Below are positions 1 through 64,000 of a DNA stretch of 64,000 bases, piece after piece. Each line of letters begins with the position of its first letter. Position 1 is the stretch's first letter. A program made the position numbers and the translations under genes. The stretch covers positions 186,001 through 250,000 of the forward strand of contig NC_015638.1 of assembly GCF_000211855.2 (NCBI RefSeq), written 5' to 3'. The notes beneath the pieces are model-generated. The model was not told the DNA's origin. It ran no database searches and saw only the letters and a list, made by a program, of their open reading frames with translations. The DNA is from Lacinutrix sp. 5H-3-7-4. Lineage in GTDB: Bacteria > Bacteroidota > Bacteroidia > Flavobacteriales > Flavobacteriaceae.

Positions 1-1
1 C

Positions 2-553
2 GAAGAAAAAAAAGGAAAACGACTTTCGCTTTATGCTACCAATACCGATTCGCTTTCTTATGATATTTTTTTAAAAGTGGACACTAAAGATTTTAGACGC
101 AGTAGCACTAGACCTATTCTTAGAAATATTACTCCAAATAGCAAAATTAAACTACTAACATTAATACAATTAAATGGTACCGAAGGCAAGTACAACACTA
201 CTTTTATTGTTAATGAAGTTGCTTATGCTATTGAAGTAGAAAAAGACCACGAAGGTTTAGATTTTAAAATAGATGAAGCTTTAAAAGATAAAAAAGTAAC
301 ACTCTACACAAAAAACGACTGTCTTATTTGCCCAGATACTAAACGTATTTTAAATAATAATAAAATTGCTTTCACAGAATATAACATAGATAAAGACAGC
401 ACTAATTATCTTAAAATTATTAAAGATTTTAAAAGCAACACAAACAAAAACTTTGATAATAAAATACCAGTTTTAAAAGTAGATACAGCCATTTACAATA
501 ACATAGAAAGTGTAGAAGATTTTATTACTGCACTACGAGAAGCGTTTAATTAA
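2..553 (+). CDS. Glutaredoxin-like domain protein, 5' end outside window
   Basis: The reading frame is open from the left window edge to a stop at 551-553, so the GTG at 77 is probably internal and the gene starts upstream. The visible C-terminal half has a thioredoxin/glutaredoxin look: a beta strand (KVTLYTKNDC) running into a CLIC (CxxC) motif, a helix, then KIPVLKVD, which resembles the cis-proline segment of that fold. The part before it (about 90 residues) resembles no domain I can name. A role in thiol-disulfide exchange is inferred from CxxC plus fold pattern only. The gene lies 20 bases upstream of the SDR gene and may be co-transcribed with it. Confidence 0.6.
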   Translation, partial: EEKKGKRLSLYATNTDSLSYDIFLKVDTKDFRRSSTRPILRNITPNSKIKLLTLIQLNGTEGKYNTTFIVNEVAYAIEVEKDHEGLDFKIDEALKDKKVTLYTKNDCLICPDTKRILNNNKIAFTEYNIDKDSTNYLKIIKDFKSNTNKNFDNKIPVLKVDTAIYNNIESVEDFITALREAFN

Positions 554-573
554 GAATAGAATAAAAATTAAAA

Positions 574-1293
574 ATGAAAAATTTAAAAAACAAAAAAGCA
601 ATAATCACAGGAGGAAGCAGAGGTTTAGGTAGAGCTACAGCCATTGCTTTTGCTAAACAAGGTATTGATGTTGGTATTACAGGTAGAAATGAAGACACCC
701 TTAAAGCTACCGTTGCAGAACTTAAAGGTTTAGGAGTTAATGCAGAATACGAAGTTTTTGATGTAGGTAATTATGAAGAGGTTAAAGCAGGTATAGACAA
801 CTTAATTAAAAAACTTAGCACAGTAGATATTTTAGTTAACAATGCTGGTATCGCTGCTTTTGGTACACTAAACGATATGCCTGTTGAAGAATGGAGCAAA
901 ATTATACAAACCAATGTTATGGGTATGTACTATGTTACAAAGGAGGTTTTACCTTATTTAATAGATAAAAACGAAGGTGATATAATTAACATCTCATCTA
1001 CCGCAGGATTAAATGGTAATGCAACTACATCTGCCTATTCTGCATCTAAATTTGCAGTTATTGGTATGTCTGAATCTTTAATGAAAGAAGTTAGAAAAAA
1101 TAATATTAGAGTTTGCACATTAACACCAAGTACAATAGCATCAGACATGTCTATAGATTTAGGTATAGCAGATAAAGACTCACAAGATAGCGTATTACAA
1201 CCTGAAGATTTTGCAGAGTTAATTGTTGCCGGTTTACAGCTACCAAGACGAGCAATGTTAAAAAGTGCTGCATTATGGTCTACAAACCCATAA
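574..1293 (+). CDS. SDR-family oxidoreductase, 3-oxoacyl-ACP reductase-like
   Basis: This is a 239-residue classical short-chain dehydrogenase/reductase. The Rossmann cofactor loop TGGSRGLG is at residues 12-19, the NNAG motif at 89-92, and the catalytic triad is Ser142, Tyr155 and Lys159 (YSASK). The length and the GITGRN segment after the second strand favour NADP(H). FabG-like annotation is usual for this subfamily in Flavobacteriia, but it lies outside a fatty-acid operon, so the physiological substrate is unknown. The ATG at 574 has no Shine-Dalgarno sequence, as expected for this phylum. A strong terminator follows 20 bases after the stop, closing the unit. Confidence 0.85.
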   Translation: MKNLKNKKAIITGGSRGLGRATAIAFAKQGIDVGITGRNEDTLKATVAELKGLGVNAEYEVFDVGNYEEVKAGIDNLIKKLSTVDILVNNAGIAAFGTLNDMPVEEWSKIIQTNVMGMYYVTKEVLPYLIDKNEGDIINISSTAGLNGNATTSAYSASKFAVIGMSESLMKEVRKNNIRVCTLTPSTIASDMSIDLGIADKDSQDSVLQPEDFAELIVAGLQLPRRAMLKSAALWSTNP

Positions 1294-1314
1294 TATAAAA
1301 TCTTTATTTATAAA

Positions 1315-1343
1315 AAAACACAGCTTAATGCTGTGTTTTTTTT
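1315..1343 (+). terminator. Rho-independent terminator after SDR gene
   Basis: A 10-bp perfect stem (AAAACACAGC at 1315-1324 with GCTGTGTTTT at 1330-1339) has a 5-base loop and runs into a T tract. Confidence 0.85.
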
Positions 1344-1413
1344 GTTTTAATTAAAAATTAAATCTTTATATTTAAACTAACTTTTCACATACAGTTTAAT
1401 ACGCTATTATTCA

Positions 1414-1872
1414 ATGAGTCTTCTTTTTTCAATTTTAATTGTTGGTATTCCAACTTACCTATTTTTTAATTGGGTTTTAAAAAAATGGAATATTGGCAAT
1501 AAAAGTAATAGAAAATTTATAGCTATAATTCCTGCTATATGTTTAAGTCCACTACTATATATAAGTATAATTTACATATGGTTTTTTACAGCATCCTATT
1601 ATCCAACAACAAATTTTAATAAAAATGAATGGCACACAAATACCACCGAAAGGTATAAAATGTCACAAGATATTATTGAAAGTGATTTGTTAATTGGAAA
1701 AACCCAAAAAGAGGTAAGCAATTTATTAGGAGACGATTTTTACATTTATAATAGCAACCATATTGCATACCAACTTGGTTTTGTTCCTGGCTTATTTAAT
1801 ATAGATCCAGATGTACTAGATATCTATTTTGAAAATGGAATAGTTGTAAAAGTTTCACAACACGAAACTTAA
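1414..1872 (+). CDS. Small membrane protein with BamE/SmpA-like C-terminus
   Basis: This 152-residue protein has two hydrophobic segments (about residues 3-22 and 36-60) followed by a soluble tail. The tail contains DLLIGKTQKEVSNLLGD, which matches the helix-turn pattern of the BamE/OmlA-type fold (a short helix, G-K-T-x-x-E-V, then a second helix), followed by predicted strands ending IYFENGIVVKV. Many small Bacteroidetes envelope proteins carry this fold without being BamE. I do not recognise a specific family. It sits 36 bases upstream of the esterase lipoprotein gene, so the two may be co-transcribed. Confidence 0.6.
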   Translation: MSLLFSILIVGIPTYLFFNWVLKKWNIGNKSNRKFIAIIPAICLSPLLYISIIYIWFFTASYYPTTNFNKNEWHTNTTERYKMSQDIIESDLLIGKTQKEVSNLLGDDFYIYNSNHIAYQLGFVPGLFNIDPDVLDIYFENGIVVKVSQHET

Positions 1873-1908
1873 TATTAAAACAAATTGCAAATAATTAATA
1901 AAGAAAAA

Positions 1909-2751
1909 ATGAGAAAATTAATTGGTACATTTTTAATAGGAATTTTATTTACATCATGTAATTCTAAAACAACTACAGCACCTTCTAAATCTAAATTTTT
2001 AATTGATTCTCTTTACAGCGAAAGCTTTGGTAATTATAGAAAACACAATCTCTATTTACCAAAAGACTTTGACACAAAAAAAGATTACCCAATTATATAT
2101 GCGACTGATGGGAATAGTAATTTAACAGATAAAAAAAAATTATTAGACTCATTAATAGATAATAAAATAATTAAGCCTTTAATTTTAGTAGCAAGTTTCT
2201 CTAACGGTAAAATTGCAGACAGTACAAGTATGACAATTGGTAATGGAAAAAGACACAATCTTACTTACAGGTATTTTGAATATGTAAATCAAGATTTCCC
2301 TAAAGACAATAAGTATCCACATTTAGAAAATACTTTTAAAAATCATTTAAATTACTTTAGTAAAGAATTAATTCAATACATAGAAAAAAATCTTAACCAA
2401 ACCACAAACCGAGATGATAGATATTTTTATGGCGCATCTAATGGTGCTGGATTTGGCTTGAGTTTGCTAAATACTAACCCAGATTTAATAGGTACTTATC
2501 TTTGTTTTTCAACATTTGCCGGTGATATTAAATCTAATACTTCTTGGAATACTAATACTAAATATCCAAACCTCTATTTAAGATATGGAAGTCAAGAAAC
2601 TTTTCTTGATGCTGATGCTAAGTTTTTAAAATTAAAATATGCCGAAACAAACTCCTTTATAGATGTTAAGAAATATAATGGCGGACATAATAATAAATTT
2701 TGGAAAAAAGAATTTACTAATATTATTACAGACATTTTAAAGTACGAATAA
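1909..2751 (+). CDS. Esterase-family alpha/beta hydrolase lipoprotein
   Basis: The ATG at 1909 is chosen over an in-frame TTG at 1885 because it places a lipoprotein signal peptide at the N-terminus (hydrophobic stretch ending FTSC, Cys about residue 17). The 280-residue product resembles the putative esterase (esterase D/Fes) family: HNLYLPKDF and DYPIIYATDG near the N-terminus, a nucleophile elbow GASNG, and a C-terminal GGHNN likely to carry the catalytic His. It is probably anchored in the envelope and may cleave an ester or siderophore-type substrate; the substrate is not predictable from sequence. No terminator follows directly on the plus strand until the shared hairpin near 3002. Confidence 0.75.
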   Translation: MRKLIGTFLIGILFTSCNSKTTTAPSKSKFLIDSLYSESFGNYRKHNLYLPKDFDTKKDYPIIYATDGNSNLTDKKKLLDSLIDNKIIKPLILVASFSNGKIADSTSMTIGNGKRHNLTYRYFEYVNQDFPKDNKYPHLENTFKNHLNYFSKELIQYIEKNLNQTTNRDDRYFYGASNGAGFGLSLLNTNPDLIGTYLCFSTFAGDIKSNTSWNTNTKYPNLYLRYGSQETFLDADAKFLKLKYAETNSFIDVKKYNGGHNNKFWKKEFTNIITDILKYE

Positions 2752-3001
2752 AACATGAGCCGTTTTAAAGAAATAGTTAAACAATTATAATAATTAGAAA
2801 TAATGCACATTGCTTGTTATGCTATATATTATTTAAGACTTTTGACACTACAAATATTCCTCCACAAATGCCTAACTAATTTCATTTTAAAAAATATATT
2901 ATCAAATTAATTATATAATATATCTTAGTTAATGCCACATTAAATCTGGTTTAATTCTTAAAATGTCGCATATAAATGAATAAATAAAGTTCTATAAAAC
3001 A
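2752..3001. other. AT-rich intergenic stretch without a recognisable gene
   Basis: This 250-base convergent gap separates the esterase gene from the E2 gene. It has only very short open frames (an 11-codon one begins 4 bases after the esterase stop) and no consensus promoter or hairpin until the shared terminator at its right end. Confidence 0.5.
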
Positions 3002-3033
3002 AAAAAAGCACAGTAATTAAACTGTGCTTTTTT
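3002..3033. terminator. Bidirectional terminator between esterase and E2 genes
   Basis: A 13-bp perfect stem (3002-3014 with 3021-3033; core AGCACAGT/ACTGTGCT) is flanked by A on one side and T on the other, so it can act for both converging genes. Confidence 0.85.
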
Positions 3034-3054
3034 TATATAATAAGTAGTATAAAA

Positions 3055-4368
3055 TTATATTTCTCTATTAGAATCCCAAGCTTCTAAATAGTCTTTTACT
3101 GCTTTTACAAACTGCCCACCAAGTGCTCCATTTACAACTCTGTGATCGTAAGAGTGTGATAAAAACATTTTATAACGTATACCTATAAAATCGCCATCTG
3201 GTGTTTCTATAACTGCAGGCACTTTACGTATAGCACCTAAAGCTAAAATACCTACTTGTGGCTGGTTAATTATTGGTGTTCCCATAATACTACCAAATGT
3301 ACCAACATTTGTTACAGTATATGTTCCGCCTTGTATATCGTCTGGTTTTAATTTATTATCTCTTGCGCGTCCTGCTAAATCGTTTACAGCTTTTGTCATG
3401 CCAACTAGGTTAAGTTGGTCTGCATTTTTAATAACTGGTACAATTAAATTTCCATCTGGTAAAGCTGCTGCCATACCAAGGTTTACGTTTTTCTTTTTAA
3501 CAATTGTATCGCCTTGTAAAGAGATATTCATCATAGGAAAATCACGTAATGCTTTTGCAACGGCTTCCATAAATATTGGCGTAAACGTAAGGTTTTCGCC
3601 TTCACGTTTCATAAATTCTCCTTTTACTTTCTTTCTCCAGTTCCAGATATTTGTAACATCGGCCTCGATAAAACTTTGTACGTGTGCACTTGTTTGTACA
3701 CTATCTACCATATGATGCGCAATAAGCTTGCCCATTCTAGTCATTTCTATAATTTCATCACCTTGTGCTGCTACAACTGGCGCTGCTTTTTTAGCTTCAG
3801 GCTTAGAGGTTTTAGCTGGTGCTGGTGCTGCTGCTGCTTGTGCAGGTTGCGAACCTCTATTTTTTAAATAAGCTTGCATGTCTGCCTTAGTTACACGACC
3901 ATCTTTTCCTGTTCCTGTAATAGCATCTAATTCGGCTTGACCAATACCTTCGGCTTTAGCCATATTTTTTACTAATGGAGAGTAAAAACGTTCGCCATTA
4001 GAACTTATTGGCGCTGCTGTTTCTTGAGCTTTAGTCACCGTTTTTTCAACCTCTGCAACTGCAGGTGCCGTTTTTTCTTCTACAACTTCTTCTGCTTTTG
4101 GCTCTGTAGCGGTTGTATTACCTTCACCTTCTGTTTCTATCACAGCAATTGTTTGGCCTACTTGTACTACATCGTCTACATTAAAAAGCACTTCTACTAA
4201 AACACCATCAACTTCACTTGGTACTTCACTATCTACTTTATCTGTTGCAATTTCTAAAACTGCTTCGTCTTGTTCAATAGTATCTCCAACTTCTTTTAAC
4301 CATGAAGTAATCGTAGCTTCTGCTACGCTTTCTCCCATTTTCGGTAATTTTAGTTCAAATCTTGCCAT
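3055..4368 (-). CDS. 2-oxo acid dehydrogenase E2 (dihydrolipoamide acyltransferase)
   Basis: This is a 437-residue E2 subunit. It has one lipoyl domain (residues 1-78, lipoyl Lys44 in ATDKVDSEVP), an Ala/Pro/Glu-rich linker, a peripheral subunit-binding domain (about 128-168, FYSPLVKNMA), a second Ala/Pro linker, and the catalytic core from about 205. The C-terminal active site reads DHRVVNG with His409. The usual Asp of the HRxxDG motif is Asn413 here. The lipoyl-domain sequence fits the branched-chain 2-oxoacid or mixed acyltransferase group better than the succinyl enzyme, but substrate choice is not proven. No E1 or E3 gene is adjacent, so the complex is assembled from dispersed genes. 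Confidence 0.9.
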   Translation of the reverse strand: MARFELKLPKMGESVAEATITSWLKEVGDTIEQDEAVLEIATDKVDSEVPSEVDGVLVEVLFNVDDVVQVGQTIAVIETEGEGNTTATEPKAEEVVEEKTAPAVAEVEKTVTKAQETAAPISSNGERFYSPLVKNMAKAEGIGQAELDAITGTGKDGRVTKADMQAYLKNRGSQPAQAAAAPAPAKTSKPEAKKAAPVVAAQGDEIIEMTRMGKLIAHHMVDSVQTSAHVQSFIEADVTNIWNWRKKVKGEFMKREGENLTFTPIFMEAVAKALRDFPMMNISLQGDTIVKKKNVNLGMAAALPDGNLIVPVIKNADQLNLVGMTKAVNDLAGRARDNKLKPDDIQGGTYTVTNVGTFGSIMGTPIINQPQVGILALGAIRKVPAVIETPDGDFIGIRYKMFLSHSYDHRVVNGALGGQFVKAVKDYLEAWDSNREI

Positions 4369-4405
4369 ATTAATAAAAAATGTGTCTTTTTATATTTTCA
4401 AAATG

Positions 4406-4413
4406 CAAAATTA
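4406..4413 (-). promoter_or_regulatory. Putative -7 element for the E2 gene
   Basis: The minus strand reads TAATTTTG, an exact match to the Bacteroidetes TAnnTTTG element, 37 bases before the start codon. No clear -33 TTG is seen. Confidence 0.5.
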
Positions 4414-4482
4414 ATAAAAAATAGCTTATTTATCTGACTATTCGTTATAATTTTGATTTTATTAACTCTATTATTTTGATAC

Positions 4483-5580
4483 TTAAAAGTGTATCACTTC
4501 TCCTCTACTTTTTGAGGAATGACTTCCGAGTATAAAATTAGCGTTTTTTGGAAGTATTTTGAATGTTAAATTTTTATTTTTTTCTGAAGTTTCCATTTCT
4601 TCAATAATCTTTTGAAAACTAATACAGTTAGCATCAAAAATCACCTGTGTATTGGCTTTTGCTTCCGTTATATTTTGAATTGATGATATCGGTTTTTTTA
4701 ATTTTTCGGCTAAAACATCTATTTCCTTATTTGAAACTAATGCGTAATTTTCAGTTTTTACAACTACATCTTTTCGTTTATTGCCAAATATTCTTGCTGA
4801 TTGTATGCCTAAAAAAACCAAAGCATCAAAAACTACATTGCGTTTAAAATGTTTTTTATAAAATATTTGCATAGCACCATAAAAGCGTTTTGCATAGGTT
4901 TTATTTTTTAAAGTACTTTCTCCTTTGTAATGTATTGCACTTATTTCTCCATAATAATAGCTTTGGTAACCTGCTTTTATAATTTTATAACTTAGGTCTA
5001 TATCTTCGCCATACATAAAATAGTCTTCGTCAAAACCATTTACAGCTTTGTAAACATCGCGCTTTATTAACATAAATGCGCCTACATAAATGGGTACTTT
5101 ACCTATTTCATTTTTAGATAGTTGGTTTGCATAATAGTGTTGTGAGTTACCTAAAGCTTTTTGTATTGCTACTTTTGTTATTGGAACGTTACGTTTACTT
5201 TCGGGTAAAAACTCACCATTTCCATCTATTAACTTACAGCCTACTATACCAAGGTTATGTTTTGTTTTTGCAAATTGCAAGAGTGTTTTAAACGTGTTTT
5301 CTCCTACTACCGTGTCTGGGTTTAATATGCAAACATATTCGCCTTTGGCTTGTGCTACTCCTATATTATTTCCTTTAGAAAACCCATAGTTATTTTTATT
5401 TTCTATAAGTTTCACTTTAGGGAATTTGGCTTTTACCATAGTACAACTCTTATCTTGTGAGTTGTTATCTACTACTATAATTTCAGCATCTATATTTTGT
5501 ATTGCTGTTTCTACGCTTTGTAGACATAGCTCTAAAAAGTAGCGTACATTATAGTTAAGTATGATAACCGAGAGTTGCAA
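4483..5580 (-). CDS. Family 2 glycosyltransferase
   Basis: This 365-residue GT-A enzyme begins with the first GT2 strand LSVIILNYN and continues with VDNNSQDKS and LNPDT (DxD-like metal site). A later GFDEDYFMYGEDIDLSYK segment is typical of rhamnosyltransferase-like GT2 proteins. The start is TTG: the next upstream in-frame codons are TTT, GCC and the recR stop, and the first beta strand must begin here. The last 80 residues are hydrophilic and not assigned. It lies 6 bases after recR and is probably translated from the same mRNA. It likely acts at the cytoplasmic membrane in surface-glycan synthesis; donor and acceptor are unknown. Confidence 0.85.
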   Translation of the reverse strand: MQLSVIILNYNVRYFLELCLQSVETAIQNIDAEIIVVDNNSQDKSCTMVKAKFPKVKLIENKNNYGFSKGNNIGVAQAKGEYVCILNPDTVVGENTFKTLLQFAKTKHNLGIVGCKLIDGNGEFLPESKRNVPITKVAIQKALGNSQHYYANQLSKNEIGKVPIYVGAFMLIKRDVYKAVNGFDEDYFMYGEDIDLSYKIIKAGYQSYYYGEISAIHYKGESTLKNKTYAKRFYGAMQIFYKKHFKRNVVFDALVFLGIQSARIFGNKRKDVVVKTENYALVSNKEIDVLAEKLKKPISSIQNITEAKANTQVIFDANCISFQKIIEEMETSEKNKNLTFKILPKNANFILGSHSSKSRGEVIHF

Positions 5581-5586
5581 AAAGGC

Positions 5587-6204
5587 TTATTGTTTTAATG
5601 AGTTTTCAAACGGAATACGATTTAAAATACTGCGTCCAAGTGTTACCTCATCTGCATACTCTAACTCATCTCCAACAGATATTCCTCTGGCTATTGTAGA
5701 GGTTTGTACTTCTAAACCTTGTAATTGTTTAAATATATAAAAGTTGGTTGTATCGCCTTCCATAGTTGGGCTTAATGCAAAAATAAGTTCTTTAATGTTT
5801 CCGCTTTTTACTTTTTCTATTAAGCTTACAATATTTAAATCGTGTGGTCCAATACCTTCTATAGGATTTATTTTTCCGCCTAAAACGTGATACAATCCTT
5901 TATGCGATGCCGTATTTTCTATAGCCATAACGTCGCGAATATCTTCAACTACACAAATAACATCTTTTTTTCGCAATGGATTTGCGCAAATTTCACACAA
6001 GTCAACATCGCTAATATTATGGCAGGATCTACAAAATTTTAAATCTTCTCGCATATGAGTAATTGCTTGCGATAAATTTGTGGTTTGCTCTTTTGGTTGT
6101 TTTAATAAATGTAATGCCAAACGTAATGCTGTACGCTTACCAATACCTGGTAATTGTGAGATTTCGTTAACAGCATTTTCCAAAAGTTTAGATGAGAATT
6201 CCAT
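5587..6204 (-). CDS. recR: Recombination mediator protein RecR
   Basis: This 205-residue protein has the RecR order: helix-hairpin-helix ([16 protein letters not shown], about residues 15-30), a C4 zinc motif (Cys58, Cys61, Cys70, Cys73), and a Toprim domain starting [10 protein letters not shown] at about 82. It works with RecO and RecF to load RecA at single-strand gaps. A longer frame runs upstream to 6378, but the 205-residue form starting MEFSSKLL has the normal family length. The extension would also overlap the divergent symporter gene and lacks any RecR feature, so 6204 is used. The downstream GT2 gene follows after 6 bases. Confidence 0.95.
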
Positions 6205-6309
6205 AGACTGCGAATTTAAATATAAGTGCAGACTTTCACTAATTTTAGTGTCTTTAAATACGTTAATATTTAAAGTAACACCATGTAATATTTTAGTATT
6301 TTTAAGCAA

Positions 6310-6317
6310 CAAACCTA
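6310..6317 (-). promoter_or_regulatory. Possible -7 element for recR
   Basis: The minus strand reads TAGGTTTG, an exact TAnnTTTG match about 105 bases before the recR start. A weaker TATATTTA lies closer to the gene. Confidence 0.3.
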
Positions 6318-6363
6318 TAGCTGTAAACTTATTTTGTATTTTGGCCGGTAGAATATAATTTAC

Positions 6364-7827
6364 ATGACTGCTACTCAAATTTTATTACTAATTGCTGCCT
6401 ATTTTGGTGTGCTTATTTTAATATCTTATTTCACAGGAAAAGAAGATACAAATGCTGCTTTTTTTAAAGCTAATAAATCTGCACCATGGTATTTGGTTGC
6501 TTTTGGTATGATTGGCGCATCGCTATCTGGCGTAACATTTATATCTGTTCCTGGTGCTGTAGCAGGTAAACAGTTTGGCTATTTTCAAGTTGTACTAGGC
6601 TATTTTGTTGGTTATTTAGTTATTGCTTATGTATTATTACCTTTATATTATAGATTAAACTTAACGTCTATTTATACGTATTTAAGAGATAGGTTTGGTA
6701 GTACAAGTTACAAAACAGGTTCTGTAGCCTTTTTAATTTCTAGAACGGTTGGTGCTGCTTTTAGGCTGTTTTTAGTTGCTAAGGTTTTACAGCTTTTAGT
6801 TTTTAATCAATTTGGCATTCCTTTTCCGGTTACCGTATTAATAACCATTGCCTTAATTTGGCTATATACCTTTAAAGGTGGTATTAAAACTATAATTTTT
6901 ACAGATACTTTACAAACATTATTTATGCTTACTGCAGTAATTGTGGCAATTTTCTTTTTAGCTTCTGCTTTAAATTTAAATAGTATTACTGAAGTCTACA
7001 GCAATATTACCAATAGCAACATGAGTAAGGTTTTCTTTTTTAGCGATGGTAATGATCCGCAGTATTTTTGGAAAAGCTTTTTAGCAGGTATATTTATTAC
7101 TATTACCATGACAGGTTTAGACCAGGATATGATGCAAAAAAACCTAACCTGTAGAAATATAAAAGAAGCACAAAAAAATATGCTTTCGTTTGCTGTGGTT
7201 CTTGTATTTGTAAACATCTTATTTTTAGCTTTAGGTTTAATGCTTACCCAATATGCAGAGCAAAATGGTATTACTGCCAAAAAGGATGATTTATTTCCAA
7301 CCATAGCCATGTTGCCAGAAATAGGTATTGCGACTTCAGCATTTTTTCTTTTAGGTTTAATTGCTGCTGCTTACTCAAGTGCAGATTCTGCTTTAACTTC
7401 ACTAACAACTTCTTTTTGTATAGATATTATAGAGCTTGATAAAAAACCACAGCAAGAACAAAAAAAGATACGTAAACGTACTCATATCTTTTTTAGTTTT
7501 CTACTTGTTGCAGTAATTATATTATTTGATACTATTTTTACAGATGTTTCTGTTATATGGGAGTTATTTAAAGCTGCTGGCTATACTTATGGTCCACTAC
7601 TTGGCTTATTTGCATTTGGCATTTTAACCAAAAAACATATTAAAGATAAATATGTTTGGGTTATAGCCATAACCGCACCATTACTATCTTACTTTATGAA
7701 TCTGTATTCTAAAGAGCTATTATTTGGCTACCAATTTGGATTCGAAATTTTAATAGTAAACGGCTTACTAACATTTATTGGCTTATTATTTATTACCAAT
7801 AAAAAAGAAGTTAATACTGGTTTGTAG
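6364..7827 (+). CDS. Sodium:solute symporter (SSS family)
   Basis: This 487-residue polytopic inner-membrane protein has about thirteen hydrophobic segments. It carries family features: an N-terminal segment with [20 protein letters not shown] (SSS helix 1, which helps form the substrate and sodium sites), [22 protein letters not shown], and [16 protein letters not shown], the conserved Ser/Thr-rich helix of the sodium site. It should use the sodium gradient to import an unidentified solute. It is transcribed divergently from recR, and its 3' end overlaps the convergent CoA-binding gene by 17 bases. Confidence 0.88.
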
Positions 7828-8173
7828 ATAGCATTACCAATGTACAAGCAACTTCTACTTCAATATTATTTTCTTTAAGAATAGCGTAAAATTCTGGATT
7901 TTCTGTTCCTGGATTAAAAATTACACGCTTGGGTTTTAAAGACACTATATAGTTATAATATTCTTTTTGCCTAGTAGGGTTTAAATATAGAGTTACTGTA
8001 TCTAAATCCTTATAAGGTTTTAATTCTGTATCTATAGTAACACCATATTCTTCTCCTGGACGCATTCCAAAGGCCACAGTATCATGATTATAATTTGTTA
8101 ATTTTTGCATCGCCATATTAGAATATCTATTTGGTTTTGTTGATGCCCCTATTACTAATGTTTTCTTATTCAT
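7811..8173 (-). CDS. CoA-binding domain protein (YccU-like)
   Basis: This 120-residue single-domain protein has a Rossmann-type CoA-binding fold. [16 protein letters not shown] carries the glycine loop, followed by YGVTI and the strand-turn-helix ending [11 protein letters not shown], a hallmark of the YccU/CoA_binding_2 family. No ligase domain is attached, so an enzymatic role is not indicated; a regulatory or acyl-CoA-sensing role is only inference. The tail overlaps the symporter gene by 17 bases. Confidence 0.85.
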
Positions 8174-8340
8174 CTTTTTTTATTTCTTATCTCATATTAA
8201 TAAAAAGAAACAAGACAAATGTTAAATTCATGTTAACACCTATTAAAAGCGGTAACAGAAATTTAAAACATACGTCTTTATATTATTACCAAAACAAACC
8301 AATTTAAATACAATCAATCAAAAAACACCAATCAATCAAA

Positions 8341-10821
8341 ATGAAACACTTATTAAGCATTTGCCTATTTGTAATAGCTTTTACATTACAGGCACAAACT
8401 TCGGTAAATAGTCCATCCATATTTAAAAATGGAATTATTACTGGTACTATTTTAGACGGAAATCTTAACGAACCCTTACCATATGTAAATATCGTAATTA
8501 GAGACTTAAACAATAAAATAATTACAGGTAGTCTAACAAAAGAAGACGGTACTTTTTATATGGAAAATATACCTGAAGGAAAAACCAAAGTAAGCATCGA
8601 ATACCTTGGCTACAAAACTGTAAGTCGTGAAATTGAAATTACCAAAGACACTAAAAGAATAGACTTTGGTACTATTAAAATATTTGAAGAAGCTACTAGT
8701 TTAGGTGAGGTAGAAATTACGGCCGAAGTATCTACAATACAACAAAAAGTAGACAGAAAAGTAATAAACGTTGGTAAAGACCTTACTACAACTGGACCAA
8801 CAGCAAGTGATATTATGAATAACTTACCAAGTGTAAGTGTAGACCAGCAATCTGGAGCTATAAGTTTACGTGGTAATCAAAATGTGCGCGTTATGGTAGA
8901 CGGAAAATTATCTAACATTCCTGCTGCACAGTTATTAAAACAAATTCCTTCTACCTCTATAAAAAGTATAGAGTTAATTACAAATCCATCTGCCAAATAT
9001 AATCCAGAAGGCATGAGTGGAATTATAAATATTGTACTACATAAAAACGTAAAATTAGGATTTAATGGTAGTATAAATATGGGATTAAATGTGGATGAAA
9101 ATGCAAAATTTAATTCATCGGTAGATTTAAATTATAGAAACGGAAAAATTAACATCTACGGAAACTATGGAAACAATATTGCTAAAAATGCAAACAGAGG
9201 AAACATTTTACGTGTAGATGATAATTCTCAACAGTTTTTTGGAGGCTTATCGAACACTAAAAATCACTTATATAAAGTTGGTGTAGATTACTACATTAAT
9301 GATAAAAACACATTATCTTTTTTCACAAACCAAAATACATTCGACTCTAAAACTAATAGTGAAACCAGTGTTTTATTTTATGATGATGAAGCCGCTAACC
9401 AATACCAAACCTTTAAAAACACAAACGATAACATCTCTGGGCAGTACAATTTAAATTACAAATTAGATTTTGCTAAAGATGGACACAACGTAGAGCTAGA
9501 AGTAGATTATAACGATTTTGAACAAGATGAAGATGCTAATTTTTATAATTTTGGTGCAAATGCACTAAGTCCTACAAGAAATGATTTAGTAGGAACAGAA
9601 AGAAATAGAACAACCATAAACCTAGACTATGTAAACCCATTAAGTGAAAAAGCAAAATTAGAATTAGGGTTACAAGCACGTTTATTTGAAACCAATATAA
9701 ACTTTGCCTCTACTGGTTTAAGCTTTAATGAAACTGGAATGCTAAGGCAAACACCATCAACAACTTTTGATTACGAAAGAAATATATTCTCTGCTTATGC
9801 AACCTACGGAAAGAAATTTGAAAAATTCACATATCAAATTGGTTTAAGAGCAGAGACTGTAGAGGTTAACGCTAATGCCTTAGAGACAGAAATAGAAACA
9901 AACGAAACCACTCCAAATCCTTTTAAAAATGATTATTTTGAAGTCTATCCTTCGTTGTTTTTAACTTATAGTCCTAGCGAGAAAAACTCATATCAATTAA
10001 GCTATAGCAGACGTATAGATAGACCTGGAATTGGACAAATAAACCCTATTAGAGAATGGAGCACGCCATTAATATCTCAATTTGGAAACCCAAACCTTTT
10101 ACCACAATTTACAAATTCTATTGAAGCAAACTATACACGTGTAGTAAAAGGCGGAAGCATAACTGGTGGTGTATTTTATAGAATTATTGAAGACGAAATT
10201 AATACTGCCGTATTTGTAGACCAAACAGATTTAAGCAGGTTAATTTTAACTAATGATAACTTTGATAACACATCGGCTTTTGGTGTAGAATTATCAAGTA
10301 ATTACAGACCTACAAAATGGTGGAGCATTAATGCAAGTTTTGATTTGTTTTCGCAAACACAAACCGGTATTACAGAACGTATAAATGTACCTTTAGAAAA
10401 TGCAACTATAGACAATATTGTTAGAAGTGAAATTGAAGTAGATAATGTTGCCTGGAATTTTAGAGCTTTTAATAACTTTAGTATAAGCAAAACCTTATCA
10501 TTCTCTCTTTTTGGATTATATAGAGGAAAAAGTAAAGGTATACAATTTGAAAGCACACCAATGTATTTTGTAAATATAGGAGCTAGGCAAAGCTTTGCTA
10601 AAGGCAAAGGGTCTATAAGCATTAATTATAATGATATTTTTAATACTATGGAATTTGGTTTTGAAGGTGATAATCCATTTAGACAAACCGGAAGATTTAC
10701 TTGGGAAAACCAAAACATATTTTTAGGACTAAATTATAGATTTGGTGGTGGTAAATACAGAGCTAAATCTAGAAAAAATAGAGATAACAACGAAAAATCT
10801 AGCGGTGGCGGATTTATGTAA
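8341..10821 (+). CDS. Outer-membrane beta-barrel receptor (TonB-dependent type, OMP_b-brl_3-like)
   Basis: This 826-residue protein has a signal peptide (residues 1-18, cleavage near LQAQT). A carboxypeptidase-D-like regulatory domain (about 32-115) with the typical GTILDGNLNEPLPYVN opening follows, then a plug domain (about 140-230, LRGNQNVRVMVDGK and ELITNPSAKYNPEGMSGIINI), and a long beta-barrel of the OMP_b-brl_3 group rich in aromatic-ended strands. The C-terminus (GGGKYRAKSRKNRDNN...) is basic and Gly-rich rather than a classical barrel strand, as seen in several relatives. It probably imports an unknown ligand across the outer membrane. No SusD-like partner is adjacent. It ends at a strong terminator. 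Confidence 0.88.
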   Translation: MKHLLSICLFVIAFTLQAQTSVNSPSIFKNGIITGTILDGNLNEPLPYVNIVIRDLNNKIITGSLTKEDGTFYMENIPEGKTKVSIEYLGYKTVSREIEITKDTKRIDFGTIKIFEEATSLGEVEITAEVSTIQQKVDRKVINVGKDLTTTGPTASDIMNNLPSVSVDQQSGAISLRGNQNVRVMVDGKLSNIPAAQLLKQIPSTSIKSIELITNPSAKYNPEGMSGIINIVLHKNVKLGFNGSINMGLNVDENAKFNSSVDLNYRNGKINIYGNYGNNIAKNANRGNILRVDDNSQQFFGGLSNTKNHLYKVGVDYYINDKNTLSFFTNQNTFDSKTNSETSVLFYDDEAANQYQTFKNTNDNISGQYNLNYKLDFAKDGHNVELEVDYNDFEQDEDANFYNFGANALSPTRNDLVGTERNRTTINLDYVNPLSEKAKLELGLQARLFETNINFASTGLSFNETGMLRQTPSTTFDYERNIFSAYATYGKKFEKFTYQIGLRAETVEVNANALETEIETNETTPNPFKNDYFEVYPSLFLTYSPSEKNSYQLSYSRRIDRPGIGQINPIREWSTPLISQFGNPNLLPQFTNSIEANYTRVVKGGSITGGVFYRIIEDEINTAVFVDQTDLSRLILTNDNFDNTSAFGVELSSNYRPTKWWSINASFDLFSQTQTGITERINVPLENATIDNIVRSEIEVDNVAWNFRAFNNFSISKTLSFSLFGLYRGKSKGIQFESTPMYFVNIGARQSFAKGKGSISINYNDIFNTMEFGFEGDNPFRQTGRFTWENQNIFLGLNYRFGGGKYRAKSRKNRDNNEKSSGGGFM

Positions 10822-10886
10822 AAAAGAAATTATTTAATAGTCTTTATAAAAGTTGATGGTTAGTGTTTATGTTGGCTATTAAATAA

Positions 10887-10918
10887 AAAAGCCCAGAACT
10901 TTATGTTTTGGGCTTTTA
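10887..10918 (+). terminator. Terminator after TonB-type receptor
   Basis: The stem GCCCAGAAC (10891-10899) pairs with GTTTTGGGC (10905-10913), with one G-T pair, extended by flanking A and T and ending in TTTT. Confidence 0.8.
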
Positions 10919-11010
10919 AATTGAGAGGTTTTTCTTAACAATACATTCTAAAAATAAGTTAAATAATTGCTAAATACCTTAAATCAATAGATTTAACAAT
11001 ATTTACGTTA

Positions 11011-11018
11011 TATTTTTG
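11011..11018 (+). promoter_or_regulatory. -7 element of an unassigned transcript
   Basis: TATTTTTG matches TAnnTTTG exactly and stands about 90 bases before a terminator with no protein gene between. No -33 TTG at normal spacing was found. Confidence 0.5.
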
Positions 11019-11109
11019 CATCAGTTAATTCTTCGACTTGATATTTCATATTAGATAGAATTGATTAATAGCGATAAAATCCTGAGACTTTGTTTCAGGA
11101 TTTTTTTTA
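11019..11109 (+). ncRNA. Candidate small RNA, unit A
   Basis: Between the -7 element at 11011 and a terminator there is about 90 bases without a credible ORF. Two hairpins are visible: a 5' stem of 10 pairs (11023-11032 with 11057-11066, two G-T pairs, 24-base loop) and a 3' terminator stem of 12 pairs (11077-11088 with 11092-11103) followed by eight T. The linker between them (11062-11082) is nearly repeated in the next unit at 11271-11291. Function unknown; expression is inferred only from promoter plus terminator. Confidence 0.45.
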
Positions 11110-11226
11110 TGCAAATAAACAAAAACTAATGTTAAATATTGTTAAATACTGATTTTCAGTGTAATAAAAACAAAATATAAGCGTCTATAAGTAAACGCAA
11201 CACAGTTAACGAATTAATTTTATTTG

Positions 11227-11317
11227 AATTAGTCTTTACATAAAACGTTCGTAAACACGTTAAGTTTATATGATTGATAGCAAAAAAATCCCAATGTTTA
11301 ACATTGGGATTTTTTTT
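11227..11317 (+). ncRNA. Candidate small RNA, unit B (related to unit A)
   Basis: This second unit of about 90 bases has the same layout: a 5' hairpin-capable part (AACG...CGTT inside CATAAA...TTTATATG, about 11240-11272), a linker at 11271-11291 identical to the unit A linker at 18 of 21 positions, and a terminator stem. The -7 element is weak (TTTATTTG at 11219-11226), so independent transcription is uncertain. Confidence 0.3.
11284..11317. terminator. Bidirectional terminator (fabH and candidate RNA)
   Basis: The stem AATCCCAATGT pairs with ACATTGGGATT around a TTA loop, with long A and T tracts on either side. It can end fabH on the minus strand and unit B on the plus strand. Confidence 0.85.
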
Positions 11318-11339
11318 AAAATTATATTTTTTTAAAAGA

Positions 11340-12350
11340 TCACCATTTAATTATAGCACTTCCCCAAGTAAAACCACTACCAAAAGCCGCTAAAACTACA
11401 TTATCTCCTTCTTTTATTTTACCTTCTTCCCAAGCTTCGGTTAATGCAATTGGTATAGATGCTGCTGTTGTATTACCATAACGCATAATGTTATTGTAAA
11501 CTTGGTCGTTACTAAGCGCAAACTTATTTTGTATAAATTGAGCTATTCTTAAATTAGCCTGATGCGGAATAAGCATGCTAATATCTTCTTTTCCTAATTT
11601 ATTTTGCATCAAACCTTCCATAATTACTTCACTAAATCTAACTACAGCATTTTTAAATACAAATTGCCCATTCATATGCGGGAAATAACTTTCATCGTTA
11701 GGATCTTTATCTTCTAAAATATCATTTACCCAACGTTTTCCCATACCTGGCGCAACTAAAACCAACTCCTCGGCATGTTCACCTTGAGAATGTAAATGTG
11801 TAGATAACACACCTTTAGTAGTATCTTCTTCTCTGGTTAAAACTGCAGCTCCTGCTCCATCACCAAAAATTACAGTAACACCACGACCACGCGTAGTTTT
11901 ATCTAACCCGTGAGAATGTAACTCACTACCAATTACAAGAATATTTTTATACATTCCTGTTTTAATAAAATTATCTGCTACAGATAAAGCATAAATAAAA
12001 CCAGAACATTGGTTACGTACATCTAGCGCACCAACCGTTTTAATTCCTAAAGCATGCTGTACTTGTACGCCTGGACCAGGAAAGTACATATCTGGACTTA
12101 AAGTCGCAAAAACAATAAAATCTATATCGTTTTTATCTATTCCTGCACGCTCAATTGCTTGTTTGGCAGCTTTTACTCCCATAGTTGCAGTAGTATCTCC
12201 AGAACCTGGTTTTACCCAACGGCGTTCTTTTATACCTGTACGCTCAGTAATCCACTCATCATTTGTATCCATCATTTTAGATAGATCATCATTTGTTACC
12301 ACGTTGTCTGGTAAGTATTTACCAAGTCCTATAATTTTCGAATTATACAT
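11340..12350 (-). CDS. fabH: 3-oxoacyl-ACP synthase III (KASIII)
   Basis: This 336-residue thiolase-fold enzyme performs the first condensation of fatty-acid synthesis. The catalytic triad is visible: Cys115 (NQCSGFIY), His263 (IPHQANLRIA) and Asn293 (YGNTTAASIP). The C-terminal FGSGFTWGSA glycine loop is intact and the length is normal. It is a stand-alone copy, not in a fab operon, so it may be one of several FabH paralogues; branched-chain starter use is common in this phylum but cannot be read from sequence. It is divergent from htpG, with a 315-base spacer holding two striking palindromes. Confidence 0.93.
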   Translation of the reverse strand: MYNSKIIGLGKYLPDNVVTNDDLSKMMDTNDEWITERTGIKERRWVKPGSGDTTATMGVKAAKQAIERAGIDKNDIDFIVFATLSPDMYFPGPGVQVQHALGIKTVGALDVRNQCSGFIYALSVADNFIKTGMYKNILVIGSELHSHGLDKTTRGRGVTVIFGDGAGAAVLTREEDTTKGVLSTHLHSQGEHAEELVLVAPGMGKRWVNDILEDKDPNDESYFPHMNGQFVFKNAVVRFSEVIMEGLMQNKLGKEDISMLIPHQANLRIAQFIQNKFALSNDQVYNNIMRYGNTTAASIPIALTEAWEEGKIKEGDNVVLAAFGSGFTWGSAIIKW

Positions 12351-12467
12351 CTAAAAAAATTTATTCTTTCTTTTTAATAATATAGAAATTACTATAGTAG
12401 TAATTCCTAAAACAGTCTCGCAATTTAATGTTTTCGTAGCGAAACGGTAAAAAAATGTTTTTTATTA

Positions 12468-12483
12468 ATTATGCATGCATAAT
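12468..12483. promoter_or_regulatory. Perfect 16-bp palindrome, candidate operator
   Basis: ATTATGCATGCATAAT lies between the divergent genes fabH and htpG. Its core ATGCATGCAT differs by one base from the core of the inverted repeat at 15873-15900. A dimeric repressor site is inferred; the regulator is unknown. Confidence 0.45.
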
Positions 12484-12603
12484 ATATGCTTGATTTTATT
12501 AAATCCTCAGCAAACAAAAATTAAATGTCATCTTGTCACCTTTAGTTAATTGGTATTTTTTTTGACTATCGAACAATAAGAAATTAATAATATAAACGCG
12601 TTG

Positions 12604-12643
12604 TGTAAATACAAAAACTTGACAACAAGCTTTTGTATTTACA
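12604..12643. repeat. 18-bp inverted repeat just upstream of htpG
   Basis: The left arm 12604-12621 (begins TGTAAATACAAAA) and right arm 12626-12643 (ends TTTTGTATTTACA) match at 17 of 18 positions with a 4-base spacer ACAA. It ends 22 bases before the htpG start, has no T tract, and is not CIRCE. It could be an operator or an mRNA 5' hairpin. Confidence 0.7.
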
Positions 12644-12665
12644 TAACAGATAAAAAAACATAACA

Positions 12666-14579
12666 ATGGCAAAAGGAAATATTAATGTTTCGGTAGAAAA
12701 CATTTTCCCACTAATTAAGAAGTTCTTGTATAGTGATCACGAAATATTTTTACGTGAGCTTATTAGTAATGGTACAGATGCAACTTTAAAATTAAAGCAT
12801 TTAACCAGTATTGGAGAGTCTAAAGCAGAATATGGAAACCCAATTATTGAAGTAAAAATCGATAAAGAAAGTAAAAAACTTCATATTATTGATCAAGGTT
12901 TAGGTATGACTGCAGACGAAGTTGAAAAATACATTAACCAAGTCGCTTTCTCTGGAGCAGAAGAATTTTTAGATAAATATAAAGACTCTGCTAAAGACTC
13001 TGGAATTATTGGGCATTTTGGTCTTGGTTTTTATTCTGCTTTTATGGTAGCTGATAAAGTAGAAATTATTACTAAATCTCACAAAGAAGGAACCGAAGCT
13101 GCACACTGGACTTGTGATGGTTCTCCAGAATTCACATTAGAAACAGCAGAGAAAAAAGATAGAGGAACAGAAATTATTCTTCACATTGCTGAAGACTCTT
13201 TAGAGTTTTTAGAAGAAGCACGTATTGGTAGCTTACTATCTAAGTATAACAAGTTTATGCCTATTCCAATTAAATTTGGAACTAAAGAAATTAACGATCC
13301 AGAACATACACCTGAAACAACTACAGATGCTGAAGGTAAAGAAACTACAGAACCACAGAAAAAAATTACTGTAGATAATATTATAAATAATCCTAATCCA
13401 GCTTGGACAAAACAACCAACTGAGTTAGAAGATGCAGACTACAAAGGTTTTTATAGAGAGCTTTATCCAGCTCAATTTGAAGAACCTTTATTTCATATTC
13501 ACTTAAATGTAGATTACCCATTTAACTTAACTGGTATATTGTATTTCCCAAAAATGACTCAAGATATGAGCATGCAAAAGGATAAAATTCAATTATACCA
13601 AAACCAAGTATTTGTAACAGATAATGTAGAAGGTATTGTACCAGAATTTTTAACCATGTTACGTGGTGTTATAGATTCTCCAGACATTCCATTAAACGTA
13701 TCTCGTTCGTACTTACAAGCAGATGGCGCTGTTAAAAAGATTTCATCTTACATTACACGTAAAGTAGCAGATAAATTAAAATCGTTATTTAATAATAACC
13801 GTGAAGATTTTGAAGCAAAATGGAACGATATTAAAATTGTTATTGAATATGGAATGCTTTCTGAAGATAAATTCTTCGATAAAGCAGATGCTTTTGCATT
13901 ATACCCAACAGTAGATAATAAGTTTTACACGTATCAAGAATTAGAAAACGCCATTAAAGCAAACCAGACAGATAAAGATGGTAAAATGGTAATTCTATAC
14001 GCAAGCAACCAAGACGAACAACATACATATATTGAAGCTGCCAAAGCAAAAGGATATGAAGTATTGTTATTAGATTCTCCAATTGTTTCGCATTTAATGC
14101 AAAAATTAGAAAGCACAAAAGAGAATATTACTTTTGCACGTGTTGATGCAGATTCTATAGACAAACTAATTAAAAAAGACGATACAACAATTTCTAAATT
14201 AGATGAAGAGCAAACTAAAGCGTTAGACGAATTACTAAAAGAAGTTATTCCTTCTGAAAAATTCTCTGTACAATTAGAACCTCAAGATAGTGATGCTGCT
14301 CCATTTATGATTACACAACCAGAATTTATGCGTCGTATGAAAGAAATGCAAGCTTCTGGTGGTGGCGGAATGAATATGTTTGGTAACATGCCAGAGATTT
14401 ACAACTTAATAGTAAATACAAACTCTAAGCTAGTAAACGAGATTTTAAATACCGAAGCTAAAGAAAAACAAGAGCGTTTAATTAACCAAAGTTTGGATTT
14501 AGCTAGACTATCTCAAGGTTTATTAAAAGGGAAAGAATTAAGCGATTTTGTAAAACGCAGTTATGAGATGATCAAGTAA
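12666..14579 (+). CDS. htpG: Molecular chaperone HtpG (Hsp90)
   Basis: This is a 637-residue bacterial Hsp90. The N-terminal GHKL ATPase domain has FLRELISNGTDA (ATP/Mg Asn in the ELISN motif), DQGLGMT and GHFGLGFYSAFM (the lid glycine loop). The middle domain contains LNVSRSYLQ with the ATP-contacting Arg, and the C-terminal part carries the dimerisation region. A short Gly-rich insert (GGGGMNMFGNMPE) lies near residue 560. It acts as a cytoplasmic ATP-driven chaperone homodimer. A long inverted repeat directly before the start codon suggests specific expression control, possibly heat-related. It ends at a bidirectional terminator. Confidence 0.95.
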   Translation: MAKGNINVSVENIFPLIKKFLYSDHEIFLRELISNGTDATLKLKHLTSIGESKAEYGNPIIEVKIDKESKKLHIIDQGLGMTADEVEKYINQVAFSGAEEFLDKYKDSAKDSGIIGHFGLGFYSAFMVADKVEIITKSHKEGTEAAHWTCDGSPEFTLETAEKKDRGTEIILHIAEDSLEFLEEARIGSLLSKYNKFMPIPIKFGTKEINDPEHTPETTTDAEGKETTEPQKKITVDNIINNPNPAWTKQPTELEDADYKGFYRELYPAQFEEPLFHIHLNVDYPFNLTGILYFPKMTQDMSMQKDKIQLYQNQVFVTDNVEGIVPEFLTMLRGVIDSPDIPLNVSRSYLQADGAVKKISSYITRKVADKLKSLFNNNREDFEAKWNDIKIVIEYGMLSEDKFFDKADAFALYPTVDNKFYTYQELENAIKANQTDKDGKMVILYASNQDEQHTYIEAAKAKGYEVLLLDSPIVSHLMQKLESTKENITFARVDADSIDKLIKKDDTTISKLDEEQTKALDELLKEVIPSEKFSVQLEPQDSDAAPFMITQPEFMRRMKEMQASGGGGMNMFGNMPEIYNLIVNTNSKLVNEILNTEAKEKQERLINQSLDLARLSQGLLKGKELSDFVKRSYEMIK

Positions 14580-14596
14580 TCTCTATAAATTAATTT

Positions 14597-14628
14597 AAAA
14601 AGCCACTTCAATTTGAAGTGGCTTTTTT
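14597..14628. terminator. Bidirectional terminator between htpG and yitT
   Basis: The perfect stem AAAAAGCCACTTCA / TGAAGTGGCTTTTT has a 3-base loop and A/T tracts on both sides. Confidence 0.9.
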
Positions 14629-14635
14629 TATTTAA

Positions 14636-15493
14636 CTAAACCGTTTCAGTTGTAGACTCTAAAACACTAATATCTGCTTTATCATCTACTTTATAAACTA
14701 CAGCTTTAACAGCTTCAATTTGTTTTCTGTTTTTTGTTATTAAAATTAACTTTCCTTGAGAATCATGGTGTATTAATTTTAATATTGTATTAGTATGCTT
14801 TTTGTTATTTAAAAAAGCCTCTTGTATAAGTAAATTCTTTTCAGAAAAAACAAATACCGTCATGTGCATTGCAGATTGCTTAATATAATAAGCTATGGTT
14901 TTACTAATAGCAATTATAGCAACAATACTATAAGCAGCCATTGTAAAATCGTTAAACACAAAAATACCCAAAGCAATTACAATACCATCTACCATTAATA
15001 TTAATTGACTAAAAGGACGTTTAATTTTTTTTGCCAGTATACGAACTAAAATATCATTTCCGCCAGTAGTTGCACCAGCTTTCATTACCATAAAAACAGA
15101 AAAACCAATAATTACACCACCAAATAACGATGAGATTAAAACATCTTCTACAAATATTTTATTTCTAAATATTTTGGTAAAAATGTCTATATAAAAAGAC
15201 ACCAACACCATTGAAAATGCTGTTTTTAAACCTGTTTTTTTTCCCAATACTTTTGTTCCCCAAAGTAATAATGGAATATTTATACACAAAGCCACTATAC
15301 CAACAGATAAACCTGTAAGTTTATTTATTACAATACTTAAACCCAAAATACCACCTGGCACAATATTATGTGGTATAATAAATATTACATACGCTATAGC
15401 CAATATTAATGACCCAATCATGACATTAGTATAGCTTTTTAATTCTTTAATTGTTTGCTCTCTTTTTAGTAATACTGTGATTTTTCTTATCAT
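14636..15493 (-). CDS. YitT family membrane protein
   Basis: This 285-residue protein has about five to six membrane segments (residues about 25-190) with the YitT signature motifs NIVPGGILGLSIVINKLTG and MKAGATTGGNDILVR. A C-terminal soluble DUF2179 domain (about 205-280) reads HMTVFVFSEKN, and HDSQGKLILITKNRKQIEAVKAVV follows in it. The family is widespread; its transported substrate is not established. On its upstream side an intrinsic terminator ends only about 11 bases before the start codon, leaving no space for a promoter. Expression must therefore read through that terminator, as in an attenuator. Confidence 0.88.
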   Translation of the reverse strand: MIRKITVLLKREQTIKELKSYTNVMIGSLILAIAYVIFIIPHNIVPGGILGLSIVINKLTGLSVGIVALCINIPLLLWGTKVLGKKTGLKTAFSMVLVSFYIDIFTKIFRNKIFVEDVLISSLFGGVIIGFSVFMVMKAGATTGGNDILVRILAKKIKRPFSQLILMVDGIVIALGIFVFNDFTMAAYSIVAIIAISKTIAYYIKQSAMHMTVFVFSEKNLLIQEAFLNNKKHTNTILKLIHHDSQGKLILITKNRKQIEAVKAVVYKVDDKADISVLESTTETV

Positions 15494-15503
15494 AATACTA
15501 GGT

Positions 15504-15544
15504 ATAAAAAAATCCCTTTGATTTAGTGTAAAATCAAAGGGATT
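15504..15544 (-). terminator. Terminator directly preceding yitT start codon
   Basis: The perfect 14-bp stem AATCCCTTTGATTT / AAATCAAAGGGATT (15511-15524 with 15531-15544) is followed on the minus strand by seven T. The start codon of yitT lies about 11 bases further on, so this is a candidate attenuator. Confidence 0.85.
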
Positions 15545-15675
15545 AAAAGTTTCTATTTCTTATTAATTTAAACGCTTTGATATTTGGATATAATCGACTT
15601 CTTACACATAAAATTATGTGCATTACTTTTAATATTAATCGATATAAGGTTTAAAAAATTCATTTTACTATGGTT
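15545..15675 (-). other. Structured leader segment upstream of yitT
   Basis: This lies between two minus-strand terminators. It contains a perfect hairpin CACATAA-AA-TTATGTG (15605-15620 on the plus strand), flanked by TCGA-containing complementary segments (minus strand TATATCGA and TCGATTATA) that can form an enclosing stem with one bulge. No ORF or consensus promoter was seen. It could be the sensing part of an attenuator. Confidence 0.4.
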
Positions 15676-15712
15676 AAAAAAAAAGCGTTCTATTAAAAAA
15701 TAGAACGCTTTA
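15676..15712 (-). terminator. Terminator of the micro-ORF transcript
   Basis: The minus strand reads a stem AAGCGTTCTATT / AATAGAACGCTT followed by a run of at least eight T. It lies 24 bases after the stop of the 20-codon ORF. Confidence 0.85.
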
Positions 15713-15735
15713 TATATGGTTTTATAATATACGCT

Positions 15736-15798
15736 CTATGCTTTGGAAGTTGACATCCAAAACATTTTACAAATACTATTTAATTTATTGTTTCTCAT
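15736..15798 (-). CDS. 20-codon micro-ORF, possible leader peptide
   Basis: The minus-strand ATG at 15798 opens a 20-residue frame beginning MRNNKLNSIC and ending FWMSTSKA before TAG. It starts 10 bases after an exact -7 element that also has a TTTG -33 box, and it is followed by an intrinsic terminator. The promoter-ORF-terminator arrangement makes a real short transcript of about 125 bases likely. Whether the peptide or the RNA is functional is unknown. It lies upstream of yitT on the same strand and may be its leader peptide. The peptide holds three Met, one Cys, one Phe and one Trp. Confidence 0.5.
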   Translation of the reverse strand: MRNNKLNSICKMFWMSTSKA

Positions 15799-15808
15799 AA
15801 TTATACTG

Positions 15809-15816
15809 CAAAGGTA
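15809..15816 (-). promoter_or_regulatory. Consensus promoter of the micro-ORF / yitT leader
   Basis: The minus strand reads TACCTTTG (exact -7 match), with TTTG at 15834-15837 seventeen bases upstream serving as the -33 box. This is one of the two best promoter matches in the window. Confidence 0.7.
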
Positions 15817-15872
15817 AATTTAATTTTTATAATCAAACCTTTCTTTTGTTAAATTAATTTTAAATAAAATTA

Positions 15873-15900
15873 AAAAATACTATGCGTGCATAGTATTTTT
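15873..15900. promoter_or_regulatory. 28-bp perfect inverted repeat upstream of the pyc operon
   Basis: AAAAATACTATGC, GT, GCATAGTATTTTT: the 13-bp arms pair perfectly. It lies 40 bases before the first gene of the pyc operon and about 60 bases behind the divergent micro-ORF promoter. The core ATGCGTGCAT matches the palindrome at 12468 except for one central base. A regulator-binding site shared by the two loci is inferred. Confidence 0.5.
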
Positions 15901-15940
15901 TATCAATAAATAACTACCTTATAGGCTTTCTATTATAACT

Positions 15941-17002
15941 ATGAATGAAAAACTTATTTCTAAAAAAAAACCAGCATATCCTATAACAGATAAGTTGTCA
16001 AAATACCTTAGTGAGCAAGGCCGAAACATAAAAATTCCAATTTTTTATGATGACCTTTTGCGCTTTCAAGGTGCAGTAGAAATTTTTGATGATAATGATA
16101 ATGATACACTTTGGGTAAGCTGTTATTATGCCGAGCATGAAAGAGATGAAATAGAGTTAAGTTTAAAACAAATGTATTCTATATTACATTCAGACGGTAG
16201 TGACTCTATTCTACCCTATTTAAATATTGATAGTATTGATTTTTGCACATTTGGTAATACTAAACCTTTTCGTATAAAAGTTAGAAACGTATTAAATGAT
16301 AACTATATATTTTTATATATAAAAAAAGCAGATGCTTCTAGAATTTACGGTTTAGAACTTGAACATATTCTATCGCCCAACCACATAAACTTTTTAGTTC
16401 ATAAAGACACTTTAATAGAAGAACATATTTCTGGAATTCCTGGTGACACTTACATAAGCGAATACCTAAATAAAATTACAGAACAAGATAAACGTGCATT
16501 AGCCAAAGAGTTTGTTAAATTTAATGAGCGCTGCTTTGTAAGACTTTTGGCAGATATGCGCTCGTATAATTATGTAATAGTAATTACTCATGATTTCGAC
16601 CGTATTCAATATAGAATTCGCGCAGTAGATTTCGACCAGCAAAGTTATGAAGGTAACCCAAAAGTATATAAACCACAGTTTTTAAAAGAAAACAATGCTT
16701 TAGTAAAAATGAGTATAGAGGTTTTAGCTAAAGAGTCGATAGAACAATATAAAAAAGAAGAACGTTCTCTTCTAGCAAAGCGAGCAACAAGCGAACAGGA
16801 ACGCTTACAGGATTTAATTAATTGCATGAAAGAAGATACAATTTCTACAAATGCTAAAATTAAAGAATTAAGGTCTGGCTTATTTAAACTTACTAACGAT
16901 GTAAGATTTAAACGCTCTAAAAACATGGGAGAATTACTAAAGTCCGCATTAGATTTTATTATAAGAAATTACCAAAACGAAAATCCATATATTATAAAAT
17001 AA
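15941..17002 (+). CDS. Unrecognised protein with degenerate kinase-like motifs
   Basis: I do not recognise this 353-residue cytoplasmic protein as a named family. Residues 205-210 (DMRSYN) fit the D-x4-N of a kinase catalytic loop and 230-232 (DFD) fit a DFG-like metal site about 20 residues on. EEHISGIPGD at 160-169 could be a hinge. The canonical His of HxD is absent, and no Gly-rich loop is evident in the N-terminal half, so activity is uncertain. The C-terminal third (about 255-345) is charged and helical, probably coiled coil. It sits 27 bases upstream of pyc on the same strand, suggesting a shared transcript and possibly a role in controlling pyruvate carboxylase (inference). Confidence 0.6.
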   Translation: MNEKLISKKKPAYPITDKLSKYLSEQGRNIKIPIFYDDLLRFQGAVEIFDDNDNDTLWVSCYYAEHERDEIELSLKQMYSILHSDGSDSILPYLNIDSIDFCTFGNTKPFRIKVRNVLNDNYIFLYIKKADASRIYGLELEHILSPNHINFLVHKDTLIEEHISGIPGDTYISEYLNKITEQDKRALAKEFVKFNERCFVRLLADMRSYNYVIVITHDFDRIQYRIRAVDFDQQSYEGNPKVYKPQFLKENNALVKMSIEVLAKESIEQYKKEERSLLAKRATSEQERLQDLINCMKEDTISTNAKIKELRSGLFKLTNDVRFKRSKNMGELLKSALDFIIRNYQNENPYIIK

Positions 17003-17029
17003 CACACAACTAAAACACACTACTACAAA

Positions 17030-20000
17030 ATGAAAATTAAAAAAGTTCTTGTTGCTAACAGAAGTGAAATTGCTATTCGCGTTTTACGAGCTTGTACAGA
17101 GTTAAACATAACAACTGTAGCCATTTATACGTACGAAGATCGCTACTCGCAACATAGAAATAAAGCTGATGAATCTTACCAAATTGGAGAAGACAACCAA
17201 CCATTAAAACCCTATTTAGATATTGAAGCCATAATAGATTTGGCAAAATCTAAAAATGTAGACGCCATACATCCAGGTTATGGTTTTTTATCAGAAAACT
17301 CAGAATTTGCAAGACAATGTGCCGCTAATGGGATTATTTTTATTGGTCCAGACCCAAAGGTTATGGACGCTTTAGGTGATAAAATTACTGCAAAAAAAGT
17401 AGCAGTAAAATGTAATGTACCAATTATAGAAAGTAATAAAAAGAAACTAACCTCTTTAAAAGTAGCGCTTTCTCAAGCCGAAACTATAGGTTATCCTATT
17501 ATGCTTAAAGCTGCTTCTGGTGGCGGCGGTCGTGGTATGCGAATTATTAGAAAAGCTGAAGATTTAGAACTAAATTTTGACTCAGCAAGAAATGAAGCAT
17601 TAAATGCTTTTGGAGATGACACCATGTTTTTAGAAAAATATGTTGAAGACCCAAAACATATTGAAGTGCAAATTGTTGCAGATAATCATGGTAATATTCG
17701 CCACTTACATGAACGCGACTGCTCTGTACAACGTCGACATCAAAAAGTAGTTGAAATTGCACCATCACATAATGTAAGTGAAAATGTTAAACAACAATTA
17801 TATAAATATGCTGTTTCTATTGCCAAGGAAGTAAATTATAATAACATTGGTACAGTAGAGTTTTTAGTAGATAGAGAAGATAATATTTACTTTATAGAAG
17901 TTAATCCAAGAATACAGGTAGAACATACCGTTACCGAAATGGTTACAGGTATAGATTTGGTAAAAACACAAATTTTTGTTGCTGGTGGTTACAAATTAAG
18001 CAGCCAACAAATAAAAATATACGATCAAGATTCTATTGCAACCTATGGTTTTGCATTACAATGTAGACTTACAACCGAAGATCCTGCCAATAACTTTACA
18101 CCAGATTATGGTAATGTAACAACATATCGTAGTGCATCTGGTATGGGTATTCGTTTAGACGCTGGTAGTATATACCAAGGCTATCAGGTAAGTCCGTTTT
18201 TCGATTCTATGTTAGTAAAAGTTTCATCACATGGTAGAACCTTAGATGGTGCTACGCGTAAAATGATTCGAGCTTTAAAAGAATTTAGAATTCGTGGTGT
18301 AAAAACTAACATTCACTTTTTACAAAATGTAATTCAGCATCCAACGTTTAAAGATGGAAAAGTAACCGTTAATTTTATTCAAAATACGCCTGCACTTTTC
18401 AAAATAAAATTACCACAAGATAGAACTTCAAAAGTAGTTAAGTATTTAGCTGAAACTATAGTAAATGGCAATCCAGATGTAAAGTTTATTGAAGAAAACA
18501 AGGTGTTTAGAAACCCTAAAATTCCAAAGTTTAGTTTATCTGAAGCTTATCCAAAAGGCACAAAAGATTTACTTACAGAGTTAGGACCAGAAAAATTTTG
18601 TGCTTGGTTAAAAGATGAAAAGAAAATTCATTTTACAGATACCACAATGCGAGATGCACACCAGTCACTATTAGCAACACGTATGCGAACGTTCGATATG
18701 CTTAAAGTAGCCGAAAGTTATGCAAAAAACCATCCTAATACATTTAGTATGGAAGTTTGGGGTGGCGCAACTTTTGATGTTTGCTTACGTTTCCTGCACG
18801 AAAGTCCATGGACACGCTTAAGAGAATTGCGTAAAGCAGTACCCAACATATTATTTCAAATGCTATTACGAGGTTCTAATGGTGTTGGTTATAAAGCTTA
18901 TCCAGATAATTTAATAGAGAAGTTTGTAGAAAAATCTTGGGAAAATGGTGTTGATATTTTTAGAATTTTCGACTCCTTAAACTGGGTAAAAGCTATGGAA
19001 CCAAGTATAAATTATGTTCGTAATAAAACTGGCGGAATTGCAGAGGCAGCATTAAGTTATACTGGCGATATTTTAGATGTTAATGAAACAAAATACAACC
19101 TAAAATACTATACACAACTTGCTAAAGATTTAGAAAATGCTGGTGCGCACATGATTGCCATAAAAGATATGGCAGGTTTATTAAAACCTTATGCAGCAAC
19201 CGAATTGGTTTCGGCGTTAAAAGACACAGTAAATGTACCAATTCATTTGCATACTCACGATACCTCATCACTACAAACAGCAACCTATTTAAAAGCTATT
19301 GAAGCTGGTGTAGATGTTGTAGATGTAGCATTAAGTGGCTTATCTGGTTTAACCTCACAACCCAACTTTAATGCGGTTGTAGAAATGATGAAAAACCAAC
19401 CAAGAGCTCACGACTTTAATATGCCAAAACTTAATGAGTTTAGTAACTTTTGGGAAGACACTCGTGAGTTGTATTATCCTTTCGAGTCTGGTTTAAAAGC
19501 TGGTACCGCAGAGGTTTTTGAACATGAAATTCCTGGCGGACAATATTCAAATTTAAGACCGCAAGCTACAGCTTTAGGTTTAGGAGATAGATTTGATGAG
19601 GTTAAAAAAATGTATGCTGCCGTAAATAAACTCTTTGGTAATTTGGTTAAAGTAACACCTAGCTCTAAAGTGGTTGGTGATATGGCTATTTTTATGGTAA
19701 CTAATAATCTTACTACAGAAGATGTTATGGAGCGTGGTGAAGAAATTTCGTTTCCAGAATCGGTAATTAGTTTCTTTAAAGGAGATTTAGGTCAGCCAGC
19801 TGGAGGATTTCCTAAAAAGCTTCAAAAAATAATTCTAAAAAACAGAAAGCCATATACTAATAGACCAAATGCTCATTTAGAACCTATAGATTTTGATACT
19901 GAGTATAAAGCCTTTAAAAAGAAATTTCAAAAAGGATTTACAAGAGCTATAGAAATGGAAGATTTCTTATCGTACACTCTATATCCAAAAGTTTTTGAAA

Positions 20001-20482
20001 AAGCTCATGAGAATTATAAAAACTATGGCAACTTAGCATTAGTACCAACAAAAAACTTTTTTTATGGTATGAAATTGCGAGAAGAAACTTTAATAGAATT
20101 AGAACCTGGTAAAACAGTAATTATAAAATTACTATCTGTGGGCATACCTAATGAGCAAGGTATGAGAACTGTATTTTTTAAAGTAAATGGAGAAAATAGA
20201 TTTGTTGAAGTATTAGACAAATCTTTAAATATTACTGTAGAAGAAAATGAGAAAATAGATCCTGCTAATACCAACCATATTGGTGCACCATTACAAGGTT
20301 CATTATACAAAGTATTAGTAAAAAAGGGACAGGAAGTAAAAGAAAACGATCCTTTATTTATAATTGAAGCCATGAAAATGGAAACAACTGTTACGGCCTT
20401 TAAATCTGGAATTGTTAAAAAAATTAGTTTAAAAGAAGGTAATATGGTTAAACAAGACGATTTAATTGTAACTATAGAATAA
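17030..20482 (+). CDS. pyc: Pyruvate carboxylase
   Basis: This single-chain 1150-residue enzyme converts pyruvate, bicarbonate and ATP to oxaloacetate. The biotin carboxylase part (1-450) has the ATP-grasp glycine loop SGGGGRGMRI and FIEVNPRIQVEHTVTE. The carboxyltransferase domain (about 532-810) begins HFTDTTMRDAHQSLLATR, with metal-binding LHTHDT. A PYC-OADA type region follows, and a C-terminal biotinyl domain has Lys1116 in EAMKMET. The length matches tetrameric alpha4-type enzymes. It supplies oxaloacetate to the TCA cycle and gluconeogenesis, complementing the glyoxylate-shunt genes 3 kb downstream. A terminator follows. Confidence 0.97.
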   Translation: MKIKKVLVANRSEIAIRVLRACTELNITTVAIYTYEDRYSQHRNKADESYQIGEDNQPLKPYLDIEAIIDLAKSKNVDAIHPGYGFLSENSEFARQCAANGIIFIGPDPKVMDALGDKITAKKVAVKCNVPIIESNKKKLTSLKVALSQAETIGYPIMLKAASGGGGRGMRIIRKAEDLELNFDSARNEALNAFGDDTMFLEKYVEDPKHIEVQIVADNHGNIRHLHERDCSVQRRHQKVVEIAPSHNVSENVKQQLYKYAVSIAKEVNYNNIGTVEFLVDREDNIYFIEVNPRIQVEHTVTEMVTGIDLVKTQIFVAGGYKLSSQQIKIYDQDSIATYGFALQCRLTTEDPANNFTPDYGNVTTYRSASGMGIRLDAGSIYQGYQVSPFFDSMLVKVSSHGRTLDGATRKMIRALKEFRIRGVKTNIHFLQNVIQHPTFKDGKVTVNFIQNTPALFKIKLPQDRTSKVVKYLAETIVNGNPDVKFIEENKVFRNPKIPKFSLSEAYPKGTKDLLTELGPEKFCAWLKDEKKIHFTDTTMRDAHQSLLATRMRTFDMLKVAESYAKNHPNTFSMEVWGGATFDVCLRFLHESPWTRLRELRKAVPNILFQMLLRGSNGVGYKAYPDNLIEKFVEKSWENGVDIFRIFDSLNWVKAMEPSINYVRNKTGGIAEAALSYTGDILDVNETKYNLKYYTQLAKDLENAGAHMIAIKDMAGLLKPYAATELVSALKDTVNVPIHLHTHDTSSLQTATYLKAIEAGVDVVDVALSGLSGLTSQPNFNAVVEMMKNQPRAHDFNMPKLNEFSNFWEDTRELYYPFESGLKAGTAEVFEHEIPGGQYSNLRPQATALGLGDRFDEVKKMYAAVNKLFGNLVKVTPSSKVVGDMAIFMVTNNLTTEDVMERGEEISFPESVISFFKGDLGQPAGGFPKKLQKIILKNRKPYTNRPNAHLEPIDFDTEYKAFKKKFQKGFTRAIEMEDFLSYTLYPKVFEKAHENYKNYGNLALVPTKNFFYGMKLREETLIELEPGKTVIIKLLSVGIPNEQGMRTVFFKVNGENRFVEVLDKSLNITVEENEKIDPANTNHIGAPLQGSLYKVLVKKGQEVKENDPLFIIEAMKMETTVTAFKSGIVKKISLKEGNMVKQDDLIVTIE

Positions 20483-20508
20483 TAGAAGAAAAACTATTTA
20501 CAAGTTTA

Positions 20509-20536
20509 AAAACCACCTTTTTAGGTGGTTTTTTGT
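20509..20536 (+). terminator. Terminator after pyc
   Basis: The stem AAAACCACCT / AGGTGGTTTT has a TTTT loop and continues into a T run. Confidence 0.9.
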
Positions 20537-20615
20537 TTTTGGCTTTGTAAATTATTTGTAGTAGCTTCGTTTTAAGTATTTAAAAGTCCCAAATTCTTCA
20601 AAAAAACTTAAAAAA

Positions 20616-21125
20616 ATGAAAAAACTTATTCTATTAATACTAATACTAAATGTTGGTACTTTATTCTCTCAGTCTAAAGAATCTAAACTAAAATTAAACG
20701 ACTCTTGGTTTGCTACAACCGTAGAAAGCGAAGGAAAACCTGTTATTGTAAGAGGTAGAAAACATTTAAAAAACTTTACAGACTCTAAGCAATATAATGA
20801 TCACGTAGAGTTTGTTTGGACATTTAATTCACAAACAAACAATGGTATTCCTACTGCTGAAGAAAATAAATTAATGACAGAAATTGAAGACGCATTAATT
20901 AAAAGTTTAGAGCATGATTTACAATCTATACTTACAATAGTGTACAGCCACAAAAACCGTAAAACATGGTTATTTTACACAACTTCGGTTGCAGAATTAA
21001 AAAAACGTGTTAGTGCCACATTATTAGAATTTGAAAAAATTCCTATTCAAGTGTCTTTTAATAAAGACAGAACTTGGAATTTATATACCAATACTTTAAA
21101 AAAATATGGCTTAGAACCTAGGTAG
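20616..21125 (+). CDS. Exported DUF695-like protein
   Basis: This 169-residue protein has a clear signal peptide (residues 1-19, ending LFSQ). The mature part resembles the DUF695 family: W-x-x-x-x-x-x-x-EGKPVIVRGRK near the start, a central VEFVWTF, NGIPTAEENKLMTEIEDALI, then SHKNRKTWLFYT. The family function is unknown; no catalytic residues are evident. It is probably periplasmic or surface-exposed. Two small enzyme-like genes (VOC and DinB) follow on the same strand with short gaps, so a three-gene unit is possible. Confidence 0.65.
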   Translation: MKKLILLILILNVGTLFSQSKESKLKLNDSWFATTVESEGKPVIVRGRKHLKNFTDSKQYNDHVEFVWTFNSQTNNGIPTAEENKLMTEIEDALIKSLEHDLQSILTIVYSHKNRKTWLFYTTSVAELKKRVSATLLEFEKIPIQVSFNKDRTWNLYTNTLKKYGLEPR

Positions 21126-21178
21126 TATAAACTTTGTTTAAATAAAGAACAAATATTAAGCCTTAATTTAAATAAATA

Positions 21179-21562
21179 ATGAATTGTTTCACCTTTAACC
21201 ATATTGCACTTTCTGTTAAAGATGTAGATGTATCTGTTTTATTTTATAAAAACGTTTTTAATCTTGAAGAAATTAAAAATACAGCTTCTACATCAAAAAC
21301 AAGATGGCTTAAATTTAATGACGACAGACAATTACATTTAATACCAAGACCAGATAGTGAAATAAAAACTAACAAAGCTGTACATTTTGCCTTAGCTACA
21401 TTAAATTTTAATGCATTTGTAGAGCACTTAGAGTCTTTAGGTATAGACTATTCAGACTGGCGTAACACACCAAAAAAAGATTATATTAGAAACGATGGTA
21501 TTAAGCAAATTTACTTTCAAGATCCAGATGATTATTGGATTGAAGTAAATAATGATTACTAA
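21179..21562 (+). CDS. VOC (glyoxalase/dioxygenase superfamily) protein
   Basis: This 127-residue protein has two beta-alpha-beta-beta-beta halves typical of the vicinal oxygen chelate fold. Likely metal ligands are His8 (FNHIALSV), His69 (AVHFAL) and Glu122 (YWIEVNND). The YFQDPDDYWIEV ending is the usual VOC C-terminal motif. The reaction is not predictable; glyoxalase, fosfomycin-resistance-like and isomerase members share this pattern. Confidence 0.85.
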   Translation: MNCFTFNHIALSVKDVDVSVLFYKNVFNLEEIKNTASTSKTRWLKFNDDRQLHLIPRPDSEIKTNKAVHFALATLNFNAFVEHLESLGIDYSDWRNTPKKDYIRNDGIKQIYFQDPDDYWIEVNNDY

Positions 21563-21577
21563 TTTTTATTTTTTTAA

Positions 21578-22042
21578 ATGAAAACGACTTCGCAAATAGC
21601 AAAACATATATTAGAATTTCATTTTGGAGGAAATTGGACTGCTTCAAATTTAAAAACAGTTTTAGATTCTGTAACCTGGCAACAAGCAACAACTAAAATA
21701 CAGGATTTTAATACTATAGCTACATTAGTATTTCATATAAATTATTATATAGACGCTAATTTAAAAGTACTTGAAGGCGAAAAACTAAATGCTAAAGATG
21801 CCTTAAGTTTTAATCATCCACCAATTACAAACCAAAAAGACTGGGAGCAATTTTTAGATAAAATTTTTACTCAAGCTAAACAATTTGCAGAATTAATTGA
21901 ACAATTACCAGACACTAAACTTCAAGCCTTTTTTGTAGACCAAAAATATGGTACTTACTTTAGAAATTTACTTGGTATTATAGAGCACTCACATTACCAT
22001 TTAGGACAAATTGTTATGTTAAAAAAACTAGTAGTTGTTTAA
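21578..22042 (+). CDS. DinB-like four-helix-bundle protein
   Basis: This 154-residue, largely helical protein has a DinB-type metal triad: His53 (TLVFHINYY), His137 and His141 (IEHSHYHLGQIV). The family includes thiol-dependent S-transferases and stress-induced proteins of unknown activity. It starts 15 bases after the VOC gene and ends one base from the convergent regulator gene. Confidence 0.8.
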   Translation: MKTTSQIAKHILEFHFGGNWTASNLKTVLDSVTWQQATTKIQDFNTIATLVFHINYYIDANLKVLEGEKLNAKDALSFNHPPITNQKDWEQFLDKIFTQAKQFAELIEQLPDTKLQAFFVDQKYGTYFRNLLGIIEHSHYHLGQIVMLKKLVVV

Positions 22043-22043
22043 A

Positions 22044-23519
22044 TTAATTAAACTTAGCAGTAAGTGTTTCTACTATAGTCTCTATTTTTTTGTTTTTAGC
22101 CTTTTTTTCTAAAACCACTGGTGGCGATTGCCTTACCTCACAATTTTCTACTGTACAACGTTGGCAAGTTACACCAACATTTTGCATTTTAATATTTGCA
22201 TCGCTTAAAAAATTAAGTTTACGTTGTAGTTGTTTATTAATTAATAAACCTATACTTATACTTCGATATTGCCTATCTTTAAAAGGATCTCTTGTTGCTG
22301 ATGATAGTACCAAATATTTTTCACCATCATCTTTATAATTAGAAATCTGTATATCAAATTCATGACTATTTTTATTTTCACTTATATCTTTTAAAACTTT
22401 TAAAGACACCCAACGTCTACAGTAATGCTCGTTTGTTTCGTTTGCATGTGGCGAGTGTTGATGTGATAAATGCAACTCTTTATTTAAATAAAAAGCATTA
22501 CTACCTGCCGTGTGAGAAAAACGTAAGAAAAACAGATTTTGAATATTAAATGCTTTTGGTAAAATATTGGTTAACCTTTGGTAAAAAGATTCTGGAGAAG
22601 CATTAAAACTCTCTATAGATTCTATAAATAAGTTAGACTGAAATGTTTCTTTTTCAAAAATATTAGCTAATTGTTTCTTTAGTTTTTCACGAGAAATAAT
22701 TAATGCACCTGCAAAATATGAAGCATAAAAATTATTTAAAACTTGATCAAAAGTATCAAACTTAATCCATGGAAAAGTAAACAAGCGCTCCTTAATTTCA
22801 AGAAAATTATAAGCCAATTCCTTCGCATAAATAAATGTACGTTGAGATTCGTCTATTTCATTGTTTAGCAGTAAGGTTTTAGTTTTTGGTACATAAACCG
22901 AACGTAAATTTCCTAAAGCCTCATGTTTATTTAATTCATTTTTTTCAATAGTATAACCATACTCTTCAATTAATATTTCTTCTAAATCTTTAGAGTTAAT
23001 AAAACTATCTAAATTTAAATGGTAAGCTTTTGCAAAAGCTAAAACATTTTGCTCTAAGTCATGAAAATAATTATTATTAGCTTCTTGAAACGAGCGTACA
23101 GAGGCTAAATAAAAACTTTCTCGACTAAAATTATAATGTTGTGCTATTTCAATAATAGTACTAATAAATGCATTTACTTTTGCTGGTGCATTAGCAACTA
23201 TATCTATTAAATTACTTTCTTTAATACCAAAGAGTTCTAGCGGTATTTCTTTTAAAATTTTAGACTGAAGCAAATCACCTATTGGTGCTAAATTTTTATC
23301 TAACTTTAAAGATACCATTTGGTCATAAGGCACATCTAATCGTTCTGAAAGAATCGCTATTTTGTCTGGCTTTGGGTATTTTTTTCCGTTTTCAATTTCA
23401 TTTAAATAAGACTTTGATAAGCCAGATAATTTAGACAAACCAAATAGAGATAAATCTTTATCTGTACGTATCTGCTTTAGCTTTAAACCAAATATAAGTT
23501 TAATATAATCTTCTTCCAT
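22044..23519 (-). CDS. RamB-like XRE-family regulator with short-chain-fatty-acid domain
   Basis: This 491-residue protein has three parts. The N-terminal HTH_XRE domain spans residues 8-65 (LSGLSKSYLNEIENGKKYP). A middle part is related to the M78/ImmA peptidase fold, in which the HExxH motif has become KELAY (residues 233-237). The C-terminal domain has the cysteine motif CQRCTVENC (452-460), typical of the ScfRs/DUF2083 domain. Proteins of this architecture (RamB in Actinobacteria) control isocitrate lyase and acetate genes. The divergent position next to aceB-aceA supports the same role. The -7 element lies 5 bases before the ATG, so the mRNA is predicted to be nearly leaderless. Confidence 0.88.
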   Translation of the reverse strand: MEEDYIKLIFGLKLKQIRTDKDLSLFGLSKLSGLSKSYLNEIENGKKYPKPDKIAILSERLDVPYDQMVSLKLDKNLAPIGDLLQSKILKEIPLELFGIKESNLIDIVANAPAKVNAFISTIIEIAQHYNFSRESFYLASVRSFQEANNNYFHDLEQNVLAFAKAYHLNLDSFINSKDLEEILIEEYGYTIEKNELNKHEALGNLRSVYVPKTKTLLLNNEIDESQRTFIYAKELAYNFLEIKERLFTFPWIKFDTFDQVLNNFYASYFAGALIISREKLKKQLANIFEKETFQSNLFIESIESFNASPESFYQRLTNILPKAFNIQNLFFLRFSHTAGSNAFYLNKELHLSHQHSPHANETNEHYCRRWVSLKVLKDISENKNSHEFDIQISNYKDDGEKYLVLSSATRDPFKDRQYRSISIGLLINKQLQRKLNFLSDANIKMQNVGVTCQRCTVENCEVRQSPPVVLEKKAKNKKIETIVETLTAKFN

Positions 23520-23524
23520 AAAAA

Positions 23525-23532
23525 CAAATATA
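23525..23532 (-). promoter_or_regulatory. -7 element of the RamB-like regulator
   Basis: The minus strand reads TATATTTG, an exact match, with only 5 bases before the ATG. The start codon must be at or near the transcript 5' end. Confidence 0.6.
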
Positions 23533-23537
23533 CACTT

Positions 23538-23589
23538 TTTTGCGAATATTATTTTTTTTGCGAAAATAAATATTTAGCGAACGTTCGCT
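23538..23589. promoter_or_regulatory. Three TTTTGCGAA-like boxes, candidate operator for aceB and the regulator
   Basis: Box 1 TTTTGCGAA is at 23538-23546, box 2 is identical at 23556-23564, and box 3 TTTAGCGAA at 23573-23581 begins the perfect palindrome AGCGAACGTTCGCT (23576-23589). Spacing between boxes is 18 and 17 bases. They resemble the TTTGCAAA core known for RamB sites and lie over the regulator promoter and just upstream of the aceB promoter. Confidence 0.5.
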
Positions 23590-23600
23590 TGTTTTTTAAA

Positions 23601-23608
23601 AATCTTTG
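23601..23608 (+). promoter_or_regulatory. Near-consensus -7 element of aceB
   Basis: AATCTTTG matches TAnnTTTG at all but the first base, 32 bases before the aceB start and 11 bases after the palindrome. Confidence 0.35.
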
Positions 23609-23639
23609 TTCTAATATTGTACTATAAAATTATAACAGT

Positions 23640-25238
23640 ATGGAAAACACGCTTTTAAAATCGCACAAAATTACTTTCTCTAAAGAAGTAAAAAATTACT
23701 ATCCAGAAATTTTAACCGATGATGCTTTTAACTTTTTAACTGCGCTTCACGAAAAATTTAATTCTAAACGTTTAGAACTTTTAAAAAGAAGAGAACAACA
23801 GCAGTTAGTTTTTGATACAGGTAAATTTCCAAACTTTCCAATAGAAACCAAAACTATAAGAGAAAGCGACTGGACAGCAGGAAACATACCACACGATTTA
23901 CAAGATAGACGTGTAGAAATTACAGGACCTGTTAATAGAAAAATGATAATTAATGCTCTAAACTCTGGCGCCAAAACCTTTATGGCAGATTTAGAAGACA
24001 GCAATGCGCCTACCTGGAAAAATACTATTGACGGACAACAAAACTTAATGGATGCCAACAACAAAACCATTGCTTTAGTAGATACAAAAAGAAATAAATC
24101 TTACAAGCTAAATAACAAAACCGCTGTATTATTAGTAAGACCTAGAGGTTTGCATTTAAATGAAAGGCATATTTTAATTAACAACCAAGAAACCTCAGGA
24201 AGTTTGGTAGATTTTGGTTTATATGTTTTTCATAACGCAGCAACACTATTAAAAAACAATACAGCACCTTACTTCTATTTACCAAAATTAGAACATTATT
24301 TAGAAGCGCGCTGGTGGAATGAGGTTTTTGCTTTTGCTCAAGACTATTTAAAAATACCTTTAGGTACATTTAAAGCAACAGTTTTAGTAGAAACAATAAC
24401 TGCAAGCTTTCAATTAGACGAGATTATTTACGAATTAAAAGATCACATTGTAGGCTTAAACTGTGGACGTTGGGATTATATTTTTTCATATATCAAAAAG
24501 TTTAGAAACCACTCTAACTTTGTTGTTCCTAATCGCGATCAAGTAACAATGGAAACACCGTTTATGGACGCTTACTCTAAGTTAGTAATACAACGTTGCC
24601 ATAAAAGAGGCATACTAGCAATTGGCGGTATGGCTGCTCAAATTCCTATTAAAAATAACGAACAAGCCAATGCTAATGCATTAGAAAAAGTAAGAAAAGA
24701 TAAAGAACGTGAAGTAAAAAACGGCCACGATGGTACTTGGGTTGCGCATCCTGCTTTAGTTAATGTTGCGTTAAATGAGTTTAATAAACACATGCCAAAT
24801 GCAAACCAATTACACATAACAAGAGATGATATTAATATTACAGAACATGATTTAGTGCAATTACCAAAAGGTACAATAACTGAAGCTGGTATTAGAAAAA
24901 ACATTAATGTAGGCATTTTATATACCGAAGCTTGGCTACGCGGTCATGGAGCTGTTGCACTGTATAACTTAATGGAAGATGCTGCTACAGCAGAAATTTC
25001 ACGAACACAAATTTGGCAGTGGTTAAAAAATAAAGTTATTATTGAAGATGGTCGCGAATTTAACCAAGCGTTTTACAATGAGTTATTTAATGATGAAGTT
25101 GAAAAAATAATTACCGAAATTGGAGAAGAAAACATAAAAAACACAAAGTTTAAACTTGCTATAGACCTTTTTAACTCTTTAGTTCTCGCGGAAACATTTG
25201 AAGAATTTTTAACACTTCCAGCTTACCAATACATTTAA
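23640..25238 (+). CDS. aceB: Malate synthase A
   Basis: This 532-residue glyoxylate-shunt enzyme condenses glyoxylate with acetyl-CoA to malate. Family motifs are DLEDSNAPTWKN, VRPRGLHLNE (with the catalytic Arg in RPRG), ETITASFQLDEI, and GLNCGRWDYIFS. The NGHDGTWVAHPALV segment contributes to the acetyl-CoA site. The length fits the A isoform, without the insert domain of the G isoform. It is the first gene of the aceB-aceA unit, divergent from a RamB-like regulator. A compact hairpin separates it from aceA. Confidence 0.96.
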   Translation: MENTLLKSHKITFSKEVKNYYPEILTDDAFNFLTALHEKFNSKRLELLKRREQQQLVFDTGKFPNFPIETKTIRESDWTAGNIPHDLQDRRVEITGPVNRKMIINALNSGAKTFMADLEDSNAPTWKNTIDGQQNLMDANNKTIALVDTKRNKSYKLNNKTAVLLVRPRGLHLNERHILINNQETSGSLVDFGLYVFHNAATLLKNNTAPYFYLPKLEHYLEARWWNEVFAFAQDYLKIPLGTFKATVLVETITASFQLDEIIYELKDHIVGLNCGRWDYIFSYIKKFRNHSNFVVPNRDQVTMETPFMDAYSKLVIQRCHKRGILAIGGMAAQIPIKNNEQANANALEKVRKDKEREVKNGHDGTWVAHPALVNVALNEFNKHMPNANQLHITRDDINITEHDLVQLPKGTITEAGIRKNINVGILYTEAWLRGHGAVALYNLMEDAATAEISRTQIWQWLKNKVIIEDGREFNQAFYNELFNDEVEKIITEIGEENIKNTKFKLAIDLFNSLVLAETFEEFLTLPAYQYI

Positions 25239-25245
25239 AAAAACA

Positions 25246-25276
25246 ATCCTGCGATTGCGGCAACAATCTACAGGAT
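25246..25276 (+). other. Intercistronic hairpin between aceB and aceA
   Basis: ATCCTG-c-GATTG-cggcaa-CAATC-ta-CAGGAT: two stacked perfect stems (6 and 5 pairs) with a small internal loop. There is no T tract, so it is unlikely to be a terminator. It may protect or define mRNA ends within the operon. Confidence 0.6.
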
Positions 25277-25311
25277 CTAATTATTAATAATAAATAACGT
25301 AACACAAAATT

Positions 25312-26934
25312 ATGAAAAATTTAGCACAAACAAATTATAGCTCTGCGCTAGAAACAGTAAGAAGCCTAAAAGCTAAATATGGAAATACCTGGGATGCAAT
25401 ATTACCAGAAAGCGCTGCAAGAATGGCAATACAAAATAGATTTAAAACAGGTTTAGATATTGCTAAATATACCGCTGCCATTATGAGAAAAGACATGGCA
25501 GAGTACGATGCAGACACTACAAAATACACGCAATCTTTAGGTTGTTGGCATGGTTTTGTTGCCCAACAAAAAATGATAGCTGTTAAAAAACATCACCAAA
25601 CTACAAACAAAAAATACTTATACCTTTCTGGTTGGATGGTTGCTGCATTACGTTCAGAGTTTGGCCCATTACCAGACCAATCTATGCATGAAAAAACTGC
25701 TGTACCTGAATTAATTGCAGAAATTTATGATTTCTTGCGTCAAGCAGATGCTATAGAATTAAACGATTTATTTAGACGCTTAGAAAATGGTGAAGACGTA
25801 CAAGACAAAATAGATAATTTCGAAACTCACATTGTACCTATTATAGCAGATATTGATGCTGGTTTTGGTAATGAAGAAGCAACCTATTTATTATCAAAAA
25901 AAATGATACAAGCTGGTGCTTGTGCAATACAAATTGAAAACCAAGTATCTGATGCTAAACAATGCGGTCACCAAGATGGCAAAGTTACCGTACCACATGA
26001 GGATTTTATAGCAAAACTAAATGCAGTAAGATATGCTTTTTTAGAATTAGGTATTGAAGACGGGATTATAGTTGCTAGAACAGATTCTGAAGGTGCAGGA
26101 TTAACACAAAAACTTCCTGTAAGTCAAAAACCTGGAGATTTAGCATCACAATATCTTGCCTTTGTTGAAGCAGAAGAAATTGATATTAATAATGCTAAAG
26201 AAGATGATGTTTTACTTAAAAGAGATGGTAAACTTGTTAGACCTGTTCGTCTTGCCAATGGCTTATATAAATTTAGAGATGGTACCAATATTGACCGTGT
26301 TGTATTAGATTGTGTAACTAGCTTACAAAATGGAGCAGATTTATTATGGATAGAAACACCAACTCCAAACGTTAAACAAATAGCGCATATGGTTAATAGA
26401 GTGCGCGAAACAATTCCAAACGCAAAATTGGTATACAATAATTCACCATCATTTAACTGGACTTTAAATTTTAGAAATCAAGCATATGATGCTATGCTTT
26501 TAGAAGGAAAAAACCTTACGGCATATGATAGAAACAATTTAATGGCTGAAGAGTATGATAATTCAGAGTTAAGTCTGCGTGCAGACCAAAATATAAAAAC
26601 GTTTCAAGCAGATGCATCAAGAGAAGCCGGAATATTTCACCACTTAATAACCTTACCAACTTATCACACAACTGCGTTGCATATGAATAATTTAACTCAA
26701 GGATACTTTGGTAAAGAAGGCATGTTAACTTATGTAAAAGAAGTACAACGTCAAGAGATTAGAAAAGGCGTATCATGCGTAAAACACCAAAGAATGGCAG
26801 GATCTGATTTAGGTGATGATCATAAAACATTTTTTGCAGGAGAAAAAGCACTAAAAGCTAGCGGAGAAAATAACACATCAAACCAATTTGAAAACACTAC
26901 TAAAACTACTCCTTTTATAAATATTGCAGTATAA
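25312..26934 (+). CDS. aceA: Isocitrate lyase
   Basis: This 540-residue enzyme cleaves isocitrate to glyoxylate and succinate. The catalytic loop reads KQCGHQ with Cys218 (the K-K-C-G-H signature, second Lys replaced by Gln). Mg-binding PIIADIDAGFGNEEATY lies upstream, and the NNSPSFNW motif near residue 385 is intact. It is longer than the roughly 430-residue E. coli type, as in the long-form isocitrate lyases. It follows aceB by 73 bases and ends at a strong terminator. Confidence 0.96.
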   Translation: MKNLAQTNYSSALETVRSLKAKYGNTWDAILPESAARMAIQNRFKTGLDIAKYTAAIMRKDMAEYDADTTKYTQSLGCWHGFVAQQKMIAVKKHHQTTNKKYLYLSGWMVAALRSEFGPLPDQSMHEKTAVPELIAEIYDFLRQADAIELNDLFRRLENGEDVQDKIDNFETHIVPIIADIDAGFGNEEATYLLSKKMIQAGACAIQIENQVSDAKQCGHQDGKVTVPHEDFIAKLNAVRYAFLELGIEDGIIVARTDSEGAGLTQKLPVSQKPGDLASQYLAFVEAEEIDINNAKEDDVLLKRDGKLVRPVRLANGLYKFRDGTNIDRVVLDCVTSLQNGADLLWIETPTPNVKQIAHMVNRVRETIPNAKLVYNNSPSFNWTLNFRNQAYDAMLLEGKNLTAYDRNNLMAEEYDNSELSLRADQNIKTFQADASREAGIFHHLITLPTYHTTALHMNNLTQGYFGKEGMLTYVKEVQRQEIRKGVSCVKHQRMAGSDLGDDHKTFFAGEKALKASGENNTSNQFENTTKTTPFINIAV

Positions 26935-26955
26935 CTTAAAACATTCTTAACTATA

Positions 26956-26988
26956 AAAAAGAGTTAGCTTTTAGCTAACTCTTTTTTT
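26956..26988 (+). terminator. Terminator after aceA
   Basis: The perfect stem AAAAAGAGTTAGCT / AGCTAACTCTTTTT has a TTT loop and a further T tract. Confidence 0.92.
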
Positions 26989-27082
26989 ATTTTAATTAAA
27001 TGCTTCTTAAAGTAAAAGTGTTTCATTAAATCTTTTATTATTTTAGTCTTATGCTTAATTATAAACTATAATCTAAAGACTT

Positions 27083-27439
27083 ATGAGCAATCAGTTAAAA
27101 ATTAACGGTAAAATTTTAAACAAAGCTAAAGTGCTAAATTTAATAGAAAAAAATAGTACTATAGAAGCAGTTAAATACGTAAAAGATGAAACAAATTTAT
27201 CTTTAAAAGATTCTAAGGATATTGTAGACAACCTTCTAGAAAATCCAGAATTTTATGGCGGTGCAGAAAATACTATTATAGAACCAACCATAACAGAAAG
27301 AAATGTTATTGTAAAAAATAAAGAACGTAATTTTAAAGGCTCTCATGTTTTAAAAAACAAGCAAACAAAAGCCAAAAACTCGATTATTATTTTTTTATTA
27401 ATTGTAGTACTAATATTAACTTATTTTCTTTTAAAATAG
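27083..27439 (+). CDS. Tail-anchored protein with L7/L12 C-terminal-like domain
   Basis: This is a 118-residue protein. Residues about 15-52 (KVLNLIEKNSTIEAVKYVKDET, then NLSLKDSKDIVDNLL) follow the helix pattern of the ribosomal protein L7/L12 C-terminal domain, where LKEAKD is the conserved helix. A polar linker follows, and a single C-terminal membrane helix (about 98-117) ends two residues before the stop, so the protein is probably tail-anchored with its N-terminus in the cytoplasm. It is not ribosomal L7/L12 itself. A DUF3592-like membrane protein is encoded 16 bases downstream. Confidence 0.6.
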   Translation: MSNQLKINGKILNKAKVLNLIEKNSTIEAVKYVKDETNLSLKDSKDIVDNLLENPEFYGGAENTIIEPTITERNVIVKNKERNFKGSHVLKNKQTKAKNSIIIFLLIVVLILTYFLLK

Positions 27440-27455
27440 ATTTAAAAATATACTA

Positions 27456-28031
27456 TTGAAAAACAAAAAAATAAAACTAACCTTTAATGATAGAAAACAG
27501 TTTATAGTGTTTGCCATAAAAAAACACTTAGGCTTATTAGGTATTTGGTTAGTATTTATAATTTTCGGTGCTTTTTTTGCATATTTAGGTAGTAAATTTA
27601 AAACTGATGGTACATTATTTATGGCTTTTGGTTTTGGGTTTATTTTACTTAGTTCTGCTTTTATACTCTTTACACTACCTTCTAGCCTGCAATATTATTA
27701 TGAACAAGCTTTAACTAAAAAATATGGGAGCTACACTTTAGCTAAAATCACAAATAAACGAATTGATGACTATTCACATAATCTAAAAAATTTAGATAGT
27801 AGCACAAACAAAAGAGTCAAAACGTTTTTGTATGTAATAGAGTTTCAGTTTAACTATAATAATACAACTTATAGTAATGAGTGCTATTTTGAGCACGAAG
27901 CAACTTTTAATGCTATTACAACGACTACTGTATTGCCTATAAAATTTTTAAAAACGAACCCCAATAAAATCACCGTAAGACGGCAAAAACTAAGTAAGCA
28001 ATTAGGCATTAAAGCACAACTATGCAACTAA
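27456..28031 (+). CDS. DUF3592-like membrane protein
   Basis: This 191-residue protein has two membrane segments (about 22-46 and 54-76) and a C-terminal soluble part with FLYVIEFQFNYNNTTYSNECYFE and VLPIKFLKTNPNKITV. That is the beta-rich pattern of DUF3592 proteins, in which a line such as V.Y.DP.NP appears. The start codon is TTG; no in-frame ATG lies upstream and the next ATG is far inside. It probably forms a unit with the preceding tail-anchored protein. Function unknown. Confidence 0.6.
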   Translation: MKNKKIKLTFNDRKQFIVFAIKKHLGLLGIWLVFIIFGAFFAYLGSKFKTDGTLFMAFGFGFILLSSAFILFTLPSSLQYYYEQALTKKYGSYTLAKITNKRIDDYSHNLKNLDSSTNKRVKTFLYVIEFQFNYNNTTYSNECYFEHEATFNAITTTTVLPIKFLKTNPNKITVRRQKLSKQLGIKAQLCN

Positions 28032-28102
28032 GTTAACGCTAAGTAAAAGTTAAGTTTTTATTATAAAACGTATAATTTAAAACACGCTAAAAACAATTAA
28101 AC

Positions 28103-28110
28103 TACCTTTG
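28103..28110 (+). promoter_or_regulatory. -7 element of the FUSC gene
   Basis: TACCTTTG, an exact match, lies only 7 bases before the GTG start, implying a leaderless or nearly leaderless mRNA. Confidence 0.6.
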
Positions 28111-28117
28111 CTAAACT

Positions 28118-30376
28118 GTGCAGAATAAGTTAAAAACACATTTAATTACTACCGAGTTATTTCTAAAAGGCTCTAGCTTTTACAGAGGTATTGTATTAAC
28201 AGTTGCTATTGTTTTACCTTTAGCAATTTTAAATATTACCAATTTATTTGAATTTGCTCCAGCTATTGCACTTGGAACATTTTTAAATGCACCAAGCGAT
28301 GTTCCTGGTAGTTTAAGGCGTAAAATTAATGGTATACTTATAAGTATTCTTTTAACCCTTTTAGTATCATTTATAGTTTTTGTTACAAAACCCTATTTCA
28401 TATTATTATTAATAGCAATTGCAATTATTAGTTTTTTAGTAAGCCTAATTTCTGTTTATGGCTTTAGAGCATCTTTAATTTCATTTTCTGGCCTACTGGC
28501 AATTGTTTTAACATTAGCTGTAGAAAAAACTGATATTAAAGCTATAGTATTACATGTTGGTTTACTTGGTGTTGGCGGACTTTGGTATTTAATTGTTTCA
28601 CTACTATCTAACTGGTTATTTCCTAAAAAGGATGATGATCAACTACTATCAGACACATTACAACTTACAGGAGAATTTTTAAAAATAAGAGCCAAGTTAC
28701 TTACCAAACAAAACAAACGAGAAAAAAACGCCAAAAAGGCACTTATATTACAAACACAAATTAGCGAAAAACACGAAACATTGCGTGAATCGCTATTAGA
28801 AGGAAGAAAACGTTCTGGTAGATCATTTTCTAATGAGCGTAGGCTTTTAATATTTATTTCACTAGTGGATATTTTTGAGTTAGCTCTAGCAAATTCTTTA
28901 GATTACTCAAAAATAGATTCCATATTTGGTTTACATAAATCACATTTAATAGTTTTTAAAAAAATGAATAAAGTTTTAGGCAATCACTTAATTGCTTTAT
29001 CTGAACTTTTAATAAAAAAAGGAAAACTTCCAAACTTAGAACAATTAAACAAAACATTTGAAAAAACAGAAACTGCAATTCAAGATTATGTAGATGTAGT
29101 TACTTTACCAGAAGCTAGAGATGGCGCAATAGCATTAAGAAACCTTCAAGATTACCAAAAACAACTCTTACAAGAAGTAAAAGCTATTAGACGTGTACTT
29201 AAAAAAGTAAAAGACAACACTAAAGCATCTTTAAAAATTAAAACCTCTCAACAGTTTTTAACCTCTCAAGATTATAGATTTAATATTCTATTACAACATT
29301 TTAGCTTAAAATCACCAATGCTAAGGCATGCTTTAAGACTATCAATCGCTATTGTCTTTGGCTTTTTATTAGGTAGCTTATTAGATTTAAAAAATGCTTA
29401 TTGGATTGTACTTACCATAATAGTTATAATGAGACCCAATTATGGTTTAACAAAAGAACGCTCTAAAAACCGTATTATAGGTACGTTAATTGGCGCTGTT
29501 ATAGCAATAATTATTATTTTAATTACTAAAAACACTACAGTTTACATGATTTTAGCTGTAGTATCTTTAACTTTTGCCTTCTCGTTAATACAGCAAAGCT
29601 ATAAAGCAGGCGCAGCTTTTATTACTTTAAATATTGTATTTGTTTATTCTTTAATAGACCCTAATGCATTTTCGGTTATTCAATATAGAGTAATAGATAC
29701 TATTATTGGAGCAACTATTGCTATAGTTGCAAACTATCTGGTTTTTCCAAGTTGGGAATATAAAAATCTAGATGCCGTAATTGTTGGCGTAATAACTTCA
29801 AACGGAAAATACCTACAAGCCACTAAAGCATTATACCACAATAAAGAAGAAAATAATTTAAATTATAAAATTTCTAGAAAGGAAGCATTTTTAGCTATGA
29901 GTAATTTAAACGCTGCTTTTCAACGCGTTACACAAGATCCAAAATCCAAACAAAAAGAATCGGCTTTAATTTACGACATGGTAACTTTAAACCATACTAT
30001 TTTATCTGCAATTGCTTCAATTGGAAGTTATATACTTAACCATAAAACTACTTCTGCTTCTAAAGAATTTGACACCATTACAGAGAGTATTTTTAACACA
30101 TTAAACAATACAGCTTCAAAATTAGAAAACAACAAAATAACAAAGCTTACAACAGAAAAAGAAACTGCCCAAGCACATAAAAGACTTCAGCAACATTACG
30201 AGAATTTATCTCAAAAAAGAGATATGGCTATAGAAGCTGGACAAACGCAAATAGATAATAAAGCACTACTAAACCTTCAAGAAGCACATTTAATAAGCAA
30301 CCAACTACTTTGGCTCAAAACGCTGTCTACAAATTTAACCAATGCTGCAAAAAAATATAAGTCGGTTTTTAATTAA
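28118..30376 (+). CDS. FUSC family membrane protein (YccS-like)
   Basis: This 752-residue protein has two blocks of about six membrane helices (residues about 20-170 and 405-545), each followed by a long cytoplasmic helical region. The second block has the FUSC motif NAYWIVLTIIVIMRPNYGLTKERSKNRIIGT. This duplicated layout matches the YccS/YhfK/aromatic-acid-exporter group, thought to export organic acids or other aromatics; the substrate here is unknown. The start is GTG at 28118, supported by the -7 element just upstream. It precedes a DEAD-box gene with its own promoter. Confidence 0.85.
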   Translation: MQNKLKTHLITTELFLKGSSFYRGIVLTVAIVLPLAILNITNLFEFAPAIALGTFLNAPSDVPGSLRRKINGILISILLTLLVSFIVFVTKPYFILLLIAIAIISFLVSLISVYGFRASLISFSGLLAIVLTLAVEKTDIKAIVLHVGLLGVGGLWYLIVSLLSNWLFPKKDDDQLLSDTLQLTGEFLKIRAKLLTKQNKREKNAKKALILQTQISEKHETLRESLLEGRKRSGRSFSNERRLLIFISLVDIFELALANSLDYSKIDSIFGLHKSHLIVFKKMNKVLGNHLIALSELLIKKGKLPNLEQLNKTFEKTETAIQDYVDVVTLPEARDGAIALRNLQDYQKQLLQEVKAIRRVLKKVKDNTKASLKIKTSQQFLTSQDYRFNILLQHFSLKSPMLRHALRLSIAIVFGFLLGSLLDLKNAYWIVLTIIVIMRPNYGLTKERSKNRIIGTLIGAVIAIIIILITKNTTVYMILAVVSLTFAFSLIQQSYKAGAAFITLNIVFVYSLIDPNAFSVIQYRVIDTIIGATIAIVANYLVFPSWEYKNLDAVIVGVITSNGKYLQATKALYHNKEENNLNYKISRKEAFLAMSNLNAAFQRVTQDPKSKQKESALIYDMVTLNHTILSAIASIGSYILNHKTTSASKEFDTITESIFNTLNNTASKLENNKITKLTTEKETAQAHKRLQQHYENLSQKRDMAIEAGQTQIDNKALLNLQEAHLISNQLLWLKTLSTNLTNAAKKYKSVFN

Positions 30377-30410
30377 AACACGTTTATTAAAACTGCTATA
30401 ACTTTTAAGT

Positions 30411-30418
30411 TATCTTTG
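30411..30418 (+). promoter_or_regulatory. -7 element of the DEAD-box gene
   Basis: TATCTTTG, an exact match, lies 15 bases before the ATG at 30434. An in-frame TTG at 30416 lies inside it and cannot be the start. Confidence 0.65.
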
Positions 30419-30433
30419 CATAAAATTAATTAC

Positions 30434-31669
30434 ATGTCATTTAAAGATTTAAAACTTAACAGACCATTATTACGTGCCATTGCCGAAAAAGGTTATGATA
30501 ACCCAACCTTAATTCAAGAGCGTACAATACCTTTAGTTTTAAATAAAAAAGACGTCATTGCCTCTGCTCAAACCGGTACCGGAAAAACAGCAGCTTTTGC
30601 ATTACCTATACTACAGTTGCTTTACGATAAACAAGATGCTGCCAAAAATCAAAAAAAAGTTCGTGCTTTAATTATAAGCCCTACACGAGAATTAGCAATA
30701 CAAATTCAAGAAAATTTTCAAGACTATTTAATATATACTAACCTACGTTCTACAGTTATTTTTGGAGGTGCGTCCATAGAACCACAAAAAGATGTTTTAA
30801 GAAAAGGCGTAGATATTTTAATAGCTACTCCTGGTAGATTATTAGATTTACACAAACAAGATGAAGTAAATTTAGACTATGTTGAAACCTTAGTTTTAGA
30901 CGAAGCAGATTTAATGCTTGATATGGGTTTTATAGACGATGTTAAAAAAATTGAAAGACTTTGTCCTGCAGAAAAACAAATCCTTCTGTTTTCAGCAACA
31001 ATGCCATATAAGGTTGAACAATTAGCAAAAACCATTTTAAACAACCCAAAACGTGTTGAAGTATCCCAGAATTCATCAACTTCAACAAACATAAATCAAG
31101 CACTTTATTACGTACCAAAACCTAAAAAAATAGAATTATGTTTACACCTATTACGTAATACAGTAAAAGGTAAAATAATTATTTTTAGACGCACAAAATA
31201 TGGTGTAGATAAACTTGAAAAAACGCTTTTAAGAAACAATTATAAAGCCGATAGTATTCATGGTGATAAAAGCCAAACCTTAAGACAAGAAGCTTTAAAT
31301 AGATTCAAGAAAAATGAGGTTAATATTTTAATAGCTACAGATGTTGCTGCGCGTGGTATAGATATAGAAAATGTAGATGCAGTAATCAATTTTGATATGC
31401 CAAACGTACCAGAAACTTACGTACATAGAATTGGTAGAACCGGAAGAGCTGGAAATACTGGTATGGCGTATTCATTTTGTTCTGCAGATGAAAAAGAGTA
31501 TATAAAAACCATACAACAACTTATTAATTTACAATTAGATATTGTAGAAGATCATCCATATCCTTTAGATCCTAAAGCAAAACCTCAAGTTCACAAAAAA
31601 CAAGGTTCTAAATATAAAAAAGGAAGAAAAAGTGAAGCTTCAAAAAAGAAGAAAAAACGTTGGTATTAA
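30434..31669 (+). CDS. DEAD/DEAH-box RNA helicase (RhlE-like)
   Basis: This 411-residue ATP-dependent RNA helicase has all core motifs in order: motif I AQTGTGKT (46-52), Ia PTRELA, GG, TPGRL, motif II DEAD, motif III SAT, then domain 2 with ARGID and motif VI HRIGRTGR. The C-terminal tail is strongly basic (KKKKKRWY end), which helps RNA binding in RhlE-type proteins and in cold adaptation. The ATG at 30434 is chosen because the in-frame TTG at 30416 overlaps the promoter. The terminator stem begins inside the last codons. Confidence 0.93.
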   Translation: MSFKDLKLNRPLLRAIAEKGYDNPTLIQERTIPLVLNKKDVIASAQTGTGKTAAFALPILQLLYDKQDAAKNQKKVRALIISPTRELAIQIQENFQDYLIYTNLRSTVIFGGASIEPQKDVLRKGVDILIATPGRLLDLHKQDEVNLDYVETLVLDEADLMLDMGFIDDVKKIERLCPAEKQILLFSATMPYKVEQLAKTILNNPKRVEVSQNSSTSTNINQALYYVPKPKKIELCLHLLRNTVKGKIIIFRRTKYGVDKLEKTLLRNNYKADSIHGDKSQTLRQEALNRFKKNEVNILIATDVAARGIDIENVDAVINFDMPNVPETYVHRIGRTGRAGNTGMAYSFCSADEKEYIKTIQQLINLQLDIVEDHPYPLDPKAKPQVHKKQGSKYKKGRKSEASKKKKKRWY

Positions 31670-31688
31670 TTTTACCAACGTTTTTATT
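31653..31688 (+). terminator. Terminator overlapping the DEAD-box stop codon
   Basis: The 13-bp perfect stem AAAAACGTTGGTA / TACCAACGTTTTT has its left arm encoding the last residues of the helicase, and the stop codon lies in the loop. Confidence 0.85.
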
Positions 31689-31794
31689 TTTAGTTAAATA
31701 GTATTTCAATTAAAAAAGAACAAGCAACAACATACAAATTCTTCTACATTACTTAATTAATATGTACTTTAGTAGCTTAAAATCAACTTTTAAA

Positions 31795-33585
31795 ATGAAA
31801 CACTATTTAGCAATTTTATGCATGATAACGCTACTCGCATCATGTAAAAACGACAAAAGCTCTACTACAGAAACACCAGACTCTACAGAAAAAAATACAG
31901 AATTTAGCGGTATGCTAAACGATTTTTATCAAGACGGTTTAAAACTAAATCCTTTAGCAGCAACCTCTGCAGGAGATAATAGATACAATAATTTACTACC
32001 CAATTCTCTATCAGATGAGTTTGCTACAAAAGCAAAAGCTTACTACCAAGACTATAAAACTAAAGCAGAATCTTATACTAATGAGCAATTAACAAAAACA
32101 CAACAATTAAGTCGTGATGTTTTAATATGGGATTGTAATATAAATTTAGACGGTTTTAATTACAATCAAGATTTAACGCCTATAAACCAAATGTGGACAC
32201 AGCAATTAACCATTGGTCAATTAGCAAGCGGTAAAAGTGCACAACCTTTTAATACCATAGAAGATTATGAGAATTGGTTACAACGTGTTGATCAATATTT
32301 AGAATGGGTAGCATCAGCCGAAGCTAAAATGAAAGAAGGCATTCAAGTAAATCACGTATTACCTAAGTCTTTAATTATAAAAGTTACACCACAATTAAAA
32401 ACTATAATTGATACTAAATTAGAAGACCATTTATTTTACCAACCTATTAAAAATATGCCTGAAGATTTTTCTGAAGAAGACAAAAAACGTCTTACAGAAT
32501 CTTATTCAAACATGATAGAAAACAAACTAAAACCTGCTTATACTAACCTTTATACTTTTATGAATGGTGAATATTTAGAAGCTGGTAGAACTTCTAGCGG
32601 CATTAGCGATACTCCAAATGGGAAAGCCTATTACGATCACCAAATTAAACTTTACACAACGACAGAAATGACTGCAAACCAAATTCACGAACTTGGTTTA
32701 AGTGAGGTAAAACGTATACTTGCAGAAATGGAAGCAGTAAAAGAGCAAGTTGGTTATAAAGGTGATATTATTTCTTTTTTCGATTATGTTAGAAATAATA
32801 AAGAATTAATGCCGTACAAAACTCCAGAAGAAATTATTGCTAATTTTAACGAGATTCATGAAACTATGAAACCCCAAATAGAAAAACTATTTGACGTTAA
32901 ACCAGAAACAGCATTTGAAGTAAGACAAACCGAAAAATTTAGAGAAGCATCTGCAAGTGCAGAATACAATCCTGGCTCTTTAGATGGTACACGACCTGGA
33001 ATTTTTTATACACCAATTCCAGATGCTACAAAATATAATGTTTTTAGTGACGAAGCATTATTTTTACATGAAGCAATTCCTGGACATCATTATCAAATTT
33101 CTTTACAACAAGAAGACACAAACTTACCAGAGTTTAGAAAAACTTTGTGGTATAGTGCCTATGGTGAAGGTTGGGCTTTATATAGCGAGTCTCTAGGTAA
33201 AGAACTTGGTTTATACACAGATCCTTACCAATATTTTGGAATGTTAGGTATGGAAATGCACCGCGCTATTCGTTTAGTAGTAGATACTGGAATGCATGCA
33301 AAAGGCTGGACAAGAGAACAAGCAATTAAATACTCTTTAGCGCACGAGGCAGAGAGTGAAGCTAGTATAATTTCAGAAATAGAACGTTATATGGCTAATC
33401 CTGGTCAAGCATTATCATATAAAATAGGCCAATTAAAAATTAGAGAACTTCGTGCTAAAGCAGAAAAAAGTTTGGGCGAGAAATTTAATATTGCAGCGTT
33501 TCATAATCAAGTATTAGAAACTGGTTGCGTACCATTAGCTTTATTAGAAACCAAAATTGATAATTGGATAAACGCTTCAAAATAA
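31795..33585 (+). CDS. DUF885 family lipoprotein, probable metallopeptidase
   Basis: The ATG at 31795 is preferred over 31762 because it gives a lipoprotein signal (MKHYLAIL then ASCKN, lipidated Cys about 17). The 596-residue DUF885 protein has its hallmark HEAIPGHHYQ (HExxxGHH, zinc-like), an upstream DGTRPGIFYTP, and later AYGEGWALYSESLG and HEAESEASIISEIERYMANPGQALSY. Such proteins are secreted or periplasmic and are thought to be zinc peptidases, but substrate evidence is lacking. It carries its own 3' hairpin. Confidence 0.88.
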   Translation: MKHYLAILCMITLLASCKNDKSSTTETPDSTEKNTEFSGMLNDFYQDGLKLNPLAATSAGDNRYNNLLPNSLSDEFATKAKAYYQDYKTKAESYTNEQLTKTQQLSRDVLIWDCNINLDGFNYNQDLTPINQMWTQQLTIGQLASGKSAQPFNTIEDYENWLQRVDQYLEWVASAEAKMKEGIQVNHVLPKSLIIKVTPQLKTIIDTKLEDHLFYQPIKNMPEDFSEEDKKRLTESYSNMIENKLKPAYTNLYTFMNGEYLEAGRTSSGISDTPNGKAYYDHQIKLYTTTEMTANQIHELGLSEVKRILAEMEAVKEQVGYKGDIISFFDYVRNNKELMPYKTPEEIIANFNEIHETMKPQIEKLFDVKPETAFEVRQTEKFREASASAEYNPGSLDGTRPGIFYTPIPDATKYNVFSDEALFLHEAIPGHHYQISLQQEDTNLPEFRKTLWYSAYGEGWALYSESLGKELGLYTDPYQYFGMLGMEMHRAIRLVVDTGMHAKGWTREQAIKYSLAHEAESEASIISEIERYMANPGQALSYKIGQLKIRELRAKAEKSLGEKFNIAAFHNQVLETGCVPLALLETKIDNWINASK

Positions 33586-33615
33586 CAACAAAACTGTAAT
33601 TAAAGTTTTATATTT

Positions 33616-33658
33616 AGTACAATTAAAAAACATCACACTTTTGTTTTTTAATTGTACT
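33616..33658 (+). terminator. Long AT-rich hairpin after the DUF885 gene
   Basis: A 16-bp perfect inverted repeat (33616-33631 with 33643-33658) has an 11-base loop and is followed by TT and A/T-rich sequence. Probably the terminator of the DUF885 gene. Confidence 0.6.
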
Positions 33659-33690
33659 TTATATTTTTAGATAATATTTAAATTCAAAAA

Positions 33691-34674
33691 ATGTCTATAA
33701 AAAAACATCTTACTATCTGCTTTTTTTTCGTGTCACTGTGTTGTATGTCACAAAACACAACTATAATTTCAGAGACTCAAAATCCAGTTGCCTATGCAAC
33801 CATTTCTTTTGGTAACGGCAATGGGATTTTTGCAGATGAAGAAGGCAAGTTTTATTTTTCAAAAAAATTATATAAAGACATAGACACCTTATATCTATCT
33901 GCAGTAGGTTATAAAGATTTAAAACTCCCAACACAACAATTACCTAGCACGCTAGTAATGGAATCTAAGGTAAGTGAACTGCAAGAGGTTATTATAAAAA
34001 ACAAACCTAAAGGTCCTTTTAAAATTGAAAAAATAAAGCCAACAACACATAACGATTATTATAAATGTTGGCTACCAACTATAGAAAGTGAAATTGGAGT
34101 ACTATTCCCTAATAAAACGCAACAAACAAAACGATTAACTAAAATAAAAATACCAATAAAAGTTGAAGCCAAAACATGGCGAAAACGTAATAAATCTAAT
34201 AGCAAAAAAAGACCATTTTCAACTAAATTTAAAGTCAATTTCTACGAAAACAACAATGGTTTACCTGGAGATATATTAACCTACGATAATATTGTTTTTA
34301 TCGCTACAGAAAAAAACGAAGAACTTTTTGAACTTGACGTAACACCTTTTAATATATACGTACCAAAATCTGGTATTTTTGTATCATTACAAGTATTGGG
34401 ATATACTGATGCTAAAGGAAAACTACTACCTAACAAAAAATACCAAGAAGTCAAAACAAAACGCGGTATAGTAAAAGTATCTACCACATTTAGACCGCTT
34501 TTACCTTTTACAGATAAAATTCAAGAAAAAAGAACCTACGTAAAACGTGTATTTTTAAACGGCGGAAAATGGGTGCTTTACGACAAAGAAAACATTAACA
34601 AATCTAAGCTACTTATGGAAGGTTTAAATAATTATGGCATAGGTTTAGAAATGGAAGTCTACCAAAAAAAATAG
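33691..34674 (+). CDS. Exported protein with carboxypeptidase-D-like domain
   Basis: This 327-residue protein has a signal peptide (1-20, ending CCMSQ) followed by a short carboxypeptidase-D regulatory-like beta-sandwich (about 28-95: PVAYATISFGNGNGIFADEEGKF, then LYLSAVGYKDL). The remaining 230 residues form a beta-rich region I do not recognise, with KVNFYENNNGLPGDILTYDN, which resembles a segment of a common Flavobacteriia exported domain. No TonB plug or barrel is present, so it is not a receptor. Probably a periplasmic or outer-membrane-associated protein of unknown role. Confidence 0.65.
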   Translation: MSIKKHLTICFFFVSLCCMSQNTTIISETQNPVAYATISFGNGNGIFADEEGKFYFSKKLYKDIDTLYLSAVGYKDLKLPTQQLPSTLVMESKVSELQEVIIKNKPKGPFKIEKIKPTTHNDYYKCWLPTIESEIGVLFPNKTQQTKRLTKIKIPIKVEAKTWRKRNKSNSKKRPFSTKFKVNFYENNNGLPGDILTYDNIVFIATEKNEELFELDVTPFNIYVPKSGIFVSLQVLGYTDAKGKLLPNKKYQEVKTKRGIVKVSTTFRPLLPFTDKIQEKRTYVKRVFLNGGKWVLYDKENINKSKLLMEGLNNYGIGLEMEVYQKK

Positions 34675-34779
34675 AAATTTTATACTTTAAAATTACATTT
34701 TAACTAAAAATGAATGACTTCGGTTTAAAAAACAAAAAAAGTCGTTGAGAGTTAACATATTTATATTATTTTTAATTCT

Positions 34780-36999
34780 ATGACAGCCTTAGAAATTGAA
34801 AAAGAAAATGCAGCTATTGCAAAAGCCTACAAAAACCTGCTTAAAGTAAGTTATACCTCATTAACAGAAGATGATAAAAAACTTATTAGAAAAGCTTTTG
34901 AAGTTGCTGTAGATGCTCACAAAGAACAACGAAGAAAAAGCGGTGAAGCTTATATTTTTCATCCTATTGCTGTGGCACGAATTGTAGCTTCAGAAATAGG
35001 ACTAGATGCTACATCTATTGCTGCTGCTCTACTCCATGATGTTGTAGAAGACAATGAAGATTACTCTATAAAAGATATTGAACAATTATTTGGTGAAACT
35101 GTTGCAAGAATTGTAGATGGTTTAACAAAAATATCGTCTATGAGTAAAGACACTGCAATGGATGTGTCTTTACAAGCCGAAAATTTTAGAAAAATGTTAC
35201 TTACATTAAATGATGATGTAAGAGTAATTATTATTAAAATTGCCGATCGCTTACACAATATGCAAACTATGGACTCTATGCGTCCAGATAAACAAGTTAA
35301 AATTGCTAGCGAAACACTATATATTTATGCTCCTTTAGCACACAGGATTGGACTTTACAACATAAAAACCGAACTAGAAGATTTAAGCTTAAAATATACA
35401 GAACCAGAAGTTTATAACGACATTTTATTTAAACTAAAGGAAAGTAAAGAAGAACAAGACGCCTATATAAACGACTTTAATAACGTTATAAAAACATCTT
35501 TAGATAGGGAAAATTTAAATTACGAAATAAAAGGAAGACCAAAATCTATATTTTCTATAAAAAGGAAAATGGATAAGCAAGGTGTTTCTTTCGATGAGGT
35601 TTACGATAAATTTGCTGTAAGAATTATATATAAATCTGATACTGCAAACGAAAAATTCTTAGCTTGGAAAATATACTCTGTAGTAACAGATCATTTTAGG
35701 CCAAACCCAATAAGACTAAGAGATTGGATTTCGTCACCAAAATCTACAGGTTACGAAGCCTTACATATTACCGTAATGGGACCTAAAGGACGTTGGGTAG
35801 AAGTACAAATTAGAAGTGAGCGTATGAACGAGATAGCCGAAAAAGGTTATGCAGCTCACTATAAATATAAAAATGAAAACGATAAAGAAGATAATTTAGA
35901 CCTGTGGATAAACCGTTTACAAGAAGCCTTAGAAAATCACGAAACTAATGCTGTCGATTTTGTAGAGCAGTTTAAACTCAACTTATACTCAAAAGAAATA
36001 TTTGTTTTTACACCCAAAGGAGATTTAAAATCTTTACCTAAAGGCGCAACACCATTAGATTTTGCTTTTAATATCCATACCGAAGTTGGTATGAAAACAC
36101 GAGGAGCAAAAGTTAATGGTAAATTAGTACCCTTAAGTCAAACACTTAAAAGCGGAGATCAAGTAGATATTTTAACTTCCGAGAATATAAAGCCTAATCC
36201 AAACTGGCTAGATTACGCTACAACATCACGTGCTCGCTCTAAAATAAAATCACTTTTAAGAGAAGAGAAAAAAGAAATTGCAGAAGATGGTAAAGAAATT
36301 TTACGTCGTAAATTAAAACAATTAAAAATTACGCTTAATGAAAAATCGGTTAACGAAATGGTTAATCACTTTAAGCTTAAAACCAGTTTAGATTTATTTT
36401 ATCGTGTAGGCATTGGTTCTATTAGTAACCCAATGCTAAAAGAATACGCAGCCTCTAGGAGTAATGCACTTGTTAGTTTTATAAAAAATAAAATTAACCG
36501 AAAAAACAACGTTTCAAAGGAAGATTTAGAAAAAGACGAAATTACCAACAAATACGATATGTTGGTATTTGGTAAAGAAGAAGAACGCCTAGATTATAAA
36601 TTAGCCACTTGCTGTAACCCAATTCCTGGTGACGCTGTATTTGGATTTCTTACAATTAACGATGGTATTAAAGTACACAAAAACAATTGCCCAAATGCAC
36701 TAAGCTTACAATCTAATTATGCTTACCGTATTATGCAGGCAAAATGGATAGATTCTTCTCAACAAGAATACCACGCAAACATTAGACTTTCTGGTATAGA
36801 CAATCTTGGTTTAGTAAACGATATTACTAAAGTAATCTCTAGTAATATGCATGTAAACATGACAAGCATTAGTTTTAAAAGTGACGATGGTATTTTCTCA
36901 GGTAAAATTAATTTAAGTGTAAAAAACAAAACCCTATTAAAAAAGGTTATGGATAACCTGAAGAAGATTAATGGTATTGAGAAAGTAACACGCATGTAA
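34780..36999 (+). CDS. rel: RelA/SpoT family (p)ppGpp synthetase/hydrolase
   Basis: This is a 739-residue long RSH enzyme. The hydrolase HD domain is intact (His61, His86-Asp87 in LLHDVVEDN), so ppGpp hydrolysis is predicted. The synthetase domain contains KFAVRIIYKSD and STGYEALHITVMG. These are followed by a TGS domain (about 400-460, KEIFVFTPKGDLKSLPKGATPLDFAF), a helical/CC region with TCCNPIPGD, and a C-terminal ACT domain. It makes and destroys the stringent-response alarmone. It lies upstream of fur and purA, with the fur gene having its own -7 element. Confidence 0.93.
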   Translation: MTALEIEKENAAIAKAYKNLLKVSYTSLTEDDKKLIRKAFEVAVDAHKEQRRKSGEAYIFHPIAVARIVASEIGLDATSIAAALLHDVVEDNEDYSIKDIEQLFGETVARIVDGLTKISSMSKDTAMDVSLQAENFRKMLLTLNDDVRVIIIKIADRLHNMQTMDSMRPDKQVKIASETLYIYAPLAHRIGLYNIKTELEDLSLKYTEPEVYNDILFKLKESKEEQDAYINDFNNVIKTSLDRENLNYEIKGRPKSIFSIKRKMDKQGVSFDEVYDKFAVRIIYKSDTANEKFLAWKIYSVVTDHFRPNPIRLRDWISSPKSTGYEALHITVMGPKGRWVEVQIRSERMNEIAEKGYAAHYKYKNENDKEDNLDLWINRLQEALENHETNAVDFVEQFKLNLYSKEIFVFTPKGDLKSLPKGATPLDFAFNIHTEVGMKTRGAKVNGKLVPLSQTLKSGDQVDILTSENIKPNPNWLDYATTSRARSKIKSLLREEKKEIAEDGKEILRRKLKQLKITLNEKSVNEMVNHFKLKTSLDLFYRVGIGSISNPMLKEYAASRSNALVSFIKNKINRKNNVSKEDLEKDEITNKYDMLVFGKEEERLDYKLATCCNPIPGDAVFGFLTINDGIKVHKNNCPNALSLQSNYAYRIMQAKWIDSSQQEYHANIRLSGIDNLGLVNDITKVISSNMHVNMTSISFKSDDGIFSGKINLSVKNKTLLKKVMDNLKKINGIEKVTRM

Positions 37000-37076
37000 C
37001 GCTTCACTTGTTAATAACTGATTGATAACACGCTATTGAATATTACAAATTTATAGAATAACCTCAAAAAATTACG

Positions 37077-37084
37077 TAAATTTG
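37077..37084 (+). promoter_or_regulatory. -7 element of the fur-purA unit
   Basis: TAAATTTG, an exact match, lies 10 bases before the fur ATG. Confidence 0.5.
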
Positions 37085-37094
37085 TCGCGTAATT

Positions 37095-37553
37095 ATGAGC
37101 GCAAATACAGAAAATAAAAATCAAGAGATTGTAAAAAATGTTTTTACAACTTTTTTAGAAAGTAATGGTCACCGTAAAACTCCGGAACGTTACGCTATAC
37201 TTCAAGAAATTTACAATAGTAAAGAGCATTTTGATATTGAGTCTTTATATTTAAATATGAAGAATAAAAAATATCGTGTGAGTCGAGCAACGCTTTACAA
37301 TACTATAGAACTACTTTTAGATTCGGGATTGGTACGTAAACACCAGTTTGGTCAAAACCAAGCACATTACGAAAAATCTTATTTCGATAAACAACATGAT
37401 CATGTTATATTAACAGATACTGGTGAAGTTATCGAATTTTGCGATCCTAGAATACAGTCTATAAAAAAAACAATAGAGGAAGTTTTTGATATAAAAATCA
37501 ACAACCATTCCCTATATTTTTATGGCACAAAAAACACAACAAAAGACAACTAA
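37095..37553 (+). CDS. Fur family transcriptional regulator
   Basis: This 152-residue protein has a winged-helix DNA-binding half (about 10-95: [28 protein letters not shown], then [21 protein letters not shown]). A C-terminal metal-binding dimerisation half contains QHDHVI and [10 protein letters not shown]. The structural-zinc CxxC motifs of canonical Fur are missing (ILTDTG stands where IxCLxCG is normal), a feature of many Bacteroidetes homologues. The exact metal (Fe, Zn or peroxide sensing) cannot be decided. purA follows after 15 bases. Confidence 0.85.
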
Positions 37554-37568
37554 AAACAATTATTTATA

Positions 37569-38840
37569 ATGGCAGTAGATTTACTACTAGGTTTACAATG
37601 GGGAGACGAAGGCAAAGGAAAAATTGTCGATGTATTAACCGCTAACTACAATATTATTGCACGCTTTCAAGGTGGGCCAAATGCAGGACATACATTAAAA
37701 TTCGATGGTATAAAACATGTATTACGTACAATTCCTTCTGGTATTTTTCACAAAGATGCTATGAATGTGATTGGTAATGGTGTAGTTGTTGATCCTGTTG
37801 TTTTTATAAAAGAATTAGAAGGTTTAGATCAATTTGATATTGACTATAAAGCTAAGTTAATTGTGTCTAGAAAAGCACATTTAATTTTACCAACACACCG
37901 TTTACTAGATGCAGCAAGTGAAGCCTCAAAAGGCAAAGCTAAAATTGGTTCTACTCTTAAAGGAATAGGGCCAACTTATATGGATAAAACAGGTAGAAAT
38001 GGTATTCGCGTTGGAGATTTAGAAATGCCAGATTGGAAAGAAAAATACCGTGCATTAGCAAACAAACACGAAGCCATGATAGCGTTCTATGATGTAGATA
38101 TTCAATACGATTTAGACGAAATGGAAGTTGAATTTTTCGAATCTGTAGAAAGATTGAAAGAATTACAATTTATAGACAGTGAAGCCTATTTACACCAAGC
38201 GTTAAAAGATGAAAAAACTATCTTAGCCGAAGGTGCTCAAGGTTCTCTATTAGATATTGATTTTGGTACATATCCATTTGTAACATCATCTAACACAACA
38301 GCTGCTGGTGCTTGTACAGGTTTAGGTATTGCACCAAATAAAATAAAAGAAGTATTTGGTATTTTTAAAGCTTACACAACACGTGTTGGTTCTGGACCAT
38401 TTCCTACAGAGTTATTTGATGCAGATGGAGAAGAAATGGCTAGAGTTGGTCAAGAATTTGGTGCTGTAACAGGTAGAGCGAGACGTTGTGGTTGGTTAGA
38501 TTTAGTAGCCTTAAAATACACTTGTCGCGTTAATGGTGTAACACAATTAATGATGATGAAAAGTGATGTATTATCTGGGTTTAAAACTTTAAAAGTAGCA
38601 ACAGCATACAAGTATAAAGGCGAAACAATTGAGCATTTACCATTTAATATAGAACCAGAAAACGTAGAACCTGTATATACAGAGTTTAAAGGTTGGAGCG
38701 AAGATTTAACTAAAATGAGCGACGCTTCTCAATTACCAAAAGAACTTAACGATTATATTGCTTTCTTAGAAAAAGAATTAGAAATACCTATTAAAATTGT
38801 ATCTGTTGGACCAGACAGAAAGCAAACTATTTTTAGATAA
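37569..38840 (+). CDS. purA: Adenylosuccinate synthase
   Basis: This 423-residue enzyme catalyses GTP-dependent conversion of IMP and aspartate to adenylosuccinate. The P-loop-like GLQWGDEGKGK (catalytic Asp13) and GHTLK (catalytic His41) are intact. KGIGPTY, a TTRVGSGPFPTEL segment and a C-terminal guanine-specificity region with SVGPDR are also present. It is probably co-transcribed with fur. A terminator follows 22 bases after the stop. Confidence 0.97.
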   Translation: MAVDLLLGLQWGDEGKGKIVDVLTANYNIIARFQGGPNAGHTLKFDGIKHVLRTIPSGIFHKDAMNVIGNGVVVDPVVFIKELEGLDQFDIDYKAKLIVSRKAHLILPTHRLLDAASEASKGKAKIGSTLKGIGPTYMDKTGRNGIRVGDLEMPDWKEKYRALANKHEAMIAFYDVDIQYDLDEMEVEFFESVERLKELQFIDSEAYLHQALKDEKTILAEGAQGSLLDIDFGTYPFVTSSNTTAAGACTGLGIAPNKIKEVFGIFKAYTTRVGSGPFPTELFDADGEEMARVGQEFGAVTGRARRCGWLDLVALKYTCRVNGVTQLMMMKSDVLSGFKTLKVATAYKYKGETIEHLPFNIEPENVEPVYTEFKGWSEDLTKMSDASQLPKELNDYIAFLEKELEIPIKIVSVGPDRKQTIFR

Positions 38841-38862
38841 TTTTCTTAAACACTAAAGTATT

Positions 38863-38898
38863 AAAACCTGCCAAGAAATAATTTTCGGCAGGTTTTTT
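38863..38898 (+). terminator. Terminator after purA
   Basis: The stem AAAACCTGCC / GGCAGGTTTT has a 14-base loop and TTTTTT. Confidence 0.85.
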
Positions 38899-38955
38899 GG
38901 TATTATACTACTATTAAATTTATGCCAATACATAATGCCAACTCATTATTATCGT

Positions 38956-38963
38956 TATTTTTG
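38956..38963 (+). promoter_or_regulatory. -7 element of the OstA-like gene
   Basis: TATTTTTG, an exact match, lies 19 bases before the ATG at 38983. It is inside the longer frame that starts at 38935, which argues against that longer start. Confidence 0.6.
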
Positions 38964-38982
38964 TTCAAACTCTAAAAACAAG

Positions 38983-40845
38983 ATGTTTAAAAACCTATTT
39001 ATACTTTTATTTTTCAGTTTTATAGCAACTCAAAGTTTTGCTCAAAAACAAAAAAATATAGAAATTAAAGACTCTGGAGCCTTTGGCTCTATAGACGAAG
39101 AAAAATTTCCTGGAGCAAGAATATTAACGCGCAGTGATGCAGGCCAAGTACACGTCTACCATGATGGTATAGATATGTGGTGTGATCAAGCCGTAGTTTA
39201 CGGAAAAGAAAATTTTGTAGAAGCTTACGGTAATGTTTTAATGAAACAAGGCGACACCATACAAATGGTAGCAAAATATGCAGAGTATAGTGGTAAAACC
39301 CAATTAGCAGTTGCTAAAGGAGAAGTTGTTTTAACCGAGCCAAGCTCTACTCTAACTACCGAAAAATTATTTTTTGACCGTACTAAACAACAAGCATTTT
39401 ATAACGATTTTGGAAAAGTAGTTCGCGACTCTTCAGGAACAATTACCAGTACTGTTGGTCGTTACTATATGCAAAAAAAGAAATACCGCTTTTTAAACAC
39501 AGTAGAACTTGTAAATCCAGAATATACATTAACAACAAATCAATTAGATTTTTATTCAGAAAGTGGCCATGCATACATGTATGGACCATCAACAATAGTA
39601 GGAGAAACAAGTACCATTTATTGCGAACGTGGCTTTTATGATACAAATGGAGATACGGGATATTTTATTAAAAACTCTAAAATAGATTACGATAATCGTC
39701 AAGTTGTTGGAGACAGCATGTATTTTGATAGAAAAATAGATTTCGCTTCAGCAACAAATAATATTACAATTACAGATACTATTAATAACAGCATTATTCG
39801 AGGTCATTATGCAGAAGTTTACAAAGCAAAAGATTCTGCTTTTGTAACAAAACGCGCACTAGCTGTAAGTTTACAAGAAAACGACTCTGTCTATATGCAC
39901 GCAGATACTTTAATGGTTACAGGAAAAGAAAACAACAGAATAACACGTGCCTTTAGAAACGCAAAACTTTACAAGTCTGATGTTAGCGGAAAGGCAGATT
40001 CTATTCACGTAAACCACCAAACAGGCTTAACACAATTAATTAATTTATCTCAATTATCTTCTCAAGAGGCATTTGCAACTAAAAGAAGACCTATACTCTG
40101 GAATTTAAAAAACCAGATGACTGGAGATACAATTCACTTAAAATCTAATCCAGATACAGAAAAAATAGATTCTTTAATTGTATTTGAAAATGCTTTCATG
40201 ATTAGTAAAGATACTCTAAGCGACGATGGTTACAGCCAAATAAAAGGAAAACGACTTATTGGTTTGTTTGATACAGAAAACCAATTAAAAAATGTAAATA
40301 TTTACAAAAATGCAGAATCCATTTTTTATATGAGAGATGAAAATGACGAACTTGTAGGTATAGACAAAGCAAGATCTGCAAATATTGAAATGGTGTTTAG
40401 CAATGGAGATATAGATATGTACAAACGTATTTTAAATCCTGAAGCCAAAACATTTCCTGAAGAAGAATTTCCTAAAAACTCAAAAAAATTAGTTGGTTTC
40501 GATTGGCGTGAAGATGAAAGGCCGTTAAGCGTTGAAGATTTGTTTAAAGACGATCCTCCTTTAGAACTTGTAAAAATTAAAGGTTTAGAACCTTTTGTAC
40601 CTGAAGAAGAATTTTTTGATGAAGCACTTTTAGAGCGTGTTGAAAAAGCAGATGAAGAAGCTAAACCAAAAATTAGAGTTAGCGGTATAACAAGTGAAAC
40701 TAATGAGCCAGAATCTAAAGCTTCTAGACAAATACCAAAACAAGCTTTAAAAATCAAACCCAATATAGCACAACCTCAATTAGTACCTGCAATAAAAGCC
40801 AGCAGTCAAGATAAAAAAGAAGGAGAAGAAAAGGAGAAAGAATAA
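38983..40845 (+). CDS. OstA-like LPS-assembly family protein
   Basis: The ATG at 38983 is used because it begins a proper signal peptide (MFKNLFILLFFSF to TQSFAQ) and lies downstream of the promoter. The 620-residue protein has an OstA/LptA-like beta-jellyroll repeat region (about 30-400: DMWCDQAVVYGKENFVEAYGN, then the repeated VRGxx/AxYxxxxxx pattern). An acidic, Pro/Lys-rich tail follows. Such proteins bind or carry lipopolysaccharide in the periplasm. It overlaps the downstream aminotransferase by one base (TAATG), pointing to translational coupling. Confidence 0.85.
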   Translation: MFKNLFILLFFSFIATQSFAQKQKNIEIKDSGAFGSIDEEKFPGARILTRSDAGQVHVYHDGIDMWCDQAVVYGKENFVEAYGNVLMKQGDTIQMVAKYAEYSGKTQLAVAKGEVVLTEPSSTLTTEKLFFDRTKQQAFYNDFGKVVRDSSGTITSTVGRYYMQKKKYRFLNTVELVNPEYTLTTNQLDFYSESGHAYMYGPSTIVGETSTIYCERGFYDTNGDTGYFIKNSKIDYDNRQVVGDSMYFDRKIDFASATNNITITDTINNSIIRGHYAEVYKAKDSAFVTKRALAVSLQENDSVYMHADTLMVTGKENNRITRAFRNAKLYKSDVSGKADSIHVNHQTGLTQLINLSQLSSQEAFATKRRPILWNLKNQMTGDTIHLKSNPDTEKIDSLIVFENAFMISKDTLSDDGYSQIKGKRLIGLFDTENQLKNVNIYKNAESIFYMRDENDELVGIDKARSANIEMVFSNGDIDMYKRILNPEAKTFPEEEFPKNSKKLVGFDWREDERPLSVEDLFKDDPPLELVKIKGLEPFVPEEEFFDEALLERVEKADEEAKPKIRVSGITSETNEPESKASRQIPKQALKIKPNIAQPQLVPAIKASSQDKKEGEEKEKE

Positions 40846-42035
40846 TGCAAAACGAATTCTTTAAATATCAAGCACAAACAACACCTCATCCTTTGGCTAT
40901 GGAAGTTTCATACGCTAAAGGTTCTTATATATACGATAATCAAAATAACAAATATTTAGATTTTGTCGCAGGTGTTTCTGCTTGTACTCTAGGGCATAGT
41001 CACCCAAAAGTAATTTCAGCAATAAAACAACAGCTAGACAGGTATTTACACGTTATGGTTTATGGTGAATATATACAAAAACCAGCTGTAGAACTTTCAA
41101 AATTATTAGCAAAACATCTGCCAGAAAATTTAGAAAAAACATATCTAGTAAACTCTGGAACAGAAGCTATTGAAGGTGCTATAAAACTCGCTAGACGTGC
41201 CACAGGAAGAAGCCAAATTATTGCAGCTCACAACGCATACCATGGCAACACTATGGGTTCGTTGAGTTTAATGGATTTTGAAGAACGTAAGGCTCCATTT
41301 CGCCCGTTATTACCAGAAGTTAGCCATATAACTTTTAATCACGAACCACATTTAAAGCATATTACAAATAAAACCGCTTGCGTAATTCTTGAAACTATTC
41401 AAGGTGGCGCAGGTTTTATAGAGCCACAAAACAATTACTTACAAAAAGTACAAAAAAGATGTCATGACGTTGGAGCTCTTTTAATTTTAGACGAAATACA
41501 ACCTGGAGTTGGTAGAACTGGAAAACTTTTTGGTTTTCAAAATTATAATTGCACTCCAGATATTTTAGTAACAGGAAAAGGCCTTGGTGGCGGCATGCCA
41601 ATTGGTGCATTTACAGCATCAAGCCAGTTAATGGATTGCTTGCAAGACAACCCTAAACTAGGCCACATTACTACTTTTGGTGGTCATCCTGTTATTGCTG
41701 CCGCTGCTCTAGCGACCTTACAAGAAGTAATTAGTAGTGACTTAATGTCACAAGCTTTAGAAAAAGAACAACTTATAAGGCAACATTTAAAACACGATTT
41801 AATTACCAAAATTCGTGGAAAAGGATTAATGTTAGCAGCTATAACTCCTTCTGCCGAGATCACTAATCAATTGATATTAAAGGCACAAGAAGCCGGTTTA
41901 ATTTCTTTCTGGTTACTTTTTGAACCTAAAGCTATACGTATAACTCCGCCACTAACTATTTCAAACCAAGAACTCATTATTGGCTGTGGCATCATTATTG
42001 AAATATTAAATATAATACAAAGCGAAAACAAATAA
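40845..42035 (+). CDS. Class III PLP-dependent aminotransferase
   Basis: This 396-residue member of the acetylornithine/ornithine aminotransferase group has the N-terminal YIYDNQNNKYLDFVAGVS, a phosphate-binding NSGTEAIEGAIKLAR, LDEIQPGVGRTGKLFG, and the PLP Lys at about 245 in TGKGLGGG. The HNAYHGNTMGSLSLM motif contacts PLP. Substrates cannot be fixed from sequence, though its class commonly acts on ornithine-type or other omega-amino donors. Its start overlaps the OstA-like stop by one base, and no promoter lies between. Confidence 0.85.
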   Translation: MQNEFFKYQAQTTPHPLAMEVSYAKGSYIYDNQNNKYLDFVAGVSACTLGHSHPKVISAIKQQLDRYLHVMVYGEYIQKPAVELSKLLAKHLPENLEKTYLVNSGTEAIEGAIKLARRATGRSQIIAAHNAYHGNTMGSLSLMDFEERKAPFRPLLPEVSHITFNHEPHLKHITNKTACVILETIQGGAGFIEPQNNYLQKVQKRCHDVGALLILDEIQPGVGRTGKLFGFQNYNCTPDILVTGKGLGGGMPIGAFTASSQLMDCLQDNPKLGHITTFGGHPVIAAAALATLQEVISSDLMSQALEKEQLIRQHLKHDLITKIRGKGLMLAAITPSAEITNQLILKAQEAGLISFWLLFEPKAIRITPPLTISNQELIIGCGIIIEILNIIQSENK

Positions 42036-42186
42036 TATGATACACTGCAAATCAAAACACAATACATTTTAAAGCCTTAAAATTTATAGTTGTTGATTAC
42101 TTTGTTAAAAACATTTACGCAATAAGCCTTAAAAAAGCACAATTGAGTACTACTTTTATTATTGTTGAACGCTAAAAAATGTGCCT

Positions 42187-43572
42187 ATGGAATTTAGCCA
42201 GGAAGAAGAACATAACAAAATCTCTCTCACCAAGTTTGAGTCAATGTTAAAAACAAATAATATTTTGTTTTTTGACTCTAATGAGTTTGAAAATATTATA
42301 CACCATTATTTAAATAATGGTAAAGTTGCATTGGCAAAAAAAGCTATAAAATTAGGACTTGATCAACATCCAACATCTACCAATTTAAAACTATTTAAAA
42401 TTGAAATTTTTGTTTTTGAAAATGAACTAGAAAAAGCAAATGATTTATTAGACCAATTACATCTTATAGAACCTTCAAACGAAGAAATTTACATTCAAAA
42501 AGCAAATATTTTATCGAAAGAAGATAAACATGATGAAGCGATAAATGTGCTACAGAAGGCATTAGATTTAGCTGATGACACTTCAGACCTGCACTCTATT
42601 ATAGGTATGGAATATTTATTTTTAGATCGTTTCGATTTAGCTAGAGATAGTTTTATGCGTTGTTTGGAACAAAATCCTGAAGATTATGCTTCACTTTATA
42701 ATATAATTTACTGCTTTGATTTTTTAAACGAAACTGAAGAAGCCATAAGCTTTTTAACAAAATACCTTGATAAAAACCCATATTGTGAGGTTGCTTGGCA
42801 TCAATTAGGAAGGCAATACTTTGAGCAAAAAGATTTTGAAAAAGCACTAAGCGCTTTCGATTTTGCAATAATAAGTGACGATACTTTTGTAGGCGCATAT
42901 ATTGAAAAAGGTAAAGTATTAGAAAAATTAAAAGAATATAACGAAGCTATAGAAAACTATACTATAACGTTAAGTCTAGAAGACCCAACATCTTTTGCTT
43001 TACTACGTATTGGACATTGTCACGAAAAATTAGGCAATAACGAGTTAGCACAAAATTATTTTTACCAGACTGTTCATGAAGACCCATTATTAGACAAAGG
43101 TTGGATTGCAATTACTAAATTTTATAGCAAACAAGGCAATTACCAAAAAGCGTTATATTACATTAATAAAGCTATTAATATAGATAGCGAAAATGTACTA
43201 TATTGGAAGTTGTATGCAAAAATTAATCATCGTTTAAACTTTCTTGAAGAAGCCGAAAGAGGTCACAAACGTGCCATAGAACTTGGTAACTACGAATTAG
43301 AAACCTGGTTAATGCGTGCCGATTTATTAAAACAATTAGGAGAACCAGAAGCCGCAACATTAAATTTAATTCAAGCGGCAGAATTTTATCCAGAAAATGC
43401 TGAAGTAGAATTTAGATTGGCTGGTTTATACTTTCAATTATTCGAGCAAGAAAAAGCTAGTTATCATTTAAAAAACGCCATGCGTTTTGATGCAGAGCAC
43501 ATTATTATTCTAGAAGAGTTATTTCCTCAAGTATACGAATCTTTATTAGTGAAAAGCGTAATTAAAAGGTAG
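42187..43572 (+). CDS. Tetratricopeptide repeat protein
   Basis: This 461-residue protein has no signal peptide and is built of TPR-type helical hairpins (for example DLHSIIGMEYLFLDRFDLARDSF and VAWHQLGRQYFEQKDFEKALSAF). At least ten repeats run from about residue 40 to 440. The ATG at 42187 is chosen; a GTG at 42181 would add two residues. TPR proteins are protein-interaction scaffolds; partners are unknown. It is widely conserved after the OstA/aminotransferase pair in this family, which favours a cellular housekeeping role (inference). Confidence 0.85.
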   Translation: MEFSQEEEHNKISLTKFESMLKTNNILFFDSNEFENIIHHYLNNGKVALAKKAIKLGLDQHPTSTNLKLFKIEIFVFENELEKANDLLDQLHLIEPSNEEIYIQKANILSKEDKHDEAINVLQKALDLADDTSDLHSIIGMEYLFLDRFDLARDSFMRCLEQNPEDYASLYNIIYCFDFLNETEEAISFLTKYLDKNPYCEVAWHQLGRQYFEQKDFEKALSAFDFAIISDDTFVGAYIEKGKVLEKLKEYNEAIENYTITLSLEDPTSFALLRIGHCHEKLGNNELAQNYFYQTVHEDPLLDKGWIAITKFYSKQGNYQKALYYINKAINIDSENVLYWKLYAKINHRLNFLEEAERGHKRAIELGNYELETWLMRADLLKQLGEPEAATLNLIQAAEFYPENAEVEFRLAGLYFQLFEQEKASYHLKNAMRFDAEHIIILEELFPQVYESLLVKSVIKR

Positions 43573-43627
43573 TCACTTTTAGCTTTTTTTCGTTTGTTAA
43601 AAAGTAAAACATCTATTATAAATTACA

Positions 43628-43635
43628 TACCTTTG
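43628..43635 (+). promoter_or_regulatory. Putative -7 element of the DUF368-aroE unit
   Basis: TACCTTTG, an exact match, lies 120 bases before the first DUF368 gene. Confidence 0.45.
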
Positions 43636-43755
43636 ATTTAGACTAGCAGATTATTTTTCTTTTTTAGCAAAGTGAATTACTCATGTTTTGTTTTAAATGA
43701 AAAACTTTTCTGTAACTTATTGAAAAAATTTAAAAATCATTTCAATTCTTTCTAA

Positions 43756-44766
43756 ATGAGACGCAAATTAACCGATTATTTATTAATATCTCTAAAAGGT
43801 GTAGCTATGGGTGCAGCAGATGCTGTTCCTGGTGTTTCTGGTGGCACAATAGCTTTTATAGCTGGAATATATGAAGAATTAATTACAACTATAAGTAATA
43901 TTAATCTTTCTCTATTTAAAACTTTAAAAAACCAAGGATTAAAAGCTTTCTGGAAACAAGCCAATGGGAACTTTTTATTAGCTTTATTATTAGGGATTAT
44001 TGTAAGTTTTGTTTCATTTATGCGTATTGCCAAATACTTGTTAGAACAGCATCCTATTTTAATTTGGTCTTTCTTTTTTGGCTTAATATTAGTAAGCATT
44101 TATTTTGTTGGGAAGCAAATTACAAAATGGAGACCTTTAACCATTATGGCCGTAATAGTAGGAGCTTTAATCGCTTATTATGTTACAAATTTACCATCAC
44201 TAGCAGCCAATAACAATCCGTGGTTTTTATTTTTTGCTGGTGCAATTGCAATATGCGCCATGATTTTACCAGGCATATCTGGTTCATTTATTCTTGTCAT
44301 TTTAGGTGCTTACAAAACACTTAGTAATGCGTTTAATGATTTCGACATTAAAAAAATTGCAATTTTTGCTACAGGAGCTGTTGTTGGTCTATTAAGTTTT
44401 AGCCGTATATTAAAATGGTTATTTAAAAACTATAACAATGCTACTTTAGCATTATTAACTGGTTTTATATTAGGTTCATTAAATAAAGTATGGCCTTGGA
44501 AAAAAACCTTAACTGTAATGGATGACGCATCGGGAGAAATTATACCTTTTTCTGCAGTTTCAGAATTAGGAACATTAACTGTTTACCAAAAAAACATAAA
44601 TAATTTTGATGCTTTTAAAACAGTAACAGAAAGTAGTATTCTACCATCACAGTTTTCAGAAATTAACAATGCTCTTTCTTCGCAAACCACATTAGCAATA
44701 ACCTTAATGGTTGCTGGGTTTTTAACCATATTCGTTTTAGAATATGTTGGTTCAAAAGTTAAATAA
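43756..44766 (+). CDS. DUF368 (PopT-like undecaprenyl phosphate flippase family), copy 1
   Basis: This 336-residue protein has about eight to nine membrane segments and the family opening GVAMGAADAVPGVSGGT and a second motif GISGSF (ILPGISGSFILVILGAYKT), the paired loops of DUF368. DUF368 (PopT) and DedA proteins were shown experimentally to recycle undecaprenyl phosphate across the inner membrane. Here the function is inferred from family. A long extracytoplasmic insert (about 250-320) precedes the last helix. It overlaps the next gene, a paralogue, by one base (TAATG). Confidence 0.85.
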   Translation: MRRKLTDYLLISLKGVAMGAADAVPGVSGGTIAFIAGIYEELITTISNINLSLFKTLKNQGLKAFWKQANGNFLLALLLGIIVSFVSFMRIAKYLLEQHPILIWSFFFGLILVSIYFVGKQITKWRPLTIMAVIVGALIAYYVTNLPSLAANNNPWFLFFAGAIAICAMILPGISGSFILVILGAYKTLSNAFNDFDIKKIAIFATGAVVGLLSFSRILKWLFKNYNNATLALLTGFILGSLNKVWPWKKTLTVMDDASGEIIPFSAVSELGTLTVYQKNINNFDAFKTVTESSILPSQFSEINNALSSQTTLAITLMVAGFLTIFVLEYVGSKVK

Positions 44767-45785
44767 TGGAAAGTACTCGCAGCTTAAAAGATAAATTATT
44801 TCTAGTCTTAAAAGGATTAGGAATGGGTGCTGCAAATAAAGTTCCTGGTGTTTCGGGAGGTGTTGTTGCTTTTGTTGCTGGTTTTTACGAAGAATTTATT
44901 TATTCCTTACAACGTATTAATGGCACTGCTTTAAAGCTATTAATTAATGGCCGTATTAAAACATTAATAAAATACATAAATGGTAAATTTTTAGGCTTAC
45001 TTTTTTTGGGAATGCTTGTAAGCTATTTTAGTGTTTCAAAAATTTTAGATTACTTAATTAAATATTATGAACTTTACGTCTGGAGTATTTTTTTCGGGAT
45101 GATTTTAGGCTCAATATATTATTTAAGTAAAGATTTTAAAGATTGGAAAATTACTACTTATACAGCATTATTTATAGGTGCTGCTATTGGTATAAGTATT
45201 AGTTTTCTAGATCCTGCAACACAAAACGACAACCTTTGGTTTGTTTTTATTTGTGGTATTATTAGTGTTTCTGGCATGACTTTACCAGGTTTTTCTGGTT
45301 CATTTATATTAATTCTTCTTGGCAACTATGTATTACTATTAGTAGACTCTGTAAATGCACTTTACGATACTTTTTTCGAAGTTTTAGGAGGCAATTTTAG
45401 TTTTATAGAAAATGTAGAACGTATAAAAATGCTAAAAGTTCTAGGTGTATTTACATTAGGTTCTATAGTAGGTTTAATAACTTTTTCTCATGTTTTAAAT
45501 TACATTTTAAAACACTATAAAAGTGTAACTACAGCATCAATTATTGGATTTATAATTGGCTCTTTAGGAGTAGTTTGGCCATGGAAAGAAACCATATATA
45601 AAATAGACAGCAATGGGAAATCACTAATTGATTCTGCAGGAAAACAAATAGTTGAAAACTACAAACGTTACTGGCCCGAATTAAGTTTTGAAACTAGTTT
45701 GGCGATTATTTATATAATATTAGGAATAGCAGTTGTACTAAGTTTAGAATGGTACGGAAGAAAAACAAAAAAAGTTAATGCGTAG
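44766..45785 (+). CDS. DUF368 (PopT-like) protein, copy 2
   Basis: This 339-residue paralogue of the preceding gene has the same motifs: GLGMGAANKVPGVSGGVVA and LPGFSGSFILILLGNYV. The last insert (about 270-310) differs. Tandem duplication of this family suggests division of labour, for example different lipid carriers or conditions (inference). The copy overlaps aroE by 8 bases, giving a tightly coupled three-gene unit. Confidence 0.85.
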   Translation: MESTRSLKDKLFLVLKGLGMGAANKVPGVSGGVVAFVAGFYEEFIYSLQRINGTALKLLINGRIKTLIKYINGKFLGLLFLGMLVSYFSVSKILDYLIKYYELYVWSIFFGMILGSIYYLSKDFKDWKITTYTALFIGAAIGISISFLDPATQNDNLWFVFICGIISVSGMTLPGFSGSFILILLGNYVLLLVDSVNALYDTFFEVLGGNFSFIENVERIKMLKVLGVFTLGSIVGLITFSHVLNYILKHYKSVTTASIIGFIIGSLGVVWPWKETIYKIDSNGKSLIDSAGKQIVENYKRYWPELSFETSLAIIYIILGIAVVLSLEWYGRKTKKVNA

Positions 45786-46515
45786 ATTTGGGTTAATAGG
45801 AAAAGATATAGAATATTCATTTTCAAGAAATTATTTTAAAATAAAGTTTAAAACCGAAGACATAGACAAAACAACATACGAGAATTTCGATTTGGTTTCT
45901 ATAGATTTATTTAAAAACGAATTAAAAAAAGATAAAACAATTAATGGCTTTAACGTTACAATACCATATAAAGAAAGTATAATAACACATCTTGATAAGC
46001 TTGATAAAAAAGCAAAAGCCATTGGAGCCGTAAACACTATAAAAGTCACAAAAAAAGGAAAGTATGTTGGTTATAATACAGATTTTTACGGTTTTAAAAA
46101 CACTTTAAAACCACATTTAAAACCACACCACAAAAAAGCATTAATATTAGGAACTGGTGGCGCCAGTAAAGCCATTGCATATGCCCTTAAAAAATTAAAT
46201 ATAAAATTTATTTTTGTCTCTAGAAACCCTAAAAATCCAAATGAAATTTCTTATGATGCATTAAACGATTTAAATATAAAAAAATATAAAATTATAATAA
46301 ATTGCACACCATTAGGTACACATCCAAATATAGAAAGCTGCCCAAAGATCCCATACCAAGAACTAACAAAAAAACACTTACTTTTTGATTTAATTTACAA
46401 TCCTGCCGAAACAAAATTTTTAAAATTAGGGAAAAATCAAGGTGCAAAAACCGTGAATGGTTATGGCATGCTTGCCTTACAAGCCGAAAAATCATGGCAA
46501 ATTTGGAATAAGTAA
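45778..46515 (+). CDS. aroE: Shikimate dehydrogenase
   Basis: This 245-residue enzyme makes shikimate from 3-dehydroshikimate with NADPH. Shikimate-site residues are visible: YSFSRNYF near the start, Lys65 in NVTIPYK, Asp102 in NTDFYG. The NADPH loop LGTGGASKA follows (about 123-131). The length is slightly short but complete. It starts inside the end of the second DUF368 gene, so it is co-translated with it. Confidence 0.93.
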   Translation: MRRFGLIGKDIEYSFSRNYFKIKFKTEDIDKTTYENFDLVSIDLFKNELKKDKTINGFNVTIPYKESIITHLDKLDKKAKAIGAVNTIKVTKKGKYVGYNTDFYGFKNTLKPHLKPHHKKALILGTGGASKAIAYALKKLNIKFIFVSRNPKNPNEISYDALNDLNIKKYKIIINCTPLGTHPNIESCPKIPYQELTKKHLLFDLIYNPAETKFLKLGKNQGAKTVNGYGMLALQAEKSWQIWNK

Positions 46516-46616
46516 AATTATTAAAACAAGCTTTATAGAACTTCAACCTTTGTAGATAATGCAATTTTAGTATCTTTAAAGTCTAAATTTTTATTAGAAC
46601 TATAACATTTAAACAA

Positions 46617-48620
46617 ATGTCTGAGCAAGATAACCTGCTAAACGCAGATGGAATTGAGGATAAAAATCCTACCAAAAACACTTCAGAACAAGAACCTACA
46701 AATTCAACTCCTGAAGACACAACAACTAAAAACACTAATAGTGACTCTAGTGACGATGATTTAATTAATGAAATCGATGAGTCTAATGCAGAAGATGCAG
46801 AAGATGAAGGAAATGTAGAAAGACATAGCATCGAAGAAAAAGATTATCATGCAATGTCTCTTGACGAATTAGTTATAGAACTTGAAAAACTGGTAAAAAA
46901 CCAAAAAGTTCAAGCAATTAAAAAGCATGTTGAAACTATTAAAAGTGAGTTTACAGAAAAATTTAATGCACTTTTAGACGATAAAAAAGAAGACTTTTTA
47001 AGTAAAGGTGGTAATGAAATAGATTTTCAATACTCAAACCCATTACAAAGAAGTTTTAAAGATACCTATAAAGAGTATCGTACTAAATTAAATACACACT
47101 ATAAAAATTTAGAAAAAGGACTTAAAGATAACCTTTCTTCTAGACTTGATATTATAGAACAAATAAAAACACTTACAGATAGTGATGGCACTATGAATAG
47201 TAAGTATAAAGAGTTTAAAGATTTACAAGAACAGTGGAAAAACGCAGGATCTATACCAAGAGATAAATATAATAATGCATGGAATAGCTATCACTTTAAC
47301 GTTGAACGCTTTTACGACTTGTTACATTTAGACCGTGATTTAAGAGACAAAGACTTTGAGCATAATCTTGAGAAAAAAACCAAGATAATAGAACGTGCAG
47401 AAGAATTAGTAAATGAAGAAAACACAAATCGTGCTTTTAGAGAACTACAAGCACTACATAAACTTTGGAAAGAAGATTTAGGTCCAGTAGCAAAAGAACA
47501 TCGCGAAGTTATCTGGGAGCGTTTTAAACAAGCAACCAAAGCAATAAATGCAAAAAGACAAGACTATTTTAAACATTTAGACGAGTTGTACGAAAAAAAC
47601 CTTGAACTAAAACAAGGCATTATTGCTATTATAAAAGAAAAAACCCAAAACACACAAGACAACCATAAAAGTTGGCAAAATAAAATTAAAGAAATTGAAA
47701 CTTTACGTGAAGAATTCTTTAAAGCAGGAAAAGTACCAATTAAGGTAAACGAAGCTACTTGGGCTCAATTTAAAGAAGCAGTTAGAGCGTTTAACCATAA
47801 AAAAAATGCTTTCTATAAAAATTTAAAAAAGGACCAATACGTAAATCTTGAAAAAAAGCAAGCACTTGTTAAAATTGCCGAAGACAATAAAGACAGTGAC
47901 GATTTTGAAAAGACTACAGCGCTAATGAAAAAAATTCAAAGCGACTGGAAACGCATTGGTCATGTACCAAGAAAAGACAGCGATAAAATTTGGAAACAAT
48001 TTAGAGCTGCCTGTAACCATTACTTTGATCGTGTACATGCAAAACGTAACGAAGCTAGTGCCGAAGAAGAAAAAGCATATCAAGAAAAAGAAAACATGCT
48101 TAAGCTTGTTAAAGAAACAAAGCTTACAGGAGAACAAAAAGCAGATTTAGCAACTATAAAACAACACATCGCAAACTGGAAAAACATTGGTCGTGTTCCT
48201 GGAAACAAGCGTAGAATTGAAAGTGAATTTAATAAAGCACTTGATACGCTGTTTGGCACGTTAGATATGAATAAAAGTGAAGTAGAAATGATGAAGTACG
48301 AAAATAAACTTCAAGATTTATCTTCTGCCAGAGACCAAAGAGCACTTGAAAACGAATATAATTTTATACGTAAAAAAATAGGTGAGATAAATGCTGAAAT
48401 CACTCAGCTTCAAAACAACTTACTGTTTTTTAAAGATGCCGACAGAAAAAATCCTTTAGTAAAATCTGTTTACGATAATATAGATAAGCAAACCGAAGCT
48501 TTAAAAACTTGGAAAGCTAAGCTTAAAAAAATTAAAGTAATGGAAAATGCTAAAGCGAAAGCTGAAGAAGAAGCTCAAGCTGCAGCTAAAACTAATACAG
48601 AGAATAGTGAAACCGAATAA
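46617..48620 (+). CDS. DUF349 repeat protein
   Basis: This 667-residue cytoplasmic protein has an acidic, Ser/Thr-rich disordered N-terminus (1-75) followed by about five DUF349 helical repeats, each with a W-x-x-x-G-x-(V/I)-P core (QWKNAGSIPRDKY, LWKEDLGPVAKEH, EFFKAGKVPIKVN, DWKRIGHVPRKDS, NWKNIGRVPGNKR). A Lys/Glu-rich coiled-coil tail ends in an Ala-rich stretch. The function of the family is unknown. It has a near-consensus -7 element (TATCTTTA at 46571) and its own terminator. Confidence 0.9.
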   Translation: MSEQDNLLNADGIEDKNPTKNTSEQEPTNSTPEDTTTKNTNSDSSDDDLINEIDESNAEDAEDEGNVERHSIEEKDYHAMSLDELVIELEKLVKNQKVQAIKKHVETIKSEFTEKFNALLDDKKEDFLSKGGNEIDFQYSNPLQRSFKDTYKEYRTKLNTHYKNLEKGLKDNLSSRLDIIEQIKTLTDSDGTMNSKYKEFKDLQEQWKNAGSIPRDKYNNAWNSYHFNVERFYDLLHLDRDLRDKDFEHNLEKKTKIIERAEELVNEENTNRAFRELQALHKLWKEDLGPVAKEHREVIWERFKQATKAINAKRQDYFKHLDELYEKNLELKQGIIAIIKEKTQNTQDNHKSWQNKIKEIETLREEFFKAGKVPIKVNEATWAQFKEAVRAFNHKKNAFYKNLKKDQYVNLEKKQALVKIAEDNKDSDDFEKTTALMKKIQSDWKRIGHVPRKDSDKIWKQFRAACNHYFDRVHAKRNEASAEEEKAYQEKENMLKLVKETKLTGEQKADLATIKQHIANWKNIGRVPGNKRRIESEFNKALDTLFGTLDMNKSEVEMMKYENKLQDLSSARDQRALENEYNFIRKKIGEINAEITQLQNNLLFFKDADRKNPLVKSVYDNIDKQTEALKTWKAKLKKIKVMENAKAKAEEEAQAAAKTNTENSETE

Positions 48621-48645
48621 TTAGAATTTTATTTCAATAACTATT

Positions 48646-48674
48646 AAAATACCCGTTTATAACGGGTATTTTTT
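48646..48674 (+). terminator. Terminator after the DUF349 gene
   Basis: The perfect 12-bp stem AAAATACCCGTT / AACGGGTATTTT has a 3-base loop and further T. Confidence 0.9.
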
Positions 48675-48913
48675 ATTTTATACTAATATGAACCGCTATA
48701 AAAAACCAAATCCTGCTCGATTTAAATCAAACAGGATTTTGGCTCCTAACTAAACTAACCAATTATTTCTATTTCGCTTACTAGAAATAATTTATTATAT
48801 AAAATGACATTATAAAAGTTTACGCTATTAACCAATTTTTCTATGAAGAAAGAATGTCATTTGTTATATATACGCACACATTATAGTTTTGGACTTCGAG
48901 ATTTAAAAAATAA
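48675..48913. other. Intergenic region with inverted repeats between DUF349 and mazG
   Basis: This convergent region holds a hairpin AAATCCTG / CAGGATTT (48708-48715 with 48732-48739) with an inner GATTT/AAATC stem, and a separate perfect 10-bp inverted repeat AAATGACATT / AATGTCATTT (48802-48811 with 48853-48862). No promoter or ORF of its own was recognised. Confidence 0.4.
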
Positions 48914-49687
48914 TTACATTTTTTTTGCTTCTTCCCAAAAAACGTCCATTTCGGCTAGTGTCATATCCCTTAAATCTTTATTCAATTCCTTTGCTTTTGC
49001 CTCTATATGCTTAAAACGCTTTGAAAATTTCTTATTGGTTCGCTCTAAAGCATTCTCTGGATTTATATTTTTAAATCGTGCATAATTTACAAGAGAAAAT
49101 AAAACATCTCCAAACTCATCTTCCATTTTATCGGCATCGTTATGCTCAACTTCTGCTTTAAATTCTATAAGCTCTTCTTCAACTTTTTCCCAAACTTGTT
49201 CTGGCGCATCCCAATCAAAACCAACACCTGCAACTTTATCTTGTATTCTACTAGCTTTTACTAAAGCTGGTAAACTTTTAGGCACACCTTCTAAAACACT
49301 TGTCTTTCCTTCTTTAAGTTTTAGTTTTTCCCAATTACGCTTTACTTCTTCTTCATCTTTTACTTTTACATCACCATATATATGTGGATGCCTGTGTATA
49401 AGTTTTTCGCAAATAGAATTACAAACATCTGCAATATCAAAAGCGTTTGTTTCGCTTCCTATTTTAGCATAAAAAACCAAATGCAGCATAAGGTCTCCAA
49501 CTTCTTTTTTTATTTCTTCTAGGTCGTTATCTAAAATAGCGTCACCAAGCTCGTAAGTTTCTTCTATGGTAAGATGTCTTAAACTTTCCATAGTTTGCTT
49601 TTTATCCCAAGGACATTGCTCTCGCAACTCGTCCATAATAGTTAATAATCTATCGAATGCTTTTAATTGGTTAGCTCTAGAATTCAT
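48914..49687 (-). CDS. mazG: Nucleoside triphosphate pyrophosphohydrolase MazG
   Basis: This 257-residue full-length MazG has two all-alpha domains: the first has ECPWDKKQT-like CPWDKKQTMESLRHLTIEE (EExxE-D metal motif in EETYEL), the second repeats EEELIEF and ENALERTNKKF. It hydrolyses nucleoside triphosphates to monophosphates and cleans non-canonical nucleotides. It lies upstream of a DUF5606 gene on the minus strand with a terminator between, so it is probably separately transcribed (near-consensus minus-strand TACCTTTA about 20 bases before the ATG). Confidence 0.92.
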   Translation of the reverse strand: MNSRANQLKAFDRLLTIMDELREQCPWDKKQTMESLRHLTIEETYELGDAILDNDLEEIKKEVGDLMLHLVFYAKIGSETNAFDIADVCNSICEKLIHRHPHIYGDVKVKDEEEVKRNWEKLKLKEGKTSVLEGVPKSLPALVKASRIQDKVAGVGFDWDAPEQVWEKVEEELIEFKAEVEHNDADKMEDEFGDVLFSLVNYARFKNINPENALERTNKKFSKRFKHIEAKAKELNKDLRDMTLAEMDVFWEEAKKM

Positions 49688-49718
49688 GTAAAAAAGTTTT
49701 TGTAAAGGTATTTAAAAA

Positions 49719-49750
49719 CAAAAAAATCCAGCTTAAAAGCTGGATTTTAA
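49719..49750 (-). terminator. Terminator after the DUF5606 gene
   Basis: The perfect 12-bp stem AAAATCCAGCTT / AAGCTGGATTTT has T tract on the minus strand. Confidence 0.9.
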
Positions 49751-49771
49751 TTTATGTTTAGATTAAGTGTT

Positions 49772-50188
49772 TTATTCTTCTTCATCTGTAGATTTAGTAT
49801 CTTCTAAATCTAATAAGTCGTTTTTTTGTAACGTATTATACCACTGTATTACTTTTTTAATATCGCTTGCATATACTCTATCTTCATCGTAATCTGGTAA
49901 TACATCGAAGAAATATTCTTCTAATTTATCTTTAGATTCTTTATGGCTTACACTTGTTTGTGCACCGTTTTCTTTAGTTTTTATTTTATTAAAAACCTCG
50001 CGTAATGGTACTTCTTCTGTTAAAGTATAAATAGCTATTTCACTTAAAACACTTACGTTTTGCTGGATACCTACAGAGATTTTACGATTATCTACTAAAG
50101 ATTTTGCAATAAATCCTCCTCTAGTTTGTGTTACTAACTCGTATAAACCTGGTTTTCCTGAAATTGCTAAAATTTTATCTAATGCCAT
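49772..50188 (-). CDS. DUF5606 domain protein
   Basis: This 138-residue protein has the typical DUF5606 start MALDKILAISGKPGLYELV and the EEVPLREVF segment. A mid-part EYFFDVLPDYDEDRVYASDIKKVIQWY and an acidic tail follow. The family is common and nearly confined to Bacteroidota; no biochemical function is known. It lies between def and mazG in the same orientation. Confidence 0.88.
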   Translation of the reverse strand: MALDKILAISGKPGLYELVTQTRGGFIAKSLVDNRKISVGIQQNVSVLSEIAIYTLTEEVPLREVFNKIKTKENGAQTSVSHKESKDKLEEYFFDVLPDYDEDRVYASDIKKVIQWYNTLQKNDLLDLEDTKSTDEEE

Positions 50189-50273
50189 ATTATTGTTTCT
50201 TTTTGTTTGCTATCACTTAATTTTTAAACTAAGGAGCGCAAATATCTTGTACACGATTGTGTTTTGCAAGTTT

Positions 50274-50864
50274 TTAACGTTTCTTTTTTAGGTTAGGAAA
50301 CTTCATTCTATACTCTACATTAATTTTACCTTTAGAGATATTAAGTAGTTTTCCTTTTATTAAACGTTTTTTTAATGATGATAATTTATCTGTAAATAAA
50401 ATACCTTCAATGTGGTCGTACTCATGCTGGAAAACTCTAGCTGCTAAACCACTTAATTCCATGGTATGCTTTTTAAAGTCTTCATCAAAATATTCTACTT
50501 TAATATTAGGTTTTCTAAACACATCTTCACGAACATCTGGTATGCTTAAACAGCCTTCGTTAAATGCCCATTCATCTCCAGATTCTTCTAAAATTGTTGG
50601 GTTTATAAATGTGTGTTTAAAATTTTTTAAAAAGGCGCGCTCGTCGTCTTCTAATACATCATCGTCTGCAAATGGAGATGCATCTACTAAAAACATACGA
50701 ATTGGCAAACCTATTTGTGGTGCTGCTAAACCTACACCATAAGCGCCATGCATAGTTTCTTGCATGTTTGTTATAAGTTCTTTAAGGTTTGGGTAATCTT
50801 TATCGATTTCCTTAGCTTTAACTTTTAATACTGGATCGCCATAAGCGACTATTGGTAATACCAT
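50274..50864 (-). CDS. def: Peptide deformylase
   Basis: This 196-residue metalloenzyme removes formyl from nascent N-termini. The three motifs are complete: GVGLAAPQIG (43-52), EGCLSIP with metal Cys105, and HEYDH with His147, Glu148, His151. It is cotranscribed 4 bases after ruvX. Confidence 0.97.
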   Translation of the reverse strand: MVLPIVAYGDPVLKVKAKEIDKDYPNLKELITNMQETMHGAYGVGLAAPQIGLPIRMFLVDASPFADDDVLEDDERAFLKNFKHTFINPTILEESGDEWAFNEGCLSIPDVREDVFRKPNIKVEYFDEDFKKHTMELSGLAARVFQHEYDHIEGILFTDKLSSLKKRLIKGKLLNISKGKINVEYRMKFPNLKKKR

Positions 50865-50868
50865 ATTA

Positions 50869-51279
50869 TTATTTATTGTAAAGGTAACTTTGTAATATTA
50901 TTGTTGCACTAATTTCGTCTACTAATGCTTTATTTTGTCTCTGTTTTTTCTTTAAACCACTATCAATCATTGTTTGTACTGCCATTTTAGATGTAAAACG
51001 CTCGTCTACTCTTTTAATTGGTATGTGTGGAAAGAAGGTGCGTAATCTACTTATAAAAGGTGCTATTAAGGCTTCGCTTTCGCTGGCCTGATTATTCATT
51101 TGTTTTGGTTCGCCAACCAAAAACAACTCTACGCTTTCCTTTGTTGTGTAGTCTTTTAAAAAATCTAATAATGTTGTGGTAGCAACCGTGGTTAGGCCAG
51201 AGGCGATAATTTGCATATCGTCTGTTACTGCTAATCCAGTTCTTACTTTACCATAATCTATTGCTAGAATTTGAGCCAT
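50869..51279 (-). CDS. ruvX: Holliday junction resolvase-like RuvX (YqgF)
   Basis: This 136-residue protein has an RNase H-like fold: an N-terminal AIDYGKVRTGLAVTD with an Asp, a central VELFLVGEPKQMN, and a C-terminal VDERFTS. Family members mature the 5' end of 16S rRNA (YqgF) and may process DNA junctions. It has its own promoter and is followed by def after 4 bases. Confidence 0.93.
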   Translation of the reverse strand: MAQILAIDYGKVRTGLAVTDDMQIIASGLTTVATTTLLDFLKDYTTKESVELFLVGEPKQMNNQASESEALIAPFISRLRTFFPHIPIKRVDERFTSKMAVQTMIDSGLKKKQRQNKALVDEISATIILQSYLYNK

Positions 51280-51293
51280 TATTATTTTTTATG

Positions 51294-51301
51294 CAAATTT
51301 A
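51294..51301 (-). promoter_or_regulatory. -7 element of ruvX-def
   Basis: The minus strand reads TAAATTTG (exact match), 14 bases before the ATG. Confidence 0.6.
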
Positions 51302-51352
51302 ATGTTTATATACTACATACATAAAATATTATGCCAAATTATAAATAGAGGT

Positions 51353-51360
51353 TATATTTG
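51353..51360 (+). promoter_or_regulatory. -7 element of dapD
   Basis: TATATTTG, an exact match, stands directly before the GC-rich leader of dapD. Confidence 0.6.
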
Positions 51361-51436
51361 CGTGAAGGATGGAGGCATTTGTTGAAGCTCCTCGCAGAGA
51401 GCGACTGCCGAGAGCCTGACCTTTAGGGCACGCCCA
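51361..51436 (+). ncRNA. GC-rich structured leader upstream of dapD
   Basis: About 60 percent G+C over 75 bases, against roughly one third in the window. Potential pairings include GGCA (51373-51376)/TGCC enclosing a hairpin GCT-c-CTC-gca-GAG-AGC, and GGGC/GCCC near the end. It begins right at the promoter and ends about 20 bases before the dapD start codon. No terminator or ORF. It could be a cis-regulatory RNA or an inserted structured repeat. Confidence 0.5.
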
Positions 51437-51455
51437 AAACACTAAAAAATTATTA

Positions 51456-52274
51456 TTGATGAAAGATTTACAACAAACTATTGAAAATGCTTGGGAAAAC
51501 CGAGATTTATTAACTAAAGAAAATACGCAAAACGCCATTAGAGAAGTCGTTAAGTTACTTGATGAAGGTACTTTAAGAGTGGCTGAACCTGTTGAGAATG
51601 GTTGGCAAGTTAATGAATGGGTTAAAAAGGCTGTGGTTTTGTATTTCCCTATTCAGAAAATGGAAACTATTGAGGTTGGTGTTTTTGAATTTCACGACAA
51701 AATCCCATTAAAAACGGGTTATAAAGAAAAAGGCATTCGTGTGGTACCTCATGCTGTGGCTAGACATGGTGCATATATTTCGGCTGGTACAATTTTAATG
51801 CCTAGTTATGTTAATATTGGTGCTTATGTTGATGAAGGTACTATGGTAGATACTTGGGCTACTGTTGGTAGTTGTGCACAAATTGGAAAAAATGTTCACC
51901 TTTCTGGTGGTGTTGGTATTGGTGGTGTTTTAGAGCCTTTACAGGCTGCTCCTGTTATTATTGAAGATAATGCTTTTATTGGTTCTAGATGTATTGTTGT
52001 TGAAGGTGTACACGTTGAGACTGAAGCGGTTTTAGGTGCTAATGTTGTATTAACGGCTTCTACTAAAATTATAGATGTTACTGGTGATGAACCTGTAGAG
52101 ATGAAAGGTCGTGTTCCTGCTCGTTCTGTTGTTATTCCTGGTAGTTACACAAAATCTTTTCCTGCTGGCGATTACAATGTGCCTTGTGCTTTAATTATTG
52201 GAAAGCGTAAAGAAAGTACTAATAAAAAAACATCGCTTAATGATGCTTTACGTGAGCATAATGTAGCAGTATAA
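51456..52274 (+). CDS. dapD: 2,3,4,5-tetrahydropyridine-2,6-dicarboxylate N-succinyltransferase
   Basis: This 272-residue trimeric enzyme transfers succinyl from succinyl-CoA in diaminopimelate/lysine biosynthesis. The C-terminal left-handed parallel beta-helix (about 100-245) has hexapeptide-type repeats (for example TILMPSYVNIGAYVDEGTMV). WATVGSCAQIG and ENAFIGSRC-like NAFIGSRCIVVEG lie within it. The long GC-rich 5' leader is unique in the window. A terminator-like hairpin follows 29 bases after the stop. Confidence 0.95.
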   Translation: MMKDLQQTIENAWENRDLLTKENTQNAIREVVKLLDEGTLRVAEPVENGWQVNEWVKKAVVLYFPIQKMETIEVGVFEFHDKIPLKTGYKEKGIRVVPHAVARHGAYISAGTILMPSYVNIGAYVDEGTMVDTWATVGSCAQIGKNVHLSGGVGIGGVLEPLQAAPVIIEDNAFIGSRCIVVEGVHVETEAVLGANVVLTASTKIIDVTGDEPVEMKGRVPARSVVIPGSYTKSFPAGDYNVPCALIIGKRKESTNKKTSLNDALREHNVAV

Positions 52275-52303
52275 ACGAATAAGATAAAGTTATATAATAT
52301 GCT

Positions 52304-52342
52304 AAATCCCAAAATTGTTTTCAATCTTGGGATTTAAATTTT
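52304..52342 (+). terminator. Terminator between dapD and the GT9 gene
   Basis: The stem AAATCCCAAAATTG / CAATCTTGGGATTT (13 of 14 pairs) has a TTTT loop. T-rich sequence follows and runs to within a few bases of the next start codon at 52349. Confidence 0.7.
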
Positions 52343-52348
52343 TGAAGT

Positions 52349-53410
52349 ATGAAAATTTTAGTAATTCAGCAAAAAATGATTGGCGATGTGCTTACTACAA
52401 GTATTTTGTTTGAGGTTTTACGTGCTAAATATCCAGATGCTGAGTTACATTATTTAATTAATTCTCATACCTTACCAGTAGTTGAAAACAATCCGTTTAT
52501 TGATGAATTTGTTTTTTTTACTAAAGAAATTGAAAATTCTAAAACTGAATTTTATAAATTTTTAAAACGTATTAAAGCTGAAAAATATGACACTGTTATT
52601 GATGTTTATGGAAAACTAAGTAGCAATCTTATTTCTTACTTTACCAAAGCTGAAACTAAAATTTCTATTAAAAAATCTTATTCTTCTTTTTTATACAACC
52701 ATACTTTTAAAGATTCTAAAACTCCAAAAACAAACGCTGGTTTAGCTATTGAAAACAGGTTACAGTTATTACAGCCTTTGTTAGGCAAAATACCGCAACC
52801 TATTAAACCTAAAATTTATTTAACGAATACTGAAATTGAAAAAACAAAGGCTTTTTTAATTTCAAATAGTATAGATTTAAATAAACCTTTGATTATGATT
52901 GGTGTTTTGGGTAGTGATTTATCTAAAACCTATCCTTTTGAATATATGGCTAGCGTGTTAGACTATATAATTGAAACATATCCTGATGTACAACTACTTT
53001 TTAATTATATACCAAAACAATTAGAAGATGCTAATGCTATTTACAACCTGTGTAAAGTAGAGACTAAAAAAAGAATTAGATTAAATGTTTTTGGAAAAAG
53101 TTTACGCGATTTTATTTGTATCACACACTTTTGTGATGCTTTAATTGGTAACGAAGGTGGCGCTGTTAATATGGCAAAAGCTTTAAATACGCCAACATTT
53201 ACCATTTTTTCTCCTTGGATTGATAAAGCCGCATGGAGTTTGTTTGAAAATGGAACCACAAACATTTCTGTACATTTAAAGGATTTTAAACCAGAATTAT
53301 ATAAGAATACTACTTATAAAGCGATTAAAAAAGACTATTCTAATTTTTATAATTATTTTAAACCAGAGTTTTTACTTGATAACTTAACCGTATTTTTAAA
53401 AAATCTATGA
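52349..53410 (+). CDS. Family 9 glycosyltransferase (heptosyltransferase-like)
   Basis: This 353-residue GT-B enzyme starts MKILVIQQKMIGDVLTTSILFEVLR, the classic GT9 opening. It contains a C-terminal Rossmann half with IGVLGSDLSKTYP and LIGNEGGAVNMAKALNTPTFTIF, the ADP-sugar binding region. It likely adds a heptose-type sugar to the LPS core. A terminator ends about 10 bases before the ATG, leaving little space for a promoter. The 3' end overlaps the convergent GT2 gene by 6 bases. Confidence 0.9.
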   Translation: MKILVIQQKMIGDVLTTSILFEVLRAKYPDAELHYLINSHTLPVVENNPFIDEFVFFTKEIENSKTEFYKFLKRIKAEKYDTVIDVYGKLSSNLISYFTKAETKISIKKSYSSFLYNHTFKDSKTPKTNAGLAIENRLQLLQPLLGKIPQPIKPKIYLTNTEIEKTKAFLISNSIDLNKPLIMIGVLGSDLSKTYPFEYMASVLDYIIETYPDVQLLFNYIPKQLEDANAIYNLCKVETKKRIRLNVFGKSLRDFICITHFCDALIGNEGGAVNMAKALNTPTFTIFSPWIDKAAWSLFENGTTNISVHLKDFKPELYKNTTYKAIKKDYSNFYNYFKPEFLLDNLTVFLKNL

Positions 53411-54229
53411 TTTTTGTAAAATACCGTAGTTAGTCCATTTTAAATTTTCTTTTTTTACAACAGCACGTATTGCTTGGTTTTTATCTATAGCTTCCTGGTT
53501 TACATAACCTCTAGAATGGTCTAAATGTAAACATATTGCATTATACCTTATCTGTTTAGATTTTATACCCATATTAAATAAGCGTTCTCCCATTTCTCTA
53601 TCTTCACCACCATATTGCATACGCTCATCAAAACCATTAACTGCTAAAATATCTTTTTTCCAACCCGAAGCATTATGCCCATTCCAACTAGCATTTGTTG
53701 GCGTTATGGTATTTAAAACCTTTGCTTTTAAAGGTGATGCATTTAATTTATTATTTTTAAAAGATGATGGTAAACCATTTGCCAACAACCATTTTAAGTT
53801 AAAACAGTCTTGAGATAGAATATCCTGTTTTGTTATTTTTTGAGAAATATCCATTGGTAATTTAAAATAACCACCAGATAAAAAGTAACCTTTTTCTCGT
53901 TTGGCGTAATGCGTTTCAACAAAATCTTTTCTCGCCATACAATCGCCATCACTCATTAATATATAATTAGCGTTACAGGCTACAATTGCTTTGTTTAAAA
54001 TTTTTGTTTTTTGAAAACCATTGTCTTCATGCCAAACGTGTTGTATAGGAAATGAAACTTCGTTTTTAATTCGCTCTAACAAATTAAAAGTTGGTTGCTT
54101 AGAGCCATCATCTGCAATAACTATTTCAAAATTTTTAAAGCTTTGTGCCTCGTAACTCCACAGTACTTTTTCTAGCCAAGCTTCGGCATTGTAAGTACTT
54201 ATAATTATTGAGATTTCTGGTTTAACCAT
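53405..54229 (-). CDS. Family 2 glycosyltransferase with C-terminal GT7-like domain
   Basis: This 274-residue GT-A enzyme has ISIIISTYNAEAWLEKVL, IADDGS, and a metal DGDC site. The segment EDNGFQKTKILNKAI follows, and a C-terminal YGGEDREMGERLFNMG, typical of the Glyco_transf_7C extension. It is a paralogue of the gene at 55799-56593 (same ED-x-GF-x-K-x-x-ILNKAI, DGDC, and GGEDxE elements). It probably transfers a sugar in LPS core or O-glycan synthesis. Confidence 0.88.
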   Translation of the reverse strand: MVKPEISIIISTYNAEAWLEKVLWSYEAQSFKNFEIVIADDGSKQPTFNLLERIKNEVSFPIQHVWHEDNGFQKTKILNKAIVACNANYILMSDGDCMARKDFVETHYAKREKGYFLSGGYFKLPMDISQKITKQDILSQDCFNLKWLLANGLPSSFKNNKLNASPLKAKVLNTITPTNASWNGHNASGWKKDILAVNGFDERMQYGGEDREMGERLFNMGIKSKQIRYNAICLHLDHSRGYVNQEAIDKNQAIRAVVKKENLKWTNYGILQKS

Positions 54230-54257
54230 TGATTTTAGATAAAGTCTTTATATATAG

Positions 54258-54265
54258 CAAAAATA
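54258..54265 (-). promoter_or_regulatory. -7 element of the GT2 gene at 54229
   Basis: The minus strand reads TATTTTTG (exact match), 28 bases before the ATG. Confidence 0.5.
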
Positions 54266-54289
54266 GTTATTTTTACACAAAACTTTAGT

Positions 54290-55045
54290 GTGAGGAAAAT
54301 AACAGCAATTATACCTACTAAAAATGAAATTGATAATATTGAAGCAGCTATTGCTTCGGTTTCATTTGCTGATGAGATTTTGGTTATTGATAGTTTTAGT
54401 ACCGATGGTACTTTTGAGAAAGCAACTACTCTAGCCTCACGAGCTATACAGCGTAAGTTTGATTTTTATGGTGTTCAAAAAAATTATGCCATTGCTCAAG
54501 CTGAACATGATTGGATTTTACTTTTGGATGCCGATGAACGCGTTACACCAGAATTAAAAACTGAAATAACCTCACTTTTAAATAAAAATGAAATTTCTCA
54601 CGATGCCTTTAGTATTAAACGTATAAACCATTTTATGGGACAACGTGTACATTACAGTGGCTGGCGAAATGATAGTGTTATTAGGTTATTTAAAAAAGAC
54701 GCTTGTAAATATGATAATAGGCATGTACATGAAGCTTTACAAGTAAACGGAAGTATTGGAAAATTAGAACATAAATTTTTACATTATTCTTACCGTAGTT
54801 TTGATCAATACATGCAAAAAATGAATAAGTATGCCACATTACAAGCTAAAGATTACGATACTAAAACAGGCCAATTAACTGCTTATCATTTTGTAATTAA
54901 ACCTGTTTGGGGCTTTTTAAAACATTATTTAGTACAAAGTGGTTTTCGTGATGGTGTTGTAGGCTTAACCATTGGCTATGTACAAGGTTATGTTGTTTTT
55001 ATGCGTTATGTAAAATTATGGTTGCTGCGTAAAGGTAGAAACTAA
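54290..55045 (+). CDS. Family 2 glycosyltransferase (WaaE/KdtX-like)
   Basis: This 251-residue protein has ITAIIPTKNEIDNIEAAIASV and the metal site DADERVTPE. The ending is membrane-adjacent and hydrophobic (GYVQGYVVFMRYVKLW). This is the pattern of LPS-core beta-glucosyl/heptosyl WaaE-type transferases. The start is GTG at 54290; no in-frame ATG lies near. It is convergent with and overlaps the kinase gene by four bases. Confidence 0.85.
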   Translation: MRKITAIIPTKNEIDNIEAAIASVSFADEILVIDSFSTDGTFEKATTLASRAIQRKFDFYGVQKNYAIAQAEHDWILLLDADERVTPELKTEITSLLNKNEISHDAFSIKRINHFMGQRVHYSGWRNDSVIRLFKKDACKYDNRHVHEALQVNGSIGKLEHKFLHYSYRSFDQYMQKMNKYATLQAKDYDTKTGQLTAYHFVIKPVWGFLKHYLVQSGFRDGVVGLTIGYVQGYVVFMRYVKLWLLRKGRN

Positions 55046-55806
55046 TCGTATTTTTTCCAGAATTTTATTTTTTGTTTTAAGCGTCTACGGCGGTGAAAAG
55101 ATTCTTGAAACGCCTGTGTTTCCTGCCACATTAAATTAAACACTTTACTATAATCTTCATTAATAAGCTTAGCGTATTCATCACTCATAACTTCAATCAT
55201 AGATTTATGAACTGTAAGTTTTGCAAAGTTTTTTATACGTTTTTCAAAAGTCATGGTTTCAAAATTCATTCGGTTTAAGTCTACCAAATAAAATTTATAA
55301 TCACCATTATTATAGTCTATTAATGTATTTCCTGGTGAGTGATCTAAAAAATTTACGCCATTTTCATGTAGGTTAAATGTAAACCTTGTAAAGGCTCTAA
55401 GTATAGCCTCATAGTTAGGTATATTAAAATCTGTAGTTAATTCCCTATAGGTAATGTCGCAATCTAACTGCTCACTTATATAATAACTTTTACCAAATAG
55501 TAAACCAGTATTTATTTCGTAAAATGCTACTGGTTCTGGTGTGCCAATGCCTAATTCTTGTAATTTATTTGCATACTCAAAAGAGCGTTGTGCTTTACTT
55601 TTTCTAAAAAATTTATAAACGACTTTATTTATTGCATTTGGCTTTTTAAAAGATTTAGCATTTAAAACTTTGCCATCTAACTTAAATAAGCGCAAACTGT
55701 TTCTATCTTGATTGCCAAATGCTTCACCTTGAGTTTCATAATTTAATATAAAATGGTCAAGTGCTCTTGTATTGGCTTGATATAGTGGATTTATTACTTT
55801 ACGCAT
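55042..55806 (-). CDS. LPS core kinase-like protein (InaA/WaaP family)
   Basis: This 254-residue protein-kinase-fold enzyme has VNFLDHSPGNTLIDY, where DHSPGN matches the HxDxxxxN catalytic loop variant, followed by VDLNRMNF in the DFG position. Family members phosphorylate LPS core sugars (for example Kdo or heptose). It overlaps the GT2 gene upstream by eight bases, so both are in one transcript with the gene at 57472. Confidence 0.85.
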   Translation of the reverse strand: MRKVINPLYQANTRALDHFILNYETQGEAFGNQDRNSLRLFKLDGKVLNAKSFKKPNAINKVVYKFFRKSKAQRSFEYANKLQELGIGTPEPVAFYEINTGLLFGKSYYISEQLDCDITYRELTTDFNIPNYEAILRAFTRFTFNLHENGVNFLDHSPGNTLIDYNNGDYKFYLVDLNRMNFETMTFEKRIKNFAKLTVHKSMIEVMSDEYAKLINEDYSKVFNLMWQETQAFQESFHRRRRLKQKIKFWKKYD

Positions 55807-56593
55807 TATTTAAATATTTATCTAATCCATTAGTTGCCCAATCTATTTTATTGCTAATGGTTTTTAACTCTATTGTATTGTTTGCTTCTACTCTATCTTT
55901 CGATTTTTCTTTATGCCAGATGTGAAACACAATGCCACGGTAACGCAAACGTCTTGCTTTTACTCCTTTATTATGCATACGCAGCATAAGCTCACTATCT
56001 TCACGTCCCCAACCAGTTATATCTTCATTATAGCCATTTACTGCAATAAAATCTGATTTAAAGTAAGAGGTATTACATCCACGAAATTTTTTTGAAAAGA
56101 AATCTTGCTCTTTATAAAAGCCGCTTAAAAATTTAGAATGAATGGCTCGTGTGCGTTTTTTTATTCCTTTTGAAAACGGTCCAAAATTGGTTTGCTTTTT
56201 TTGAAATAAAACTTCTAAATATGGTTGCTGTATATTTACTCGAGAGCCAAATAAATATTGATTGGCATTTGCAAAAGCCATGTGATCTTTCACAAAATTT
56301 CGATGCATAATACAATCGCCATCTACTTGTATTATATATTCGCCACTTGCTTGCGCTATGGCTTTATTAAGAATTTGAGATTTTCTAAACCCTTTATCTT
56401 CCTGCCAAATGTGTTTTACTGGTATGGTAAATGTTTTTGCATACAGGTCTATTAATGCTTTAGTTTCTTGTGTAGAACCATCATCTGCAATTAAAATTTC
56501 GTTTGGTAATTGCGTTTGGTTTTTAGCACTTTGTAAAACTAACTCTAAAGCTGCTGGCCAATTATATGTAGCGATAAGGAGTGTTGACTTCAA
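55799..56593 (-). CDS. Family 2 glycosyltransferase with C-terminal GT7-like domain
   Basis: This 264-residue GT-A enzyme has LLIATYNWPAALELVL, IADDGST, GDCI metal site (VDGDC) and GWGREDSELMLRMHNKG. It is a paralogue of the product of 53405-54229. It sits in a minus-strand unit with the kinase (overlap of 8 bases) and the GT gene upstream (gap of 6 bases). It likely builds the LPS core that the kinase then phosphorylates (inference). Confidence 0.87.
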   Translation of the reverse strand: MKSTLLIATYNWPAALELVLQSAKNQTQLPNEILIADDGSTQETKALIDLYAKTFTIPVKHIWQEDKGFRKSQILNKAIAQASGEYIIQVDGDCIMHRNFVKDHMAFANANQYLFGSRVNIQQPYLEVLFQKKQTNFGPFSKGIKKRTRAIHSKFLSGFYKEQDFFSKKFRGCNTSYFKSDFIAVNGYNEDITGWGREDSELMLRMHNKGVKARRLRYRGIVFHIWHKEKSKDRVEANNTIELKTISNKIDWATNGLDKYLNNA

Positions 56594-56599
56594 AATAAA

Positions 56600-57472
56600 T
56601 TACTTAAAAAGGTATTTAAAAAACTGTCCTAAGTTTTTTTTAAAAATAAAAACCTTAGATTTATATAATCCTTTTTCTTTTTCTTTTTTAAAATTTTCAA
56701 AAAGCTCTGTAAAGTTTGATCCTTTAACAAAATCCAAGTGTTTCCATTTTTCTGGTTCTAAAAAGAAAAAATCTTGCATGTCTTTATAATTAGACTCATT
56801 TACAGCATCCCATTTTTTCATGAAACCGTCAACATCTACCTCTTCATTATGTCCCCAATTAGTGAGCTTTGTGATTAAATCTTCACGATCTCTAGAAATA
56901 CTTTCGTGTAAAATTAAAGCATTAAAATAAATTACTTTACCATGCGTTTTTCTTCCAATTTTATAATCTGGATAATTAGTTGCAACTACAGTTTTGGTTG
57001 CTTCATTTACATACAAATAACCATTTTCTGTTTTTTTATATAAACTTACATGAAATGGTTGTATTTGTATTTTATGTTTTTCAGGGTTTGTTAAATAAGC
57101 ATCTTTACTTTTTAAAAACTTTACAAAACGTTCAAAGTTTATAAAATACTCATCGGCATCCAGTTGAATTATCCAATTACCAATTCCCATTTTTTCGGCC
57201 ATCATTTTACGCTCACGCACTTCGCATTGCATGGTTGTTAGTTCTGGCTTACAAAAATTATCTTCGTAAATAACTATTTTATTCTCTGTGTCAAAGGTTT
57301 TTATCCAATTAAAAAAAGAATCATCAATAGTAATTGGTGATCCATTCCAGGTTTTTCGGTCTATATCAACCGCTAAAAAAATAGTATCGGCTAATTTATA
57401 AACTAAAGGAATAGCATTTTTAAGCAATTCGTAATCGTAAGAGACTAAAAAGCCTACTTGAATTTTTTTCAT
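56600..57472 (-). CDS. Glycosyltransferase-like protein with DxD motif
   Basis: This 290-residue protein starts MKKIQVGFLVSYDYELLKNAIP. The start at 57472 is chosen because an upstream ATG at 57523 lies outside the predicted promoter and adds a non-homologous extension. It has WIIQLDADEYF (DxD metal site) and KTHGKVIYFNALILHESI. It resembles the GT2/DUF-type glycosyl transferases without the C-terminal GT7 domain. First gene of a three-gene minus-strand unit with GT2 and kinase. Confidence 0.8.
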   Translation of the reverse strand: MKKIQVGFLVSYDYELLKNAIPLVYKLADTIFLAVDIDRKTWNGSPITIDDSFFNWIKTFDTENKIVIYEDNFCKPELTTMQCEVRERKMMAEKMGIGNWIIQLDADEYFINFERFVKFLKSKDAYLTNPEKHKIQIQPFHVSLYKKTENGYLYVNEATKTVVATNYPDYKIGRKTHGKVIYFNALILHESISRDREDLITKLTNWGHNEEVDVDGFMKKWDAVNESNYKDMQDFFFLEPEKWKHLDFVKGSNFTELFENFKKEKEKGLYKSKVFIFKKNLGQFFKYLFK

Positions 57473-57501
57473 AAAAAGTAATTCTGTTTTAAAACAAAAA
57501 A

Positions 57502-57509
57502 CAAAGATA
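57502..57509 (-). promoter_or_regulatory. -7 element of the 57472 gene unit
   Basis: The minus strand reads TATCTTTG (exact match), 29 bases before the ATG at 57472. It fixes the start of the three-gene unit. Confidence 0.55.
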
Positions 57510-57547
57510 CAATTCTTTAACATACCTTGTAGCTTTACAAAAAACTG

Positions 57548-57555
57548 TACCTTTG
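57548..57555 (+). promoter_or_regulatory. Promoter of the GT gene at 57589
   Basis: TACCTTTG is preceded by TTG at 57527-57529 with an 18-base spacer, close to the full Bacteroidetes -33/-7 arrangement. Confidence 0.65.
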
Positions 57556-57588
57556 AGTTTGAAAAATAACTAGCGACAACTTGCGTTT

Positions 57589-58539
57589 ATGAAAATTACC
57601 TTAATAAGTTTTGATTATTGGAATTACGACCAACATATTGTAAAAGCATTACAAAAAAAAGGGATTGAAGCTACACATATAGATATTAGTAAGTTTAAAT
57701 ATAAATACCGTTCGGTATTTGAAAAACTTAAAAATTTTGTTTTAAAGACATTTTTTAACAAGAATATAAAAAAAATTAAACGCTTAGAATATATTACTAA
57801 TACACTTGAAAGTTTAGGCAAACAAGATGCTATTTTAGTTATAAGGCCAGATTTAATACCATTAGCAGTTCACACAAAAATAAAGACTTTTACAAACCAG
57901 TATATCGCTTATATTTACGATAGTTGTGTACGCTTTCCTGTGGACCATTTATTAAATGGTGTTTTTGATTCTATTTATTCTTTTGATTTAAAAGATGTTG
58001 AAAAATATGGTTTTAAACACATTACTAATTTTATTTATTTAGAGAAGCAACCTATAAAAACGGAGTACAAATATGATGCTTTTATAGTATTGTCTCCAGA
58101 CGAAAGACTTACTCAACTTAATAGTATTGCACAACAATTTGATGCTTTAAATATTAGTTACAAATTTGTAACTGTAAGCTCTAGAAAACCGGTTGGTTTA
58201 TATAAAAATATTGAGCATACTAGCACAGAGATTAAAGCTGATGAACTTAAAGAGCATCTTGATAACTCTAGAATAATTTTAGACTTAGTTCGTGATGGAC
58301 ATAATGGCTTAAGTTTTAGGATTTTTGAAGCTTTAGCTTATCAGAAAAAAATAATAACTACAAATGCTTCTGTAAAGAATTATGCTTTTTATAACCCTAA
58401 TAATATTATGGTTATAGATAGTAAAAACCCTAAAATTGATGCTTCCTTTTTTAATACACCGTACCAGGTTTTACCAGAGGATATATACCACGAATTTACT
58501 GTAGATAATTTTACAGATACTGTTTTTAAACTTAAATAA
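57589..58539 (+). CDS. Glycosyltransferase, GT-B (CgeB-like)
   Basis: This 316-residue protein has MKITLISFDYWNYDQHIVKALQ and a C-terminal DLVRDGHNGLSFRIFEALAYQKKIITTN. That resembles the Glyco_trans_1_2 family (spore-coat CgeB-like), in which the Glu in RIFEALA contacts the nucleotide. It probably acts on LPS or a surface polysaccharide. It ends one base from the convergent GT4 gene. Confidence 0.8.
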   Translation: MKITLISFDYWNYDQHIVKALQKKGIEATHIDISKFKYKYRSVFEKLKNFVLKTFFNKNIKKIKRLEYITNTLESLGKQDAILVIRPDLIPLAVHTKIKTFTNQYIAYIYDSCVRFPVDHLLNGVFDSIYSFDLKDVEKYGFKHITNFIYLEKQPIKTEYKYDAFIVLSPDERLTQLNSIAQQFDALNISYKFVTVSSRKPVGLYKNIEHTSTEIKADELKEHLDNSRIILDLVRDGHNGLSFRIFEALAYQKKIITTNASVKNYAFYNPNNIMVIDSKNPKIDASFFNTPYQVLPEDIYHEFTVDNFTDTVFKLK

Positions 58540-58540
58540 G

Positions 58541-59767
58541 TTAGCGTTTTAAAACCTGATCTATTGTACTGCTAATATGCTTTAGAGAAAATGGCTGAAT
58601 AATTTTTGGTGAGAAATCACTTAACTCATTCCATAACTCATTATTAGTATAAAGCGCCACAATTTGATTAGCAAAGTCTCTTTTATTATTTGCAATCATG
58701 GTTTGACTAAATGGAGAAAAATCGAAACCTTCTGCTCCAATATCTGTAGTTACAACTGGTAAACTATACTCAAAACTTTGTCCTATTTTTCCTTTAACAC
58801 CTGCGCCATATTTTAATGGCGCCACAAATAATTTTGCTGTTTTATAATAGAGAGACACATCTTCTACAAAACCTATAACATTAAACTTTTTAGAGTGAAG
58901 CTCTAAAACCGTTTGTGTTGGATAACTACCAACAATATTAACTTTAATCTCTGGATGTGTTTCCCAAACCAATGGCATAATTTCATTATGTAAATACAAT
59001 ACAGCATCTTCATTTGGCATGTGCTTAAACCCACCAACAAATAGCAAATCTTTACGGTTTTCTACTGTTAAAAATTCATCTGTTTTTTTTATATAATCGT
59101 GAACATTACCTATAACGACCATTTTTTCTGGCTTATTATAATGTTTCAGTAGTTCGGTTTTATCATCTTCAGAAATTACTATAATACTATCGGCTTGATT
59201 GCAGTTATTTAATTCTATTTGTAAATAGCGTTCTGCTTCAGTTTTTGTGTTTAAATCTTGTGAGTCTTTAAATTCTCTACTTAACCTTAAATAATGAAAA
59301 TCTACCATATCAAAAACCAACTTAATATTAGTATTTGCTTGTTTTATTTGTTGGTAATATTTTTCAAAAATATTTGGTCTATGTAACCATGCAATATCAA
59401 GTTTTTCTGCAATTTTATATATAAAAAGTTCTTTAGTTACCAATACATCACTTTGGTCTATTGTTGGCTCGTAAACATTTACACCAAGTGCTTTAAACTT
59501 TTCTATATAATCGCTTTTATACTTGTATTGCTTTAAATCTGCTACTAAAAATACAGCAACATCTTTTTCTAAAAGTAATTTTATAATTTCGGTTAAACGT
59601 CTAGAACCAGAATCTTTATTAAATTCTGGCACAATTTGATCTATAATTAAAACATTAGTTTTTTTAAAAACGTAGTGTTCTAAATTAAAACGCTTATTCT
59701 CCTTAATTAAACGGTTTCTAAGTGCATTATTTTTGTACTTAACTTTTATTTTTTTGAAAAAACTCAT
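58541..59767 (-). CDS. Family 4-like glycosyltransferase
   Basis: This 408-residue GT-B enzyme has an N-terminal VLIIDQIVPEFNKDSGSRR and a C-terminal nucleotide-sugar half with DLLFVGGFKHMPNEDAV. The loop KGKIGQSFEYSLPVVTTDIGAEGF contains the E-x7-E-type element. The preceding pyruvyl-transferase gene ends 49 bases upstream, so the two are likely cotranscribed. Confidence 0.87.
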   Translation of the reverse strand: MSFFKKIKVKYKNNALRNRLIKENKRFNLEHYVFKKTNVLIIDQIVPEFNKDSGSRRLTEIIKLLLEKDVAVFLVADLKQYKYKSDYIEKFKALGVNVYEPTIDQSDVLVTKELFIYKIAEKLDIAWLHRPNIFEKYYQQIKQANTNIKLVFDMVDFHYLRLSREFKDSQDLNTKTEAERYLQIELNNCNQADSIIVISEDDKTELLKHYNKPEKMVVIGNVHDYIKKTDEFLTVENRKDLLFVGGFKHMPNEDAVLYLHNEIMPLVWETHPEIKVNIVGSYPTQTVLELHSKKFNVIGFVEDVSLYYKTAKLFVAPLKYGAGVKGKIGQSFEYSLPVVTTDIGAEGFDFSPFSQTMIANNKRDFANQIVALYTNNELWNELSDFSPKIIQPFSLKHISSTIDQVLKR

Positions 59768-59816
59768 AGAATATATTACATCATTTAGGTTGCATTAAAA
59801 ACCATATGTATTAAAT

Positions 59817-60701
59817 TTATTGAAAATATTTAGCATTAAAAGCGTCTACTTCTGTCTCCATTTTTTCTATCATATTTTCCATTATAGACTCTGTAGATAA
59901 ATTGAACAAAATACTTTCATGCTGAGACAGTTTAGATATTAAATGGTCGCGATTTGCTTTTTTATAAGCTGCTTTCGAGATTTTAAACCATTTTTTTCGT
60001 TTTAATATTGGCGCTTCAATAAAACTATTTTCTTTAATATCTATAGACAACATCCAATCGTTCCATTTCCATTCACTTACACGTTCTCCTTCGTACATAT
60101 GTGCATTAAAACGTAAACGTTTCCAAGGTACTCTTAAAGCATCTGCCAGAATACAACCATGCATTGCTTCACTTATAACTTGTTCACTTTCTGCAATATC
60201 AATCATAAATTGTTCTACGTTACCATCTGTTGGTAAAATAAGATTCCAACCTAAGCCATCGCAAATAGATTTCCAGTCTACTTTATCTAATGATTTAAAA
60301 TACGGTATAAAACTAATTTTATGTTTTTTAGGTAAGTTTAAATAGGTTTTATATTGCGGCAAAAGTGCTAAAAAATAAGCACCATCTGCAATGTAGTTAT
60401 TAGCTTCTTTTGTTAACCTTAATGAGCTATAAGGACCACGTACAAATCTAATATCCCAAGAGTCATCAAAATTAAAGTTTTCATTTATAGAGCGAACTCC
60501 TGTACTAAAAATTACTTTTTTTTCGCTTTTATTAGCTAGTTCTATAAATTTCGAGTTGCCCATTAAAATTGAGCCAATACCCATAAAAGCAACATCGTTT
60601 CGTTTATTAAAAAAGTTGTCTCCAAAAACTTTAGGCCATATCCATAAATTTAAATCGTCTCCAAAATTTCCATGATCTGATTTATAATAAACTAATTTCA
60701 T
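59817..60701 (-). CDS. Polysaccharide pyruvyl transferase family protein
   Basis: This 294-residue protein has the family opening YYKSDHGNFGDDLNLWIWP. FMGIGSILMG, then FVRGPYSSL, an AESEQVISEAMHGCILADAL motif (sugar/PEP region) and KWNDWM follow. Members add pyruvyl groups to or otherwise modify cell-surface glycans. It has a consensus -7 element 16 bases before the ATG and heads a two-gene unit with the GT4 gene. Confidence 0.87.
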   Translation of the reverse strand: MKLVYYKSDHGNFGDDLNLWIWPKVFGDNFFNKRNDVAFMGIGSILMGNSKFIELANKSEKKVIFSTGVRSINENFNFDDSWDIRFVRGPYSSLRLTKEANNYIADGAYFLALLPQYKTYLNLPKKHKISFIPYFKSLDKVDWKSICDGLGWNLILPTDGNVEQFMIDIAESEQVISEAMHGCILADALRVPWKRLRFNAHMYEGERVSEWKWNDWMLSIDIKENSFIEAPILKRKKWFKISKAAYKKANRDHLISKLSQHESILFNLSTESIMENMIEKMETEVDAFNAKYFQ

Positions 60702-60702
60702 T

Positions 60703-60710
60703 TACTTTTG
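60703..60710 (+). promoter_or_regulatory. -7 element of the Sua5-CCA-GNAT unit
   Basis: TACTTTTG, an exact match, overlaps the start codon region of the divergent pyruvyl-transferase gene. Confidence 0.5.
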
Positions 60711-60717
60711 TTTTACG

Positions 60718-60725
60718 CAAATATA
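60718..60725 (-). promoter_or_regulatory. -7 element of the pyruvyl transferase gene
   Basis: The minus strand reads TATATTTG (exact match), 16 bases before the ATG. It lies only 7 bases from the plus-strand -7 element at 60703. Confidence 0.55.
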
Positions 60726-60739
60726 TAATAAAATTGAGT

Positions 60740-61306
60740 GTGGATATTAAATTACTTACTACCGAAGCTGTCACTGTTTTAAAACAAGGTGGCATTATTT
60801 TATACCCAACAGATACTGTTTGGGGTATTGGTTGCGATGCAACAAATTATAATGCTGTTAAAAAAGTTTATAAACTTAAAAACCGTGAAGAAAGTAAAGC
60901 ATTAATTTGTTTGGTTAATAATTATAGTATGCTAGAAAAGCATGTTGATAATGTACCAAATATAGCTTACGACATTTTAGATTTAGCTATAAATCCAACT
61001 ACAGTGATTTATGATAATCCAGCTGGAGTTGCAGAGAATTTAATTGCAGAAGACAATACACTTGCCATTAGAGTTACTCAAGATAAATTTTGCCAGCACC
61101 TTATAAAATATTTAGGAAAACCTATTGTATCTACATCTGCTAACTTAGCAGGAAATCCAACTCCAAAATCGTTTAAAGAAATAGACGAAGCCATTTTAAA
61201 AGGTGTGGATTATGTCGTAAATTTGCAAACAGAAAAAAGGTCTACAAACCCATCAACTATTATAAAGTTGAGTAATAACGGAAACGTTAAAATTATTAGG
61301 GAGTAG
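60740..61306 (+). CDS. L-threonylcarbamoyladenylate synthase (Sua5/YciO/YrdC family)
   Basis: This protein of 188 residues makes threonylcarbamoyl-AMP for the t6A tRNA modification. It has [22 protein letters not shown], KSRExx-like [13 protein letters not shown], and [12 protein letters not shown]. The length fits the short YrdC/TsaC type without a Sua5 C-terminal domain. The start is GTG at 60740; an in-frame TTG at 60734 would add two residues, and no ATG is present. The CCA-adding enzyme follows after 17 bases. Confidence 0.92.
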
Positions 61307-61323
61307 CAAGGTTTGCATATACA

Positions 61324-62742
61324 ATGAATCACAAAAAAGCACTTAAACACAACATATTTAAAATCATTTCCCAATCTGCTAAAGAGTTAAATCTTGATAG
61401 CTATGTAATTGGTGGTTTTGTACGCGATTATTTATTACAACGCGGCAACGCTAAAGATATAGATATAGTTGCTGTTGGTAGTGGTATCGCTCTTGCAAAG
61501 CAAGTTGCAAAAAACTTACCAAATAAGCCAAAAGTTCAAGTATTTAAAACGTATGGCACAGCAATGCTTAAATATAACGACATAGAAGTTGAATTTGTTG
61601 GTGCTAGAAAAGAATCTTACAACGAAAACAGCAGAAATCCTGTTGTAGAAAACGGCACTTTACAAGATGACCAAAACCGAAGAGATTTTAGCATAAATGC
61701 TTTGGCTTTAGATTTATCGCAAGATAATTTTGGAGATTTATTAGACCCTTTTAATGGTGTAGAAGATTTACAAAACAAAATTATACGCACACCTTTAGAC
61801 CCAGATATTACGTATAGTGATGACCCTTTACGCATGATGCGAGCTATACGTTTTGCTACGCAATTAGGTTTTACTATAGAAAAAGAATCGTTAGATGCTA
61901 TTACGAGAAACAACAATAGAATTAAAATAATTACCAAAGAACGTATTGTTGTAGAATTAAATAAAATATTAGAAAGTAAAACACCATCAATTGGCTTTTT
62001 ATTACTAGAACAAACGGGATTACTTAAACATATTTTACCAGAATTAACGGCTTTAAAAGGTATTGATGAAGTTGAAGGCCAACGCCATAAAGACAATTTC
62101 TACCACACACTTGAAGTTGTAGATAATATAGCAAAACATACAGATGACGTTTGGTTGCGTTGGGCTGCATTATTACACGACATTGGAAAAGCACCAACAA
62201 AAAAATTCTCTAAAAAAGTAGGCTGGACATTTCATGCGCACGAATTTGAAGGCTCAAAAATGGTATATCATTTATTTAAGCGTTTAAAAATGCCGCTTAA
62301 TGAGAAAATGAAATTTGTTCAAAAATTAGTATTTATGAGCTCGCGACCAATTGTTTTAGCTCAAGATATTGTAACAGATTCTGCCGTAAGACGCTTGGTT
62401 TTTGATGCTGGAGATTATGTAGATGATTTAATGACACTTTGTGAAGCAGATATTACAACCAAAAACCCTAAGAAATTTAATAAATACCACAACAACTTTA
62501 AAATTGTTAGAGAAAAAATAATTGAAGTTGAAGAGAAAGATAGTATTAGAAATTTTCAACCACCAGTAACTGGTGAAGAGATAATGAAAACCTTTAATTT
62601 AAAACCATCTAGAGAAATAGGTATAATTAAAGAAGCCATAAAAGAAGCTATTTTAGAAGGTGAAATACCTAACGAACATGAAGCCGCTTTTAATTTAATG
62701 CTAGAAAAAGGAAAAGCTTTAGGTTTAAAAACAAATCTATAA
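61324..62742 (+). CDS. CCA tRNA nucleotidyltransferase with HD domain
   Basis: This 472-residue enzyme has a class II nucleotidyltransferase head ([20 protein letters not shown] with the DxD pair), a neck/body with [12 protein letters not shown] and [20 protein letters not shown], and an HD phosphohydrolase domain ([15 protein letters not shown], then [10 protein letters not shown]). It repairs or adds the CCA end of tRNA. It is cotranscribed with the YrdC gene and a GNAT gene two bases after its stop. Confidence 0.93.
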
Positions 62743-62744
62743 CA

Positions 62745-63197
62745 ATGCTTAAAATTTCAAGAACAAACTCTAATAATCAAGATTTTATCACTTTGGTAAA
62801 AGAATTAGACAATTATCTTAAAATTACAGATGGCGATGAACATGATTTTTACAACCAATTTAATAATATAGATGTTTTAAAACATGTAGTTGTAGCCTAT
62901 AAAAACAATCAAGCCATTGCTTGTGGTGCATTTAAACCTTTTAATACTACTTCGGTAGAAATTAAACGCATGTTTACTAAACCAGAATTTAGAGGTTTAA
63001 ATATAGCTAGTACCATTTTAAAGAAATTAGAACTTTGGGCTTTAGAATTAGGATATAATTACTCGGTTTTAGAAACTGGAATTAGGCAAGTAGAAGCTGT
63101 AGGATTTTATAAAAAAAGTAACTATAAAATAATACCTAATTACAGCCAATATAAAAACATGGAAAACAGTTTATGTTTTAAAAAACAATTAAGCTAG
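62745..63197 (+). CDS. GNAT-family N-acetyltransferase
   Basis: This 150-residue protein has the GNAT acetyl-CoA loop MFTKPEFRGLNIASTILKKLE (motif R/Q-x-x-G-x-A variant; here RGLNIAS) and a C-terminal AVGFYKKSNYKIIPNY. The substrate is unknown. Last complete gene of the unit starting at 60740, followed by ctaA after 25 bases. Confidence 0.88.
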   Translation: MLKISRTNSNNQDFITLVKELDNYLKITDGDEHDFYNQFNNIDVLKHVVVAYKNNQAIACGAFKPFNTTSVEIKRMFTKPEFRGLNIASTILKKLELWALELGYNYSVLETGIRQVEAVGFYKKSNYKIIPNYSQYKNMENSLCFKKQLS

Positions 63198-63222
63198 AAA
63201 TTTAATTTTTAGGAAAAAGAAT

Positions 63223-64000
63223 ATGAAAAAACACTTTAGAACTTTTGCAAAAATAGCCTTAGTTTTAGTTTATCTGGTTATTATTGCTGGCGCAGTAGTT
63301 CGCATGACAGGTTCTGGAATGGGTTGTCCAGATTGGCCAAAATGTTTTGGTTATTACATACCTCCAACTCAAGCTTCAGATTTAGAATTTAAACCAAATC
63401 ACGATTATAAAAAAGGTATTGTAATTATTAAAGATGAAGGTCTTTTAGTTGCACAAACAAATTTTATTTCTTCAGAAAATATAGATTTAAATAATTGGGA
63501 AGCATACACAAAACATGATTACGCAAAGTATAACCCATTACATACTTGGGTAGAATACATTAATAGATTATGTGGTGCCTTATCGGGAATTCCAATATTA
63601 ATATTTACAGTTTTATCCTTTTGGTTTTGGCGAAAAAACAAATGGCTTCCTATAATATCTATACTTACAGTGTTTGGCATGGCATTTCAAGCTTGGCTTG
63701 GTAAAACGGTAGTAGACTCTAACCTTGCGCCTTATAAAATTACCATTCATATGGTAATGGCTTTAGTAATTGTAGGCTTTATTTTATATTTAATTTACGC
63801 CTCTAAAACACGCTTTAAAAAACAAATTCAAAATTCTAAATTTAAAAACATTTTACTATTTGCCATTGTTTTAACTTTAATACAAATTGTTTTAGGTACT
63901 CAAGTTAGACAGCATGTAGATGAGCAAGTAAAAGCTATAGGTTATGTAAAAGAATTATGGCTGCAAAACCCAACACTTCAATTTTATGTGCATCGTACAT
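63223..64000 (+). CDS. ctaA: Heme A synthase CtaA/COX15, 3' end outside window
   Basis: The frame is open from the ATG at 63223 to the window edge (259 codons visible). The translation begins MKKHFRTFAKIALVLVYL and contains RMTGSGMGCPDWPKCFGYY, a COX15 hallmark. HTWVEYINRLCGAL, QAWLGKTVVDS, ITIHMVMAL and LGTQVRQHVDE supply heme-binding His residues. It converts heme O to heme A for cytochrome oxidase in the inner membrane. A purine-rich AGGAAAAAGA stretch precedes the ATG. Confidence 0.93.
   Translation, partial: MKKHFRTFAKIALVLVYLVIIAGAVVRMTGSGMGCPDWPKCFGYYIPPTQASDLEFKPNHDYKKGIVIIKDEGLLVAQTNFISSENIDLNNWEAYTKHDYAKYNPLHTWVEYINRLCGALSGIPILIFTVLSFWFWRKNKWLPIISILTVFGMAFQAWLGKTVVDSNLAPYKITIHMVMALVIVGFILYLIYASKTRFKKQIQNSKFKNILLFAIVLTLIQIVLGTQVRQHVDEQVKAIGYVKELWLQNPTLQFYVHRT

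Follow-up and report, generated by a model that had tools for sequence, protein, structure and literature searches.

Probable tandem leader-peptide attenuators upstream of yitT in Flavobacteriaceae and a candidate sulfur amino acid signal

The trp, his and ilv attenuators combine a short ORF, competing hairpins, an antiterminator at the end of the ORF and an intrinsic terminator, and the same set of parts can be recognised upstream of yitT in Lacinutrix sp. 5H-3-7-4. The yitT leader differs from these systems in three respects: two units stand in series, the candidate control codons are few, and the target is an uncharacterised membrane protein. In the Salmonella mgtCBR leader, two short ORFs precede a membrane-protein operon and answer different signals, ATP and proline (PMC3641672). 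Two short ORFs in one leader and a membrane-protein target are features that yitT shares with mgtCBR, whereas both yitT leader ORFs carry Cys/Met codons, and the comparison made here is one of layout. A small number of Cys codons also has a counterpart, since the uORFC-8-2 motif is described as an attenuator with only two Cys codons; it is, however, a single unit, precedes cysS and belongs to Rhodobacterales (PMC8632094). Cys leaders are reported before actinobacterial cys operons (PMC1262725), a tandem second terminator is reported in some rimP leaders (PMC2965389), and leader-peptide attenuation before amino acid operons has been reported for Flavobacterium psychrophilum (PMC9723704) and suspected for Bacteroides thetaiotaomicron (PMC7366714). 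Among the matches listed, nothing in the open literature connected YitT with a leader, with methionine or with cysteine, and neither a yitT leader nor tandem met leaders in Bacteroidota were the subject of a paper. Proteins of the YitT family are widespread; to our knowledge they have no settled function or substrate, and two leader-peptide attenuators in series are otherwise known to us only with two different signals, as in mgtCBR.

The window, by which we mean the whole analysed stretch of 64,000 nucleotides, belongs to a genome of one contig of 3.3 Mb, and the features of its yitT leader are collected in table 1. Nineteen leaders were compared (the window, L036-L042 and L046-L056), which span five Flavobacteriaceae genera and one uncultured Flavobacteriales; L001-L005 and L045 were left out as second copies of the same genomes. 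Each unit consists of a short ORF, an intrinsic terminator and, at the ORF end, a strand able to pair with the 5' terminator arm. Unit 2 stands in 19/19 leaders and unit 1 in 18/19, L049 having only the former, and the alignments A2 and A3 hold 18 and 19 rows. Comparison of the sequences supports the promoter element, the ORFs, the terminators and the possible antiterminators, the order in which these stand and their association with this YitT subfamily, and yitT is very probably controlled by tandem leader-peptide transcription attenuators of the ribosome-mediated trp type, here doubled. The initial annotation had proposed a transcription-attenuation or riboswitch system with a leader peptide; attenuation with a leader peptide is upheld by the 19-leader comparison, with the amendment that there are two peptides and two attenuators in series, and the riboswitch part finds no support.

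Table 1. Features of the yitT leader and gene in the window.
Feature	Position	Strand	Description
TTTG, possible -33 element	15834..15837	-	17 nt upstream of TACCTTTG
-7 element TANNTTTG	15809..15816	-	TACCTTTG
Leader ORF1	15736..15798	-	20 codons (MRNNKLNSICKMFWMSTSKA)
Hairpin P1 inside ORF1	15738..15765	-	predicted fold, AUGUUUUGGA / UCCAAAGCAU; overlaps antiterminator 1
Possible antiterminator 1, 5' strand	15731..15744	-	AAAGCAUAGAGCGU; overlaps ORF1 stop; core pairs with 15708-15700
Terminator T1	stem 15682..15711	-	consensus scan; same strand as T2
Leader ORF2	15568..15663	-	31 codons (MNFLNLISINIKSNAHNFMCKKSIISKYQSV)
Hairpin inside ORF2	15605..15620	-	CACAUA/UAUGUG
Possible antiterminator 2, 5' strand	15575..15581	-	AUCAAAG; pairs with 15539-15533
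Terminator T2	15511..15544	-	14 pairs, 6-nt loop, T run
yitT	14636..15493	-	PF02588 membrane protein, stand-alone gene; Pfam 166 bits

The perfect 14-bp stem with a T run that had first drawn attention to the locus, just before the yitT ATG, is confirmed as T2; its T run extends to 15506, which leaves 12 bases (15505-15494) before the ATG at 15493. A consensus terminator scan of 13000-18000 returned four terminator-like sites against 1.5 expected. The arrangement of terminator before start codon is conserved in orthologues, as the initial annotation had anticipated: in all 19 leader-bearing loci a terminator lies 12-34 nt before the yitT start. T2 is recovered by a strict scan in 19/19 leaders and T1 in 13/18 rows, the remaining five having interrupted stems and being placed by motif. 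Covariance in the aligned yitT upstream regions, which had been suggested as a check, is found in both terminator stems: that of T1 is 89.5% paired, with two-sided changes in four pairs (1/500 shuffles), and that of T2 is 98% paired, likewise with four such pairs (0/500 shuffles). The antiterminators do not covary beyond shuffles, with 81/500 for antiterminator 1 over the 18 rows of A2 and 167/500 for antiterminator 2 over the 19 rows of A3.

Both possible antiterminators lie in the same place in every leader that has the unit. Antiterminator 1 (18/18) is predicted at -10.3 to -15.3 kcal/mol with a shuffle p of 0.003-0.106, and antiterminator 2 (19/19) at -5.8 to -12.3 kcal/mol with a shuffle p of 0.004-0.174; on the alignments 83.3% and 96.9% of the cells are paired, and slid versions reach at most 52.7% and 55%, respectively. 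Both are kept in L042, where the protein is 46% identical, despite changed letters. The hairpin P1 is weak on the alignment, being 71.3% paired, no better than shuffles (292/500), with one slid version equal to it. In the ORF2 hairpin 88.6% of the cells are paired over 19 rows, a value reached by 0/500 shuffles, and three pairs have two-sided changes (120/500 shuffles; covariation score 3/500). This is the CACATAA/TTATGTG hairpin that had been described earlier inside complementary TCGA segments: the hairpin (15620-15605) stands as a feature whose pairing is kept, and the TCGA flanks do not stand as a conserved one. Their pairing was rejected as a conserved element because it is found only in the window and a 98% identical relative and is absent from the other Lacinutrix rows. 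ORF1 has 19-20 codons in 18/18 leaders and ORF2 26-34 codons in 19/19. Over the leader ORFs pN/pS is 0.58-0.89, so that the peptides are weakly constrained and selection on the peptide can act at no more than a few positions.

In the mechanism that we infer, terminator and antiterminator would compete co-transcriptionally on a leader RNA started from one promoter upstream of ORF1. A ribosome running freely to the end of ORF1 would cover the antiterminator strand, T1 would form and transcription would stop; the second gate would act alike, with a free ribosome on ORF2 allowing T2 to end transcription. Slowing of the ribosome at Met/Cys codons (I-C-K-M in ORF1, M-C-K in ORF2) would leave the antiterminator strand available for pairing with the 5' terminator arm, the polymerase would pass, and a shortage of charged Met/Cys-tRNA would open both gates. 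The need to open both would give low leak and a sharp response. The initial annotation expected the ligand of such a leader to be informative; the 'ligand' would most likely be the charging state of tRNA as felt by the ribosome.

That the signal is a sulfur amino acid, Met or Cys, is somewhat favoured by the composition of the leader ORFs and the placement of their codons. Relative to the proteins of the window, Cys is enriched 8-fold and Met 2.4- to 2.6-fold in both leaders. In 18/18 first and 18/19 second leaders the antiterminator core is preceded at a distance of 15-33 nt, a range set after looking, by a codon for Met or Cys; from protein composition 2.9 and 2.7 such leaders would be expected (units 1 and 2). 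The exception is L049, with neither amino acid in that range, and the leaders without Cys there (L041 and L042 in unit 1, L051 and L053 in unit 2) have Met instead. Cys stands at codon 10 of ORF1 (codon 11 in L051) in 16/18 leaders, and in the narrower range of 17-32 nt Cys alone is found in 9/18 leaders of unit 1 and 15/19 of unit 2. Position shuffles, made on 9 (unit 1) and 10 (unit 2) chosen rows, some of them of one genus, gave p values for the two units of 0.0055 and 0.0175 for Met-or-Cys, 0.0005 and 0.0015 for Cys, and 0.0185 and 0.0025 for Met. Pure Cys starvation was rejected as the signal because three leaders are without any Cys, and the Met-or-Cys reading was therefore adopted. In unit 2, TGY is equally frequent in frame +1, and the M-C codons sit in an arm of the conserved ORF2 hairpin. 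All leader Cys codons (43/43) are TGT; in the genes of the window the ratio of TGT to TGC is 68:32. Each yitT leader has one to three Met/Cys codons and no runs, whereas most met leaders have five or more.

The same tandem attenuators could instead respond to a ribosome stalled by a shortage of Lys or Trp, or by a ribosome-binding drug as in leaders of the erm/bmrC type, which would give YitT a role in stress or efflux; we consider this unlikely. Most first leaders have I-C-K at codons 9-11, and Lys is near the site in 18/18 first and 17/19 second leaders, but its placement is not significant by position shuffle (p 0.0515 and 0.1309 for units 1 and 2). Trp occurs in 13/18 first leaders with a significant placement (p 0.0055), yet it is absent from all 19 second leaders. 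The idea of a drug-induced arrest gains from three Mycoplasma pneumoniae mutants selected with macrolides (E5, A4 and M7), which are reported to have carried changes in a YitT-family protein (PMC10240068), and it loses from the low constraint on the peptides as a whole and, as for the other causes of stalling, from the resemblance of unit 2 to met leaders.

This resemblance emerged from models of the two units. R1, the model of unit 1, found the yitT leaders of seven genomes at 112-132 bits among 397 genomes, the following matches scoring at most 53.6 bits. Reading 24 of the 28 weaker matches gave 14 ordinary 3' terminators and 10 leaders of amino acid genes (seven ilvD, one ilvE, one trpE, one hisG); ilvE, trpE, hisG and one ilvD that is cut by the locus end were identified by family models, and the other ilvD genes were named by the likeness of their first residues. 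In geometry the yitT units are like the ilv, trp and his leaders of Flavobacteriaceae. The ilvD leaders agree with yitT unit 1 in having 19-20 codons, an antiterminator at the stop and a similar spacing, the terminator starting at nt 89-97, against nt 83-87 in yitT unit 1 (four rows computed). The trp and his leaders are single. A second Ile-rich ORF with a terminator was recognised, partly by eye, in 3/7 ilv loci read for a second unit; L073, L078 and L090 have tandem Ile-rich leader ORFs and two terminators before ilv genes, and four other ilvD loci have only one.

With R2, the model of unit 2, eight yitT loci scored 103-143 bits in the same 397 genomes, and nine further matches lay at 42-54 bits: five metY, one metX-like gene, one OsmC-like gene, and two gene ends with ordinary terminators. 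The metY calls pass TIGR01326 in L132, L133 and L140 and were made by likeness in L135 and L138; the MetX-like gene, at 181.6 bits, and the OsmC-like gene are both below the family cut-off. The seven Met/Cys leaders reach 42-54 bits with R2, against 31 for his and 20-26 for ilv, and with R1 the ilv, trp and his leaders reach about 42-54 bits against at most 39.9 for the met first units. The leader peptides at these R2 matches contain many Met and Cys residues, MNTIFNFSTFIMMRCMRMMCCCMIRYCQT being an example. All six metY/metX-like loci (L132, L133, L135, L137, L138 and L140) are tandem, with a second leader ORF upstream that has Met/Cys codons and a terminator; in 12/12 units a possible antiterminator lies near the ORF end with a Met/Cys codon 13-36 nt before it (shuffle p 0.001-0.090 in second units and 0.019-0.313 in first units). 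These Flavobacteriaceae leaders are like that of yitT in their tandem order, in the unit-2 terminator TCCCTTTGG/A, in the antiterminator near the ORF end and in their Met/Cys codons, and they differ in having more such codons, in preceding enzymes, and in first units that do not strongly resemble yitT unit 1. The layout of two same-type leader-peptide attenuators in series is thus not confined to yitT, being seen at met genes and at some ilv genes. At L134 the OsmC-like gene follows one Met/Cys-rich leader with a terminator, no second unit being recognised there, and it is a possible member of a sulfur regulon.

R3, a model built from the seven Met/Cys leaders, was run on 73 loci, and its first 12 rows are all yitT unit 2, although some matches cover the terminator end only. 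L049 scored 55.5 bits and the window 35.1 bits (E 0.0014), with the his leader at 32.5; decoy or other rows (L090, L101 and L107, 28.4-28.7 bits) score about as high as the weakest yitT rows (24-30 bits). In addition, the non-leader R2 match L136 is a gene end whose ordinary 3' terminator has a T2-like CCCTTTGA stem, so the stem alone proves no kinship, and our estimate for a sulfur signal was lowered on this account. In G000, which is the genome of the window, and in G005 and G098, metY carries a SAM-I riboswitch; Lacinutrix metY has this riboswitch where other genera have tandem leaders. The SAM-I elements before metY in Lacinutrix and G098 lie at L143 2895-3018, L141 1261-1382 and L142 2917-3034. 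SAM-I occurs elsewhere in L133 and L135, and SAM-II in L071, L132, L135 and L141.

The two units might also answer different signals in the manner of mgtCBR, for instance another amino acid in unit 1 and Met/Cys in unit 2, which we hold to be quite improbable. The scores of R1, which outside yitT are best for ilv, trp and his leaders, would agree with it, as would the restriction of Trp to unit 1 and the different sequences of T1 and T2; but the two units agree in the enrichment and placement of Cys, and both ORFs share one codon type in the met tandems as well as in the three ilv tandems seen.

That T1 and T2 only insulate yitT or end small RNAs, yitT having its own promoter, is very unlikely. 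The stem at L136 does make ordinary 3' termination conceivable for a sequence of this kind. A separate scan of the window found 14 terminators, of which three lie no more than 60 nt ahead of a start codon; besides T2 these are 33616-33658 and 49723-49748, each about 24-31 nt after a gene end, whereas upstream of T2 there is no same-strand gene of at least 150 codons within 6499 nt. TANNTTTG, with TACCTTTG in the window, which we take to be the -7 promoter element of Bacteroidota, is found at -18 from the ORF1 ATG in 17/18 leaders and at -16 in L051; L049, which is without unit 1, has it at -15 before ORF2. Between T1 (ORF2 in L049) and the yitT ATG no TANNTTTG is present in any of the 19 leaders, and the earlier statement that yitT mRNA must pass T2, and probably T1, is well supported by the comparison. 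TTTG, presumably a possible -33 element of a Bacteroidota-type promoter, is kept in 8/19 rows (window, L036-L041 and L046), is TTG in two more and is absent in nine. Insulation is opposed further by the conserved antiterminator pairing and by the association of the leader with yitT across different neighbourhoods, those of seven relatives being varied. A riboswitch or protein-binding leader is the least likely reading of all, for although the leader is structured and has a conserved hairpin in ORF2, what is conserved is the ORF, the antiterminator and the terminator, its closest counterparts are ordinary leaders of amino acid genes, and the riboswitch was rejected when neither the window nor five scanned yitT loci (L036, L042, L047, L048 and L049) gave a gathering-level match to an Rfam riboswitch or T-box.

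The linkage of the leader to one YitT subfamily was followed by several searches. In the named contigs seven of nine yitT loci have the leader (L036-L042) and two distant ones are without it (L043 and L044). A profile search of 397 Flavobacteriaceae genomes found the YitT subfamily of the window in eight at E up to 1e-55, and genus scans with the same cut-off found it in 3/4 genomes (adding L051), 6/8 (adding L052-L056) and 1/4 (L049 only). With unit 2 in 19/19 leaders, every YitT found at E up to 1e-55 has the leader. For distant YitT proteins (24-29% identical), inspection of 11 loci by eye showed no leader, and the terminator at one of these distant loci, L030, follows the preceding gene. 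In the genome of the window R1 gave yitT 124 bits and the next match 35 bits, with no leader among the 19 of 28 other matches that were read. A gene-order scan returned 4/316 genomes at E up to 1e-75, namely the genome of the window and three leaderless ones. A pattern for the ORF1 motif was also tried and set aside; it matched in 5/397 genomes, which were three Lacinutrix leaders and two chance matches inside genes.

Two attenuators in series, with the charging of Met/Cys-tRNA as signal and a sulfur amino acid role for the gene, are together likely to be the best explanation of the sequence evidence. The leader is linked to the YitT subfamily in different neighbourhoods, and a role in sulfur amino acid supply, with transport first, would therefore be the simplest guess; the neighbourhoods of the seven relatives gave no functional hint of their own. 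We suggest tentatively that the leader is a serial double gate with the same signal at both steps in Flavobacteriaceae and that this YitT subfamily transports methionine, cysteine or a sulfur compound, a combination that we regard as possible rather than probable. With its apparent reading of Met/Cys codons, the conserved regulator offers a testable substrate class for YitT, and if the transporter reading is true, this would be the first substrate for COG1284/YitT proteins.

Searched against PDB, the YitT sequence had a best match of only E 0.85. The structure model has moderate confidence (pLDDT 65.7), and Foldseek gave no match with E below 0.001, DUF2179, PII and ACT-type folds being among the weak matches (E 0.01-0.1); the C-terminal part of the protein is modelled as a ferredoxin-like fold. 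A second YitT paralogue, 25% identical, is encoded outside the window in the same genome (G000:C1:413844-414467). Upstream of yitT a divergent gene starts at 15941, and between it and the yitT promoter lies a near-perfect palindrome, AAAATACTATGCGTGCATAGTATTTT, at 15873-15900 with A and T runs, which is a candidate operator or bidirectional terminator. A similar core, TGCGTGCATA, is found upstream of the promoter in other Lacinutrix too, and twice in L040.
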